Positions 1 to 56,416 of a stretch of DNA of 56,416 nucleotides are shown here, piece after piece (the stretch's first letter is position 1; each line of letters opens with the position of its first letter). The stretch spans positions 1 to 56,416 of the forward strand of contig JAQYBD010000053.1 of assembly GCA_029338835.1 (NCBI GenBank), read 5' to 3'. The stretch is from Selenomonadaceae bacterium (lineage in GTDB: Bacteria; Bacillota; Negativicutes; Selenomonadales; Selenomonadaceae). The notes beneath the pieces were generated by a model. It ran no database searches and was not told where the DNA came from. It saw only the letters and a list, made by a program, of their open reading frames with translations. Both the position numbers and the translations under genes were made by a program.

Positions 1-1
1 T

Positions 2-244
2 GTGCGTATGGCCACGATGGTGTCGGCCTGTGAACTGATTGAAAGGATGGCATCGATTGAAGGTGATTGTCTCAACAACACCCGCCTCCAAAGGCAGCTG
101 CTGAATTCGCTGGCCGGCCAGTTTTCCGATACGCTCCATGCTGTCAACGGCTTCGATGCCAGCAAGAATAAGCAGGCCCTGACCTCCATGCTCGAGAATC
201 TTGAGACGATCATCAAGCAGGCTGCCCATAAAGAAAGCCATTAA
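2..244 (+). CDS. C-terminal fragment of an unknown protein (runs off the left edge)
   Basis: An open frame enters from the left edge and ends at TAA 242-244. About 80 residues are visible, starting with a possible GTG at position 2, but no SD can be seen, so the gene probably begins outside the window. The visible part is rich in Leu, Gln, Asn and Ser, looks helical, and ends in a Lys/His/Glu tail. It has no membrane segment and no motif I recognise. It is one of only four plus-strand genes here and is followed directly by transposase debris, so it may belong to an accessory region to the left. Confidence 0.5.
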   Translation: MRMATMVSACELIERMASIEGDCLNNTRLQRQLLNSLAGQFSDTLHAVNGFDASKNKQALTSMLENLETIIKQAAHKESH

Positions 245-261
245 ATAAATATCTCCTGGCT

Positions 262-495
262 TAGTCGAGGGGTACTCTAAGCTGCTCTTGCCCTTTAAAA
301 ATCCCATAAAGGTCGCTATACACATTTCGGTGGCACTTCCACCAGGATGTAGATATGATCTGGACATGCTTGCGCTTCTGACAAATTCACAAATTCACGC
401 CTTGCCATCTGCATAATTCCCGTAAGATTTTTCCAATCTCATATCTTTTCTCTCCATAAAACACGTTTCTTCTGTACTTCAGTGCAATTACGCCC
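262..495 (-). pseudogene. decayed IS200/IS605-type TnpA transposase fragment
   Basis: Translating the minus strand gives three pieces in shifting frames that match the IS200 Y1-transposase core in order: KYRRNVFYG...GKILRELCRWQGV (about 485-400), ACPDHIYILVEVPPK (about 385-325), then FMGFLKGKSSL (about 317-280). Stop codons and frame changes separate them. The N-terminal start and the C-terminal half with the catalytic Tyr are missing. PDHIYIL corresponds to the family's His-x-His (HUH) region, with Tyr replacing the second His. It is therefore a dead relic. No partner tnpB is seen in the window. Confidence 0.8.
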
Positions 496-515
496 CCTTG
501 GTCTAACCAGGGGGG
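493..515. repeat. short C5/G5 hairpin beside the IS200 remnant
   Basis: CCCCCTTGGT, a 3-base loop and ACCAGGGGGG form a stem with one unpaired base. It abuts the truncated 5' side of the transposase remnant. IS200/IS605 elements carry subterminal hairpins, so this may be a relic of the element end, but that is inference. Confidence 0.35.
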
Positions 516-524
516 CTAAACACC

Positions 525-559
525 AAAAAAGCCATTGCTTGGCAAAATCAGGCAATGGC
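525..559 (-). terminator. intrinsic terminator after the rng/cysteine-rich gene transcript
   Basis: GCCATTGC (531-538) pairs with GCAATGGC (552-559). On the minus strand the stem is followed by six T. It lies 35 bp beyond the stop of the small cysteine-rich gene. A weaker T-run on the other side could let it also act on plus-strand transcripts. Confidence 0.8.
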
Positions 560-593
560 TTTTCTTGACGCTATTTATTGGTCATGCATACAA

Positions 594-800
594 TTAATGG
601 ATGCCGTATTTAGCATTGAAGCGACGATTGATCTCGCGAATCTCCATCTTACCCTCGATGTACGGTTTGTACATCTCAAAAGGGTCACCGACGCCCAGTG
701 CACAACCGGAGCAATTCTCACAGCCCGATTCACAGGAGAGCGTCCTGCGCACGATTTCTTCGCGTTCCTCACGCGTCGTATCCTTGATCAAAATACTCAT
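594..800 (-). CDS. small cysteine-cluster protein of unknown function
   Basis: 68 residues with a good SD (AAGGAGAG, 7-8 bases before ATG). A tight cluster CESGCENCSGC gives the spacing C-x3-C-x2-C-x2-C around residues 23-33. This could bind a metal or an Fe-S cluster, but no family is recognised. The N-terminal third is rich in Glu and Arg, and there is no signal peptide or membrane segment. It is the last gene of the cell-shape/rng transcript, 24 bp after rng, and is followed by a terminator, so it is probably co-expressed with RNase G and the radical SAM protein. It could be a small metal-binding accessory protein. Confidence 0.65.
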   Translation of the reverse strand: MSILIKDTTREEREEIVRRTLSCESGCENCSGCALGVGDPFEMYKPYIEGKMEIREINRRFNAKYGIH

Positions 801-824
801 GAAGATCTCTCCTTCCCAAACACC

Positions 825-2261
825 TCAGCCCTGCTGAAGTATCGTATAGTTTTCCGGATGCATGCCCGGCTTGACCGTCACTTTGATATCCGTGCCAAAT
901 TCTGCAGCCAGATTCATCATGAGCTGATTCTGGCGCAATTCTTCAGCAACGCTTTCATGGACTTCAATCTCATAACCTTCCCTGGCATGAGAACTGCGTT
1001 CCATACGGCGAATATCGCGACTGATGCGGATGGACACCGTTTCCGGCGATTCCACGCGGCCACGGCCATGGCAGGTTGGACATTCGCTATAGACGATACT
1101 GTCGATATTCTGACGGGACTTCTTGCGCGTAATCTCCACGAGTCCAAGGCTCGTGATATCGACGATATTCGTCTTCGTGCGGTCATGCTTGACTTGATTG
1201 CGCATGTACGTCAGCAGTGTTTCTTTTTGCTCATCCGTTTCCATATCAATGAAGTCAATGATGATGATACCGCCGATATCACGCAGCCGGATCTGTTTGA
1301 GGATCTCTGCTGCAGCCTCGAGATTGGTGCGGTAAACCGTTTCTGACAGATTGGATTTGCCCACGTATTTGCCCGTATTGACGTCAATGACGGTCAGAGC
1401 CTCCGTCTTGTCGATGACCAGGAACCCGCCAGATTTGAGTTCCACTTCCCGGTCCCCGAGTTTCTCGATCTCTTCTTCGATATGGTATGCCTGGAAAATC
1501 GGCTGCTTCTTATCGTAATAATGGATGCGGGGCACGAGTTCCGGTGAGAGCCCTGCCACCAGTTCCCGTACTCTCTGGTACGCATCGGCATTATCGATGA
1601 CAAGTTCATCAATCGCTGCCGTAAAGTTATCCCGTACGAGGCGGATCAAGAGATCTGCGTCGCGATAGAGCAAAGAGGACTTCTTGAGTTTGTAACGCGA
1701 CAGGATGGATTCCCAGAGACGCACCAGATACCGCACATCATCCTGAAGACTTTCCTCGCTGTGACCGGCGGCCACCGTACGGATGATGAGTCCCATCCCT
1801 TCGGGGCGGATGCGCTCTGCAATCGCATGCAGGCGCTGGCGCTCTGCTTCATCCTCAATGCGGCGGGACATACCGATATAGGCAGCCGTTGGCATCAGCA
1901 CAACGGTGCGTCCTGGCAGGGATATGTGCATGGTGGCGCGCGGCCCCTTGGTGCCGATGGCATCTTTGACGATCTGGATGGGCAGGCTCTGGCCAATGTG
2001 GATGCGCGTATGCGGCGGCATGGCTTCAATGGTCTCATGTGGCAAGCCATCACCGATGTACAGGAACGCGTTCTTATCCATGCCGATATCGATGAAAGCT
2101 GCCTGCATGCCAGGCAGGACATTCTGCACCCGGCCCTTGTAGATATTGCCGACCAGATGGGAATGGGATGCCCGCTCCATCTCCACGGCCTCAAGCTCAC
2201 CATCCTCAAGGATAGCCATGCGCGTTTCCTCCGGCACAATATTCACGATGATGGACTTCAT
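825..2261 (-). CDS. rng: ribonuclease G (RNase E/G family)
   Basis: 478-residue endoribonuclease of the RNase E/G family, involved in rRNA maturation and mRNA decay. The N-terminus (MKSIIVNIVPEETRMAI) leads into an S1-like domain with GNIYKGRVQNVLPGMQAAFIDIG. The catalytic region includes LTVIDVNTGKYVG and IIIIDFIDM, where acidic residues bind the catalytic metal. The zinc-link motif CPTCHGRG lies near residue 400. The length fits RNase G rather than RNase E, which has a long C-terminal tail. I place the start at ATG 2261 because GGAAG sits 8 bases upstream; a TTG five codons earlier is possible. It follows the radical SAM gene by 29 bp in the same transcript. Confidence 0.95.
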   Translation of the reverse strand: MKSIIVNIVPEETRMAILEDGELEAVEMERASHSHLVGNIYKGRVQNVLPGMQAAFIDIGMDKNAFLYIGDGLPHETIEAMPPHTRIHIGQSLPIQIVKDAIGTKGPRATMHISLPGRTVVLMPTAAYIGMSRRIEDEAERQRLHAIAERIRPEGMGLIIRTVAAGHSEESLQDDVRYLVRLWESILSRYKLKKSSLLYRDADLLIRLVRDNFTAAIDELVIDNADAYQRVRELVAGLSPELVPRIHYYDKKQPIFQAYHIEEEIEKLGDREVELKSGGFLVIDKTEALTVIDVNTGKYVGKSNLSETVYRTNLEAAAEILKQIRLRDIGGIIIIDFIDMETDEQKETLLTYMRNQVKHDRTKTNIVDITSLGLVEITRKKSRQNIDSIVYSECPTCHGRGRVESPETVSIRISRDIRRMERSSHAREGYEIEVHESVAEELRQNQLMMNLAAEFGTDIKVTVKPGMHPENYTILQQG

Positions 2262-2290
2262 ACTCTTCACTTCCAATCACGAAATCCTGC

Positions 2291-4933
2291 TCAAACCAAA
2301 TCGATCAGCTTGCGACCCTTGCTCCAGATGCCCTGTCGCTCAATCAGGGCTTCTGCGGGCTGGACGGCAAGCTGATAGTCCTGCTGCAGCAGGCTGAGGA
2401 TTTCCAGCGGCTTGACACTGCCCGCCGGTGTAATGGCGATATCCATGGTCATATCCAGGAAGCCATCGGCCAGGACAGCGGTCACCGGCTTCTTCATGTA
2501 CTGCTTCGTCTCAATATCACGCGTCTTCTTCGGCGTGACACGATGCCAGATAGCTGCAGGTGCCGCATTATAGGCAGCAATAGCCCTTGCTGCTTCTTTC
2601 TCCGTGCCCGCATAGGGAATATGAAGCGTATAGATGGCCTCATCCGCTTCTGACATCAGCGCTTTGTGCCGCCCCTTGATTTCCCGCAACTTCAACAGGC
2701 GTACCCCCGGCGGCAGTTCTGCCTGCAAGCGGTCAAAGATTTCCGGCTGGCAAAGAGGTTTGGTGAGTTCAAAATCCATGTATTCTGAAGCACTCGTCAC
2801 CCCCAGCGAAAGCGCCGAAGCAAACGATACCTTCATATGAGGATTGAATCCTTCCGAATACGCCATCGGCAGTTTTGCTCGGTCAAAAGCGCGCAGGAAG
2901 ATGTTCGCATAATCGAGATGCGAAACGTAACGGAGTTCTTCCCCTTTGGTGATCTCAGCACGCCAGGCAAAGAGCTGACGCTGACGCCCCGGTCCCTTAG
3001 GGTCGCGCATCTCCTGCGCATCCCTGTTCTCCGGAGTGCTGGATGCTTTGTCCTGGACCTTTTCCTCTGCCAGCCGTGCCAGTTCCTGCTTCTGATAATC
3101 GATGACATGAACGCCAAGATTCGGGCAGATGCCGCAAGCACTGCATTTCCCGCGGCGGCAATCCTCTGTCAGGGCAGCCGACATGGCATGATGCCATTCG
3201 CGCAGCAGGAATTCCTGGTTGACGCCCGGTGAGGTGATGAGCCAGGGCAATGGCTCCTGGAAACTGCGCGTACGCAGATTGTAGTACCCCATATCAATAT
3301 CGCATTTCTGGAAGGCCTCATGCCAGATCTCATCCTTGTAATGATCGGACCAGCCATCGAATTTCGCTCCATCCTTCCAGGCCTGATAAAGCACCTTGGC
3401 CAGACGGCGGTCACCGCGCGCAAAGACACCTTCGATGACAGACAGGCGCGCATCGTGATAATTGAACGTGATGGCACGATCCGTAATATGATCCTTCAGC
3501 AACTGCTGACGGCGCTGGAATTCTTCAATGGGCAGCTGGCCGAACCACTGGAATGGCGTGTAGGGCTTCGGCACGAAACAGGCTACGGAAATCGTGACCT
3601 TGCAGCCACGCTTGCCTTTGATTTCCGTGTAAAGATCCACGACCTGCTTGGCAAGCTTGGCAATGCCGATGACATCTTCATCCGTTTCCGTCGGCAAGCC
3701 CATCATGAAATAGAGCTTGACCTGCTTCCAGCCCTGACGGAAAGCAGCACCGCAGGCCTGCATGAGATTTTCTTCCGTAACACCTTTATTGATGACATCG
3801 CGCAGGCGCTGCGTACCAGCCTCCGGCGCAAAAGTAAGGCCGGATTTCCGGACCTGCTGCATCTTGTGTGCCAGTTCAATCGAAAAACTGTCAATGCGCA
3901 AGGAAGGCAGTGAAAAACTGACTTTCTCATCGGCAAAATCCGTCATCAGATCATCGACCAGCCGACCGAGGCAGGAATAGTCTGCAGAAGAAAGCGAAGT
4001 CAGGCTCATCTCATCATAGCCGGTCGCATCAACAAGGCCCCGCGACATCTTGCGCAGATTTTCCTCCGTGCGCTCGCGTGCCGGACGATAGCAGATGCCC
4101 GCCTGGCAGAAGCGGCAGCCGCGCGAACAGCCACGGAAGAGCTCGAGCATGATGCGGTTGTGGACGATATCCATATATGGCACTACGGGATGCTCCACCG
4201 AGATTGCCTCATCCATATCCTTGATCACGCGCTTATAGATTATGGGTTTTGCTTGTTCCGAAAGCGGGCGCATCGCCTGGTAATTCCCCTTGGCATCGTA
4301 AACCGGTTCATAAAAGGAAGGAACATAGATGCCGTCCAGCGAGAGCAGGCGCTGTAAAAAGCCGCGGCGGCCTCCCGGACGCCCTTCTGCCTTCCAGGCC
4401 ATCAGCGCATCCGATACTTCAACGATGACCTCTTCGCCTTCACCGACAATAAAGAAATCAAAGAAATCCGCCACAGGCTCGACATTGTAGACACATGGAC
4501 CGCCACCGACCACGAAGGGCATATCTTCACCACGATCCTTGGCCCAGAGCGAGATTCCCGCCAGATCCAGCATGTTGAGTACGTTGCTGTAAATCATCTC
4601 ATATTGCAGGGAGAATCCCAGGAAATCAAAGGCCGCAATCTCCGTCTTCGTTTCCAGGGAAAAGAGCGGGATATGCCGCTTGCGCATCTCGGACTCCATA
4701 TCGACCCAAGGTGCATAGACACGTTCTGCCGCAATATCCGGGCGGCGGTTCAGGACCTCATAAAGGATGGCCAGGCCGAGATTGCTCATGCCCACTTCGT
4801 AGACATCCGGCAAGGCCAGTGCCCACGTGCAATCCACATCTGCATGATCTTTCCTGACTGCATTCCATTCCCCGCCCGTGTAGCGGGCAGGCTTCAATAC
4901 AGACTGGAGTACTTCATGTTCGAGTCGTACCAT
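2291..4933 (-). CDS. TIGR03960-type B12-binding/radical SAM protein fused to a DUF2344 domain
   Basis: 880 residues. The N-terminal third resembles a B12-binding-like domain (LALPDVYEVGMSNLGLAILYEVLN). The radical SAM core carries the cluster motif C-x3-C-x2-C in CSRGCRFCQAG near residue 270, and MMGLPTETDEDVIGIAKLA is typical of YgiQ/MiaB-like radical SAM enzymes. A Cys-rich linker (CRRGKCSACGICPNLGV) follows, then a C-terminal DUF2344 domain (KGEELRYVSHLDYANIFLRA). This fusion is common in Firmicutes between rodA and rng; its substrate is, to my knowledge, not established, though the rng context hints at RNA or ribosome modification. GGAGG lies 9 bases before the ATG. Confidence 0.9.
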   Translation of the reverse strand: MVRLEHEVLQSVLKPARYTGGEWNAVRKDHADVDCTWALALPDVYEVGMSNLGLAILYEVLNRRPDIAAERVYAPWVDMESEMRKRHIPLFSLETKTEIAAFDFLGFSLQYEMIYSNVLNMLDLAGISLWAKDRGEDMPFVVGGGPCVYNVEPVADFFDFFIVGEGEEVIVEVSDALMAWKAEGRPGGRRGFLQRLLSLDGIYVPSFYEPVYDAKGNYQAMRPLSEQAKPIIYKRVIKDMDEAISVEHPVVPYMDIVHNRIMLELFRGCSRGCRFCQAGICYRPARERTEENLRKMSRGLVDATGYDEMSLTSLSSADYSCLGRLVDDLMTDFADEKVSFSLPSLRIDSFSIELAHKMQQVRKSGLTFAPEAGTQRLRDVINKGVTEENLMQACGAAFRQGWKQVKLYFMMGLPTETDEDVIGIAKLAKQVVDLYTEIKGKRGCKVTISVACFVPKPYTPFQWFGQLPIEEFQRRQQLLKDHITDRAITFNYHDARLSVIEGVFARGDRRLAKVLYQAWKDGAKFDGWSDHYKDEIWHEAFQKCDIDMGYYNLRTRSFQEPLPWLITSPGVNQEFLLREWHHAMSAALTEDCRRGKCSACGICPNLGVHVIDYQKQELARLAEEKVQDKASSTPENRDAQEMRDPKGPGRQRQLFAWRAEITKGEELRYVSHLDYANIFLRAFDRAKLPMAYSEGFNPHMKVSFASALSLGVTSASEYMDFELTKPLCQPEIFDRLQAELPPGVRLLKLREIKGRHKALMSEADEAIYTLHIPYAGTEKEAARAIAAYNAAPAAIWHRVTPKKTRDIETKQYMKKPVTAVLADGFLDMTMDIAITPAGSVKPLEILSLLQQDYQLAVQPAEALIERQGIWSKGRKLIDLV

Positions 4934-4986
4934 TCGTTCATTCCTCCGTTAAGCCGTTTGCTCATATCGTATCAATTCATCAATTC

Positions 4987-5025
4987 AAAAAAGAGCCCTC
5001 CCCGATCCACACGATGGAGCCGGGA
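4987..5025 (-). terminator. possible weak terminator after rodA
   Basis: On the minus strand an 11-bp stem with two mismatches (TCCCGGCTCCA against TGGATCGGGGA) is followed six bases later by six T. It lies between rodA and the radical SAM gene. The gap before the T-run makes it weak, so the two genes may still be co-transcribed. Nothing else is seen in this 174-bp gap. Confidence 0.3.
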
Positions 5026-5107
5026 AAGACGGACGCAGCCGTCAAGATCTCCCGTTGCGGGGAAGGCTTTGCCTGTGACGTCGGCCTTCTATCAGCAGCC
5101 GCGTACA

Positions 5108-6214
5108 CTAGAACACCAATTTCTGTCTTCGCCTCTGGATGTTCAGCAGGATGGCAATGGACATGATATTTGTCGTCAGCGAGCTGACGCCATAACTCAT
5201 CAGGGGCAGCGGGATACCCGTAACCGGCATGATGCCCATGGTCATGCCCACGTTGACCAGCACGTGGAAAGCCAGCATCGAAGTGATGCCGACTGCCAGC
5301 AGGCGGCCGAAGGTATCTCCGGCATCGCGGGCTGTCACGATGCCGCGCCAAAGCACCACGAGATACAGCAGCAGCAGGAAGGTCACGCCGATGAAGCCCA
5401 GTTCCTCACCGACCACGGCAAAAATGAAATCCGTATGATTCTCTGGCAGGAAGTTCAGCTGGCTCTGTGTACCATGAAAAAGGCCTTTGCCAAAGAGCAT
5501 GCCGGATCCGATGGCAATCTTGGACTGGATGATGTGGTAACCGGAGCCCAAAGGATCGACATTCGGATTCATGAAAACCGTCAGACGCATTTTCTGATAA
5601 TCCTTGAGGAAATGCCAGAGAAGCGGGCAAGCTGCCGCACCTGCAACAAAGATACCACCGAGCAAGCGCAGGTTGATGCCTGCTGCAAAGACCATGCCAA
5701 AGAAAATAGCCATGAACACGAGCGATGTGCCAAGATCCGGCTGCTTGAGGACCAGCAGGAAGGGGACGCCCACATAAAGGGCGACTGGCAGGAGGTCACG
5801 CAGGTTATTGATCCTGCCGACTTTATCGTCAAGCATCGTTGCCAGCGAAATGATCATGATGAGTTTGGAGAACTCAGAGGGCTGGATGCTGATGGGACCG
5901 ATCATGATCCAGCGCTGCGCACCAAGAGCCGACTGGCCGACTAGCATGACGGCGACCAACAGGATCAGATTGAACGCATACAGCTTATTGCCATAGCCTT
6001 GCAGGACCTTATAATCGAAGTTCATGAGGAATGCTGCCAGTGCGACGTTGACCAGTGCAAAAATTCCTTGACGCTGGACGAACCAGTAGCGCTCCTCGCT
6101 CGGTGTATTGATGTGCGTCGCACTGCCAATGATGATGAGGCTCATGATGATGATGCCTGCCGTGGCAGCGATGAGAATGAAATCGGTACGACGCCAGTAA
6201 CGTTTCTTCATCAT
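5108..6214 (-). CDS. rodA: RodA, SEDS-family peptidoglycan glycosyltransferase
   Basis: 368-residue polytopic membrane protein, largely hydrophobic, with about ten membrane segments. SEDS signatures are visible: QPSEFSKL, KQPDLGTSLVF, GKGLFHGTQSQLNFLPENHTDFIFAVVGEE (read in pieces) and PLPLMSYGVSS near the C-terminus. RodA polymerises glycan strands from lipid II during cell elongation with its partner PBP2, encoded five genes upstream as mrdA. FtsW is a close relative, but proximity to mreBCD/mrdA favours RodA. The ATG lies 15 bp after minE, and the SD (GAGAG) is modest. Confidence 0.93.
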   Translation of the reverse strand: MMKKRYWRRTDFILIAATAGIIIMSLIIIGSATHINTPSEERYWFVQRQGIFALVNVALAAFLMNFDYKVLQGYGNKLYAFNLILLVAVMLVGQSALGAQRWIMIGPISIQPSEFSKLIMIISLATMLDDKVGRINNLRDLLPVALYVGVPFLLVLKQPDLGTSLVFMAIFFGMVFAAGINLRLLGGIFVAGAAACPLLWHFLKDYQKMRLTVFMNPNVDPLGSGYHIIQSKIAIGSGMLFGKGLFHGTQSQLNFLPENHTDFIFAVVGEELGFIGVTFLLLLYLVVLWRGIVTARDAGDTFGRLLAVGITSMLAFHVLVNVGMTMGIMPVTGIPLPLMSYGVSSLTTNIMSIAILLNIQRRRQKLVF

Positions 6215-6229
6215 TTATACTGTCTTCTC

Positions 6230-6505
6230 TCACTTCTTGCCCGCATCATGCTTCATGCGGTTCACTGGGATATTGGCCACGAGAGCAACGGAATCTTCAT
6301 CGTTCTCCAAGGCAATATCCATATCCTGCTGATTGATCTCCATGTAATTCGAGATCACTTGAATGATGTCATTCTTGAGATTTTCCATGACTTCCGGAGA
6401 AATATTAGCACGATCGTGGATCAGGACGACCTTGAGGCGGTCATGCGCAATGCGGCCCGATTTCTCTCTCTTGCCAAAAATCCTCTGCATCAAGTTATCA
6501 AGCAT
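6230..6505 (-). CDS. minE: MinE, cell division topological specificity factor
   Basis: 91 residues, the usual size. An N-terminal amphipathic start (MLDNLMQRIFGKR) is followed by the MinD-contact region (AHDRLKVVLIHDRANISPEVM) and a C-terminal dimerisation half (DIIQVISNYMEINQQDMDIAL). MinE stimulates MinD ATPase at the membrane and drives MinCD oscillation, keeping septum formation at midcell. Gene order minC-minD-minE with short gaps shows a single transcript. Most Firmicutes use DivIVA/MinJ instead, so MinE supports a diderm Negativicutes host. Confidence 0.95.
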   Translation of the reverse strand: MLDNLMQRIFGKREKSGRIAHDRLKVVLIHDRANISPEVMENLKNDIIQVISNYMEINQQDMDIALENDEDSVALVANIPVNRMKHDAGKK

Positions 6506-6520
6506 GCCTGTCTCTCCTCC

Positions 6521-7312
6521 TTAATCCCCGAATACCCGGCGCTTGAGCCGCTGGAAGAACGTCTCCTTCGGGAATTCCATGAAGGGGATATCCTCGCCAC
6601 AGATACGACCCACAATATTGCGGTACGCTTGTCCAGCCTGGGAATGTTCCATCGTGATGCATGGCTCGCCTTTATTCGTACTCGTGACAACCATTTCATC
6701 ATCGGGAACCTGGCCAATGCAATCGATGGACAAGATATCGTTGATATCATTCATATCGAGCATATCACCGCTCTCAACCATCTGAGGACGGATACGATTG
6801 ACGATGAGCTTGATATCCTCTTTTTCTGCACGCGCGAGTTCGCCAATGATCTTGTCGGCATCGCGAACAGCCGAGATTTCCGGCATTGTCACGACAATGG
6901 CCGTATCCGCAGCGGCGATGGCCGTCTTGAACCCCTGCTCGATACCGGCAGGACAATCGATGAGAATGTAGTCGAATTCCTTGCGCAGTTCTTCGCAGAG
7001 CTTTACCAGCTGTTCCGGATTGACGCTCGTCTTGTCCTTGACCTGGGAGGTCGGCAGGAGGAACAACGTCTCGTACTTCTTGTGGCGTACAAGGGCTTTC
7101 TTGTAATTCACGCGTCCCGCGGCGACATCGATGAGGTCATACATGATACGATTTTCAAGGCCAAGCAGCAAATCGAGATTCCTGAGTCCCGTATCCGTAT
7201 CAACGAGAACAACTTTCTTGCCGCGCATCGCAAGGCCGACACCAAGATTGGCCGTCGTCGTCGTCTTGCCGACGCCCCCCTTGCCCGAAGTGATTACATA
7301 AATTTTGCTCAT
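6521..7312 (-). CDS. minD: MinD, septum site-determining ATPase
   Basis: 263 residues. The deviant Walker A motif GKGGVGKTTTTANLG is at residues 10-24, followed by switch-like VLVDTDTGLRNLDLLLGLE and the Walker B-type ILIDCPAGIEQG. The C-terminus ends in an amphipathic, basic stretch (FFQRLKRRVFGD) of the kind that anchors MinD to the membrane when ATP-bound. MinD recruits MinC to inhibit FtsZ and is released by MinE. It lies 10 bp after minC and 15 bp before minE. Confidence 0.96.
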   Translation of the reverse strand: MSKIYVITSGKGGVGKTTTTANLGVGLAMRGKKVVLVDTDTGLRNLDLLLGLENRIMYDLIDVAAGRVNYKKALVRHKKYETLFLLPTSQVKDKTSVNPEQLVKLCEELRKEFDYILIDCPAGIEQGFKTAIAAADTAIVVTMPEISAVRDADKIIGELARAEKEDIKLIVNRIRPQMVESGDMLDMNDINDILSIDCIGQVPDDEMVVTSTNKGEPCITMEHSQAGQAYRNIVGRICGEDIPFMEFPKETFFQRLKRRVFGD

Positions 7313-7322
7313 ACCCCTTGTC

Positions 7323-7973
7323 CTACCTTTCTATCGGTTCGATAACAATCTGGCCATCCTTGATGGATGCGCGTTCCGCGCGTTCCGTCATTTCCATATG
7401 ATCTGGCGATCTGGCAATGAGATTCGCGATGCGGATCTGAGTCGGCATCAGATGATCGGCTATGATGAATGAACTCGTATCACCTGCCGCCCCCGCATGC
7501 ACAAGCCCTCTGCAGGTACCGCGGATATCGATGCTGCCACCTGCAATGATCTGCGCACCCGGATTCACATTGCCGCAGACGAGAACCGAGCTGTCCGTGC
7601 GGATTTCCTGACCGCCACGCAAGGTGCGGTTGACTACAACCATTTCCTGCACCTGTTCCGACGGCTTCTGCCCAGCTGCAGTCTTATGCTGTCCGGCCTT
7701 TGTTTCCACAACGGGAGCGCTTTGCGCGTCCTGCCGTGTTGTCGGCCGACAGATGAGCCCATGCGCATGGAACAGCTTCTGGAGCTTTTCAAGTTCCTCG
7801 TGCAAGAAACGCTCACGCGGCACGAGGACCAGGGTGCCGCGCAGGAAAAAACCGGAACCAGACTCAAGCTTTTCCTCAATATGCGTCCAGATATCCTCAA
7901 ACGAAGCATTCTCTGCAAAACTAAGCTGCAATCCCCGTTTCCCGCCTTTGATCTTCACAATCTCATCTTGCAT
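7323..7973 (-). CDS. minC: MinC, FtsZ-ring inhibitor
   Basis: 216 residues. The N-terminal domain (about 1-100; start MQDEIVKIKGGKRGLQL) acts on FtsZ. The C-terminal domain carries the Gly-rich beta-helix pattern typical of MinC (VNRTLRGGQEIRTDSSVLV, GNVNPGAQIIAGGSIDIRG), used for dimerisation and MinD binding. A Gln/Lys-rich linker of about 25 residues separates them. The same frame stays open upstream for about 150 codons, but that stretch overlaps mrdA and does not resemble MinC, so I start at ATG 7973. A G-rich SD lies about 13 bases upstream, which is rather far. Confidence 0.93.
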   Translation of the reverse strand: MQDEIVKIKGGKRGLQLSFAENASFEDIWTHIEEKLESGSGFFLRGTLVLVPRERFLHEELEKLQKLFHAHGLICRPTTRQDAQSAPVVETKAGQHKTAAGQKPSEQVQEMVVVNRTLRGGQEIRTDSSVLVCGNVNPGAQIIAGGSIDIRGTCRGLVHAGAAGDTSSFIIADHLMPTQIRIANLIARSPDHMEMTERAERASIKDGQIVIEPIER

Positions 7974-8022
7974 GATGATTCGACGACTCCCCTCTCCCTT
8001 ACTTGAAGGATCTTCTCTCTGC

Positions 8023-9810
8023 TTATTTCTTATCCCCATCGTTATCCTGATTGATACCAAAGGCAGCCTCCAGGATCTTGCGGCCGATTGGCACAGCCGA
8101 CTGAGAACCGTAACCGCCATTTTCGACGATAACAGCGACGACAATATTCGGATTGTCAAATGGACCATACGCGACAAACCAGCCGTGATCACGGCCCTGC
8201 GAATTCTCCGCCGTACCGGTCTTACCAGCAATATCAATAGTAAAACCACGGAAACTTGAAGCTGCCGTACCATATTTCGTAACGTCATGCAGACCATCCT
8301 GCACGAGTTTGATATCTTCTTCCGGCACATCAAGCTGGGAAAGAAGTTCCGGCTGGAATTCCTTGACCACGCTGCCATCGGGAGCCAGGATGCGATTGAC
8401 GACATGCGGCTTGTAGCGCTTGCCATCGGCTGCAATCTCGCCCATGACCATGGCAGCCTGCAAAGGTGTCACCAGATTGAAGCCCTGGCCAATAGCCGCG
8501 TCGAAAGTCTCGGAAAGGTACCATTCCCCGTCATCAAAATTCTTTTCCTTATAGCGGCGGTTGGCGACGAGGCCTGAAGCCTCGTAGGGAAGGTCAACCC
8601 CTGTCTTCTGTCCCAGGCCGAACATGCGCGCATACTTCTCGAGGCGGTCGATGCCAAGACGGTTGCCCATTTCATAGAAATAAACGTTATCGGAGTGCGC
8701 AAGAGCCGTGCGGAAGTTCAACCAGCCGAGTGCTTCCCCATCGGCGTTGCCTTTTGGTATGAGCCAGTGATGGCCAGAGTCAAAGATCTGTTCATCCGGC
8801 GTGACGACACCTTCCGTCAGTGCGGCCGTTCCCGTCACGATCTTGAAGGTAGAGCCCGGCGGATACTCGCCCGTTATGGTCTTGTTATCCATCGGATGAT
8901 ACGGATTGTTATTGAGCTGATTCCAATCTTTGGTCGAGATGCCGTGCGCGAAAAGATTCGGGTCGAAAGCCGGTCGGCTGACCATCGCAAGGATTTCGCC
9001 TGTCTGCGGGTTCATGACGACAGCAGCCGCCGCATGAGCACCAATCTGCGTGAGCTGCTCGTCAACAGCCTTCTCCGCAGCCTGCTGCAATTTGATGTCA
9101 ATCGTGAGTTCGAGATCATCGCCCGGCACCGGCTCCTTGCGGCCAAGGATCTGCACAGGCTTGCCCGAAACATCGACCTCAACCTGCTGGCCGCCATTCT
9201 CGCCACGCAGTTCCTTGTCGTAAACTTTTTCGAGACCGAACTTGCCGATGATATCGCCGGATTTATAGCCCTGATCCTTCATCTTCTCAAGCTCAGTATC
9301 ATTGATCTCACTGACATAGCCAAAAGTATGCGCGCCCTCCTGCTTGAGGATGTAATCGCGGATTGGTGTGACTTCAATGACAACACCAGGATACTGACTC
9401 TTCTGTTCTTCAATGATCGAGACGATATCCGGCGTGACATCCGTCTTGATGCGGATGGGATCGAAGCCACTGTGACCAGCTATCTTTTTCTTGATATCTT
9501 CGACCGGTACCTTGAGCAAGTCAGAAAGGCGCTCAATGACATCATCCGAGATAGGTGCCGTCAACGGCAGCAGCGACACAGAAAATCCAGGACGATTCGT
9601 GACGAGCAGTTCCCCATTCCGGTCATAGAACGTCCCGCGCGGTGCCATTGCAGGCACGATGCGGATGCGGTTGCCGTCTGCCAGGCCCGCATAATACTCA
9701 CCCTGATAGATCTGCAGGTAGGCGGCTCGTCCGATAAGCACGGCGATGACCAGGACTGACACGATCATCAAAGTCCTCAATCTGCTGTTGAAATCGTCTT
9801 TATCACCCAA
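8023..9810 (-). CDS. mrdA: penicillin-binding protein 2 (elongation transpeptidase)
   Basis: About 595 residues. A single N-terminal membrane anchor is followed by the PBP dimerisation domain (APRGTFYDRNGELLVTN) and a transpeptidase domain. The active-site Ser is in PPGSTFKI near residue 320, the second motif is SDN (ALAHSDNVYF) and the third is KTGT (IAGKTGTAEN). It crosslinks peptidoglycan in the elongasome with RodA and MreBCD. I start at TTG 9810 because AGAGG lies 7 bases upstream; the longer frame beginning at 9846 would overlap the hairpin at 9833-9854. Confidence 0.94.
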   Translation of the reverse strand: MGDKDDFNSRLRTLMIVSVLVIAVLIGRAAYLQIYQGEYYAGLADGNRIRIVPAMAPRGTFYDRNGELLVTNRPGFSVSLLPLTAPISDDVIERLSDLLKVPVEDIKKKIAGHSGFDPIRIKTDVTPDIVSIIEEQKSQYPGVVIEVTPIRDYILKQEGAHTFGYVSEINDTELEKMKDQGYKSGDIIGKFGLEKVYDKELRGENGGQQVEVDVSGKPVQILGRKEPVPGDDLELTIDIKLQQAAEKAVDEQLTQIGAHAAAAVVMNPQTGEILAMVSRPAFDPNLFAHGISTKDWNQLNNNPYHPMDNKTITGEYPPGSTFKIVTGTAALTEGVVTPDEQIFDSGHHWLIPKGNADGEALGWLNFRTALAHSDNVYFYEMGNRLGIDRLEKYARMFGLGQKTGVDLPYEASGLVANRRYKEKNFDDGEWYLSETFDAAIGQGFNLVTPLQAAMVMGEIAADGKRYKPHVVNRILAPDGSVVKEFQPELLSQLDVPEEDIKLVQDGLHDVTKYGTAASSFRGFTIDIAGKTGTAENSQGRDHGWFVAYGPFDNPNIVVAVIVENGGYGSQSAVPIGRKILEAAFGINQDNDGDKK

Positions 9811-9832
9811 AATAGTACCTCTTCCATAACGA

Positions 9833-9854
9833 AAGGCACCCCGCAAGGTGCCTT
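9833..9854 (-). terminator. terminator-like hairpin between mreD and mrdA
   Basis: AAGGCACC pairs with GGTGCCTT around a 5-base loop, followed on the minus strand by TTCGTT rather than a clean T-run. It sits in the mreD-mrdA gap just before the mrdA SD. It could lower mrdA expression relative to mreBCD, or be an RNA-processing or stability element. Confidence 0.5.
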
Positions 9855-9891
9855 AATCATTGCCAAAACCAGTGTTGCCCAAGGGGCGCAG

Positions 9892-10386
9892 TCACGCCTT
9901 TGTCCGGTATCGCTTGTCGAGTTCATAGGCCAGACGATGGACCGGATAAGCAAAGGCCAGCTGATATGCGAGCATCGGCAGCAAGGTATACTGCAGATGC
10001 ACCATCAGATTAAAGCGATACCCTAATAATATCATAAGTAACGCCAAAATAAAATAGTTCGCTATCGTCACAGGGATGGACGCACACACGGGCAGGAAAA
10101 ACTGCTCTTTGAAGACCTGATCGGAGAATTTACCGATCAGATAGCCAAGTAAAAGCCTCGTGAATGCATTCATGCCGAGAAAGGTGCCACTCGCCAGATC
10201 TTGGAGCAGACCGACAGAAAAGCCGGCCAGAGCGCCAAACCGCGATCCCTTCAGGAAAGCCGTCGATGTCACGAATAACAGCATGAAATCAGCCGTCACA
10301 CCATGATAAGCGACACGCGGCAACAGGGAGGTCTGGAGCGCATACAAGACGATGACGAAAAGCACCGTCATGCCAAACTTCTTCAT
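9892..10386 (-). CDS. mreD: MreD, rod-shape-determining membrane protein
   Basis: 164 residues, hydrophobic, with about five membrane segments (for example MTVLFVIVLYALQTSLLP and YFILALLMILLGY). The sequence is poorly conserved as usual for MreD; assignment rests on size, topology and its place directly after mreC, whose stop it overlaps by 4 bp. MreD is an inner-membrane component of the elongasome that links MreB, MreC, RodA and PBP2. Confidence 0.9.
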   Translation of the reverse strand: MKKFGMTVLFVIVLYALQTSLLPRVAYHGVTADFMLLFVTSTAFLKGSRFGALAGFSVGLLQDLASGTFLGMNAFTRLLLGYLIGKFSDQVFKEQFFLPVCASIPVTIANYFILALLMILLGYRFNLMVHLQYTLLPMLAYQLAFAYPVHRLAYELDKRYRTKA

Positions 10387-11405
10387 TGTGCCGATCCCTC
10401 CCCGGCTGCCGTACTGCTGTCAGCTGAGGATGCCTCCGGTGCAGAGGGACTTCCAGCATCGCTCTCTTCTGCAGCAGCTGCTGCAGCGGCTGCCTGTGCC
10501 GCCGGATCCGTCTCCGTCCCTGGCGTCTGCGGCGGCGTCTTCAACGGTGCCGGTGGAGCTTCCCTTGAAGCGGTGATGACCATGACATCTTCCAAGCGCT
10601 GGAAATCCACAGCCGGTTCAAGGATGGCAATCTTCAAGAGGCCGCCCTCATCGTTGCGCATCTCTGACACAGTCCCGACCATCAGTCCTTTTGGATAAAC
10701 ACCGCCGAAGCCGGATGTCACAATGACATCTCCTTCATCGACATCCGCCGTTTTCGGGATATTGACCATGCGCGGCATGGTTGGATTATCCATATCGCCT
10801 TCAACAATACCAGCAACACGGGAATCGGCGCGCTGTACGAGCGTGCCGACGGAGGAGCGCGGATCCAAGATGAGTTCGACTTTCGAGGAGGTCGGACCAG
10901 CCTCAATGACATGGCCGACCAGTCCTTTTTCCGTCACGACTGCCATATCGACATCCACGCCATCCCGCGTACCGCGATTGATCTCAATGACACTGGACCA
11001 GGTTGCCGACTCACGGCCAATCACCCGTGCGGCCACAAGATTGAACTGCGTAGCGGATTGCTTATAACCAAGCAGCGCACGCAAACGCTGATTTTCTGCA
11101 TCGTATTCACTGGCATGAAGATTCTGGATGCGCAGCTGTTCGACCTCATTGCGCAGCATCTTATTCTGCTGATGCACCGTGGCAATTTCCCAGATGTTGC
11201 TCGTCACATAATTGAGCTGGCTTCCCACCCAGGAAATGGCACTCTGGAAAGGCGTCACCACGACGGAAACCGCCTGATTGAGGATAGGCGCCCGAAATCT
11301 GCCACGTGCCGAAAAGAAGATGATACAGAAGAGGCTGATGAGGACAACGATCAAGATGCCTATTTTCTTGCCCGTACCTCTGTTTTTTCGATATCTGCCG
11401 CTCAT
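10383..11405 (-). CDS. mreC: MreC, rod-shape-determining protein
   Basis: 340 residues. A short basic cytoplasmic N-terminus ([16 protein letters not shown]) leads into one membrane helix ([17 protein letters not shown]), a coiled coil (about 70-110, [17 protein letters not shown]) and the beta-rich periplasmic MreC domain ([23 protein letters not shown]). The last 60 residues are an unusual Pro/Thr/Ala/Ser-rich tail with an eight-Ala run. MreC organises the elongasome and activates PBP2. It overlaps mreB and mreD by 4 bp at each end, showing tight coupling. Confidence 0.93.
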
Positions 11406-12442
11406 TGTCTCAGCTTCTTTGAAGTCATGACCACACGTTTCAGGAGCTCAATATTCTCCAGCGATTTGCCCGTACCTTCCCCTACGCAGGAAAGAGCATC
11501 TTCGGCTACGAGAACCGGCATGCCGGTCTCATGAGCCAACAGCTGGTCAAGATTTGTCAGGAGTGCGCCGCCGCCCGTCATCATGATGCCGTGATCCATG
11601 ACATCGGCTGCCAGTTCAGGCGGAGTCTTCTCAAGCGTAGCCTTAACGGCATCCACAATCTTATAGATTGGTTCACTGAGCGCCTCACGGATTTCCTTTG
11701 CCTGGATCGTGAGCGTTTTCGGCAGGCCACTGACGAGATCGCGTCCGCGGATTTCCATCGAGACATCCGTCTCCGGCGTCACGATGGCCGTACCGATGTT
11801 GATCTTGATTTCTTCTGCTGTACGCTCACCGATCATGAGGTTGTACATGCGCTTGATATACTGAACAATGGCCGAATCCATCTCATCTCCACCGATGCGG
11901 ATGGAACGGCTCGTCACGATGCCGCCCAGCGAGATGACCGCGATTTCTGTCGTGCCGCCGCCGATATCGACCACCATGTTGCCCGTAGCTTCTTCAACAG
12001 GGAGCCCGGCACCGATAGCTGCTGCCATCGGCTCCTCAATAAGATACGCCTCGCGGGCACCAGCCTGCTGAGCAGCATCGATGACCGCGCGCTTCTCTAC
12101 TTCCGTGACACCTGAAGGAACGCCGACCACGACGCGAGGACGGACAAAAGACTTCGTATCCATAGCCTTGCGGATAAAATATTTGAGCATGGCCTGCGTG
12201 ACATCAAAGTCAGCAATGACACCATCCTTCATCGGACGGATGGCAACGATATTGCCAGGCGTGCGGCCAATCATCTGCTTGGCCTCTTCGCCAACAGCCA
12301 GGACATCTCCCGTATCACTCTTTATGGCGACAACAGAAGGCTCACGCAGGACAATCCCCCTGCCTTTCACATGGACGAGCGTATTGGCCGTGCCAAGGTC
12401 AATACCCATATCGTGAGATAAACCACCAAAAAGACTCCACAT
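11402..12442 (-). CDS. mreB: MreB, actin-like rod-shape protein
   Basis: 346 residues, the standard length. Actin-fold phosphate and adenosine motifs are clear: [19 protein letters not shown] at the N-terminus, [20 protein letters not shown] in the middle and [16 protein letters not shown] near the C-terminus. MreB filaments on the membrane guide the elongation machinery. It is the first mre gene and appears to have its own promoter upstream, in the gap after radC. The SD GGGAG is about 12 bases from the ATG, longer than normal. Confidence 0.97.
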
Positions 12443-12504
12443 TGTACTGATAAACTCCCTTCAGATTTCCTATCGAAACAATACATATTATTGTAACACA
12501 TCTC

Positions 12505-12541
12505 ATAGACGAATGTAATGGGGAAAACCTGGAATTGTCAA
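12505..12541 (-). promoter_or_regulatory. internal promoter for mreBCD
   Basis: On the minus strand a perfect TTGACA (12541-12536) is followed after 18 bases by TACATT (12517-12512, four of six matches). It lies in the 106-bp gap between the radC stop and mreB, so shape genes can be transcribed independently of maf/radC. Confidence 0.55.
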
Positions 12542-12548
12542 GAATTAT

Positions 12549-13238
12549 TTAGGAAAGCATGCCTTTTTCCTTCAAACTCAGGAAGCGGTCATCTCCCAGG
12601 ATGATGTGGTCGAGTACGGGGATATCCATGATATGGCCGGCCTTGACCAGGCGCTCCGTTACAGACAGGTCTTCCCTGCTGGGGCTGGGGTCGCCGCTCG
12701 GATGATTATGTATGAGGATCATGGCAGCTGCCGCATAACGGATTGCCATCTGGAACACCTCGCGCGGATGCACGATGGAAGCAGATAAGCTGCCGATTGA
12801 CACATCGCGCAGACCCAGCACATGATTCTTCGTGTTGAGCAGCAGTACAGCAAAATGTTCCTTGCGCTCATAACGCAAATGAGGCATCGCCACGCGGGCG
12901 GCATCCTCTGGCCCATGGATCACCTCGACCTGCCGAGCTGCCCGTGTGGCCAGCCGCCGGCCAAGTTCCACTGCCGCCAGGATCGTCGCTGCCTTTGCGA
13001 GGCCAATGCCCTTGACCTCGATCAGTTCCTGCGGCGACATGTGGATGATGGCCGGCAGGCCAAGATCTTGATATTTGGCCAGGACACCTTCCGCCAGGCG
13101 CAAGACAGAAGCCTCCTGCGTCCCCGTACGCAACAGGATAGCCAGGAGTTCCGCATTGCTCAGGGCCGAGGCACCATAGGCCAGCAGTTTTTCACGCGGT
13201 CGTTCCTCCCGTGGTAGATCCTTCACCATGATAGTCAT
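12549..13238 (-). CDS. radC: RadC/YsxA-type JAB-domain protein
   Basis: 229 residues. An N-terminal helix-hairpin-helix-like region (LSNAELLAILLRTGTQ, IEVKGIGLAKAATILAAVELGRR) precedes a JAB/MPN metal-binding domain with the HxHPSGDPSPSxxD signature (HNHPSGDPSPSREDL). Family members are annotated as DNA repair proteins, but a direct repair role is doubtful and the biochemical activity is not settled. I chose ATG 13238, which makes the gene overlap maf by about 47 bp; ATG 13229 is an alternative. The maf-radC-mreB order is a conserved Firmicutes arrangement. Confidence 0.93.
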   Translation of the reverse strand: MTIMVKDLPREERPREKLLAYGASALSNAELLAILLRTGTQEASVLRLAEGVLAKYQDLGLPAIIHMSPQELIEVKGIGLAKAATILAAVELGRRLATRAARQVEVIHGPEDAARVAMPHLRYERKEHFAVLLLNTKNHVLGLRDVSIGSLSASIVHPREVFQMAIRYAAAAMILIHNHPSGDPSPSREDLSVTERLVKAGHIMDIPVLDHIILGDDRFLSLKEKGMLS

Positions 13239-13797
13239 AGAGATCGATCCCTGCCTTTCTGGCCAGCCGACAGACATCGAAGAGAGGCAATCCGACTACA
13301 TTAGAGAAAGAGCCTTCAATGGATTCGATGAATGCTGCAGCCCGCCCCTGTACGGCATAAGCTCCGGCCTTATCCATCGGTTCTCCCGTCCGGATGTAGG
13401 CATCGATATCCGCATCGCTCAACGTGCCGAAGAAGACCCGGGTCGTCACGACCTCTGTGAGGACTTCATATCCCGTCACCCAGGCAAAGCCCGTCGCTAC
13501 TTCGTGTTCACGTCCCGACAGCATGCGCAGCATATCCCTTGCCTCCGCTTCGTCCTGCGGTTTGCCGAATACCCGTCCATCAAGGAATACCACCGTATCC
13601 GCACCGAGTACCGGCACTCCCCGATGCTCACGCGCCACGGCCTTCGCCTTGCGGACAGCATTTTCCTTCACCAATTCTCCCGGCGGCAGCGATGCACCAG
13701 AAAGTTCCTCTGCCTCACTCACTACCACCTGGAAACTGGCGCCGATTTGCTGCAGGAGTTCCCTGCGGCGAGGAGAACCAGATGCCAAAATAAACAA
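13192..13797 (-). CDS. maf: Maf-type nucleotide pyrophosphatase
   Basis: 201 residues. The Maf signature ASGSPRRRELL lies at the N-terminus, followed by VLGADTVVFLDGRVFGKPQDEAEA and EPMDKAGAYAVQGRAAAFIESIEG, which are substrate-site motifs. Maf proteins hydrolyse nucleoside triphosphates such as dTTP/UTP, including modified ones, and are linked to septum control. The start is most likely TTG 13797: the SD AAGGA is 6 bases upstream and the protein then begins directly with FILASGSPRR, as in the family. The longer frame to 13827 adds ten unconserved residues. Confidence 0.93.
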   Translation of the reverse strand: MFILASGSPRRRELLQQIGASFQVVVSEAEELSGASLPPGELVKENAVRKAKAVAREHRGVPVLGADTVVFLDGRVFGKPQDEAEARDMLRMLSGREHEVATGFAWVTGYEVLTEVVTTRVFFGTLSDADIDAYIRTGEPMDKAGAYAVQGRAAAFIESIEGSFSNVVGLPLFDVCRLARKAGIDLYDYHGEGSTTGGTTA

Positions 13798-13820
13798 TGT
13801 AATCCTTCCCTTCCTGGACT

Positions 13821-14099
13821 TCAGCAATATTTCCGATACAAAACGATTGCCACGACAATGCCGAGCATGCTCATGATATTGGGCGTAAACGACAGCGCCA
13901 GCGTCAAGCGGATGACATAAAGGTCAATCGTCACGGGCGATTCCATTGCGAAAACGGGGAAGGACGCAGTGAGAGACGGCATGAGCCCGGCCAAAGCCGG
14001 GACACTTTTCAAGAATTCTCCCAGCATACCGCCGAGAATTGCACCAACTGCAACACAAAGGATACACATGCCGTACCCACGTCCACCAAACCTAGACAA
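13821..14099 (-). CDS. DUF4321-type small membrane protein
   Basis: About 92 residues with two membrane segments: CILCVAVGAILGGMLGEFL near the N-terminus and LSFTPNIMSMLGIVVAIVLY at the C-terminus, joined by a short hydrophobic loop. This matches the DUF4321 family, usually found next to maf in Firmicutes; function unknown. I start at TTG 14099 because GGAGGGG lies 6-7 bases upstream; the open frame continues to 14123, but that part overlaps the predicted transcription start. It is the first gene of the cell-shape transcript. Confidence 0.75.
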   Translation of the reverse strand: MSRFGGRGYGMCILCVAVGAILGGMLGEFLKSVPALAGLMPSLTASFPVFAMESPVTIDLYVIRLTLALSFTPNIMSMLGIVVAIVLYRKYC

Positions 14100-14111
14100 A
14101 TAGAACCCCTC

Positions 14112-14147
14112 CAAACATATCATACTGTATCCTTATATTCTTGTCAC
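14112..14147 (-). promoter_or_regulatory. promoter of the DUF4321-maf-radC-mre-min transcript
   Basis: On the minus strand GTGACA (14147-14142), a 17-base spacer and TATGAT (14124-14119), each five of six matches to consensus. Transcription would start near 14112, leaving a leader of about a dozen bases that is essentially the SD. Confidence 0.55.
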
Positions 14148-14255
14148 GCCTGTAAAATCCTGCCCCAAAGACAAAAACTTATCACCATCTTCCAATCCCT
14201 GCCATTCCCTGCCGTTTTCGCTCTGCCTTGCCAGCTGCAGCGGCAGGAAACACAG

Positions 14256-14279
14256 AAAAAGGCCTGCAAGATGCAGGCC
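14256..14279 (-). terminator. terminator of the first ArsB/NhaD-type permease gene
   Basis: GGCCTGCA and TGCAGGCC pair around a 3-base loop, followed by five T on the minus strand, 16 bp after the permease stop. Confidence 0.88.
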
Positions 14280-14294
14280 CGGAAGTGCCATCTC

Positions 14295-15578
14295 TCAAAG
14301 GAGATAACGCAGATAGACATAAACGGTCGAAAGCACGATGGTCAGGATCATAATGGGGAAACTGATCTTGAAATAATTCAGGAACGAGATCTTGACGCCC
14401 CGGTCAGCAGCCATGCCAGCTACGATGAGGTTCGCCGACGCGCCGACGAGCGTGCCATTGCCGCCCAGGCAGGCTCCGAGCGAGAGGCTCCACCAGACCG
14501 GCTCCAGATTATCTACGCCCATGGCTCCCATATTCTGGATCAAAGGGATCATCGTTGCCACGAACGGGATATTGTCAAGCACCGAAGAAACGAGCGCTGA
14601 GAGCCAGAGTATGAGCAGCGAGGTCTTCGTGACATCCCCTTCCGTCAGATTCACAGCCTGGGTAGCCAGATCCCGGATGACGCCCGTCTCGCTGAGACCA
14701 CCGACCGCGACAAACAGACCAATGAAAAAGAAAATGGTAGCCCACTCTACTTTACGCATCGAGAAATCCACATCATGCTGGCTGCCGCCGGCCAGCAGCA
14801 GCAGCAGGAAAGCTCCGAGCAACGCGACGACCGAGGATTCGATATGCGTAAAGGAATGCGTGAAGAACCCCAGGATTGTCAAGCCGAGTACAAAGAGTGA
14901 ACGAGCCAGGAGTTTGCGGTCTTTCAAAGACTCCCGCTCATCCATCTGCATGATCTCAGCCTGGAGTTCCGGTTTCGTGACCATTTGCTTGCGGTACAGG
15001 ACATTCATGATAAAGAGTACGGCAATCATGCAGACAATGACAATTGGCGTGAGGTTTTCGATAAACGCCACGAAAGTCAGCTCCTTGACGGCACTGCCGA
15101 TCATGATATTCGGCGGATCGCCGATAAGCGTAGCCGTGCCACCGACATTGGATGCCAGGATCTGCGTGAGCAGGAACGGCACGACATGGATGTGAAGCTT
15201 GCTCGTGATGGCAAAGGTGACTGGCACCATCAGGAGTACCGTCGTGACGTTATCCAAGAATGCCGAAAAAATCGCCGTGATGAACCCCAGATAAATGAGC
15301 AAGCGGCGGGGCTGTGCTTTGGCTGCCTTAGCCGTCTTGACGGCCACATAATCAAAAAGTCCTGTCTTGGCTGTGATGCTCACGAGGATCATCATGCCGA
15401 TCAGGAGTCCCAAGGTATTGAAATCAATATGGTGCAACGCTGTTTCCACAGGCATGATACCAACCACGATCATGAGAATCGCTCCGAGCATTGCAACAAT
15501 CGTGCGATGAACCTTTTCCGAAACAATCAGAGCATACATCAGCACAAAGATAATAGCCGCTAAAGTTCCCATTCCCAA
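14295..15578 (-). CDS. ArsB/NhaD-type (ion transporter superfamily) permease, paralogue 1
   Basis: 427 residues with about eleven membrane segments. Conserved features of the ArsB/NhaD branch are present twice, as in this repeat-built fold: SAFLDNVTTVLLMVP with LASNVGGTATLIGDPPNIM in the first half, and SSVLDNIPFVATMIPL with GNGTLVGASANLIVAG in the second. Such proteins move Na+/H+, arsenite or organic anions; the substrate cannot be read here. A clear paralogue of the same length is at 51357-52640. A TTG start at 15578 (SD GGAGG) or ATG 15572 are both possible. The leader has a strong hairpin. Confidence 0.85.
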   Translation of the reverse strand: MGMGTLAAIIFVLMYALIVSEKVHRTIVAMLGAILMIVVGIMPVETALHHIDFNTLGLLIGMMILVSITAKTGLFDYVAVKTAKAAKAQPRRLLIYLGFITAIFSAFLDNVTTVLLMVPVTFAITSKLHIHVVPFLLTQILASNVGGTATLIGDPPNIMIGSAVKELTFVAFIENLTPIVIVCMIAVLFIMNVLYRKQMVTKPELQAEIMQMDERESLKDRKLLARSLFVLGLTILGFFTHSFTHIESSVVALLGAFLLLLLAGGSQHDVDFSMRKVEWATIFFFIGLFVAVGGLSETGVIRDLATQAVNLTEGDVTKTSLLILWLSALVSSVLDNIPFVATMIPLIQNMGAMGVDNLEPVWWSLSLGACLGGNGTLVGASANLIVAGMAADRGVKISFLNYFKISFPIMILTIVLSTVYVYLRYLL

Positions 15579-15635
15579 AAATTCCTCCTTTTAATCACCT
15601 GACAACAACCAGATATATTCTCCCCCAGCATGTGC

Positions 15636-15674
15636 AAAAAGAGACGGCGCCTGTCTTTGAACAGACTCCGCCTC
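15636..15674 (-). terminator. attenuator-like hairpin in the permease leader
   Basis: On the minus strand a stem of about 14 bp (GAGGCGGAGTCTGT against ACAGGCGCCGTCTC, one mismatch) is followed by TTTTT. It begins about 20 bases after the predicted transcription start and about 60 bases before the permease start, so it would abort most transcripts unless bypassed. Confidence 0.65.
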
Positions 15675-15695
15675 AAAATTACCTATGCGATTCTC

Positions 15696-15732
15696 TTTCG
15701 TTATCATATCATAGAAGCTGGTATGATAGCAA
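15696..15732 (-). promoter_or_regulatory. promoter of permease paralogue 1
   Basis: On the minus strand TTGCTA (15732-15727), an 18-base spacer and TATGAT (15708-15703). It lies between the tRNA terminator and the leader hairpin. Confidence 0.5.
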
Positions 15733-15751
15733 GAAAAAGATATTCTTACAA

Positions 15752-15776
15752 CAAAAGCCCTGGCAAAGCCAGGGCT
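15752..15776 (-). terminator. terminator of the tRNA-Pro/tRNA-Arg transcript
   Basis: AGCCCTGGC and GCCAGGGCT pair around AAA, followed by TTTTGTTGT on the minus strand, 11 bp after tRNA-Arg. Confidence 0.85.
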
Positions 15777-15786
15777 GTCTCATTCA

Positions 15787-15863
<77 letters not shown>

Positions 15864-15869
15864 ACAAAA

Positions 15870-15946
15870 TGGTCGGGATGACAGGATTCGAACCTGCGAC
15901 ATCCTGCTCCCAAAGCAGGCGCGCTACCAAACTGCGCTACATCCCG
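15870..15946 (-). tRNA. tRNA-Pro (anticodon TGG)
   Basis: 77 bases including CCA. Acceptor CGGGATG pairs with CATCCCG, the anticodon loop is TTTGGGA, and the T-arm contains GGTTCGAATCC. It reads CCA/CCN codons. Six bases separate it from tRNA-Arg. Confidence 0.96.
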
Positions 15947-15960
15947 TTAAGTACCTTACT

Positions 15961-15989
15961 ATTATAACGAGTTATCATGTTCTTGTCAA
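15961..15989 (-). promoter_or_regulatory. consensus promoter of the tRNA-Pro/tRNA-Arg transcript
   Basis: On the minus strand a perfect TTGACA (15989-15984), a 17-base spacer and a perfect TATAAT (15966-15961), just before tRNA-Pro. This is the strongest match to the housekeeping-sigma consensus in the window. Confidence 0.85.
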
Positions 15990-16059
15990 CGTCTCCATTC
16001 ACAAAAACCAAGTGGGCTTCCCAGACTCTGTTCATGTGCGGGGATATGCGGCTAGTATG

Positions 16060-16088
16060 TTGACAATGTTACACACGAATGGTAAGGT
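16060..16088 (+). promoter_or_regulatory. possible promoter of trpD
   Basis: TTGACA (16060-16065), a 17-base spacer and TAAGGT (16083-16088, three of six). The -35 is perfect but the -10 is poor. Confidence 0.4.
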
Positions 16089-16138
16089 TAGCAGTAACGT
16101 CCCCTGTCATTTATACACAGGAAAATGGAGGCATCATC

Positions 16139-17155
16139 ATGATAAAAGAAGCAATCGAGAAAATCGTCAGCAAGAAAGACCTTCGCTACGAAGAAGCCTA
16201 TACCGTCATGAATGAGATCATGAATGGTGAGACCACGCAGGTACAGAATGCCGCTTATCTGGCTGCGCTCTCAACGAAGAGTACCAAGGCAGAGACCATC
16301 GATGAAATCTCAGGTTCTGCCAAAGCGATGCGCGACCATGCCCTAAAAGTCGAACACAATATGGATGTACTCGATATCGTCGGCACGGGCGGCGACCATG
16401 CGCACAGCATCAACATCTCAACGACAGCAGCGATGATCATCGCCGCAGCTGGTGTCAAAGTCGCCAAGCACGGCAACCGTGCCGCATCCTCGAAATGTGG
16501 TGCTGCCGACTGCCTGGAAGCACTCGGCGTCAACCTTGACCAGCCGCCCGCAAAAGTAGTCGAGGAACTTGAGAAGATTGGCCTCTGCTTCATGTTCGCG
16601 CAGAAGTACCATGCTTCCATGAAGTATGTTGGCGCAATCCGCAAAGAACTCGGCATCCGTACCGTCTTCAATATCCTGGGTCCCCTGACCAATCCCGCAC
16701 ATCCGACACGCATGGTACTGGGCGTCTATGACGAATACCTGCTCGAACCCCTGGCACAGGTTCTCTTGAAACTCGGCGTCAAGAATGGCATGGTCGTCTA
16801 CGGCCAGGACTGCCTGGATGAACTTTCCCTGAGCGCGCCAACCAGTATCTGTGAATTCCGCGATGGCTGGTACCGCCGCTACACCATCAAACCGGAAGAT
16901 TTTGGTTTCCAGCGCTGCACCAAGGAAGATATCAAAGGCGGCACCCCAGCAGAAAATGCCCAGGTCACGCTCGACATCCTCAAGGGCGCGCAGGGTCCCA
17001 AGACGAATATCGTCCTGCTCAATGCCGGTGCTGCCATCTACGTCGGCGGCAAGGCCAAGGATATTGCTGAAGGCATCGAGATTGCCCGTCAGGTGATTGC
17101 CTCCGGTGCCGCCCTGCAGAAGCTTGAAGAATTCAAGCAGTTATCACAGGCCTGA
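16139..17155 (+). CDS. trpD: anthranilate phosphoribosyltransferase (stand-alone TrpD)
   Basis: 338 residues. It transfers the phosphoribosyl group of PRPP to anthranilate, the second step of tryptophan synthesis from chorismate. The PRPP loop [17 protein letters not shown] is followed by [24 protein letters not shown], both TrpD hallmarks. GGAGG lies 8 bases before ATG 16139; the frame stays open for 20 more codons, but those lack an SD. No other trp gene adjoins it, so it is an orphan copy, convergent with codY. A related PRPP-dependent reaction cannot be excluded. Confidence 0.92.
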
Positions 17156-17180
17156 CGTCCTGGGAACCGCTTGGAAAAAT

Positions 17181-17224
17181 AAAAAACCGCTGCCTCATCA
17201 TCCAGTTGAGGCAGCGGTTTTTTT
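17181..17224. terminator. bidirectional terminator between trpD and codY
   Basis: AAACCGCTGCCTCA pairs with TGAGGCAGCGGTTT; A and T runs flank both sides, so it serves both convergent genes. Confidence 0.92.
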
Positions 17225-17231
17225 GCAGGAT

Positions 17232-18011
17232 TTACTCGTTGCGGAGCTTCTGTACTTCATCGAGCAGGTACTCATTGAGGACCTTGATATAGGTACCCTT
17301 CATGCCGAGGGATTTCGACGAGATGACGCCGGCCGATTCAAATTTGCGCAGAGCATTGACAATGACCGAACGCGTAATCTTGACTTGATCGGCAATCTTT
17401 GAGGCCACCAGCAATCCTTCGGTGCTGTCGAGTGCCGAGAGGATGGCGAATGCCGCTTTGCGTTCCGAGAACGAAAGCGTGTTGATGGCAATCTGGACCG
17501 TAGCTTTCTTGCGGGCTTCGATTTCAATTTTCTCAGCATGATCACGAAGCATTTCCATGCCGACAACCGTTGCACCGTATTCACAGAGCAACAGATCATC
17601 ATCCGTGAATTCTTCATCATATTTGGCGACAATCAAGGTGCCGATACGCTCACCTACGCCATAAATCGGTACAATGGTCGTATTCTTGCCGTTGAACAAG
17701 CATTTCGTATTCTCTTCGTACGCACACATGCCCGTCTTAGAGCGCAGGTTGGCATTCGTTTCATCCATGCGCATCAGCCAGCTGACATAATGCTTCGGGA
17801 ATTCGCCACGGTCGATGACCTTATCGATCATCAGGTCACATTCGAAATCATCCACAAAAGCATAGCCGAAGATCTTGCCCTTCTTATTGGTGATGTATAC
17901 GTTTGCATTGAGTACATTGCTCAGTACACGCGAAATACCATCGTATTCCACGTTCTCCGAACGCTGCAGCAAACGATTGATTTTACGGGTTTTCTCCAAT
18001 AAAGATGCCAT
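17232..18011 (-). CDS. codY: CodY, GTP- and branched-chain-amino-acid-sensing regulator
   Basis: 259 residues, the standard length. The N-terminal GAF domain (start MASLLEKTRKINRLLQ; ligand region around 40-150) senses isoleucine/valine. The C-terminal winged HTH is visible as GLLVASKIADQVKITRSVIV followed by SAGVISSKSLGMKGTYI. CodY represses nutrient-scavenging and stationary-phase genes while GTP and BCAAs are plentiful. AAAGGAG lies 7 bases before the ATG. As in Bacillus it follows hslU, but a gap of 197 bp and a separate promoter suggest independent expression. Confidence 0.97.
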   Translation of the reverse strand: MASLLEKTRKINRLLQRSENVEYDGISRVLSNVLNANVYITNKKGKIFGYAFVDDFECDLMIDKVIDRGEFPKHYVSWLMRMDETNANLRSKTGMCAYEENTKCLFNGKNTTIVPIYGVGERIGTLIVAKYDEEFTDDDLLLCEYGATVVGMEMLRDHAEKIEIEARKKATVQIAINTLSFSERKAAFAILSALDSTEGLLVASKIADQVKITRSVIVNALRKFESAGVISSKSLGMKGTYIKVLNEYLLDEVQKLRNE

Positions 18012-18069
18012 AACGTATTCTCCTTTGATTCATTGCACGATTCAGTTCCGATAAAATTTTTCCACCCTT

Positions 18070-18097
18070 ATTTTATCACACTTTTCAAAATAGTCAA
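18070..18097 (-). promoter_or_regulatory. codY promoter with overlapping CodY-like box
   Basis: On the minus strand TTGACT (18097-18092), 16 bases and TAAAAT (18075-18070). A sequence matching 11 of 15 positions of the known CodY consensus (AATTTTCWGAAAATT) fills 18094-18080, overlapping the -35 edge and spacer, compatible with autoregulation. Confidence 0.45.
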
Positions 18098-18208
18098 AGA
18101 TGTATCTGAGGATTTTTCAAGAATTTCACGAAAAAGAAACAAAAAAGAATACAGGATACAACAAGCAAGATAAGGGTCTGTGGTATCCTCCCTTTCCATC
18201 ACAGGATA

Positions 18209-19612
18209 TCACAGGATAAATTGTGAGAGGTCACGGTTCACGACGATATCCGACAGGCGCTGATCCACATAAGCCGCATCGATGGTCACCTGCTTGTCCT
18301 CGAGTTCCGGTGCGCGGAAGCTGACATCCTCGAGTACCTTTTCCAGCAGCGTATGCAGGCGACGCGCGCCGATGTCTTCAGCTTGTTCATTGACAGCACA
18401 AGCCAGTTCTGCGATCCGGCTGATTGCTTCCGGCTCGAATGTCAGGCTGACCCCTTCCGTCGCCAGAAGGGCTTCATACTGTTTGAGCAGCGCATTCTGC
18501 GGCTCCGTCAAGATGCGCTCAAAGTCTTCCTTGCGCAGGGATTTGAGTTCGACGCGGATGGGGAAACGCCCCTGCAGCTCAGGGATGAGGTCTGACGGCT
18601 TGGCCATATGGAAAGCACCGGCTGCAATGAAAAGGATGTGATCCGTACGGACCTGGCCGTATTTCGTGGAGACCTGCGAGCCTTCCACGATGGGCAGGAT
18701 ATCGCGCTGGACTCCTTCGCGGGAAACATCCGCACCTGAACTTGCTCCCTTCACAGCCACCTTATCGATCTCATCCAGGAAGACAATCCCACAGTATTCG
18801 GTAAGGCGCACAGCTTCTTCGGCCACGGCTTCCATATCGATGAGCTTGCTTGCTTCTTCCTGTGCAAAGATCTTGCGGGCCTGTTCCACGCTGACCTTGC
18901 GCTTTTTATGGCGTTTTGGCATGATATTGCCGAGCATATCCTGGAGATTGTCGCCCATCCCCTCCAGGCTGGAACCGGCAAACATGCCAATCATCGGGCG
19001 GCCGGATTCTTCCACATCAATCTCGATGAGTTCTTTTTCAAGTTCCCCTTTATGCAGCCGCTTCCTGACCCACTCACGGCCAGCCTGATATTTGGGTTCG
19101 CCTTCTTTTTTCTCTTCGGGTTCTTCATCCCCGCCAAAAAGACGTCCCAGCGGATTCTGTGATTTTTTCGGCTCCGGCACAAACACATCAAGGATGCGCT
19201 CTTCAGCAAGCTCAGCTGCTTTGTCCTGTACATCATCCAGGCGCTGCTGGCGCACCATGCGCACGGCCGTTTCCGTAAGATCGCGAATGATGGACTCGAC
19301 ATCGCGGCCTACATAGCCGACTTCCGTGAATTTCGTAGCCTCGACTTTGATGAACGGCGCCTTGACCAGCTTGGCCAGACGACGGGCAATCTCTGTTTTG
19401 CCGACACCGGTCGAACCGATCATGAGGATGTTCTTCGGGATGACTTCTTCCTTCATGCTGCCGGTCAGCTGCCGGCTGCGCCAGCGGTTGCGCAGTGCGA
19501 TGGCCACCGAGCGCTTGGCTTCATCCTGTCCTACGATATAGTGATTGAGTTCTTCGACAATCTCACGCGGCGTCTGCTCATTGACGCCAATCGTCTCTAT
19601 ACGATTTTCCAT
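18209..19612 (-). CDS. hslU: HslU (ClpY), ATPase subunit of the HslUV protease
   Basis: 467 residues. Walker [12 protein letters not shown] lies near residue 67 and Walker [11 protein letters not shown] near 275. The inserted I-domain between them is rich in charged residues (about 110-240). The conserved C-terminus ends in LSQFIL, which docks into HslV. HslU unfolds substrates and threads them into the HslV chamber. Its start overlaps the hslV stop, so the two are translationally coupled. Two direct repeats of TCACAGGATA lie at and after the stop; I see no convincing terminator there. Confidence 0.97.
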
Positions 19613-20157
19613 CAGTCAAGTTCCTCCACTCTGATATTGTGATTGGTATAAACGCAAATGTCAGCGGCAATGGACAGGGCCTCCTTGGCAATATCCCGTG
19701 CCTCCATATCGGTATGCTTGACGAGCGCGCGAGCTGCCGAGAGCGCAAAGAACCCGCCAGAGCCAATGGCAGCCACATCGCCATCCGGCTCAATGACCTC
19801 GCCATTGCCAGAAAGCATCAGGAGGGTATTGGCATCGGCCAGCAAAAGCAACGCTTCCAGCTTGCCCATCATCTTATCCGTACGCCACTCTTTCGCAAGC
19901 TCAACGGCAGCCCGCGTCAGATTGCCGTTATATGCTTCGAGCTTGGCTTCAAATTTTTCAAACAATGTAAATGCATCCGCCACGGAACCGGCAAAGCCTG
20001 CCAGTACCTTGCCATGATAAATCCGGCGCACCTTGCGGGCTGTGGATTTCATGATGGTATTCTGGCCGAATGTGACCTGGCCGTCGCCAGCGATGGCTGT
20101 CTTGCCATTCTTGCGCACAGCACAAATGGTTGTAGCATGGAATTGTACTTCACTCAT
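19612..20157 (-). CDS. hslV: HslV (ClpQ), proteolytic subunit of the HslUV protease
   Basis: 181 residues. The catalytic Thr region is [22 protein letters not shown] near the N-terminus, followed by [17 protein letters not shown] and [14 protein letters not shown], conserved in the HslV/proteasome beta fold. A few residues precede the catalytic Thr, as in the Bacillus homologue CodW, so N-terminal processing or a Ser/Thr variation at the terminus matters for activity. I chose ATG 20157 (GAGG 7 bases upstream) over GTG 20169. Confidence 0.96.
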
Positions 20158-20180
20158 GATATTCCTCACTTCCAGCTGAC

Positions 20181-21518
20181 TCAGCAGCCCAAAATCCGGG
20201 GTTTAAACGCTTCAATCGCTGCCAGGGCACGTTCTGCCAGCAGCTGCTTCTTCATTTTCTTATCTCGGATGCGGCGTCCATTGGCATCGCGCGTAGCCAC
20301 CGGCGGCAGCAAGCCGAAGTTGACATTCATCGGCTGAAAATGCTTGGCCTCGCTCGTCGTAATGTAATGGCAAAGCGCTCCGTGACAGCTCTCCTCGGGG
20401 AAAACGAGCGGTTCTTCCCCTCGGGCCAGGCGCGCCGCATTGACCCCGGCCACCAGCCCCGAGGAAGCCGATTCGATATAGCCTTCCACGCCCGTCATCT
20501 GACCGGCAAAGAACAAGTTATCCGTGCCGCGGAACTGCATCGTCGGACGCATATGACGCGGCGAATTGAGGAAGGTATTGCGATGCATGACACCATAACG
20601 CAAGAATTCCGCATGCTCGAGCCCCGGGATCATACCGAAGACACGGCGCTGCTCCGGCCACTTGAGATGGGTCTGGAAGCCCACGATGTTGTAAAGGGTC
20701 GCACCGGCATTGTCCTGACGCAGCTGCACCACAGCATACGGTCGTACCCCTGTCTCCGGATGCTCGAGGCCAACGGGTTTCAGCGGACCGTACAAGAGTG
20801 TATCGATGCCGCGGCTGGCCATCACCTCTACAGGCATGCAGCCCTCAAAGAACTTTTCTTTCTCAAAATCCTTGGTCGGCGCTTTCTCCGCTGTGGTCAA
20901 AGCCTGCCAGAATGCCTCGTATTCTTCCTTGTTCATCGGGCAGTTGATATAAGCAGCTTCTCCCTTCCCATACCGGGAGGCGCGATAGGCTTTTGTCATA
21001 TCGATGGATTCGAGACTGACAATCGGCGCTGCGGCATCATAGAAATACAGGGAATCCCCGCCGGTGCGCGCCGCGATATCCTCAGCCAGCGGGCCTGCTG
21101 TCAAGGGACCGCTCGCAATGATCGTGACAGCATCATCTGCCAGAGGGATCCTCGTCACCTCTTCATGGCGGACTGTGATATGTGGATGTTCCGTCACCCT
21201 GCGCGTAATATAATCACTGAAACCATGACGGTCAACGGCCAGTGCGCCGCCAGCGGGCACCCGTGTTGCATCGGCAGCTTCCATGACAATGGAATGGAGC
21301 CGCCGCATCTCCTCCTTGAGGACACCGACGGCATTCTCAAGACCTGCGCCGCGCAGAGAATTGCTACAGACCAGTTCTGCAAAACCCGCTGTCTTATGCG
21401 CCGGCGTCGATTTTGCGGGACGCATCTCATAAAGCATGACTTCTGCGCCCTGCTGTGCCGCTTGCCACGCGGCTTCGGAGCCAGCCAAGCCAGCTCCGAC
21501 AATGATGACATGTTTCAT
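20181..21518 (-). CDS. trmFO: TrmFO, folate/FAD-dependent tRNA U54 methyltransferase
   Basis: 445 residues. An N-terminal FAD-binding Rossmann motif [14 protein letters not shown] starts at residue 4. Gid-family signatures include [11 protein letters not shown] (with a conserved Cys), [14 protein letters not shown] and [17 protein letters not shown]. The enzyme makes ribothymidine at position 54 of tRNA using methylenetetrahydrofolate. It sits 11 bp after topA in the usual topA-gid order. The recombinase gene xerC (codV) that follows gid in Bacillus is absent; hslV comes next. Confidence 0.97.
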
Positions 21519-21529
21519 ACTATCTTCCC

Positions 21530-23815
21530 TTATTGCTTGTCATTTCCTGCTGCAGACGCATCGGCAGCAGCCTTCTCTTCCTCGCGCTTTTTCTTTGCCT
21601 CAGCCCGCTGGCGCATCTTCTCCAATTCTTTATTGATGGGATGGTCGATGCGTGTCTCACAGGCATCGTTGCTGCAATAGAGCATGCCGCGGCCATTCTT
21701 GAAATGATGCTTGAGCAGGAACGAACCGCATTTCTCACAGGTTTCCTTCTGCGGGGTATCCCAGGTCGTGTAATCGCAATCCGGATAATTCTCGCAGCCA
21801 TAGAACACACGGCCACGGCGCGTGCGTCGTTCGACAATGCTCCCGCCGCATTTAGGGCATTTGACGCCCGTATCACGCAGCAGCGGTTTCGTATTGCGGC
21901 ATTCGGGGAAGCCCGGGCAGGCCAGGAATTTGCCGAAACGCCCCTGCTTGACCACCATCATGCGGCCGCAGAGTTCGCACTTGACATTGGATACTTCAAC
22001 GGGCAGCTCCACATGGCCGATGGCTTTATCGGCCTTCTCGAGTGTTTCCTCAAAGGGAGCATAAAATTCGCGCAGCAGCTGATTCCTGCCAACCTTGCCC
22101 TCAGCGATCTCATCGAGTTCATTCTCGAGATTCGCCGTGAATTTGACATCGACGATGTCCTTGAAGTACGTTTCCAGCATGTCTACCACGACGAAGCCAA
22201 GCTCTGTTGGCTGGAAGTGCTTGTCGATGCGCTGCACGTAGCCACGGGCCTGGATGGTCTCGATGATCGGTGCATACGTACTAGGACGCCCGATTTCCTT
22301 CTCCTCCAGTGTCTTGACGAGAGAGGCATCATTATAGCGTGGCGGCGGTTCTGTAAAGTGCTGCTGTGGCAATGTCTTTGCAAGATTCAGTGCATCCTGT
22401 TCCGCAAGATCCGGAAGCAACACATCCTTCTCCTTTTTGGTTGCATCGGCACCAGCATAGACCTTCGTGAAGCCAGCGAATTTGAGCTGTGAACCGGCAG
22501 CACGCAGCTGATAGCGGCTGCCGGCTTCAATCGTCACGCTCATCGTATCATAAACAGCCGGTGTCATCTGACTGGCGGCAAAACGCTGCCAGATCAGCGT
22601 ATAGAGACGCAACTGATCCTTGTTCAGATATTTTTCCAGAGACTCCGGCGTATGCTGCAAGCTCGTCGGCCGGATAGCTTCATGCGCATCCTGCGCTTTC
22701 TTGCCCGTCACATAGACGTTAGGCTTTTCCGGCAGATATTCTTCGCCAAAGGAGGACGCCAGGAATGCCTTCGCTTCCTGCTGAGCCAACTCCGAGATGC
22801 GCGTGGAATCCGTACGCATGTAAGTAATGAGACCCGTAGCACCATGGCGCCCGAGTTCAATGCCCTCATAGAGCTGTTGCGCGAGCATCATCGTCTTACG
22901 AGAAGTGAAGCCGAGCTTGCGCGCGGCATCCTGCTGCAGGGAACTCGTCGTAAAGGGCGCAGAGGGCTTGCGCTTGCGTTCGCTGCGCCGGACGCCCGCG
23001 ACTACAAAATCCTGCGCGGAAAGATCCGCCACGAGAGCCGTAGCGGCCTGTTCATTGTGCAGGGCGAACTTCTTGCCGCCTTCCTCATTGACACCGAGCT
23101 TCTTGCCATCAACCTGTGTGAGTTCTGCCTGGAACATGGCCGAGCGGCCTTTGCGCAGCTTGACGCCGACCGTCCAGTATTCTTCCGACTGGAATGCCTG
23201 GATTTCTTTCTCGCGGTCACAGATGAGACGCACCGTCACCGACTGCACACGTCCAGCCGAGAGTCCCTTGCGCACCTTGCGCCAGAGCAGCGGCGAAAGC
23301 TTGTAGCCGACAATGCGGTCCAGCATGCGCCGTGCCTGCTGGGCATCGACCTGGTCAAGATTGATGCTGCGCGGATGTTTGACAGCCTCCTGGATGGCCG
23401 GCTTCGTAATCTCATTGAAGACAATGCGGCAATCCGATGCCGGGTCAATGCCAAGAATGAATGCCAGATGCCAGGCAATCGCCTCTCCTTCGCGATCCGG
23501 GTCACTTGCCAGATAAATCTTGTCTGCATTCTTGGCATCTTTCTTGAGTGCCTTGATCAAATCGCCTTTGCCGCGTATATTGATGTATTTCGGAGCAAAA
23601 TCATGCTCTACGTCGATGCCGAACTGACTTTTCGGCAGATCGCGCAGATGTCCCATCGAAGCGCGAACCATGTACTTCCTGCCGAGGTATTTTTCGATGG
23701 TCTTAGCCTTGGCCGGCGACTCGACGACGACCAACGTCTTCTTCGTTTTGGTCTTTGCTTTGGATCTTGACTTTGCTTTCGCTGATGTTGCGGTCTTTGC
23801 TTTCGTTGCAGCCAA
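21530..23815 (-). CDS. topA: DNA topoisomerase I
   Basis: About 761 residues. A Lys/Ala-rich N-terminal extension (about 25 residues) precedes the Toprim domain ([18 protein letters not shown] and [14 protein letters not shown]). The catalytic Tyr lies in [10 protein letters not shown]. Three C-terminal zinc ribbons follow ([38 protein letters not shown]). It relaxes negative supercoils. I start at TTG 23815, 4 bp after the dprA stop, because GGGAG lies 7 bases upstream; the longer frame to 23866 would overlap dprA by about 47 bp. Confidence 0.96.
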
Positions 23816-23819
23816 ACCT

Positions 23820-24917
23820 TCACTCCCTCTCAGCACGCCGATAAGCATGCAATTCATTTTCGACAATCAGGCCCTTCAATTCCATATTGAGGAGCATGAA
23901 GGACAAATTCGACAACTCCCCAGCGGGAAGGCTCAGGATGATCTCATCCATGCTCAATGCGTGGTCAAACGACAGGACTTGATATATCTGACGTTCTTCC
24001 GGTGTCATGCGCACGTTCTTCCGTCGCGTAGCCACGGGCGGGAACCCGCAATCTTCCAGGATATCCGCAGGGCGTATCACCAGTTTTGCGCCCTGCTGGA
24101 TCAGATGATGGCAGCCCTCACTCGTCGGTGAGCAGACACTGCCAGGAATAGCATAGACGTCGCGTCCTTCGCTGACAGCCTGCTCTGCTGTGATCAGAGA
24201 GCCGCTGCGACGCGCAGCCTCTACTACCAGCGTTCCCTGTGCCAGGCCGCTGATAATGCGGTTCCTGGCGGGAAAGAATGCAGGCAGCGGCGGCGTTCCT
24301 GGTGAATATTCGGAAAGAACGGCTCCTCGTTCCGCGATTGCGGACAAGAGACGTCTGTTTTCCCGCGGATACGCAACATCGACACCACAGCCAAGCACGG
24401 CCACAGTCCGACCCTCTGCGTCAAGCACACCGCGGTGCGCACAGGTATCAATACCACGCGCCGCACCACTGACAACGGTCATGCCTGCTTCTGCCAATTT
24501 CCGGCCGAACTCCAAGGCCAGTGCCTCCCCATAACGACTCATGCGTCTCGCTCCCACCATCGCGATGCGCAGGGCATCAGGCAGAAGTGTTCCCCGATAG
24601 TATAGGACCACTGGGGGTGAGAAAATTTCCTTCAATATATTAGGATACAGCTCATCCTCAATGGTACAGAGATGGATATGCCGCGAGGCACAGAGTTCAA
24701 AGAGCTCCGCCGGCCGCGATGGGTGTTCATGGCGGAAAGCATCCACGGCCTCACAGAGTTTGCGCGGCATCGGCACCTGCTGCGCCAGCTCTGCCGCAGG
24801 CAAGCGCCAGATGGTCTCGGCCTTGCTGTAATGCTCCAGGAGGAGTCGCAAACGGTGGCTGCCAAGGCCCGGGCATTCCGCCAGTGCAGCCAAGTGGAAA
24901 GCCTGTTTCGATTTCAT
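23820..24917 (-). CDS. dprA: DprA/Smf, DNA-processing protein
   Basis: 365 residues. An N-terminal SAM-like region (CPGLGSHRLRLLLEHYSKAE) precedes the Rossmann-like DprA core with IAMVGARRMSRYGE, VSGAARGIDTCAHRGVLDAEG and TVAVLGCGVDVAYPRENRRL. The C-terminus resembles a winged helix. DprA binds single-stranded DNA taken up during transformation and loads RecA. It is the first gene of dprA-topA-trmFO-hslV-hslU. No other competence genes are in the window. Confidence 0.95.
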   Translation of the reverse strand: MKSKQAFHLAALAECPGLGSHRLRLLLEHYSKAETIWRLPAAELAQQVPMPRKLCEAVDAFRHEHPSRPAELFELCASRHIHLCTIEDELYPNILKEIFSPPVVLYYRGTLLPDALRIAMVGARRMSRYGEALALEFGRKLAEAGMTVVSGAARGIDTCAHRGVLDAEGRTVAVLGCGVDVAYPRENRRLLSAIAERGAVLSEYSPGTPPLPAFFPARNRIISGLAQGTLVVEAARRSGSLITAEQAVSEGRDVYAIPGSVCSPTSEGCHHLIQQGAKLVIRPADILEDCGFPPVATRRKNVRMTPEERQIYQVLSFDHALSMDEIILSLPAGELSNLSFMLLNMELKGLIVENELHAYRRAERE

Positions 24918-24943
24918 ACCATCGCCTTCTTCCTGACCTGTAC

Positions 24944-24973
24944 GTTATACCATCTTACAAAAAAAGCCCTCAA
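24944..24973 (-). promoter_or_regulatory. possible promoter of dprA-topA-trmFO-hslVU
   Basis: On the minus strand TTGAGG (24973-24968), 18 bases and TATAAC (24949-24944). A CodY-like box (12 of 15 positions) lies about 20-34 bp upstream, at 24993-25007. Confidence 0.4.
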
Positions 24974-25023
24974 TATGCAACTGCTTACACGAAAATTTCA
25001 GAATAATTTTGGTTCCGCTTACA

Positions 25024-25056
25024 AGAAAGGCCATTCACCGATAGCAGTGAACGGCC
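25024..25056 (-). terminator. hairpin after the candidate 28-residue ORF
   Basis: GGCCATTCAC pairs with GTGAACGGCC (one mismatch). On the minus strand it is followed by TTTCTTGT. It begins 8 bp after the small ORF stop, as expected of a terminator for a separate short transcript. Confidence 0.6.
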
Positions 25057-25063
25057 AGCTGTA

Positions 25064-25150
25064 TCACTCCGTGAAGAGCTCGTCCCAATACGCATAAGCA
25101 ATCATCAAGAGAATCAGGAACACCAGGAAAATATCTCCCAATCCGCTCAT
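25064..25150 (-). CDS. candidate 28-residue single-pass membrane peptide
   Basis: ATG 25150 to TGA 25064 encodes 28 residues: a short polar start (MSGLGD), one strong hydrophobic helix (IFLVFLILLMIAYAYW) and an acidic end (DELFTE). It lies between the terminator of the NlpC/P60 gene and another terminator-like hairpin. GGAAAGG stands immediately before the ATG, too close for an ideal SD. The composition is what one expects of a real small membrane protein, but coding cannot be proven from one sequence. Confidence 0.4.
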   Translation of the reverse strand: MSGLGDIFLVFLILLMIAYAYWDELFTE

Positions 25151-25157
25151 CCTTTCC

Positions 25158-25189
25158 AAAAAAAGGGAGAGAGACTTCAGCCCCTCTCC
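25158..25189 (-). terminator. terminator of the NlpC/P60 gene
   Basis: On the minus strand GGAGAGGGG pairs with CTCTCTCCC (one mismatch), followed by seven T, directly after the hydrolase stop. Confidence 0.82.
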
Positions 25190-25195
25190 AAAAAA

Positions 25196-25858
25196 TTACA
25201 TTACGCGGCGGGCACCAATATAGCAGGAACCCCAATAAGAACTGTACAGGGAAGCAATGGACACACCCTGGCTCGAAGAAGCGTTGATGAACTCACCATC
25301 GCCCAAATAAATGCCAACGTGAGACGGACCCGGTTCATACGTGGAGAAGAACACAAGGTCACCTGCCACGAGCTCGCCCATGGACACCGGATAGCCGCAT
25401 TCATACTGTGCATCAGCTGTGCGCGGCAGATAAACGCCGGCATGGGCAAATACATAGCGAACGTAACCGGAGCAATCAAAACCGCTCGGCGTCGTACCAC
25501 CAAAGACGTACGGCACACCGAGATAATTCATGGACTCCGATACAACGCGGCGTGAGATGTAGTTTGTGCCACGGCTGACTTCTGGCATGGATTTGCCCAG
25601 CAGTGCCGCATAAGTGGACGGGCCGACAAGGCCGTCTGCACTGAGTCCCTGAGTTGCCTGGAAAGCTTTGACTGCTTCTGCCGTAGCGGGACCGTAGTCA
25701 CCATCTGCTGCAACATCGTAGCCCAAGCTGGCAAGCTGCCCCTGGATCTCTGCTACATCGCTGCCCTGGTCTCCGACGCGGAACGCTGAAGCCCCCGCCA
25801 CAGAAAACCAGCACATAAGGATCATGGATAGTGCGAAAATACGCATTGCTTTACTCAA
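25196..25858 (-). CDS. secreted NlpC/P60 peptidoglycan endopeptidase with a PG-binding domain
   Basis: 220 residues. A signal peptide (about 1-25, ending ASA) is followed by a PG_binding_1 domain (about 28-85, GSDVAEIQGQLASLGYDV and DGDYGPATAEAVKAFQ) and an NlpC/P60 domain. The catalytic Cys is in GFDCSGYVRYVF and the His in PSHVGIYLG; FINASS supplies the third polar position. It should cleave peptide crosslinks in the wall. A TTG start at 25858 has AGGAG 8 bases upstream; ATG four codons later is possible. Expression is probably controlled by the upstream c-di-AMP riboswitch. Confidence 0.92.
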   Translation of the reverse strand: MSKAMRIFALSMILMCWFSVAGASAFRVGDQGSDVAEIQGQLASLGYDVAADGDYGPATAEAVKAFQATQGLSADGLVGPSTYAALLGKSMPEVSRGTNYISRRVVSESMNYLGVPYVFGGTTPSGFDCSGYVRYVFAHAGVYLPRTADAQYECGYPVSMGELVAGDLVFFSTYEPGPSHVGIYLGDGEFINASSSQGVSIASLYSSYWGSCYIGARRVM

Positions 25859-25875
25859 AAAGCCACTCCTCTCTC

Positions 25876-26020
25876 TCTTCGCTTACGAGGTTAGCTGCCG
25901 GGTTAGGGTAGAGAAGACCACCCTCGCCTTTTTCACCATGAAGGTCTGCGCGACCTGACACCGTGAGCCAGACGTTCACCCCAAAAACTTGGTTCCCCCG
26001 CTCCTGGGCTGGACTCAGCT
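25876..26020 (-). ncRNA. c-di-AMP riboswitch (ydaO/yuaA leader)
   Basis: The minus strand carries the conserved blocks of this class in order: GAGCGGGGGAACCAA (about 26002-25988), GGGGTGAACG, and at the 3' end CAGCTAACCTCGTAAGC. It lies directly before an NlpC/P60 hydrolase, a typical target. In the known class, ligand binding stops expression, so wall hydrolysis would fall when c-di-AMP is high. Confidence 0.92.
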
Positions 26021-26050
26021 TATTCTTTTAAACCCAATTCTAATATATAT

Positions 26051-26073
26051 AATACGACAAAAGTCGTCGTATT
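26051..26073. repeat. inverted repeat upstream of the riboswitch
   Basis: AATACGAC, 7 bases, GTCGTATT. It is AT-flanked and lies where the riboswitch promoter should be, so it may be an operator. I could not identify a convincing -35/-10 pair around it. Confidence 0.45.
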
Positions 26074-26146
26074 CCTGTCTCTTGATGATTCTTTTTTAGC
26101 TTCGTATGAAATTCTTTCAGATTGTTTTCAGATTCCCCCCAGACAT

Positions 26147-26174
26147 GAAAACAGGCTGCCAGAAAGGGCAGCCT
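26147..26174 (-). terminator. terminator of rnpB
   Basis: AGGCTGCC and GGCAGCCT pair around a 6-base loop, followed by GTTTTC on the minus strand. Confidence 0.8.
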
Positions 26175-26189
26175 CGTTGCATGCATCGT

Positions 26190-26555
26190 GTTATAAGTCA
26201 TCAGTAAGCCGAGTTCTGTTCCGCTTGCGCGGTGACAATCATTTATCTAGGCACGGCAGTTGCCTGCCGGCTCAAGCGACTCAACCCGGAAGGTTCCGCG
26301 GGCCGCATCATCCCTTCCCTATTCGGTCTTGCTCCGTGTGGGGTTTACCAAAGCCAGCCAGTCACCTGGTCTGCTGGTGCGCTCTTACCGCACCTTTCCA
26401 CCCTTACCTGACGAGTCAGGCGGTCTAAATCTCTATGGCACTTTCCCTGAGGTCACCCTCGCTGGACGTTATCCAGCACACTCGCCCTATGGAGCCCGGA
26501 CTTTCCTCATCAGCCTCAAGGGCTGCCGCGATTGTCCTGACAACTTATATCAACA
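26190..26555 (-). ncRNA. rnpB: RNase P RNA (type A)
   Basis: The catalytic RNA that trims tRNA 5' ends. On the minus strand the universal core blocks are present: GAGGAAAGTCCGGGCTCC, GGGTGGAAAGGTGCGGTAAG, GTAAACCCCAC and the 3' block ACAGAACTCGGCTTA. The 5' and 3' ends pair as helix P1 (ATAAGTTGTCAG with CTGATGACTTAT). Ends are placed from the promoter and P1 and are accurate to a few bases. Confidence 0.96.
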
Positions 26556-26561
26556 TCTGGG

Positions 26562-26591
26562 ATTATAACATATTTTCCCTCTATTTGTCAA
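26562..26591 (-). promoter_or_regulatory. rnpB promoter
   Basis: On the minus strand a perfect TTGACA (26591-26586), an 18-base spacer and a perfect TATAAT (26567-26562). Start of transcription is expected near 26555. Confidence 0.82.
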
Positions 26592-26713
26592 TTTCTGTCG
26601 TGAATATACGGGATTAGGCAATCTTGTACGCAAATCGGCTCATTTCAAGTGACATCAAGGGATTCCGGCATAGAAAAAGGACAGCTGGGCTTTTCTTATT
26701 CTCTATTTTTTTT

Positions 26714-26750
26714 TATAATTAGGCCATAGGTTTTAAATTTTCAGAACAGA
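26714..26750 (+). promoter_or_regulatory. deoD leader: -10 element and CodY-like box
   Basis: TATAAT at 26714-26719 has no clear -35. A match to 12 of 15 positions of the CodY consensus follows at 26736-26750 (AATTTTCAGAACAGA), where a bound repressor could act as a roadblock. A small hairpin (CAGATA/TATCTG) overlaps its end. Confidence 0.4.
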
Positions 26751-26790
26751 TAGCAATTTATCTGCACGGAACATGTAAAGGAGAATGACC

Positions 26791-27501
26791 ATGGCTACAC
26801 CTCATATTGCTGCCGAAAAGGGCGAGATTGCTGAGCGCATCCTGCTGCCGGGCGATCCGCTGCGCGCCAAATTCATTGCTGAGAACTTCCTCGAAAATCC
26901 GAAACAGTACACGTCCGTCCGCAATATCCTCGGCTTCACGGGTACATACAAAGGAGTTCCCGTTTCCGTCCAGGGTACGGGCATGGGCATCCCTTCCATC
27001 TCCATCTACACCCATGAACTCATCAAAGAATACGGCGTCAAGAAACTCTTCCGCGTCGGTACCTGCGGTGCTATGCATAAAGATCTGAAGCTCCGCGATG
27101 TCCTCATCGCTCAGGCAGCCAGCACGGATTCCTCGATCATCCGCAACATCTTCGGCGGATCCATCAACTACGCACCGATTGCAGATTACAGCCTGCTTGA
27201 GAAAGCTGTTGCGAATGCACGCAACCTGGATTTGCCGGTAAAAGTAGGCAACATCCTCTCGGCGGATCGTTTCTACGACGACGAAATCGACAATGACAAA
27301 CTCCGTCAGTATGGCGTACTCGCTGTCGAAATGGAAGCGGCAGCACTCTATACGATTGCCGCACAGTTCCACGTCCAAGCACTTGCACTCTTCACGGTCA
27401 GCGACCATCTGCTGACTGGCGAGAGCTGCTCGGCAGAGGATCGCCAGACCTCCTTCAATGACATGATCAAGATTGCCCTCGAAACAGCCATCGAAGACTA
27501 A
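26791..27501 (+). CDS. deoD: purine nucleoside phosphorylase (DeoD type)
   Basis: 236 residues. Hexameric DeoD-type motifs are clear: [16 protein letters not shown] (phosphate and ribose site), [37 protein letters not shown] and [16 protein letters not shown]. It splits purine (deoxy)nucleosides with phosphate for salvage. ATG 26791 has AAGGAG 7 bases upstream; an in-frame ATG two codons earlier is less well spaced. It stands alone on the plus strand, and a CodY-like box precedes it. Confidence 0.96.
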
Positions 27502-27513
27502 CGCAATAAAGAG

Positions 27514-27569
27514 GCAACGAAAAGAGCCTGTATCATCCAGATCCGGATGATACAGGCTCTTTTCGTTGC
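27514..27569. terminator. bidirectional terminator with 25-bp perfect arms
   Basis: Arms at 27514-27538 and 27545-27569 are perfect reverse complements around a 6-base loop. They contain AAAAGAGCC / GGCTCTTTT, so the T-tract lies within the stem base. It serves convergent deoD and apeA. Confidence 0.9.
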
Positions 27570-27610
27570 AAAAGCGGCACACAAAAGCAGGCATATGCCT
27601 CACAGCACCT

Positions 27611-28999
27611 TTATGCTTCAAGCAGGAAAGCCGTATACCCCTTGCGCGTCTCGTAGATATCGACCTTGCTCGTGGCCTCCCATGGAGAATGCATGCTGAT
27701 GACCCCCACGCCGCTGTCGATGACCTGCATGCCATAAAGGCTCATGATATAGGCGATCGTACCGCCGCCGCCAAGATCGACGCGGCCGAGTTCTGCCAGC
27801 TGATAATGCACATGATGCTTCTTGAGGATACGGCGAAGCTCTGCCAGATACTCCGCATTCGCATCGTTGGAACCGGACTTGCCACGGGCGCCTGTGAATT
27901 TATTGAATACCATCCCACGGCCAAAATACGCCACATTCTTCTTGTCGAAAGCCGAAGCATACAACGCATCATAAGCACTCGACACATCCGATGACAGCAT
28001 CTTGGAATTTGCCAGCGTACGGCGCAGCGTCAGTTCGCTGTACACGCCCAGGGCATTGAGCAGCTCAGCAACCGTATTCTCGAAGAAATGCGACTGCATG
28101 CCCGTAGCGCCGACACTGCCGATTTCCTCCTTGTCAACCAGCAGGCAGCACGCCGTCCGGCGCACCTTCTCCGTTTCCAGCATAGCCCGCAGGGACGTAT
28201 AGGCGCACACGCGATCATCCTGGCCATACGCCAGGATCATGCTGCGGTCAAAGCCGAGGTCGCGCGCTTTGCCAGCCGGTACCAGGGCGAGTTCTGCTGA
28301 CTCAAAATCATCCTCATCGATATCGTATTTATCCTTGATAAGTTTCAGGACACCAGCCTTGACGGCATCCTTGTCCGCGTCCTTCAGCGGATGATTGCCC
28401 ACCAGGATATCAAGATCCTCGCCTTCGACAACCTTGGCCGCATTCTTCTTCATCTGTTCCTGCGATAAATGAATGAGCAGATCCGTAACGCAGAATACAG
28501 GATCGTCCTCATCCTCGCCAATGCAGATCTCAATGACCTTGCCGTCCGGCTTCACCACGACGCCGTGCAGAGCCAGCGGCAGCGTGACCCACTGATACTT
28601 CTTGATACCGCCATAATAATGCGTATCGAGATAGGCAAGTCCGCCATCCTCATAAAGCGGGTTCTGCTTAACATCGAGACGGCAGGTATCGATATGGGCT
28701 CCCAGGATATTCATGCCATAGGCTATCGGCTCCTCGCCGATCTGGAACAGCACAATGGCTTTCTTCATATTGACGGCATAGACCTTGTCTCCGGCTTCCA
28801 GTTTATGTCCAGAGGCAATGACTTCTTTCAAGTCGCGATATCCTGCTGCTTTTGCTTGACGGATGGCTTCCTTGACGCTCTCGCGTTCCGTCTTGCAATG
28901 AGAGAGGAATTCACGATATCCGGTACAAAGCTTCTCAAGTGCCTGTCGTTCGTCCTCACTGTACTGGTTCCAGACTGGAACGGTCTTCGTTTCTGCCAT
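27611..28999 (-). CDS. apeA: M18-family metalloaminopeptidase
   Basis: 462 residues. Zinc-site motifs of the M18 (aspartyl aminopeptidase-like) family are visible: GAHIDTCRLDV near residue 85, VDKEEIGSVGATG near 285 and the C-terminal VISMHSPWEA with the last His ligand. These enzymes remove N-terminal residues from cytoplasmic peptides. I start at ATG 28999 (AAAGG 9 bases upstream); ATG 29008, overlapping the dusB stop, leaves no room for an SD. It is the last gene of birA-coaX-dusB-apeA. Confidence 0.92.
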   Translation of the reverse strand: MAETKTVPVWNQYSEDERQALEKLCTGYREFLSHCKTERESVKEAIRQAKAAGYRDLKEVIASGHKLEAGDKVYAVNMKKAIVLFQIGEEPIAYGMNILGAHIDTCRLDVKQNPLYEDGGLAYLDTHYYGGIKKYQWVTLPLALHGVVVKPDGKVIEICIGEDEDDPVFCVTDLLIHLSQEQMKKNAAKVVEGEDLDILVGNHPLKDADKDAVKAGVLKLIKDKYDIDEDDFESAELALVPAGKARDLGFDRSMILAYGQDDRVCAYTSLRAMLETEKVRRTACCLLVDKEEIGSVGATGMQSHFFENTVAELLNALGVYSELTLRRTLANSKMLSSDVSSAYDALYASAFDKKNVAYFGRGMVFNKFTGARGKSGSNDANAEYLAELRRILKKHHVHYQLAELGRVDLGGGGTIAYIMSLYGMQVIDSGVGVISMHSPWEATSKVDIYETRKGYTAFLLEA

Positions 29000-29004
29000 G
29001 ATAA

Positions 29005-29970
29005 TCATCCTTTCTGGAAATATTCATCGATGATCGCGACAAAATCCTGTCGCGTTGTCGCCTTGTTGAAAAGCTCGCGCAGCACAGCGCCATGCGTAAT
29101 GCCTTTCGTATACCAGGTCGCATGCTTGCGCATCTCGCGCGGGCCGACATAGTCTCCCTTGTATTTCAGCAGGAGATCAAGATGACGCAGGAGTACGGCA
29201 GCACGTTCCTGCATCGTGGGGCCTGGCAACCGTTCACCAGTCTGCCAGTAATGAGTCAACTGACGGAAGATCCAGGGATTCCCCTGCGCAGCCCGCCCGA
29301 TCATGACGCCATCGCAGCCCGTTACGCGCCGGATCGTATCGAGATCTGTCTCGGTACGCACATCGCCATTGGCAATGACGGGAATCTGCACGCTTTCCTT
29401 GACGCGGCGGATGATCTCCCAATCGGCATGCCCGCGATAGAATTCTTCACGCGTACGCCCATGGACCGTGATGGCATCTACGCCGGCCTCTTCTGCCAGC
29501 TTTGCCATCTCCACCACATTGACATGGTCATCATCCCAGCCCTTGCGCATCTTCACCGTGAACGGCATCTTCACCGCCTTGCGCACAGACGACAGGATCT
29601 CGTATGCCAGGCGCGGCTCACGCATCAGTGCCGAGCCTTCGCCATTCTTGACGATCTTGGGTGCAGGACATCCCATGTTGAAATCAAGGATGTCCGCTGT
29701 CCCCAGATCTTCAATGAATTTCGCCGCTTCAGCTGCCATCGCCGGTGTATTGGCAAAAATCTGCATGGCCAGCGGCCGCTCCTCCGGTTCTGACTGCAGC
29801 ATCGCAAGCGTACGCTCATTGCGGAAATGGATGCCCTGGCAGGATACCATCTCCGCATAGCAGAGCGGGCATCCCATATCGTGCGCGATGACACGGTAGG
29901 CCGTGTCCGTCACACCTGCCATCGGTGCCAGGAACACAGGGGTATCAAAGTGAAATCTGCCTATCTTCAT
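29005..29970 (-). CDS. dusB: tRNA-dihydrouridine synthase (DusB/NifR3 type)
   Basis: 321 residues. The FMN-dependent Dus fold is shown by APMAGVTDTAYRVIAHDMG at the N-terminus, the signature MGCPAPKIVKNGEGSALM with the catalytic Cys near residue 100, ITVHGRTREEFYRG and PVIANGDV. It reduces uridines in tRNA loops. It overlaps coaX by 4 bp. The Bacillus counterpart also lies beside tilS/hpt/ftsH-region genes, matching the order seen here. Confidence 0.95.
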   Translation of the reverse strand: MKIGRFHFDTPVFLAPMAGVTDTAYRVIAHDMGCPLCYAEMVSCQGIHFRNERTLAMLQSEPEERPLAMQIFANTPAMAAEAAKFIEDLGTADILDFNMGCPAPKIVKNGEGSALMREPRLAYEILSSVRKAVKMPFTVKMRKGWDDDHVNVVEMAKLAEEAGVDAITVHGRTREEFYRGHADWEIIRRVKESVQIPVIANGDVRTETDLDTIRRVTGCDGVMIGRAAQGNPWIFRQLTHYWQTGERLPGPTMQERAAVLLRHLDLLLKYKGDYVGPREMRKHATWYTKGITHGAVLRELFNKATTRQDFVAIIDEYFQKG

Positions 29971-30764
29971 TTGTTGTTTCTCTCCTGGACGCGCTCCTGG
30001 TTGCGCTCATAAAGCACCCGCAGCCCCGTCAACGTCAAGAAATGGTCTATCGTATCGATGGTCGAGGATTCTCGTGAAATCATGCGTGCCAGACCGCCCG
30101 TCGCAATGACCTTCACGGGTTTCTCACTGTTCATTTCCTGCTTGATGCGGCGCACGATCTCATCGATCTGTCCCACGTAGCCGAAGATGATCCCAGCCTG
30201 CATGCCCTGTATCGTATTGCGGCAAATGATGTGTTTCGGCGGCACAAGTTCGATGCGCGGCAACTGGGCAGCACGCTGGAACAGGGCATCGGAGCTTGTG
30301 CCAATGCCCGGTGCTATGACGCCGCCCAAAAAATCCCCGTTCTCAGCCACGACATCGAACGTCGTCGCGGTGCCGATATCAATGACAATCAAGGGCCCGC
30401 CATACTGCTCATACGCACCGACCACATTGACAATGCGATCCGCGCCGATGGCACGCGGATTCTCATAGTTCAGACGGATGCCCGTCTTGATACCAGGACC
30501 GACGACCAGGGGGCGCAGGCGAAAATAGCGCTCGCACATCTTGACGAGCGGCACAACAAGCGGCGGCACGACCGAGGAAATGATGATGGCCTTGATGTCC
30601 GACATCGCGATACCCTGATATTGGAACAGGGCATTGATGAGCATGCCGTATTCATCACCGGTCTTCTGGCGGTCCGTCGAGATGCGCCAGTGTTTCATGA
30701 GCTGGCGACCCTCATAGGTCCCCATGACGATATTGGTGTTCCCGATATCCAAGACTAATAACAA
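29967..30764 (-). CDS. coaX: type III pantothenate kinase
   Basis: 265 residues. Motifs of the CoaX (ASKHA-fold) family are DIGNTNIVMG at the N-terminus, NPRAIGADRIVNVVGA and VIDIGTATTFDVV. It phosphorylates pantothenate, the first step of coenzyme A synthesis, and unlike CoaA is not feedback-inhibited by CoA. It lies 21 bp after birA and overlaps dusB. Pairing with birA puts two cofactor functions (CoA and biotin attachment) in one transcript. Confidence 0.96.
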   Translation of the reverse strand: MLLVLDIGNTNIVMGTYEGRQLMKHWRISTDRQKTGDEYGMLINALFQYQGIAMSDIKAIIISSVVPPLVVPLVKMCERYFRLRPLVVGPGIKTGIRLNYENPRAIGADRIVNVVGAYEQYGGPLIVIDIGTATTFDVVAENGDFLGGVIAPGIGTSSDALFQRAAQLPRIELVPPKHIICRNTIQGMQAGIIFGYVGQIDEIVRRIKQEMNSEKPVKVIATGGLARMISRESSTIDTIDHFLTLTGLRVLYERNQERVQERNNK

Positions 30765-30785
30765 AGGAATTCCTCCTGTAAAATA

Positions 30786-31769
30786 TTATTCGATATGACT
30801 GGGGCGGATGGATACATCGCCCGCTAATACGCGGCGACGGCCATATGGCGTATCAACCAGCAGCGCTCCATCGGCATCGATATCGACAGCCGTCCCCGTA
30901 AAGCTCTCACCACTGCGGACACCGATGACGCGCACCTCACGGCCAAGCGTCACACTGAACTCACGCCAGGCATCAAAGACAACATCAAAGCCCTGTTCCT
31001 TCACCAACTGATACAGGGTATCAAATTCATGCAGGACAGCGCGGAAAAAAGGGACACGCAGGATCTTCTCTCCATTCATCTCCTGCAAAGAGGTTGCAAC
31101 GCCACGGATCTCAGCAGGAAATTCATCCTGGGAAATATTGACATTGATGCCCGTACCGATAATGACATAATTGATGCTGTCCATCTCGGCACTCATTTCT
31201 GTCAGGATTCCTACCAATTTCTTGCCCTGATATAAAAGATCATTCGGCCATTTGATACCGGCTTTGAGCCCAAAAGACTTCATCGCCCGGGCGACAGCCA
31301 CAGCGGCCAGCAGTGTACACTTTGGCGCTTCCTGCGGCAAGAACGGCGGTCGCAGGAGTACGGAAAACCAGATGCCTTTTCCTTTGGGCGAGAAGAAGTG
31401 CCGCTCCAGGCGCCCGCGCCCGGCCCCCTGTTCTTCAGCCACCACAACGGTACCATCCGGTGCGCCTTCATGTGCCAGACGCTTTGCCACCAGATTCGTC
31501 GAATCCACTGAATCATACGCATGGATTTCCCGGCCAATGACCTGTGTCTGCAAGCCGTGCCGTATCTCTTCTGCCAGCAGGCGATCCGGGGCCTCCCGCA
31601 GGGAATACCCGCTGCGGGAATGGCTCACGATGTCATAGCCGCTTTCCCTCAGCTCCTGGATATGCTTCCAGACCGCGGTCCGCGAGACGCCAAGCCGTTT
31701 CGCGATTTCTTCACCGGAAAGATAAGAATCCCCTGCTGAACGCAGCAGAGAAAGTATTTTTGCGCGCAA
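30786..31769 (-). CDS. birA: BirA, bifunctional biotin ligase and repressor
   Basis: 327 residues. The N-terminal winged HTH (LSGEEIAKRLGVSRTAVWKH, about 15-35) is followed by the ligase domain with DSTNLVAKRLA, the biotinyl-AMP loop GAGRGRLERHFFSP and KWPNDLLY. It attaches biotin to carboxylases and can repress biotin genes. I start at TTG 31769 (GGAGG 8 bases upstream) rather than GTG 31778, which sits on the SD. A 12-bp palindrome next to the -10 could be its own or another operator. Confidence 0.93.
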   Translation of the reverse strand: MRAKILSLLRSAGDSYLSGEEIAKRLGVSRTAVWKHIQELRESGYDIVSHSRSGYSLREAPDRLLAEEIRHGLQTQVIGREIHAYDSVDSTNLVAKRLAHEGAPDGTVVVAEEQGAGRGRLERHFFSPKGKGIWFSVLLRPPFLPQEAPKCTLLAAVAVARAMKSFGLKAGIKWPNDLLYQGKKLVGILTEMSAEMDSINYVIIGTGINVNISQDEFPAEIRGVATSLQEMNGEKILRVPFFRAVLHEFDTLYQLVKEQGFDVVFDAWREFSVTLGREVRVIGVRSGESFTGTAVDIDADGALLVDTPYGRRRVLAGDVSIRPSHIE

Positions 31770-31801
31770 GTACGCCACCTCCCCATTTCAATACGTCTTA
31801 C

Positions 31802-31819
31802 ATTATACACCGTACGGTG
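31802..31819 (-). promoter_or_regulatory. birA -10 element with adjacent 12-bp palindrome
   Basis: On the minus strand TATAAT (31807-31802) directly follows the perfect palindrome CACCGTACGGTG (31808-31819). No good -35 is seen, so the promoter may need an activator or be weak; the palindrome lies where a repressor would block polymerase. Confidence 0.5.
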
Positions 31820-31823
31820 CGAT

Positions 31824-31866
31824 AAAAAAAGCGAAGGACACGCCATACCGGCATGTTCTTCGCTTT
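31824..31866 (-). terminator. terminator of ftsH
   Basis: On the minus strand AAAGCGAAG pairs with CTTCGCTTT, with further inner pairing (CATGCC/GGCGTG), followed by a run of T. It begins 11 bp after the ftsH stop. Confidence 0.88.
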
Positions 31867-31876
31867 GCATACGAAC

Positions 31877-33868
31877 TTATTTGCTGTAATGCGTCACATT
31901 GAATTTCGGTTCCGCATCTTTTTCCTGCTGCTCATCGTGTTCGTCAGCTGTTTCTCTGTCTGCGGGCGAGTCATCCTCAACGACCGGCAGAGGCGTTACC
32001 GCAGGATTCCCGTCCTTCGGATCATGAGGATCCTCACCGGCATCATCATCCGTATCGTCATGGATGTGCCCCGTGGTCAGGAGTTCTTCAAGCTCCGATG
32101 CCGTGAGCGTCTCACGCTCCATCAGAGCCTGCGCGATGAGTTCGAGCTTGTCGCGATTCTCCGTGATGATCTTGCGGCAAGCTTCATAGGCCTCTTCCAT
32201 GTACTTGCGGACTTCTTTATCAATCTCGCTGGCCACCTCTTCCGAGTAGTTGCGCTGATGATTGAGATCGCGTCCCAGGAACACCTGATGATTCTGGCTC
32301 TCGCCGTAAGCAACTGGTCCGAGTACTTCGCTCATGCCATATTGCATGATCATGCTGCGCACAATGCGCGAAGCCTGCTGGATATCCTGCGAAGCACCTG
32401 TTGAGATTTCCTTCAGGACCACTTCTTCCGCCACGCGGCCGCCCATCGCAACCTTGAGACGGTCCAGGAGTTCCGAACGCGTCGCATAGTTGCGGTCTTC
32501 CTTAGGCAGCATCAGCGTATACCCGCCTGCACGGCCGCGCGGGATAATCGTGACCTTGTGTACCGGATCCGCATGCTTGAGCATCATGCCTACGAGCGTA
32601 TGTCCACCCTCATGGTAAGCCGTCAAGCGTTTCTCCTCGTCACTCATGACATGGGACTTGCGTTCCGGACCTGCGATGACGCGTTCAATGGCCTCTTCCA
32701 TCTCAACCATGGAAATCTGATGCTTGTCGCGGCGTGCAGCCAGCAAGGCAGCTTCATTGACCAGGTTCGAGAGATCCGCACCGGTAAAGCCCGGCGTACG
32801 GCGCGCCAGGATATCAAGATCCACATCCTTGGCAATCGGCTTGCCCTTCGTATGGACCTTGAGGATGGCCAGGCGTCCGCGTACATCCGGCTTGTCCACG
32901 ACAATCTGGCGGTCGAAACGGCCAGGGCGCAGCAGAGCCGGATCCAGGATATCCGGGCGGTTCGTTGCAGCAATGATGATAATGCCTTCATTCGCAGCAA
33001 AACCATCCATCTCAACAAGCAGCTGATTCAGCGTCTGCTCACGCTCATCGTGACCGCCGCCCACACCGGCACCGCGCTGACGTCCTACTGCATCGATCTC
33101 ATCGATGAAGACGATGCAGGGAGCATTCTTCTTGGCCTGTTCAAACAGGTCGCGGACACGGGAAGCACCGACACCGACAAACATCTCAACGAAATCCGAA
33201 CCCGAGATCGAGAAGAATGGCACTCCGGCCTCGCCGGCAACGGCACGAGCCAGCAACGTCTTACCAGTACCCGGAGGGCCAAAGAGCAAGACACCCTTCG
33301 GGATACGCGCTCCGAGATCGTTGAACTTCTTCGGATGTTTGAGAAACTCGACAACTTCCTCGAGTTCCTGCTTCGCTTCGTCAGCACCCGCTACATCGCG
33401 GAATGTGACTTTGATCTTATCAGCACCGCTCATACGTGCCCGGCTCTTGCCGAACGACATCACACGGCCACCGCCGCCCTGTGTCTGCTGCATGATGAAG
33501 AACCAGACACCGATGAGCAGCAGGATGGGCAGGACCGACGAGAACATCTGCGACCACCAGGGCGGTTCGGGCGGATTTTCCGCCGCGATGTCAATGCCCT
33601 TCGCGGTGAGCTTCTGATAGAGATCCGGGTCATTATTCGGCGCATCGGGTGTGATGGTCGTGAACTCCGTGCCATCAGACAACGTGCCGCGGATGGTATT
33701 CTGGATGATGACCACCTTGGCGACCTCGCCGGCGTCTACCTGATGCAGGAATTGGGTATATTCCACTTCCTGCCGGTTCGTATTTCTCGTGGAGAAATAA
33801 TCGATAATGGATATCGCCACCAGGATGATGAGCAGATAAAACCCTACATTGCGTAGAAACTTATTCAA
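31877..33868 (-). CDS. ftsH: FtsH, membrane AAA+ zinc metalloprotease
   Basis: About 663 residues. Two membrane helices ([19 protein letters not shown] and [15 protein letters not shown]) flank a small periplasmic domain. The AAA+ module has Walker A GPPGTGKT, Walker [13 protein letters not shown] and the second-region RPGRFDRQ. The protease motif is [10 protein letters not shown]: HExxH is intact, although most relatives read HEAGH. The C-terminal tail is acidic and Asp/Glu-rich. FtsH degrades membrane and regulatory proteins. TTG 33868 is preferred because AAGGAGG lies 8 bases upstream, inside the first codons of the longer frame. Confidence 0.96.
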
Positions 33869-33911
33869 ACCATTGTCCTCCTTCATTCCAGAGTAAGGGC
33901 GTACCGGTCCT

Positions 33912-34457
33912 TCATGCGTAGATCTCAGGCTTCAGCACACCGATGTACGGCAGATTCCGGTACTTCTCTGCATAGTCAAGTCCATAGCCCACCAGGAACT
34001 CATCCGGCACCGTATAACCACAGTAGTCGATATTCACATCGACCGTGCGGCGGGATGGCTTGGAAAGCAGGGAGCAGAGCTTGACACTTTTCGGTTTGCG
34101 CTCACGGAAATATTTCATGAGGTAATTCATCGTCGTACCTGAGTCTATGATATCTTCGATAATGATCAGATGTTTTCCTTCTACGTCGTAATCAAGATCT
34201 TTGAGAATCTTGACGGTGCCACTCGTTTCCGTGCCATTGCCGTAGCTTGAGGCAATCATGAAATCAAAATGGACCGGCAGGTTGATGCTGCGTACGAGAT
34301 CCGTATAGAAAACCACAGCACCTTTGAGGATACCGACACAGTAAATCGTTTCTTTTGCATCTTTATAGTCTTCCGTGATCTGAGCGCCAAGCTCTGCCAC
34401 GCGTTTCTTGAGGTCTTCTTCCGAAAATACGACTTTCGCGATATCATCTTTCATCAT
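33912..34457 (-). CDS. hpt: hypoxanthine phosphoribosyltransferase
   Basis: 181 residues. The PRPP-binding motif is [17 protein letters not shown] near residue 105, and [14 protein letters not shown] and [23 protein letters not shown] are typical HPRT segments. It salvages hypoxanthine and guanine to IMP and GMP. It overlaps tilS by 4 bp (ATGA). The tilS-hpt-ftsH order is the same as in Bacillus. Confidence 0.96.
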
Positions 34458-35851
34458 GATTTTTTATCCTCTTTTCTTTCTAGCCGAAAATACAAGATTT
34501 TCCTGGTATCTTCCGTAACAGGATACCGGGAACTGCGCCTGCGGCCAATCACCCAGAGGACTTCATGTCCCGATGCCAGGAGCAGCAGACCGTCGCGCGC
34601 CTCGCGCGGCACCTTGTCATCAATCAATATATCTTTGAGTTTTTTATGGCCGGCCGGCAAACTCATGATATCACCGGGCCGACGAGTCCGCAGGACAAGC
34701 GGGCCATCTTCAAGGACTCCAGCATCCAGATAGAAGCCGGCAGGGGTCGTGCTGGCAGGACACTTTGTCAGCAAGCTGGCATGAAGGATCCACGAACCAA
34801 GACAGGTCCTGCCGGGAACGGCTGCCGCTATCACCTTAGACAAGCTCTTGCCGGCCGGCGCTTCTGCCTGGAGCCGCAGGCCAAGGCGCCCATACGCTAC
34901 GGACGCCTGCCAGCCGCCCGGAAGGGCCAGCTGCTTTCCTGTCTGGCCACAGGAGACAAGATGGGAAAGCGCCTGGATATGTAAGAATCCGAGATCTTTC
35001 ATGCTGCCGGTATTCTCCCGGAAAAAACGGCGCAGCGCCCGTCGGCGCAGTGCCGGATGCAGCCGCTGAAGCGGCTCAAGCAACAAAGCATGCTCTGAGT
35101 TATCCGCCTGGAGATATGGCCAGGCAGCAGACAGTTCCTGCTCCAGGTAGTCATTCTCCTCAGATGCCAGCTCTGACAGCTGGCAGAGAGCCCTGGATAT
35201 CTCCGGATTGCCATGTGTGCGCAGATAAGGCAGAACCTTGAGCCGCAGCCGGTTGCGCGTACAATCCGGCAGGTCATTGGTGGCATCATGGCGTGGCACA
35301 AGGTCGCGTTCCTGGCAATACCGCTCAATCTCCTGCCGCGTCACGCCCAGCAAAGGGCGGATGTGGCATCCGGTTGCCGGACGCATCGCCGCCAGGCCAT
35401 CGGGGCCTGTGCCACGCAAGATGCGCATGAGTACGGTCTCTGCCTGGTCATCGGCATGATGAGCCGTTGCCAGGACATCTGCACCGGCTTCTTCCCTGGC
35501 CTGCCACAAGAAACGATACCGCAGCGTGCGCGCCGCCAGCTCAAGGGAAAGTCCTTCTCGAGCGGCAAAGGCAGGCACATCTCCGGACTTCACCAAGCAG
35601 GCAATGCCCTGATTGCGGCAAAACTGCCGCACAAAGGCAGCATCATCACGGGAGTCCTGGCCGCGAATGCCATGCTCGAAATGCGCGGCCGTAATCGTCA
35701 GCTGGCGCAGCGTACGCAGCTGCAGCAAGATGTCAAGCAGGGCCAGCGAATCCGCACCGCCCGAACAGGCGACCAGGATATGACGGCCTGGCAGCAACAG
35801 GCCATGCCTGTCGCCATACGCCAACACCTTGCTGATGATTTCGTCGCTCAT
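34454..35851 (-). CDS. tilS: TilS, tRNA(Ile)-lysidine synthetase
   Basis: 465 residues. The PP-loop ACSGGADSLALLDILL lies near residue 28, and LATAHHADDQAETVLMRILRGTG is the conserved TilS segment. The C-terminal part carries two substrate-binding subdomains. It converts C34 of tRNA-Ile(CAU) to lysidine, so that the tRNA reads AUA. GAGGGAG lies just upstream of the ATG. A terminator hairpin separates it from the S1-domain gene, so transcription probably depends partly on read-through. Confidence 0.94.
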   Translation of the reverse strand: MSDEIISKVLAYGDRHGLLLPGRHILVACSGGADSLALLDILLQLRTLRQLTITAAHFEHGIRGQDSRDDAAFVRQFCRNQGIACLVKSGDVPAFAAREGLSLELAARTLRYRFLWQAREEAGADVLATAHHADDQAETVLMRILRGTGPDGLAAMRPATGCHIRPLLGVTRQEIERYCQERDLVPRHDATNDLPDCTRNRLRLKVLPYLRTHGNPEISRALCQLSELASEENDYLEQELSAAWPYLQADNSEHALLLEPLQRLHPALRRRALRRFFRENTGSMKDLGFLHIQALSHLVSCGQTGKQLALPGGWQASVAYGRLGLRLQAEAPAGKSLSKVIAAAVPGRTCLGSWILHASLLTKCPASTTPAGFYLDAGVLEDGPLVLRTRRPGDIMSLPAGHKKLKDILIDDKVPREARDGLLLLASGHEVLWVIGRRRSSRYPVTEDTRKILYFRLERKEDKKS

Positions 35852-35877
35852 GCTCCCTCATCCTGTTTCATAAAGCA

Positions 35878-35904
35878 CAAAAGCACCCCGTAAGAGTGCT
35901 TTTA
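35878..35904 (-). terminator. terminator-like hairpin after the S1-domain gene
   Basis: On the minus strand AAAAGCACT and GGTGCTTTT pair around a short loop, followed by GTGCTTT. It lies between the S1-domain gene and tilS and would attenuate rather than end the operon. Confidence 0.65.
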
Positions 35905-35916
35905 TCATACCGATTA

Positions 35917-36375
35917 TCAGTCCGAACGACGGGCTCCACGGCCTCCGCGCTTGGAATCCGTCTTACGGCGCAAATCCGTCAACCGTTCATCGCTGTCTTT
36001 GAGGAACTTCGAGAGCTTATCCTCAAAGGATGCCGTAGAATTGTTGAAGCGATTTGATTTGCGGAAATCCCGCGGTCCACGGTTCGGGCGCTGTGGGCGG
36101 AAGGAGGAATTTCCCGTACGGGCAGGCATCTCCGGCTTCTTTTCCTGAAGCTGCTTGATGGAGAGCCCGATCTTGCCACGCTCATCCACGCTCAACACCT
36201 TGACCTTGACTTTGTCCCGTTCCGAGAGAAAATCATGGACATCCTTTACATAAACATCCGCTACCTCAGAGATATGGATCAGACCGGTCTTGCCCTCTGG
36301 CAGTTCCACGAACGCACCGAAATTCGTGATGCCCGTGACAACACCTTCTACTACATTGCCGACTTCAATGGACAA
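35917..36375 (-). CDS. S1-domain RNA-binding protein (YabR-like)
   Basis: 152 residues. One N-terminal S1 domain (about 3-75: VGNVVEGVVTGITNFGAFVELPEGKTGLIHISEVA) is followed by a basic, Asn/Arg/Ser-rich tail. It should bind RNA or ribosomes. Bacillus YabR has the same layout and also follows divIC. The start is TTG 36375 with AAGGAGG 10 bases upstream, and a strong promoter lies just before it. Confidence 0.9.
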   Translation of the reverse strand: MSIEVGNVVEGVVTGITNFGAFVELPEGKTGLIHISEVADVYVKDVHDFLSERDKVKVKVLSVDERGKIGLSIKQLQEKKPEMPARTGNSSFRPQRPNRGPRDFRKSNRFNNSTASFEDKLSKFLKDSDERLTDLRRKTDSKRGGRGARRSD

Positions 36376-36418
36376 ATTAATTCTTCCTCCTTAAATCGCG
36401 ATGGAAAATACACGCTTT

Positions 36419-36448
36419 ATTATAACCTTGCGCGCTTGAGAGTGTCAA
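36419..36448 (-). promoter_or_regulatory. promoter of the S1-domain gene and tilS-hpt-ftsH
   Basis: On the minus strand a perfect TTGACA (36448-36443), an 18-base spacer and a perfect TATAAT (36424-36419). Confidence 0.8.
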
Positions 36449-36472
36449 GGAAAGAACGTCTTTTCAAGCCGT

Positions 36473-36826
36473 TCACTTCCCTTCGACAGACCTCCCCGGA
36501 TTGTACGGCAACTCGCCCTTGCGCGTCATGCCCAGCTGCTCTCGCGCAATCTTCTCGATATAATCCAGACGGCCCAGATTTTCTTTCTCCTTGACCAGTT
36601 TGTCATGTTCCTCCTGCGCTGCTGCCAGCCTTGCCTCGGCAGCAGCCTGATCCTCATTGACCTGGCTCAGATAGAACTGCTGTGATATCAGGATGGATGA
36701 AAAATACACGATAATGGCAATCAGCAGGATATTGAACCAGGTAAACCAGCCTTTCTTGCGCCTTTCTCTCAGCCTCATAGCGTCTTCCCCTCTCTTTGCC
36801 GCCAAGCTCCTCTTTATCATAATCAT
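36473..36826 (-). CDS. DivIC/FtsB-like septum formation initiator
   Basis: About 117 residues. A basic cytoplasmic N-terminus (RLRERRKKG) precedes one membrane helix (WFNILLIAIIVYFSSILIS) and an extracytoplasmic coiled coil (EDQAAAEARLAAAQEEHDKL), then the family-typical DYIEKIAREQLGM. It should join the FtsQ/FtsL divisome complex. GGAGG lies 8 bases before ATG 36826, though an internal ATG at 36778 also has a G-rich SD. In Bacillus divIC also precedes yabR. Confidence 0.88.
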   Translation of the reverse strand: MIMIKRSLAAKRGEDAMRLRERRKKGWFTWFNILLIAIIVYFSSILISQQFYLSQVNEDQAAAEARLAAAQEEHDKLVKEKENLGRLDYIEKIAREQLGMTRKGELPYNPGRSVEGK

Positions 36827-36862
36827 ACGGAGAACCTCCGGATAATGCAAGCCCTCCCGCCA

Positions 36863-37990
36863 TCATTCCTGCTGCGGCAGCATATGCATCATATCCGTAA
36901 GGCGCCGCGCAATGGCTGCCGCAGCCATCGGGCGGGCACACTGCCTGGCAGAGACCCCCATCGTATCCAGGCGCGACCCCTGCAGCAGAGACTGAACGGC
37001 TGCTGCCATATTCTCCCCGGGATGGAGCCAGACGGCTGCTCCATGATGTGTCGCATAAATCGCATTTTCCGTCTCCGGCCCGGGAATCGGATCATGGAGC
37101 AGCATGGGCAAGCCAAGGACAAACGCTTCGCTGATGGTCAGCGCGCCTGGTTTCGTGATCAGGAGATCGGCACCACGCATGAGGAAATGTACCTGGTCCG
37201 TATAGCCCCAGACAAGCACCTGATGATGGGAGGCATCGGCGAAATCCTGCACCTTCTCCAGCAGGCGTTCATTGCGCCCCGCTACGACCAGGAGTGTCAA
37301 GCGGCTGGGGATGGCTTCCAGGACCTGAAGATTCTCTTCGATGCCGCCAAGCCCCAGGCCGCCGCCCATCAGCAAGATGGCCGGCTGTCCCTCAGGAATG
37401 GCCAGTGCCCGGCGCACCCCCTGCTTGTCCTTCATGTCTTCCAGGATGCCGGACACGGGGATGCCCACAGCAACCAGCCGGTCTGAAGGGAACCCATGGC
37501 GCATCATGCCTTCGCGCATTTCCTCCGTTGCCATGAAGTAACAATCTACCCCTTCATAGAGCCAGATCTGATGCAGAGAATAATCCGTCATGACGGCAGC
37601 CAGCAGGTAGTCTGCCTGTCCGCACCGCTTGAGCCGGGCAGCGGCGCCTTCCGGGAAAGGATGCGTGCAGAGTACGAGATCTGGCTGGTAACGCCTGGCC
37701 AGATGGCGCATGACCGGGCTCATGACGAGGGCAAACGCTTCCTGCACCAGATGGCCGCCCGAAGCGCCCCCGGAGAGATGGTAGAACACATCGTAAAGAT
37801 TGGGGACAAAGGCCAGCATGATGAGATAACATTTCTTCATGAGCCAATGCAGGCGTGAGGTACGGCGGGCCATGAAGTCAATCGTCGTGATCTCTGCGCC
37901 GGGCTGCAGGCGCCGCAGCTCCGTCTCCACAGCTTCCGCAGCCTTGATATGGCCAGAACCAATCGAAGCTGTCAATATCAGGATATTCAT
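36863..37990 (-). CDS. MGDG synthase/UgtP-like glycosyltransferase
   Basis: 375 residues. The N-terminal MGDG-synthase domain begins ILILTASIGSGHIKAAEAVE and includes LCTHPFPEGAAARL and VMTDYSLHQIW. The C-terminal GT-B half has ILLMGGGLGLGGIEENLQ and the sugar-nucleotide site LITKPGALTISEAFVLGLPML. Relatives transfer sugars to diacylglycerol or related lipids at the membrane; MurG is a more distant alternative. ATG 37990 has GGAAGG 6 bases upstream. Product lipid cannot be predicted. Confidence 0.85.
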   Translation of the reverse strand: MNILILTASIGSGHIKAAEAVETELRRLQPGAEITTIDFMARRTSRLHWLMKKCYLIMLAFVPNLYDVFYHLSGGASGGHLVQEAFALVMSPVMRHLARRYQPDLVLCTHPFPEGAAARLKRCGQADYLLAAVMTDYSLHQIWLYEGVDCYFMATEEMREGMMRHGFPSDRLVAVGIPVSGILEDMKDKQGVRRALAIPEGQPAILLMGGGLGLGGIEENLQVLEAIPSRLTLLVVAGRNERLLEKVQDFADASHHQVLVWGYTDQVHFLMRGADLLITKPGALTISEAFVLGLPMLLHDPIPGPETENAIYATHHGAAVWLHPGENMAAAVQSLLQGSRLDTMGVSARQCARPMAAAAIARRLTDMMHMLPQQE

Positions 37991-38027
37991 GATGCACCTT
38001 CCTTTTCCTGACGCCAAAAGCCAGGAT

Positions 38028-38795
38028 TCAAGCTGTCAGACCGCCATCCACCCCATAAATCGCTCCCGTGATGAAGGATGCCCGAGGCGAAGCCAGAAAG
38101 ACAATGAGCGCAGCCGCTTCGTCCGGCGTACCGATGCGGCCCAGGGGATAGACTGAGGCCATCTCCTCCAGGGCCTGCTGCGGATCACAGGAGTTCTGGA
38201 GCTGCTGCTCCGTCAAAGGAGTCATGATATCACCTGGCGCAATGGCATTGACGCGCACCCGATACGAAGCGAGTTCCAGAGCCATGGCACGCGTGAAGAG
38301 TACGACAGCTCCCTTGCTCGCACAGTAGGCGGCACAGAAATAATTGCCATGGACACCGGCATCGGATGCGACGTTCACGACAGCCCCTCCGGCACTGCGC
38401 AACGGTGCCAGGGCTGCCTGTGTCAGGAAAAACGTTCCCTTGACATTGATGGCTAATATTTCCTCAAGTTCCGCAGCCGTGAGATCATCGAGCGCACCTT
38501 CCCGGTAGATGCCGGCCGAATTGACCAGGACATCAAGACCGCCCCACTGCTCGATGACCTGCCTGACACAAGCAGCAGCATCTTCCGGCCGCGTCACATC
38601 ACCAGCGGCAAAGATCAGATCCGCCGCAGCAAATTCCTGCTTCAAGGCAGCAAGTGCAGCTTCCCCGCGCGCCTGTGAGCGCCCCATGAGGCAGACCCTT
38701 GCTCCTTCCTCCAGGAACAGGCGAGCCGCAGCCAGCCCGATCCCAGACGTGCCGCCTGATATCAGCACGCGTTTCTCATGCAAACCAAGTTCCAA
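38028..38795 (-). CDS. short-chain dehydrogenase/reductase (FabG-like)
   Basis: 255 residues. Rossmann motif LISGGTSGIGLAAARLF at the N-terminus, then VLVNSAGIY and the catalytic YCASKGAV, with a conserved Ser (VVNVASDAG) upstream. Residues after beta-strand 2 (GRSQARGE) favour NADPH. The C-terminus (FITGAIYGVDGGLTA) is classical. It could reduce 3-oxoacyl-ACP or another ketone or alcohol. The start is TTG 38795, which has AAGGAGG 6 bases upstream; the longer frame to 38882 runs into the HU terminator. Confidence 0.9.
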   Translation of the reverse strand: MELGLHEKRVLISGGTSGIGLAAARLFLEEGARVCLMGRSQARGEAALAALKQEFAAADLIFAAGDVTRPEDAAACVRQVIEQWGGLDVLVNSAGIYREGALDDLTAAELEEILAINVKGTFFLTQAALAPLRSAGGAVVNVASDAGVHGNYFCAAYCASKGAVVLFTRAMALELASYRVRVNAIAPGDIMTPLTEQQLQNSCDPQQALEEMASVYPLGRIGTPDEAAALIVFLASPRASFITGAIYGVDGGLTA

Positions 38796-38837
38796 GATTC
38801 TCCTCCTTGCCAACTCGCCAAAACACAGCATGCATAA

Positions 38838-38868
38838 CAAGAAGCCGGGCTCCCGAAGGAACCCGGCC
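38838..38868 (-). terminator. terminator of the HU gene
   Basis: GCCGGGCTCC pairs with GGAACCCGGC (one mismatch) around a CGAA-type loop, followed on the minus strand by TTCTTGTTAT. Confidence 0.75.
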
Positions 38869-38888
38869 TCTCCATGAATCAAGCAATC

Positions 38889-39164
38889 TTATGCATTGAC
38901 TGCATCTTTCAGAGCCTTGCCAGCCTTGAATACCGGATTCTTGGAAGCCGGAATCTCGATCGTCTCATTCGTGCGCGGGTTGCGGCCCGTACGAGCAGCA
39001 CGCTCCTTGACTTCAAACGTACCGAAGCCAATCATCTGTACTTTATCACCTTCAACCAGTGCCTGCTGTACACTCTCGAGCAGTGCGTTCACAGCCTTTT
39101 CAGCATCTTTCTTCGTCAGACCAGCTTTTTCTGCAACGCTAGCTACCAATTCAGTCTTATTCAC
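38889..39164 (-). CDS. HU-family nucleoid DNA-binding protein
   Basis: 91 residues beginning (M)[20 protein letters not shown]; the DNA-binding arm signature is [20 protein letters not shown], and it ends [17 protein letters not shown] dimers bend and compact DNA. The start is GTG 39164 with AAGGAGG 8 bases upstream; the longer frame to 39227 has no conserved residues. The leader contains a stable hairpin. Confidence 0.96.
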
Positions 39165-39201
39165 AATCGTAGCCTCCTTAAAAGTTGTTTTGCTTACGAT
39201 A

Positions 39202-39235
39202 GCAGGTATTCGCGCTACGGAGCGCATATTCCTGC
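39202..39235 (-). promoter_or_regulatory. stable hairpin in the HU mRNA leader
   Basis: GCAGG/CCTGC closes an inner GCGC/GCGC stem with AT pairs between. It ends about 38 bases before the HU start, so it could influence mRNA stability or be an autoregulation site. It lacks a T-run, so it is not a terminator. Confidence 0.5.
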
Positions 39236-39256
39236 CTGCTTATCAAAATTTAACAG

Positions 39257-39282
39257 AAAACCCTTGAAAAATCAAGGGTTTT
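39257..39282 (-). terminator. terminator after the methylase-domain gene
   Basis: AAAACCCTTG pairs with CAAGGGTTTT around a 6-base loop, followed on the minus strand by CTGTTAAATTTT. It lies about 38 bp after the stop of the YabN-like gene. Confidence 0.82.
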
Positions 39283-39319
39283 CGGAAAAATAACCACAGA
39301 AAGGCTCCCGTTCTTCCTC

Positions 39320-39997
39320 TCATTCCTGCAGTGCCGGCACAAAGAGACTGGTCAGATGATCGATGTCATGCTGACGATCGAGTTCATAGAGAGGGATCTT
39401 GCGGATGGATTCATCCGGCAAAGCCAGATCATGGATATACGTCACCTCATATTCATCCGGATAAAGTTCCATGAGCATGAGCTTCGTATCGGAAGCAATG
39501 ATTGGATCATAGATCTGTGTGATGACGAGCGATTGCGCGGGGCATTCACGGAGCGTTTCGACATCTTCCGCATCGAGTATGGTAAGACCATCGATGGGAT
39601 CAATGCCAAGGCGCGTATAAAGAACCTCCACGAAACTCATTCCCGGCAGGATCGCCACCTCCACCTCCGAGGCGGCAGCCAGGCTGCGCAGCAGGACAAC
39701 GGTGCGTTCTGCCACCAAAGGGCTGCCCGGCACTGCATAAATGAGTTCCCCTTCCTCACGCGCACGGCGCAGGAGATCGGCAGCTATCTTGCGATAAAGC
39801 GTCTCAAAATCCGGAGCCTCTTTATAAAAATCATCATACGTGTCAAAGGACAAGCCTTCCTTCTCCAGAGCTTCCACCGTCGGATGGATACGGGTGCGCA
39901 GGACAAGCTGGCGTGCCTCCTTCATCAGGCGCCAGGATTCCAGGGTGATGAGGCCGGGACGTCCCGGACCAAGCCCTACAACGGTTATCTTTGACAT
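39320..39997 (-). CDS. YabN-like tetrapyrrole-methylase-fold domain protein without MazG
   Basis: 225 residues. The N-terminus ITVVGLGPGRPGLITLESW and the segment VPGSPLVAERTVVLL are the SAM-pocket motifs of the tetrapyrrole methylase fold. The overall sequence matches the N-terminal half of YabN, which in Firmicutes continues into a MazG nucleotide pyrophosphohydrolase domain. Here translation stops right after LTSLFVPALQE, where the linker to MazG would begin, and a terminator follows. Function of this half alone is unknown. It overlaps mfd by 13 bp. Confidence 0.82.
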   Translation of the reverse strand: MSKITVVGLGPGRPGLITLESWRLMKEARQLVLRTRIHPTVEALEKEGLSFDTYDDFYKEAPDFETLYRKIAADLLRRAREEGELIYAVPGSPLVAERTVVLLRSLAAASEVEVAILPGMSFVEVLYTRLGIDPIDGLTILDAEDVETLRECPAQSLVITQIYDPIIASDTKLMLMELYPDEYEVTYIHDLALPDESIRKIPLYELDRQHDIDHLTSLFVPALQE

Positions 39998-42900
39998 GCT
40001 GTTGCTTCCTTTCCCTTGTGTCTTTTGGCGGAAACCGCCTTCGTGGCTGCTTCGTCGCCCGCTGCCATCATCAGGACACGCGTGGCGAAATTCGTGATAT
40101 TCTTCCTGTTATGCTCATCGATGACAAAGCGGATACCGTTCTTGTCCGGCAGGCTGCGCATGCGGCGACCGAAGAACTGCGAGAGTTCCAGCATCGCTCT
40201 CGCCGGCAGTTTTTTCCCCGGCAAGAAGTAAATATCGAGTGCCTGCGGCAGCTGCGTGATGGAGCGGATGGACAACGCACGCGCATAATTCTTGATGCGG
40301 GCGACTTCCAAGAGATGCATGACCGGTTTGGTCGGCTCGCCGAAGCGGTCGATGAGTTCATCGAGCAGGATCCGCAATTCCTCATTATGGCGGATAGCCG
40401 CAATGCGTTGGTAAATCTCGATCTTGTGCATGGCATCGCAGATGAAATCGCCATCGATATACGCGTCTGTGTGCAAGTCAATAAGCGGCTCCGGCGGCAC
40501 TTCCTCCACCTTCTTGCCATGACGCAGATTCTCGACAGCTTCCTCGAGCAATTTGCAGTACATCTCAAAACCAACGCTGGCAATGTGGCCATGCTGCTGC
40601 GAACCAAGCAGATTGCCGGCTCCGCGGATTTCCAGGTCGCGCATGGCAATCTTGAAGCCGGCACCGAGTTCCGCAAACTCTTTCATGGCCTGCAGGCGCT
40701 TCTCCGCCGTCTCCGTCAAGATCTTATCCGCCTGGTAGACAAAGTACGCAAAAGCCATATGGTGAGAACGGCCGACACGCCCACGCATCTGATAGAGCTG
40801 CGAAAGGCCGAAACGATCTGCATTGTAAACGATGATGGTATTGGCATTGGCCACATCGAGCCCGTTCTCGACAATGCTCGTGGCAAGCAGGATATCATAA
40901 TCGCCCTCATAGAAATCCATCATGACATGCTCGAGCATTTCTTCCGGCATCTGCCCGTGAGCCGTCTGGATGCGCGCATCCGGCACCAGAGCCTGCAAAT
41001 GGTCGCGCATGCGGTCAATGGTATCGACGCGATTGTAGATGAAATAGATCTGGCCGCCCCGGCGCATCTCACGCTTGATAGCATTGGCAATGACGGCATC
41101 ATCATTCTCCACCACGTACGTCTGCACGGGGAAACGCTCTGCCGGCGGCGTCTCGATGATGCTCATGTCACGGGCTCCCACCAGCGACATATGGAGTGTG
41201 CGCGGGATGGGCGTCGCAGAGAGTGTCAGCACATCGATGCCAGCTGCCAGGCTGCGGATCTTATCCTTCTGCCGCACGCCAAACCGCTGCTCTTCATCAA
41301 CGATCAGCAAGCCGAGATCCTTCCACTGGACCTTTTTCTGGTTGAGTATGGCATGCGTGCCAATGAGGATGTCCACCTGCCCCAGACGCACCTTCTCCAT
41401 GGTTTCCTTCTGCTGTTTTGGTGTGCGGAAGCGGCAAATGACGTCGACGACAGGTGCAAAACCGGAGAAACGCGTCGTGAAAGTCTGATAGTGCTGCTGC
41501 GCTAGGACTGTTGTCGGCACGAGTACAGCCACCTGCTTGCCATCCATAGCCGCCTTGTAGGCTGCGCGTATCGCCACCTCCGTCTTGCCGAATCCGACAT
41601 CGCCGCAGAGCAGGCGATCCATCGGCCGATCCCGCTCCATGTCCGCTTTGATCTCTGCAATGGCACGCAGCTGGTCTTCCGTTTCCTGATACGGGAAAGT
41701 CTCTTCAAACTCCCGCTGACTGCTGTCATCTGGAGAGAACGCAAAGCCTTTCGCATCCTTGCGCTTGGCATAGATCTCAATGAGTTTCTTTGCGATATCC
41801 TCAACCGATTTCTTGGCTCTTGCCTTGGCCTTGACCCACTCTGTACCGCCCATGCGATGCAGCCGCGGCACCTCGCCTTCCGTGCCGATGTACTTCTGCA
41901 GCAGGCCGACCTGATCCGTCGGCACGAAGAGCTTATCGTCACCACCGTATTTGATATGCAGGTAATCCTTGTGGATGCCTCCGACTTCCAGGGTTTCAAC
42001 CCCCAGATACTTGCCGATACCATGATTCTCATGCACGACATAATCGCCCGGTTTGATATCCCGGAAATGCGTGATCCGTTCGCCGGCGGCCTGTGGACTC
42101 CGGACCCTGCGGCGCTTGTGGCGTCCGAAGATATCCTTCTCCGTCACAACGACCAGGCGTGCCGACACGAGTTCAAACCCCGTGAGCAGCGACCCCAGGC
42201 GGATATTCAAGGCATCTTCACGCAGAGGGTCGCCGAGCTTGCCGATGAGCGACGGAATACGCCTGTGCGCAAAGAACTCCCGCAGGCTGTTGGCTTTTTC
42301 CTTGTCACTGACCAGGATCAGCACTCGCTGCTGCTGAGAAAGCCAGCGATTGGCTTCGTTTTCCAGGAGATCCATCTGCCGCTGGAACGGCGTCATCGTC
42401 GTCACGGTGACCCCCAGCGTCGCCTGCGGTTCTGCTCCCGGGATCTGCTGCAGCATCAGCGAAGAATAGACCAGGCGATTGCCGCGCGCAGCGTTCAGCA
42501 GATCCTCCCAGGCAAAGATCTTGCCCTGGATCTCCGGATTCTCTTTGACCATCGTCCGGATTTCATCACGGATACGGGCCGGTTCATCGAAAATGACGGT
42601 TCCCTGACCTTCCAGATAATTGAGGAACAGTTCCGGACGCCCTGCCGCATCGGTCTGCGCCAGGGGCATGATGGTCACATCGGCAATGTTGCGCACAGAA
42701 CGCTTGGTATCAAGGTCAAATTCCCGCATGGAGTCAATCTCATCATCGAAAAACTCGATGCGGATCGGAGCCTGTCCATTGATGGCGAATACATCAACGA
42801 TGCCGCCGCGAACAGAGAACTGCCCGATGCTTTCCACTTCCTCGACATGCTCATAGCCAAGCTGTACCAGGCGCTCCATGAAAGCTTCACGCGGCAGGAT

Positions 42901-43338
42901 TTCCCCCATCTTGAGCGTAAGCGAAAGCCGCTGGAATTCATTGCGGCTCATCTCCTTCTGTACAGCGGCTGCGGCCCTTGCAAGCACGATGACAGGTTCC
43001 CCTCGCACCAGTCGGCCCAGGACTTCCATGCGGCGCGCCGCACGCTCCTGACTCCTGGCTTCTGCCTTGACTTCCATCGTATCGAGTTCCGGCAGTTCAA
43101 CGACCGCTACGCCAGGCAGGAGCAGGGAAAGATCCTCCCGCCAGTCCGAAAGCACCGCTGCATTGTGTACCAGGATGACCGTCATCTGCGGATGATTCGC
43201 ATAACAGGCAGCAAAAGCCGCATGCTTCTGCGAACCGCCCAGCCCATATACAAAGACCTCTGACGGGCCTCCTTCGATAGAATCGCGCAATTCCTGCAGG
43301 ACACGGTCCTGCATCATGGCGGCGAATAATGCGTTCAT
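39985..43338 (-). CDS. mfd: Mfd, transcription-repair coupling factor
   Basis: 1117 residues. The UvrB-homology region is at the N-terminus (SVRGGIVDVFAING), followed by the RNA-polymerase-interacting domain (KPGDYVVHENHGIGKYLG), then the RecG-like translocase: LLCGDVGFGKTEVAIRAA (motif I), LLIVDEEQRFGV (motif II) and YQMRGRVGRSHH (motif VI). It removes stalled RNA polymerase at lesions and recruits UvrA. Its position beside the YabN-like gene matches Bacillus (mfd-spoVT-yabM-yabN) without the sporulation genes. Confidence 0.97.
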   Translation of the reverse strand: MNALFAAMMQDRVLQELRDSIEGGPSEVFVYGLGGSQKHAAFAACYANHPQMTVILVHNAAVLSDWREDLSLLLPGVAVVELPELDTMEVKAEARSQERAARRMEVLGRLVRGEPVIVLARAAAAVQKEMSRNEFQRLSLTLKMGEILPREAFMERLVQLGYEHVEEVESIGQFSVRGGIVDVFAINGQAPIRIEFFDDEIDSMREFDLDTKRSVRNIADVTIMPLAQTDAAGRPELFLNYLEGQGTVIFDEPARIRDEIRTMVKENPEIQGKIFAWEDLLNAARGNRLVYSSLMLQQIPGAEPQATLGVTVTTMTPFQRQMDLLENEANRWLSQQQRVLILVSDKEKANSLREFFAHRRIPSLIGKLGDPLREDALNIRLGSLLTGFELVSARLVVVTEKDIFGRHKRRRVRSPQAAGERITHFRDIKPGDYVVHENHGIGKYLGVETLEVGGIHKDYLHIKYGGDDKLFVPTDQVGLLQKYIGTEGEVPRLHRMGGTEWVKAKARAKKSVEDIAKKLIEIYAKRKDAKGFAFSPDDSSQREFEETFPYQETEDQLRAIAEIKADMERDRPMDRLLCGDVGFGKTEVAIRAAYKAAMDGKQVAVLVPTTVLAQQHYQTFTTRFSGFAPVVDVICRFRTPKQQKETMEKVRLGQVDILIGTHAILNQKKVQWKDLGLLIVDEEQRFGVRQKDKIRSLAAGIDVLTLSATPIPRTLHMSLVGARDMSIIETPPAERFPVQTYVVENDDAVIANAIKREMRRGGQIYFIYNRVDTIDRMRDHLQALVPDARIQTAHGQMPEEMLEHVMMDFYEGDYDILLATSIVENGLDVANANTIIVYNADRFGLSQLYQMRGRVGRSHHMAFAYFVYQADKILTETAEKRLQAMKEFAELGAGFKIAMRDLEIRGAGNLLGSQQHGHIASVGFEMYCKLLEEAVENLRHGKKVEEVPPEPLIDLHTDAYIDGDFICDAMHKIEIYQRIAAIRHNEELRILLDELIDRFGEPTKPVMHLLEVARIKNYARALSIRSITQLPQALDIYFLPGKKLPARAMLELSQFFGRRMRSLPDKNGIRFVIDEHNRKNITNFATRVLMMAAGDEAATKAVSAKRHKGKEATACQR

Positions 43339-43353
43339 ATCTACACCTCACGA

Positions 43354-43378
43354 CAAAAAGACCCGGAAAACCGGGTCT
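43354..43378 (-). terminator. terminator between pyrG and mfd
   Basis: AGACCCGG pairs with CCGGGTCT around AAAA, followed by TTTTTG on the minus strand. It ends the pyrG transcript. Confidence 0.9.
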
Positions 43379-43391
43379 CTCTTTTTGTGAT

Positions 43392-45061
<1,670 letters not shown>

Positions 45062-45062
45062 C

Positions 45063-45398
45063 TTACTCCTGGATGCTTTCGAGCTTCTTTTTGCGGTTGC
45101 TGCTGGCGCGCGCCGCAGCCTTGCTGGAACCGGAACTCGTGGAACGGCTGGCATGAGAACGCTTGATTTCAGGCGGATTCCATTCCGTCAGCCCCCACTG
45201 CCCTTCGCCCTCATAGTGGAAACGGCTGTCCATATTGATGAGTGTGTAAACTTCGGAAATGGCAGCCGAGAGCGACTGGACCGGCTTGCATTTCTTCTCG
45301 ATGACCTCCAGTACGAGATCCTTGTAATACATCGTCTTGCCTGCCTGTGTCAGGATGTAGTAGGCAACATCGACTTCTGAGCTATTGATAAAATCCAT
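45063..45398 (-). CDS. HARE-HTH protein resembling RNA polymerase delta subunit (RpoE), with a basic tail
   Basis: 111 residues. The N-terminal HARE-HTH domain (about 1-72: VAYYILTQAGKTMYYKDLVL and AISEVYTLINMDSRFHYEGE) matches the folded half of Bacillus delta. Genuine delta has a long acidic tail that displaces nucleic acid, whereas here residues 79-111 are rich in Ser, Arg and Lys (for example KAAARASSNRKKK). Location before pyrG supports orthology. The tail suggests nucleic-acid binding instead. ATG 45398 has GGGAG 11 bases upstream. Confidence 0.8.
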   Translation of the reverse strand: MDFINSSEVDVAYYILTQAGKTMYYKDLVLEVIEKKCKPVQSLSAAISEVYTLINMDSRFHYEGEGQWGLTEWNPPEIKRSHASRSTSSGSSKAAARASSNRKKKLESIQE

Positions 45399-45450
45399 TC
45401 TGAATCGTTCTCCCTTCTCGATTGGCACGCAGCTTGATACCTGGTTCCAC

Positions 45451-47106
45451 TCACATATGTTCCGGTGCTGATACGCCGAGGATACCGAGGCTATGGCGGA
45501 TCACATGGGCCGTGACCGTCACAAGAGCCAGGCGGGCTTCCGCCAGGTCATGTTCGACCCCCATGATACGGCACTTATTGTAGAAGCTGTGGAACAGCGC
45601 TGCCAAATCATAACTGTAACGGGCAATGCGCTGCGGAGCATAATCCGCTGCGGCCTTCTTTACCTCTTCCGGATAACTCTCGATCTTCTTGATGAGATCC
45701 ACTTCACTCTCATCGGTCAGCAGCGAGAGCTTCGGCGCCGCACTGAGAGTCAGCTTCGTCTCTTCCGCTTGACAGAAAATGCTGCAGATGCGCGCATGCG
45801 CATACTGGATGTAATAAACCGGATTATCGTTCGATTTTTTCTTGGCAAGGTCAAGATCGAAGTCAAGCTGGCTGTCGAGCGAACGCATCAGGAAAAAGTA
45901 ACGCGCTGCATCTGTGCCGACTTCTTCCATGAGTTCGTTGAGCGTGACGCTTTGCCCCGTGCGCTTGCTCATCTTGACCAGTTCACCGCCGCGGTAGAGG
46001 CTGACCATCTGCAGCAGCAGGACGGTAAGCTTCTCCGGATCATGCCCGAGAGCCTGCATGGCTGCCTTGACACGGCAGACATATCCATGATGATCGGCAC
46101 CCCAGATATTGATGAGACGGTCAAAGCCACGTTCATATTTATTATGATGATAGGCGATATCGGCAGCTAGATAAGTCGGCACGCCATTGTCGCGGATGAC
46201 CACGCGATCCTTGTCATCGCCATAAGCCGTGGATTTCAGCCAGAGTGCGCCATCCTTTTCATAGATATCGCCCTTCTCCTGGAGGATCTCGACGACTTTA
46301 CGCACGGCATCCGGATGCAGCGTACGCTCACTGAACCAGTTGTCGAAGGTCACATGGAATTTCTCGAGATCTTCCTTGAGGATAGCCAGCTTCTCATGAT
46401 AGGCTAGATCCTTGAAGATAGCCAGGCGTTCTTCCTCGCTCAGTGTCAGGTATTTATCCCCATCCCGGGCGATGATGCGCTGAGCCGTATCGATGATATC
46501 CTGTCCATGATACCCATCTTCGGGGAATTCGACGTCCTGCCCCAGGAGTTCAAGATAGCGGGCATTGACCGAGCGAGCCAGGTTGTTCATCTGATTGCCC
46601 GCATCGTTGATGTAGTATTCGCTCTCTACCGGGTAACCGGCTGCACGCAGGAGATTGACGAGTGCAGAACCAGCAGCGGCGCCACGGCCATGGCCGACAT
46701 GCAGCAGCCCCGTCGGATTGGCACTGACATACTCCACCTGGATTTTCGGCGCAGCCATCTTCGGCAGATTGCCAAATGATTCACCAGCCGCCAGGATGGC
46801 CTGGAAGTTATCATAAAGCACATTGCCCTTCAGATAGAAATTCAGGAAGCCCGGACCGGCAATCTGCGTATGGTCAAGCCAGTCCCCCGAAATGCGCTTG
46901 GCAAGTTCTTCAGCAATCTGGCGCGGGTTCTTATGGAATACGCGGGCCGACTGCATGGCAAAGTTGGTGGCAAAATCACCAAACTCTTTCTGCGGCGGTA
47001 CCTCCAGCACGACCTGCGGCAGCTCCCCAGCCGGGAATACCCCTTCCTCCACAGCAGCCTGTGCGGCCTCTTTGATGGCCTTTGTCAAAATCTCTTTGAT
47101 CTCCAA
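45451..47106 (-). CDS. argS: arginyl-tRNA synthetase
   Basis: 551 residues. The class I HIGH motif appears as HVGHGRGAAAGSAL near residue 125 and the second as KMSKRTGQ near 360. The N-terminal additional domain (Add-1, about 1-100) and the C-terminal DALR anticodon-binding domain (YAPQRIARYSYDLAALFHSF) are present. It charges tRNA-Arg. It follows a DUF1934 gene, a common Firmicutes pairing, and precedes the rpoE-like gene by 52 bp. Confidence 0.97.
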   Translation of the reverse strand: MEIKEILTKAIKEAAQAAVEEGVFPAGELPQVVLEVPPQKEFGDFATNFAMQSARVFHKNPRQIAEELAKRISGDWLDHTQIAGPGFLNFYLKGNVLYDNFQAILAAGESFGNLPKMAAPKIQVEYVSANPTGLLHVGHGRGAAAGSALVNLLRAAGYPVESEYYINDAGNQMNNLARSVNARYLELLGQDVEFPEDGYHGQDIIDTAQRIIARDGDKYLTLSEEERLAIFKDLAYHEKLAILKEDLEKFHVTFDNWFSERTLHPDAVRKVVEILQEKGDIYEKDGALWLKSTAYGDDKDRVVIRDNGVPTYLAADIAYHHNKYERGFDRLINIWGADHHGYVCRVKAAMQALGHDPEKLTVLLLQMVSLYRGGELVKMSKRTGQSVTLNELMEEVGTDAARYFFLMRSLDSQLDFDLDLAKKKSNDNPVYYIQYAHARICSIFCQAEETKLTLSAAPKLSLLTDESEVDLIKKIESYPEEVKKAAADYAPQRIARYSYDLAALFHSFYNKCRIMGVEHDLAEARLALVTVTAHVIRHSLGILGVSAPEHM

Positions 47107-47232
47107 GAAAATTTCCTCCTATCCGGCGTTTGGCTGATCCCCAAACCAACGGGTCAAAATACAAAAGTCTGCCAGTAAAATCGAATCCATGCGCGATGAT
47201 ACAGGATTCTAGCTTGTATACCCAATACTCAA

Positions 47233-47703
47233 TCAAGGGGCATCCACACAGAGCCGCTTCCCGCCTCCATGATCTTCCTCTATCTCAATATGCAGCATGT
47301 TGCTGCTCTGGAAAGCACCATTGACAAAAAGATCATAGCGGATATCCACCATGCCCGCAGTTTCTCCTTCATCATAATGGATGACGAACTCTTCCGTGCG
47401 TACGGCCAGATTGATATTCCCATAAGGCGTGCGATACATGCTGCATTTTTCCGCACCGCATTCAAAACGCTGTTCCTGTTCCACGGTACCGCGCCGCAAA
47501 AGCGTCATGGCATCTCGTCCAATCTTCAGGATCGTCGGCGTCTTCTCGCCCTGCTGCAGGCTCTCATCATCGTAGAGTACGTAATGCTTGCCCCGATGAA
47601 AGTAGTGACGCCCTCTCGCCACGGTCAGGATTTCATCTTCCCTGCCCTCCGCATCGCGAAAGGAGCCTTTCACGCGTACAACGACCGGATTTTGCTCACT
47701 CAT
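47233..47703 (-). CDS. DUF1934 (YwiB-like) beta-barrel protein
   Basis: 156 residues. It matches the DUF1934/YwiB family by its calycin-like beta-strand pattern (VVVRVKGSFRD near the start, then YVLYDDESLQQGEKT and FVIHYDEGETAG) and by its place just upstream of argS. No catalytic motif, signal peptide or membrane segment is visible. Function is unknown. A good promoter lies just upstream. The gap to argS is 126 bp. Confidence 0.85.
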   Translation of the reverse strand: MSEQNPVVVRVKGSFRDAEGREDEILTVARGRHYFHRGKHYVLYDDESLQQGEKTPTILKIGRDAMTLLRRGTVEQEQRFECGAEKCSMYRTPYGNINLAVRTEEFVIHYDEGETAGMVDIRYDLFVNGAFQSSNMLHIEIEEDHGGGKRLCVDAP

Positions 47704-47735
47704 CCAGCTGCCTCCTTGAAATTACACTGTATATT

Positions 47736-47764
47736 ATTATATCTCAACGGGCGAACCTTGCCAA
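47736..47764 (-). promoter_or_regulatory. promoter of DUF1934-argS
   Basis: On the minus strand TTGGCA (47764-47759), a 17-base spacer and a perfect TATAAT (47741-47736), ending about 33 bp before the gene. Confidence 0.7.
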
Positions 47765-47811
47765 CAAAAATTTTAGGGAAAGAAGCGCGGCAAAAACCGG
47801 CTTCTTTCCCT
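47764..47811 (-). terminator. terminator of the flavoprotein gene
   Basis: AGGGAAAGAAGC pairs with GCTTCTTTCCCT, followed by AAAATTTTTG on the minus strand. It overlaps the -35 of the next promoter by one base. Confidence 0.85.
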
Positions 47812-47827
47812 ATCCGGACTGCAGATG

Positions 47828-49207
47828 TCACGGCAGACGGCTGAGGATCCTGCGTGCCACATAGACACCGCTGGCCGCTGCCTGGGAAAGGCCGCGCGTC
47901 ACGCCAGCGCCATCGCCGATGGCAAAGACGTTCTTGAGCTTCGTCTCGAGTTCCTTTGAAAGGACAACACGGGAGCTGTAGAACTTTACCTCGACGCCGT
48001 AGAGCAGCGTGTCGTCATTCGTCATGCCCGGTGCAACGTAATTGAGTGCCTGTATCATCTCGATGATGTTGTCGAGATGGCGCTTCGGCAGAACCAGCGA
48101 GAGATCGCCCGGCGTCGCCGCGAGCGTCGGTTTCGTGAAGCTCTTGCTCATGCGATGCGCATTCGTGCGGCGGCCTTTGATGAGATCGCCATAGCGCTGC
48201 ACGATGATGCCGCCGCCGAGCATATTCGAGAACGACGCGATGCGCTTGCCATACTGATGCGGTGCCTTGAAAGGTTCCGTGAAGTGATTCGAGACGAGCA
48301 GCGCGAAATTCGTATTATGGCTCTGCAGCTCCGGATTGCTGTACGAGTGGCCGTTGACCGTCACGATGCCATCCGTATTCTCCATGACCACGTGGCCATG
48401 CGGATTCATGCAGAACGTGCGCACAAAATCGCCGTACTGCTTCGTGCGATACAGGAGCTTGGCTTCATAGACCTGACTCGTGATATCGTTCCAGACTTCG
48501 TCAGGAACCTCGACGCGGACACCGACATCGACGCGATTGTTTTCCTGCTCGACACCGAGACGGTCGCATTCATCCGAGAACCATTCCGAACCGGCACGGC
48601 CTGGCGCGATGACGAGATACTCCGCTTCGATTGCCTCCCCATTCTCAAGTTCCAGACGGTTATCGCCCTGCCCGTCCGATTCGATATGAGCAACCGGACA
48701 TTCAAAGCGGAACTCCACCTTGTCCTTGAGGTATTCATACGTGCGTTCCAGCATGCGGAGGTTGTTCTCCGTTCCCAGATGACGGACACTGGCACTCAGG
48801 AGATGCAGATCATGCTGCAGGGCCAGACGGCCGATATCCGAGCCCTTGGTCGAATACACCTGTGCCGGGGCGCCATGCTTCATATTGATCTTATCCACGT
48901 ACTCGATGAGTTCCATGACCTCATCGTCTGGAAGATATTCATTGAGCCAGCCGCCGAATTTCGTCGTGAAATTGTATTTGCCATCCGAAAACGCACCGGC
49001 ACCGCCAAAACCGCGCATGATGCTGCAAGGCTTGCAGCCAATGCAACTCTTGACCTTTCCCGCTGAAATGGGACAGACACGATGATAGATGTCCTTGCCG
49101 CTTTCAAGCACCAGTACGCGCAAGTCCGGTCTCTTCTCGATCAATTCATATGCCGTCATCACACCAGCCGGGCCGCCGCCCACCACTGCCACATCATACT
49201 GCTCCAT
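47828..49207 (-). CDS. FAD-dependent dehydrogenase (COG2509-type)
   Basis: 459 residues. FAD-binding motif VAVVGGGPAGVMTAYELIE at the N-terminus and a C-terminal FAD motif NVFAIGDGAGVTRGLSQAAASG. A Cys-rich patch CPISAGKVKSCIGCKPCSI near residue 50 could hold an Fe-S cluster or redox Cys. It resembles uncharacterised dehydrogenases of COG2509; substrate unknown. ATG 49207 has GGAGG 7 bases upstream. It is preceded by a leader of about 150 bases with a strong hairpin and is divergent from putP. Confidence 0.83.
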   Translation of the reverse strand: MEQYDVAVVGGGPAGVMTAYELIEKRPDLRVLVLESGKDIYHRVCPISAGKVKSCIGCKPCSIMRGFGGAGAFSDGKYNFTTKFGGWLNEYLPDDEVMELIEYVDKINMKHGAPAQVYSTKGSDIGRLALQHDLHLLSASVRHLGTENNLRMLERTYEYLKDKVEFRFECPVAHIESDGQGDNRLELENGEAIEAEYLVIAPGRAGSEWFSDECDRLGVEQENNRVDVGVRVEVPDEVWNDITSQVYEAKLLYRTKQYGDFVRTFCMNPHGHVVMENTDGIVTVNGHSYSNPELQSHNTNFALLVSNHFTEPFKAPHQYGKRIASFSNMLGGGIIVQRYGDLIKGRRTNAHRMSKSFTKPTLAATPGDLSLVLPKRHLDNIIEMIQALNYVAPGMTNDDTLLYGVEVKFYSSRVVLSKELETKLKNVFAIGDGAGVTRGLSQAAASGVYVARRILSRLP

Positions 49208-49267
49208 AGGAAAGCCTCCATTCACATACCTGAATTATTCAAACCATTGAAATCGCAATAATCAGAA

Positions 49268-49364
49268 AAGGAGTCTCAGACCTGCCAATGCCAAAAAGCA
49301 GCACACAGCAAAAGAGCGCAGACTCCTTCAGCCCCCATCTCGGGTCATCTCCTGCGTTCAAACC
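49268..49364 (-). promoter_or_regulatory. structured leader (attenuator or riboswitch candidate) of the flavoprotein gene
   Basis: AAGGAGTCT (minus 49328-49320) can pair with AGACTCCTT (49276-49268), followed by TTCTGATT, giving a terminator-like stem with a 43-base loop. Upstream, CGCAG/CTGCG can form an alternative stem sharing bases with the first arm and enclosing CCC/GGG. I do not recognise a known riboswitch class. Confidence 0.5.
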
Positions 49365-49370
49365 TTATGT

Positions 49371-49399
49371 ATTATAAGGGATGCTACTTACAAATGCAA
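49371..49399 (-). promoter_or_regulatory. promoter of the flavoprotein gene
   Basis: On the minus strand TTGCAT (49399-49394), a 17-base spacer and a perfect TATAAT (49376-49371). Transcription should start near 49364, leaving a leader of about 157 bases. Confidence 0.75.
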
Positions 49400-49470
49400 G
49401 CCTTTTCATGAAAAAATCTATAAAAAGTGTTCACTATGCTATATTTTTATGCATACCATATAAATAAGTA

Positions 49471-49500
49471 TTGCATTTACCTGCTTTTCTCCCCTATAAT
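49471..49500 (+). promoter_or_regulatory. promoter of putP
   Basis: TTGCAT (49471-49476), an 18-base spacer and TATAAT (49495-49500), back to back with the promoter of the divergent flavoprotein gene, about 70 bp apart. Confidence 0.72.
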
Positions 49501-49543
49501 TGAACTATTCTTGTAAACTTACTGAGCAAAAGGAGGATTCATC

Positions 49544-51022
49544 TTGACACATGATCTTGCAATCATCAATACCTTTATATTGTACATTGGCTTCATGATG
49601 GCGATTGGCGTCTATTACTACCGGCGCACCCGCAATATGAGTGATTACTTCCTCGGGAACCGCAAACTCGGTGCCTGGGTTACATCCCTCTCTGCCGAAG
49701 CGTCTGATATGAGCGGCTGGATGCTCATGGGCGTACCAGGCTTCGCATACCTGTCCGGTCTCAACGCCGGCTGGATTGCTGTCGGGATTGCCATCGGCAC
49801 CTGGGCAAACTGGCATTTCGTCGCTGCACGCCTGCGCAAATACACGGAACTCGCCAACAACTCCCTGACGCTGCCGGAATTCTTGCAGAACCGTTATCAC
49901 GACAAATCGGGGCTGCTGCGCATCATCCCGGCCATCTTCATCCTGATTTTCTTCGTCATCTATACGTCGTCCGGCTTCGTATCGGCCGGCCGTCTCTTCG
50001 AGACCGTCTTTGGCATTCCCTATGAATATGCCATCTTCATCGGTGCCGGCTCCGTGGTCTTCTACACCTTGGTCGGCGGTTTCCTGGCCGTTTCACGGAC
50101 GGACTTCATCCAGGGCGTCATGATGTTCTTTGCCATCCTCATCGTGCCAGTCTGCGGTGCTATGGAATGCGGCGGCTTCGAGGCCACTGTCCATGCCATC
50201 CAGGATGTGCAGGCCTCCATGCTCGAACCGCTGGTAAAAGCCGACGGCTCTACGCTCGGCTTCATCGAACTCATCTCCCTCTTGGCCTGGGGCATCGGCT
50301 ACTTCGGTCAGCCGCACATCCTCGTGCGCTTCATGGCCATCCGCACCTCAAAGGAAGTCAAGCAGGCAACGCATATCGCCATGACCTGGGTCGTACTTTC
50401 TCTCGCTGCCGCCGTCGCTGTCGGCATGGTCGGCCGCGTCTACCTGACGACGCCGCTGGAAGGACCAGCCTCCGAAACCGTCTTCCTGGTCATGACGAAT
50501 GAACTCTTCCCGCCGATTGCAACGGGTCTTATCCTGTCTGCCGTCCTCGCAGCCATCATGAGTACAGCCTCTTCACAGCTGCTAGTCGCAGCATCCGCCT
50601 TTGCCCAGGACTTCTATCGCACCTGGCTGCGCAAAGATGCCGAGCAGACCGAGCTCGTCTGGATTTCCCGCGCCAGTGTCCTCGTCATCGCCAGCCTCGC
50701 CATCTTCCTGGGACTCAATCCGAACAACTTCATCCTCGATATGGTTGCCTATGCCTGGGCTGGCTTCGGCGCCGCCTTCGGCCCGGCACTCCTCATGAGC
50801 CTCTTCTGGAAACGCACGACGCGCAACGGCGTTCTCGCCGGCATCGTCGTCGGCGGACTCACCGTCCTCATCTGGAAGCAATTCGCTTTCTTCGGTCTCT
50901 ACGAGATCGTACCAGGCTTCCTGCTCTCTGCCATAGCCATCTGGATCGTCAGCCGCTGCGGCGAAGAGCCCGATCGTGCCATCCTCGAAACCTTCGAGAA
51001 AGTCAACCACAGCAACATCTAA
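49544..51022 (+). CDS. putP: sodium/proline symporter (PutP, SSS family)
   Basis: 492 residues with about thirteen membrane segments. SSS signatures include SDYFLGNRKLGAWVTSLSAEASDMSGWML, quoted here only by its key parts: the Na+ site region AEASDMSGW and the later ILSAVLAAIMSTASSQLLVA. GFVSAGRLFETVFG and WGIGYFGQPHILVRFMA match PutP closely. It imports proline with Na+. The start is TTG 49544 with AAGGAGG 7 bases upstream. No proline catabolic genes are next to it, so uptake for nutrition or osmoprotection are both possible. Confidence 0.93.
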   Translation: MTHDLAIINTFILYIGFMMAIGVYYYRRTRNMSDYFLGNRKLGAWVTSLSAEASDMSGWMLMGVPGFAYLSGLNAGWIAVGIAIGTWANWHFVAARLRKYTELANNSLTLPEFLQNRYHDKSGLLRIIPAIFILIFFVIYTSSGFVSAGRLFETVFGIPYEYAIFIGAGSVVFYTLVGGFLAVSRTDFIQGVMMFFAILIVPVCGAMECGGFEATVHAIQDVQASMLEPLVKADGSTLGFIELISLLAWGIGYFGQPHILVRFMAIRTSKEVKQATHIAMTWVVLSLAAAVAVGMVGRVYLTTPLEGPASETVFLVMTNELFPPIATGLILSAVLAAIMSTASSQLLVAASAFAQDFYRTWLRKDAEQTELVWISRASVLVIASLAIFLGLNPNNFILDMVAYAWAGFGAAFGPALLMSLFWKRTTRNGVLAGIVVGGLTVLIWKQFAFFGLYEIVPGFLLSAIAIWIVSRCGEEPDRAILETFEKVNHSNI

Positions 51023-51026
51023 AACC

Positions 51027-51056
51027 AAGCTGCCGTCTCCAGACGGCAGCTTTTTT
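51027..51056 (+). terminator. terminator of putP
   Basis: AAGCTGCCGTCT pairs with AGACGGCAGCTT around CC, followed by TTTTTT, 5 bp after the putP stop. Confidence 0.92.
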
Positions 51057-51078
51057 ATTTCTGCAAGGACCAGCAAGC

Positions 51079-51264
51079 AGGGCAGGGCCGGGCAAAAGCG
51101 GAGCGTTGTCGCGCTGCGTGAAGAATTGATTTTTTTCCTGCCAGGCCCCTGCCAAAAGAGCGTCGTTCAAGCAAAGCGCGTTTCGTTCTTTTGGCAGGAT
51201 ACATTGAAAGGAAAAAAATCGATTCAGAAGCCCGACTTCGTGAAGCGTTGCCCGGCCCTGCCCT
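51079..51264. repeat. 186-bp nested inverted-repeat element
   Basis: Three pairs of arms are nested: an outer perfect 17-bp pair (51079-51095 with 51248-51264), a middle 15-base pair with one mismatch (51124-51138 with 51210-51224) and an inner 15-base pair with one mismatch (51148-51162 with 51184-51198), around a 21-base loop. It fills the 243-bp gap between the putP terminator and the next terminator and encodes no plausible protein. It could be a miniature inverted-repeat transposable element, an intergenic repeat unit or a structured RNA. Confidence 0.8.
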
Positions 51265-51299
51265 CTGTTTCTTTAAGAAGGATGCGTATTATGATATAA

Positions 51300-51332
51300 C
51301 AAGATCCGCTGCCCAAGTGACAGCGGATCTTG
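51300..51332 (-). terminator. terminator of permease paralogue 2
   Basis: AAGATCCGCTG pairs with CAGCGGATCTT around a 9-base loop. The minus-strand tail TTGTTATATC is only moderately T-rich. Confidence 0.75.
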
Positions 51333-51356
51333 ACATATATTCACCTGTATGACGGC

Positions 51357-52640
51357 TCAAAGATAACGCAGCCAGACGTACACATTCGAAATCAGGATGG
51401 TCAAGAGCATGACGGGGAAGGCAATCTTCATGAAGCCCAGGAACGAGATCTGTTTGCCGCGCTGGGCAGCCATCGAAGCGACGACCACATTGGCACTCGC
51501 ACCGATCAGCGTGCCATTGCCGCCGAGGCAGGCACCGAGCGATAACGACCACCAGATCGGATCGAGGTTCGCGATGCCCATCTGGCCCATATCCTGGATC
51601 AAAGGGATCAGCGTCGCGACAAACGGGATATTATCGATGAACGCCGAAGCTACAGCACTCATCCACAGTACCAGCATAGCCGTCGCACTGACACTGCCGC
51701 TCGTCAGTTTCATCGCCTCAGCGGCCAGCATCTTGATGACACCGGTCTCCACCAGGGCGCCGACCAGTACGAAAAGTCCAGCAAAGAAGAAGATAGCCAG
51801 CCACTCAACCTTGGAAAGCACCTTCGCGATCATGCTCTCATTGCGCGTATACGTGATGAGCAGCAGCAGGCCCGCACCCGAAAGTGCTGCCGTAGCCGTC
51901 TGCAGCCCCAGCTTATCGTGGCAGACAAACAGACTGATCGTGACGAAGATGACAAACAGGCACTTCTTCAAGAGCTGTGGGTTCGCGATCTGGCTCTTGG
52001 CATTGAGGCGCATGACGCGCTCCTGGAGATCCGGCTGCGTACGAAGCTCACGGCCATAGATACCGATGAGCAGGAGTTCCACCACGATGAAGATCAATAT
52101 ACAGATGCCTGTCAGATTGCTGACGAAATCCATGAAATTCAAACCAACGGCACTGCCGATCATGATGTTCGGCGGGTCACCAATGAGCGTAGCTGTGCCG
52201 CCGATGTTCGACGAAAGGATCTGTGAGATCAAGTACGGCTTGACGTCTACTTTAAGCTGCGCCGTGATGCTGAAAGTGATTGGTACCGTCAGGAGTACGG
52301 TCGTAACGTTATCGAGCAGCGCTGAGCAGACCATCGTCAGCGCCGAAAGAGCGATGAGCAGAGCAATCGGCCGAGCCTTGACCTTCTTGGCAGACCAGAT
52401 GGCCAGGAAATTGAAGAGTCCCGTCTCACTCGTGATATTCACGATGATCATCATGCCCATGAGGAGTCCCAGCGTATTGAAATCAATATGACGAATCGCT
52501 GTATCCTGGTCAATGATACCAAAAAGGATCATCAGCATAGCACCGCAGATACCGACAATCGTACGATGCACTTTCTCGGAAATGATTAACGCATACGCGA
52601 CCACGAAGATCGTGATGGCAATAGTGGTTGAGCTAACCAA
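51357..52640 (-). CDS. ArsB/NhaD-type permease, paralogue 2
   Basis: 427 residues, the same length as the protein at 14295-15578 and clearly its paralogue: SEKVHRTIVGICGAML, SALLDNVTTVLLTVP, SSNIGGTATLIGDPPNIM, SAFIDNIPFVATLIPL and GNGTLIGASANVVVA recur in the same order. About eleven membrane segments. Substrate is unknown (Na+/H+ exchange, oxyanion or organic anion). The start is TTG 52640 with AAGGAAG upstream. Unlike paralogue 1 it has no long leader; it lies 36 bp after a small gene and may be co-transcribed with glnS. Confidence 0.85.
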   Translation of the reverse strand: MVSSTTIAITIFVVAYALIISEKVHRTIVGICGAMLMILFGIIDQDTAIRHIDFNTLGLLMGMMIIVNITSETGLFNFLAIWSAKKVKARPIALLIALSALTMVCSALLDNVTTVLLTVPITFSITAQLKVDVKPYLISQILSSNIGGTATLIGDPPNIMIGSAVGLNFMDFVSNLTGICILIFIVVELLLIGIYGRELRTQPDLQERVMRLNAKSQIANPQLLKKCLFVIFVTISLFVCHDKLGLQTATAALSGAGLLLLITYTRNESMIAKVLSKVEWLAIFFFAGLFVLVGALVETGVIKMLAAEAMKLTSGSVSATAMLVLWMSAVASAFIDNIPFVATLIPLIQDMGQMGIANLDPIWWSLSLGACLGGNGTLIGASANVVVASMAAQRGKQISFLGFMKIAFPVMLLTILISNVYVWLRYL

Positions 52641-52676
52641 GAAAATCCACTTCCTTCTCTCTTACTGCTTGTACTT

Positions 52677-52982
52677 TTACTGTTTGTACTTTGGGATCAA
52701 GACAATACGTTCTCCATCCCGCTGGATCTTGAAGGTATACGACTTGACGCCGTCACGGAAAAGTTCCATCTTCAGCTGCAGCAGCGCACGCCCCAATTCA
52801 TCCGTAAGCTGTGGCGTAAATCCGGCACGGGACAGTTCAGCGGGGACTGGAGCCTCCGCTGTTTCCTGGCGTTTTTTCTTCACCTTCTGCTCCGCGTGCA
52901 CGAAATGGTCTTCAATGGACATATCCTCGACATAATCCTTGAACATATCCTTATCCGTCAGGTTCTTTGGTATCTTTGACAT
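52677..52982 (-). CDS. small hypothetical protein
   Basis: 101 residues, no family recognised. It begins MSKIPKNLTDKDMFKDYVED, has a Lys-rich middle (HAEQKVKKKRQET), and ends in a beta-like segment (SYTFKIQRDGERIVLIPKYK). There is no signal peptide, Cys or membrane helix. ATG 52982 has AGAGG 7 bases upstream; the longer frame to 53063 overlaps the glnS end and is unconvincing. It lies between glnS and permease paralogue 2, probably on the same transcript. Confidence 0.7.
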   Translation of the reverse strand: MSKIPKNLTDKDMFKDYVEDMSIEDHFVHAEQKVKKKRQETAEAPVPAELSRAGFTPQLTDELGRALLQLKMELFRDGVKSYTFKIQRDGERIVLIPKYKQ

Positions 52983-53059
52983 TCTCATCCCTCTTTCCTC
53001 TGAAACAGGCACATAGCGGAGAGCAGCGCCTGCCGCTGGCTCTCCACACGGACAGGGAC

Positions 53060-54736
53060 TCACTTGGCGTTGACTTTTGCCCAGCTGTCACGCAAGCCGA
53101 CTACACGGTTGAATACCAGGTGATCCGGCGTCGTATCAGGATCCACGACAAAATAACCGACGCGCAGGAACTGGTAATGCGTGCCTGCAGCAGTAAGCTT
53201 CAACGAAGGCTCCACCATCGCATGTTCGATGACCTGGAGCGAGTCCTTGTTGAGTGCTGCGATGAAATCTTTTGGCACATTGCCATTCTCATCCGTTTCA
53301 ATGAGGTAGTCATAGAGACGCACCTCCGCATCGAGTGCCGTCTTCTCTGCCACCCAGTGAATCGTGCCTTTGATCTTGCGGCCCGCCGTCTTGCCGCCCG
53401 TCTTCGAATCGAGATCCGCCGTGCAGTGCAGTTCCACCACATTGCCCTGCTCATCTTTGACGACTTCGTCGCACTTGATGATATAGGCGTGCTTGAGGCG
53501 CACCTCTCCGCCCGGTTTGAGACGGAAATACTTCTTGGGCGGCTCCTCCATGAAGTCCTCCTGCTCGATGTAGAGCGTGCGGGAGAACGGCACGAAGCGA
53601 TGGCCGCCGTGTACCGGGTTGTTGTCAGCGAGCAGCCATTCCTCTTTGTCCTCCGGATAGTTCGTGATGACGACCTTCAGCGGATGCAGCACAGCCATGA
53701 CACGATCCGCATTCTCGTTGAGATCAGCGCGGACTTCATGCTCGAGCATCGCTACATCGACGATGCTGTCGGCCTTGGCCACGCCAATCTCCCTGCAGAA
53801 ATTGCGGATGGCAGCCGGCGTGTAGCCGCGACGGCGCAGACCCGAGATGGTCGGCATGCGCGGGTCGTCCCAGCCGCGCACATAACCTTCTTCGACCAAC
53901 TGGCGCAGCTTGCGTTTGCTCGTGACCGTATTCGTGAGGTTCAAACGGGCAAACTCGATCTGACGCGGGCGCGTATTCGGGTCAAAATCCAGAGAATCGA
54001 GCAGCCAATCATAGAACGGGCGATGCTCCTCAAACTCCAGGGTGCAGACCGAATGCGTGATTCCCTCGATGGCATCGGAAAGCGGATGCGCAAAATCATA
54101 CATCGGATAGATGCACCACTTGTCGCCGGTACGATGATGATGCGCATGCGCGATGCGGTAAATGACGGTATCGCGCATGACGAGGTTCGGCGAAGCCATG
54201 TCTATCTTCGCGCGCAGCACCTTCTCCCCATCAGCAAACTCACCGGCTTTCATCCGGGCAAACAGATCCAGATTCTCCTCGATGCTGCGGTTGCGATACG
54301 GGCTCTCCTTGCCCGGCTCCGTCAGCGTGCCGCGATACGCTTTGATTTCTTCAGCCGAAAGATCATCCACGTAAGCCAGGCCCTTCTTGATGAGTGTTAC
54401 AGCAAAGTCGTACAGCTTATCAAAATAATCGGAAGCGTAGAATTTGCGGTTGCCCCAGCTGAAGCCCAGCCAGCGGATATCTTCCTGGATGGAATCTACA
54501 TATTCCGTATCTTCCTTCGTCGGATTCGTGTCATCGAAACGCAAATTGCAGAGCCCATGGTTGTAATCAGCAAGACCAAAATTCAGGCAAATGGACTTCG
54601 CGTGACCAATGTGAAGATATCCGTTCGGTTCCGGTGGGAATCGCGTGTGGATGCCCTCCGTATATTTGCCATTCTTGAGGTCTTCTTCGATCATGTTCTG
54701 AATGAAGTTCGAAGCCATGGTAATCTTTTCTGCCAT
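53060..54736 (-). CDS. glnS: glutaminyl-tRNA synthetase
   Basis: 558 residues. The HIGH motif ([10 protein letters not shown]) is at 42-45 and the KMSKS equivalent reads TVTSKRKL near residue 270, where E. coli has VMSKRKL. The body matches class Ic GlnRS, with two C-terminal beta-barrel anticodon-binding domains. It charges tRNA-Gln directly, so this organism need not rely on GluRS plus GatCAB for glutamine; many Firmicutes lack GlnRS. It follows the HD-domain gene by 51 bp. Confidence 0.96.
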
Positions 54737-54787
54737 CTGTTATCTCTCCTCGTTTTGTTATTCCTGTCCCCTGATCCAGCCAGGCAA

Positions 54788-55588
54788 TCAGATTCCTGCT
54801 GAATCCTGTCCTGCACATTTTTTCTCCACATAGGTACGCAAGCGTGCCACCCCTGCTGCGATCCCCGGCTGCTCCGGCAGATACCGGATGATGAGGTCAA
54901 TGTACCCTCGCTTGACGATTTCCCGCAGGGTCCAGCTGAAATTGATGTCGTAGACCCAAAGCAGACGCACGAGTTTGCGGTCGCCGTGTGTGCGCAGCTT
55001 GCGGTAGTCGGCCTGCCGTCCCGCCTTGAAATCCTCTATGAAATCCGGGCTCACCAGCTGGCTGGCATCCGATGCGACAAACTTCGGGGCCTTGTCGGCA
55101 CCATCCGGTGTCAGGTATGGTGATAAGACCCGGTAAATATCCAGTTTATCCGCATCCCGGATAAGCTGCGCGAAAACCAGGTGGCGCCTGTCCTGCACCG
55201 GCCCGATTTCTTTCTTGTTATGACGCGCGATGGCAAACCGTACCAGTTCCTCGTCTTCCGGAGAAAGCTTCTTCATGAAAGGCAGTTCCGCCAATACCTT
55301 GAGTCCCAGATCCGCATGATCTTCGGACTCAGCATCGTTGAACGTCTTGTAGAGGCTGTACTGACGAAAACGTCCCACATCATGAAAAAGCCCCATGATT
55401 TCCGCCAGAGCGACATCGTGCGAAGAAAAACGCAGATGTTTTGCCAAGGCGATAGCATGGGTGGTCACGTAACCCGTATGGATTTCCTTGATGCGGATGC
55501 CCTGCATCACTTCTTCATCGCCGGTATGGAACGATTTCATATAAGCATCCATCCAGGCATGCATCTCTTTAAGCAGTTCCTGCATCAT
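54788..55588 (-). CDS. HD-domain metal-dependent phosphohydrolase
   Basis: 266 residues. HD superfamily metal ligands are visible: HTGYVTTHAIALA (first His), GLFHDVGRFRQY (HD pair), ARHNKKEIG and RDADKLDIY (last Asp). It should be a hydrolase of nucleotides or related phosphates in the cytoplasm; substrate unknown. It appears to be the first gene of HD-glnS-small gene-permease. Distance to the RelA/SpoT type is large, so a (p)ppGpp role is not claimed. Confidence 0.85.
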   Translation of the reverse strand: MMQELLKEMHAWMDAYMKSFHTGDEEVMQGIRIKEIHTGYVTTHAIALAKHLRFSSHDVALAEIMGLFHDVGRFRQYSLYKTFNDAESEDHADLGLKVLAELPFMKKLSPEDEELVRFAIARHNKKEIGPVQDRRHLVFAQLIRDADKLDIYRVLSPYLTPDGADKAPKFVASDASQLVSPDFIEDFKAGRQADYRKLRTHGDRKLVRLLWVYDINFSWTLREIVKRGYIDLIIRYLPEQPGIAAGVARLRTYVEKKCAGQDSAGI

Positions 55589-55613
55589 ATGTTCCTTCCC
55601 TTCCAGGCATTCG

Positions 55614-55664
55614 TCACCATGTGACTAATGATTTCATTATACTACGAACCATGTTTCGACGCAA
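55614..55664 (-). promoter_or_regulatory. promoter and small inverted repeat before the HD-glnS transcript
   Basis: On the minus strand TTGCGT (55664-55659), a 17-base spacer and TATAAT (55641-55636). GTCAC-CAT-GTGAC (55614-55626) lies just after the expected start of transcription and could be an operator. Confidence 0.5.
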
Positions 55665-55670
55665 TTCCGT

Positions 55671-56210
55671 CTATTTCCTGCTTTGCTGCTCCTCATCGTC
55701 CGTCACAAGGATACCAAGGTCTTTCAAGTCATGACGGATGGCAGACAAGGTCTCTTCATCGGGGACACGCACCGTATGCATATGGATGCCGCCCGTTACG
55801 ACCAACAGCGGATTGGCCTGGCATTTCTTCATTTTTGTCAGGAAACGGCTGATATCACGCCGACTCTCAATCAAGAGATCCCCGCGGATCGGCCCGTAGA
55901 CAGGATGCTCGACGATGACGTCGAGTATGGAGCCGCCATTATCCACGACGGCCTGCAGTTCTTTTTCCATGCCCGAAGCATCATGACGGCAGACAAGCGT
56001 TGCCATCATCGCAGTCTCAGCTGCATCCGGCAGGATATAGCCGCGCGGTGTGGCAAAAATCTGTGTTCCTTCCGCCCGCAAGATACTGATATCGCCGACA
56101 ATGATCTGGCGGCTCACCCGGAGTTCCCTTGCCAATTTAGTCCCCGTCAAGGGCTGCTTGGCCTGCTTGAGCCGTGCCAGGAGCAAATGGCGCCGTTCTT
56201 CCGTATGCAC
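55671..56210 (-). CDS. niaR: NiaR, niacin-responsive transcriptional repressor
   Basis: 179 residues. The N-terminal HTH (LTGTKLARELRVSRQIIVGDISILRAEG, about 20-47, key part VSRQIIVGDI) is followed by the 3H domain, with conserved His residues in VIVEHPVYGPIRGDL and TGGIHMHTVRV that bind metal and niacin. It represses NAD biosynthesis or niacin uptake genes when nicotinic acid is present. The start is GTG 56210 with GGGGAG 8 bases upstream; the frame runs on through tRNA-Val and must not be extended. Confidence 0.92.
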   Translation of the reverse strand: MHTEERRHLLLARLKQAKQPLTGTKLARELRVSRQIIVGDISILRAEGTQIFATPRGYILPDAAETAMMATLVCRHDASGMEKELQAVVDNGGSILDVIVEHPVYGPIRGDLLIESRRDISRFLTKMKKCQANPLLVVTGGIHMHTVRVPDEETLSAIRHDLKDLGILVTDDEEQQSRK

Positions 56211-56241
56211 GAATATCACTCCCCATATAATGCAGAGAAAC

Positions 56242-56265
56242 AAAAAAAGCTGCCTCACGGCAGCT
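56242..56265 (-). terminator. terminator of the tRNA-Glu/tRNA-Val transcript
   Basis: AGCTGCC pairs with GGCAGCT around TCAC, followed by seven T on the minus strand. It stands 12 bp after tRNA-Val and before niaR. Confidence 0.9.
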
Positions 56266-56277
56266 ATGCGTACAAAA

Positions 56278-56353
56278 TGGTGGGCGATAACAGGATCGAA
56301 CTGCTGACATCTTGCTTGTAAGGCAAGCGCTCTCCCAGCTGAGCTAATCGCCC
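56278..56353 (-). tRNA. tRNA-Val (anticodon TAC)
   Basis: 76 bases including CCA. Acceptor GGGCGAT pairs with ATCGCCC, the D-arm has AGCTCAGCTGGGAGAGC, the anticodon loop is CTTACAA and the T-arm contains AGTTCGATCCT. Confidence 0.96.
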
Positions 56354-56356
56354 GAA

Positions 56357-56416
56357 TGGTGACGCCAATGGGATTCGAACCCATGAACCCGCCGTGAAAG
56401 GGCGGTGTCTTAACCG
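56357..56416 (-). tRNA. tRNA-Glu (anticodon TTC), truncated by the window edge
   Basis: The 3' 60 bases are visible: part of the D-loop, the anticodon stem CCGCC/GGCGG with loop CTTTCAC, the T-arm GGTTCGAATCCC and the encoded CCA. The 5' acceptor and most of the D-arm lie beyond the right edge. It precedes tRNA-Val by 3 bp. Confidence 0.93.

Follow-up and report, generated by a model that had tools for sequence, protein, structure and literature searches.

What is the long palindrome that lies between a gene of an SSF sodium:solute symporter (putP-like, + strand) and a gene of a CitMHS/ArsB-type permease (- strand) in a genome of the genus Mitsuokella? The palindrome occupies 186 nt of the window, i.e., the whole stretch of DNA that was analyzed (56,416 nucleotides), and the genome belongs to Selenomonadaceae, which are common gut, rumen and oral bacteria. 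The initial annotation considered a miniature mobile element, an intergenic repeat family and a structured RNA. Dispersed relatives, an empty site and composite elements support the first two of these options, and a structured RNA is disfavored. We conclude, with a probability of roughly 0.6, that the palindrome is a solo member of a family of non-coding hairpin repeats that is dispersed, probably mobile and kept as a folded single strand.

The whole 186 nt folds into a single hairpin, the RNA folding energy being -106.6 kcal/mol compared to -61.2 kcal/mol for shuffles (z = -10.0). Folding as DNA gave z = -7.2 for the + strand and -7.6 for the - strand, and no shuffle matched the hairpin. The parts of the hairpin and its flanks are as follows.

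51079..51264, + (strand of the conserved apical motif): hairpin element, fold z = -10
51079..51095, +: 5' outer arm, helix 1, 17/17 complementary to 51248-51264
51098..51104, +: symmetric internal loop, 5' strand GCGGAGC (GCGNAGC type), read from the sequence
51123..51139, +: 5' middle arm, T tract, 94% complementary to 51209-51225
51148..51162, +: 5' inner arm, 93% complementary to 51184-51198
51164..51183, +: conserved 20-nt apical motif CGTTCAAGCAAAGCGCGTTT, sole match within the window
51171-51177, +: tip GC-AAA-GC, position of the GNA-type triloop, AAA in the window copy
51184..51198, +: 3' inner arm, pairs with 51148-51162
51209..51225, +: 3' middle arm, A tract, pairs with 51123-51139
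51240..51246, +: symmetric internal loop, 3' strand GTGAAGC, read from the sequence
51248..51264, +: 3' outer arm, helix 1, pairs with 51079-51095
51027..51052, +: terminator-like hairpin of the SSF symporter gene, flank outside the element (terminator scan)
51294..51338, -: 18-bp inverted repeat behind the permease gene, arms 51294-51311 and 51321-51338, flank outside the element

The three nested arm pairs described in the initial annotation are present where it had placed them, and its outer arms (17 bp, perfect) and inner arms (15 bp, one mismatch) were correct; the middle arms, however, are 17 bp long with one mismatch, not 15 bp. The inverted repeat at 51294-51338 is probably the terminator of the permease gene; the terminator scan did not flag it. 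Because each neighboring gene has its own terminator-like site or inverted repeat, the hairpin is an extra element, as had been proposed, and a terminator of a neighboring gene is ruled out.

When scored with a covariance model of 48 copies (R1), the window copy gave 183 bits (E 7e-40), with model boundaries of 51080-51268. The window genome contains one full copy; the second match of both BLAST and the model is the same place on the opposite strand. Counts of 12 and 13 BLAST matches and of 18 and 21 covariance-model matches were obtained for the two sister genomes, which belong to Mitsuokella multacida DSM 20544 and M. jalaludinii DSM 13811. The model was positive in 39 of 101 Selenomonadaceae genomes, many of them with at least 20 matches and many with at least 25 scored candidates, and in 50 of 300 Negativicutes genomes, 48 of these 50 belonging to Selenomonadaceae. 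Thus, the search of related Selenomonadaceae for dispersed copies that had been suggested in the initial annotation recovered many. That annotation had also regarded a unique and unconserved copy as speaking against its proposal; the full copy is indeed single in its own assembly, but the structure is strongly conserved in relatives. Several copies are located at contig ends, so that some contig breaks in these genomes are probably due to the hairpin repeat. Searches of known families gave no name for it: nothing in Rfam came near the gathering score in the window, the sole Rfam match at 12 hairpin loci was a SAM riboswitch and no hairpin was matched, and the literature on palindromic repeats or MITEs of Selenomonas yielded nothing relevant. 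The family of hairpins of ~185 bases in Mitsuokella, Selenomonas and relatives is uncatalogued, i.e., it is named in no library searched.

The alignment of the 48 copies shows that the folded shape is kept while the letters of the arms change almost freely. Compensatory changes on both sides were found in 51 of 61 predicted pairs and in 14 of 14 modeled pairs of helix 1. Of all cells, 94.2% were paired, as opposed to 71.4% after shuffling and 41-48% after sliding the partners, and the number of cells changed on both sides was 661, compared to 191 in shuffles. The unpaired patches are nearly invariant across the copies. The outer internal loop consists of two facing motifs of the GCGNAGC type, in which the facing pairs at columns 22-186 and 27-181 are G-C, G-U or A-U across copies. 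The tip has the consensus R-C-[RNA]-G-Y (a GNA-type triloop), in which the middle base is free (30 A, 10 C, 6 G and 2 T among the 48 copies) and the stem pair at columns 104-111 covaries (44 G-C and 4 A-T). In the inner helices, G-U pairs outnumber A-C pairs by 82 to 24 with fixed wobbles left out, whereas the outer helix has no such bias (22 versus 18), both sets of counts being inflated by the relatedness of the copies. Two wobble positions (columns 49-164 and 99-112) vary little or not at all. The inner-helix excess of G-U indicates that one strand matters, and it would be compatible with RNA as well as with single-stranded DNA.

Five sites were compared as orthologous pairs between M. jalaludinii and M. 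multacida, whose putP-like gene is 93.8% identical. Two of these pairs were counted, and their arms change in concert: 11 base pairs were changed on both sides and kept, versus 7 changed on one side. In one orthologous hairpin (L005/L007), four adjacent base pairs of one helix are replaced together. Such a change exceeds, in speed and in clustering, what single compensatory mutations would suggest, and it may have arisen by conversion from another copy or by template switching.

An alternative reading of these data is that the hairpins are a transcribed structured RNA family (a small RNA or an RNA-processing element), multi-copy by chance, and that the covariation reflects selection on RNA. 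We consider this unlikely. The great strength of the covariation, the conservation of the unpaired patches, and the inner-helix preference for G-U over A-C with its fixed wobbles are in its favor. However, the hairpin strand is random relative to both neighboring genes (27/26/26/24 over the four arrangements, based on simple ORF calls), which makes a transcribed or cis-regulatory RNA less likely and fits a DNA element. Furthermore, the window copy sits between two facing terminator-like hairpins, the element contains a single, weak promoter-like match, no Rfam family was matched, and presence or absence varies at orthologous sites. Finally, a GNA loop on a G-C stem is the rule of very stable DNA mini-hairpins d(GCGNAGC), i.e., a DNA stability rule (PMC4686876), and the triloop at the tip thus points to DNA. 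If our reading is right, the family is a warning to RNA finders that strong covariation need not mean RNA.

The reading of the hairpin as a mobile DNA repeat draws on comparisons of orthologous sites. The symporter-permease gap is 84 and 92 bp in two sister species, with no element, and 340 bp in the window. The outer boundary of the window hairpin is approximate because the sister-species gap, at only 84-92 bp, is not alignable base by base; the letters are too diverged, and direct alignment gave no exact ends. Two independent precise losses in the sisters are less likely than one gain, loss being possible in principle.

In Selenomonas ruminis mPRGC5 (G098) and S. ruminantium WCT3 (G079), the hairpins form composites of 565-705 bp, with lengths of about 565 or 700 bp; each has an inverted repeat at either end and, between these, hairpin (-), spacer and hairpin (+) in this order. 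These composites are 90-95% identical at unrelated sites, and AATTRCAGTTTGYRGG inverted repeats bound both ends. One composite, at a site between two facing terminators, has no counterpart at the orthologous position of two congeners. Of 28 close hairpin pairs, 26 are head to head, i.e., (-) then (+), and none is tail to tail. The AATTRCAGTTTGYRGG terminal repeats were not found in the window, and the Mitsuokella copies are also without them; therefore, the evidence that the single hairpin is mobile comes from presence versus absence at one site. The analysis recovered neither a transposase or recombinase nor a clear target duplication; TATA or TGTAA are candidate duplications at some sites, with a length that is not constant. 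A non-exhaustive inspection of the terminal-repeat matches in G098 and G079 showed no autonomous parent with matching ends. The one long hairpin pair, in Centipeda (L058, 1.66 kb apart), was considered as a location of an autonomous parent and rejected, as the intervening genes appear housekeeping-like by eye. A phage or plasmid origin was likewise rejected: the Selenomonas composite was unmatched in phage and plasmid collections, and the apical motif had one match in 2.9 million viral contigs.

Two further features of the composites were observed. The long spacer (L202-L209) is likewise a palindrome (CCTTCCCC...GGGGAAGG), and GCGCGAAGCGC within it makes a third hairpin inside the element. The composites L237, L247, L213 and L217 are bordered by AAAAGGGACTGTGA ... 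TCACAG, as if they were located within another palindrome or terminator.

The composites could also be ordinary MITEs of a DDE insertion sequence, in which only the AATTRCAGTTTGYRGG ends matter, the hairpins are passengers and the Mitsuokella solos are unrelated remnants. The sharp paired terminal repeats and the composite missing at an orthologous site are consistent with this explanation. Compensatory evolution, however, would not be required of passengers, Mitsuokella has abundant hairpins that lack these ends and yet retain the same loops, and the terminal-repeat pairs of the two genomes included no matching autonomous element; accordingly, we regard this explanation as improbable. A chance or housekeeping palindrome unique to the gap (a bidirectional terminator or a folding barrier) would agree with the one full copy in the window's own assembly, but is excluded for practical purposes by the covariation, by relatives that share its fixed loop bases in no fewer than 39 of 101 family genomes, and by the separate terminator-like hairpins that flank the window copy.

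Comparison to known systems places the family close to several of them. REPIN/BIME elements are intergenic palindromes that consist of two inverse hairpins and a spacer, show compensatory arm changes and strand-specific unpaired features, and occur as singlets that are read as remnants (PMC3116915, PMC8266576). The hairpins described here resemble them in being intergenic palindromes, in inverse pairing with a spacer, in compensatory arm changes, in strand-specific unpaired features and in the occurrence of singlets that can be read as remnants; however, they are ~185 nt long, whereas REP hairpins are 20-50 nt, and their composites carry terminal inverted repeats of their own. Among the 30-nt stretches at the hairpin feet of 48 copies, the GTAG tag was present in 1 upstream and 2 downstream (~5 expected by chance), and CGTC was not enriched (6 upstream and 4 downstream). 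The Y1 transposase family PF01797 is absent in the element-rich genomes G098, G079, G070, G042 and G071; it is present in Mitsuokella and G017. Because the GTAG tag is missing and PF01797 is absent in these five genomes, REP/RAYT membership is ruled out despite the REPIN-like build.

Prokaryotic MITEs, such as QMITE of Coxiella, ERIC and BOX/RUP, are non-coding, intergenic elements with terminal inverted repeats and a stable stem-loop (PMC10969869). Our family shares with MITEs the non-coding, intergenic nature, the stable stem-loop, the dispersed copies, the empty sites and, in the Selenomonas composites, the terminal repeats. It differs in the free arm sequence with fixed loops, in the lack of terminal repeats in the window copy, and in that neither a target duplication nor a parent insertion sequence was identified. 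Integron attC sites are folded single-strand recombination sites of variable sequence with conserved unpaired bases. The hairpin family is similar in its variable sequence with conserved unpaired bases, but its copies are dispersed instead of lying in cassette arrays, and the tip is conserved, not the base. No integron integrase scored above the TIGR02249 cut-off in any of ten genomes, and an attC identity is thus ruled out. The resemblance to d(GCGNAGC) DNA mini-hairpins is in the tip R-C-[RNA]-G-Y, with its free middle base and covarying stem (PMC4686876); that motif was a synthetic oligonucleotide, whereas here it is the natural apex of a 185-nt repeat, with AAA in the window copy.

The best reading of the family is a non-autonomous, REPIN/MITE-like mobile repeat, for which we infer the movement itself. 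We propose the following model: (i) the functional unit would be the folded single strand, comprising a free outer arm, the GCGNAGC internal loop, further free arms and the apex, which would be a GNA-type triloop within the fixed 20-nt motif; (ii) an enzyme supplied in trans would recognize the fixed unpaired bases of this folded strand, more likely DNA than RNA, and the arm sequence is free because the arms need only pair; (iii) copies would be inserted between genes, often beside terminators; and (iv) in Selenomonas, two head-to-head hairpins between AATTRCAGTTTGYRGG ends would move as one composite, in the manner of REPINs and MITEs. The window copy, a single hairpin without AATTRCAGTTTGYRGG ends, would then be a solo or derived form, i.e., an independently moving form or a derived remnant. 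If this reading is right, Selenomonadaceae carry an abundant repeat, unnamed in the libraries searched here, that evolves as a structure rather than as a sequence and is found in the absence of the sole transposase known for hairpin repeats of this kind. Under the same reading, the 20-nt apex on the folded strand is a bait for a new enzyme that reads DNA hairpins.

The apical motif also has matches beyond Selenomonadaceae. An exact scan of 84,980 species genomes with the 20-nt apex yielded at least 120 stretches, compared to ~7 expected by chance (an estimate for 18 base-equivalents over 5e11 positions, both strands). Of the 116 matches listed with full context, 110 are enclosed by a fold of 30 or more pairs; for random windows drawn at the same loci, the figure is 31 of 115. 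The listed matches include MAGs of Lachnospiraceae and other Clostridia, of Blautia and of Bacteroidales, whose arms are entirely different; as the scan itself started from the apex, the conservation of this motif across these groups is partly circular, and some matches may stem from MAG contamination. The covariance model scores the Lachnospiraceae hairpins L106, L135, L114 and L052 at E values of 1e-12 to 1e-10. A cross-phylum superfamily of mobile folded DNA, with the apex CGTYCAAGCRNAGCGCGTTT, the GNA triloop and the unpaired patches constant, the arms free, and an enzyme that reads the folded strand and is unrelated to RAYT or the integron integrase, is a tentative idea that we treat as a lead.

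Other repeats were encountered in the same genomes. M. multacida and M. jalaludinii also hold mini-hairpins of ~70 nt with a near-constant 34-nt loop (ATAAGTGGAGCTTCAGCCTGCTGCGCGGAACGTTR) and arms of 17-19 bp that differ between loci and pair almost perfectly. A second model (R2) had 8 and 12 matches in these two species and none in the window genome. The mini-hairpins are located as follows.

L013:1732-1806: mini-hairpin
L016:1799-1873: mini-hairpin
L018:1793-1868: mini-hairpin
L026:1212-1286: mini-hairpin
L014:1333-1407, 2696-2770, 2819-2893 and 2941-3015: four mini-hairpins

A short hairpin, CCAAGAATGCGAGCGTCAGCGAAGCATGATTGG and its variants, seems by eye to be inserted into the large hairpin or to replace part of it, and is perhaps a further repeat family. 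It was seen at three loci.

L144, near 7162: short hairpin of the CCAAGAATGCGAGCGTCAGCGAAGCATGATTGG type
L125, near 645 of the reverse strand: short hairpin of the CCAAGAATGCGAGCGTCAGCGAAGCATGATTGG type
L164, near 728: short hairpin of the CCAAGAATGCGAGCGTCAGCGAAGCATGATTGG type
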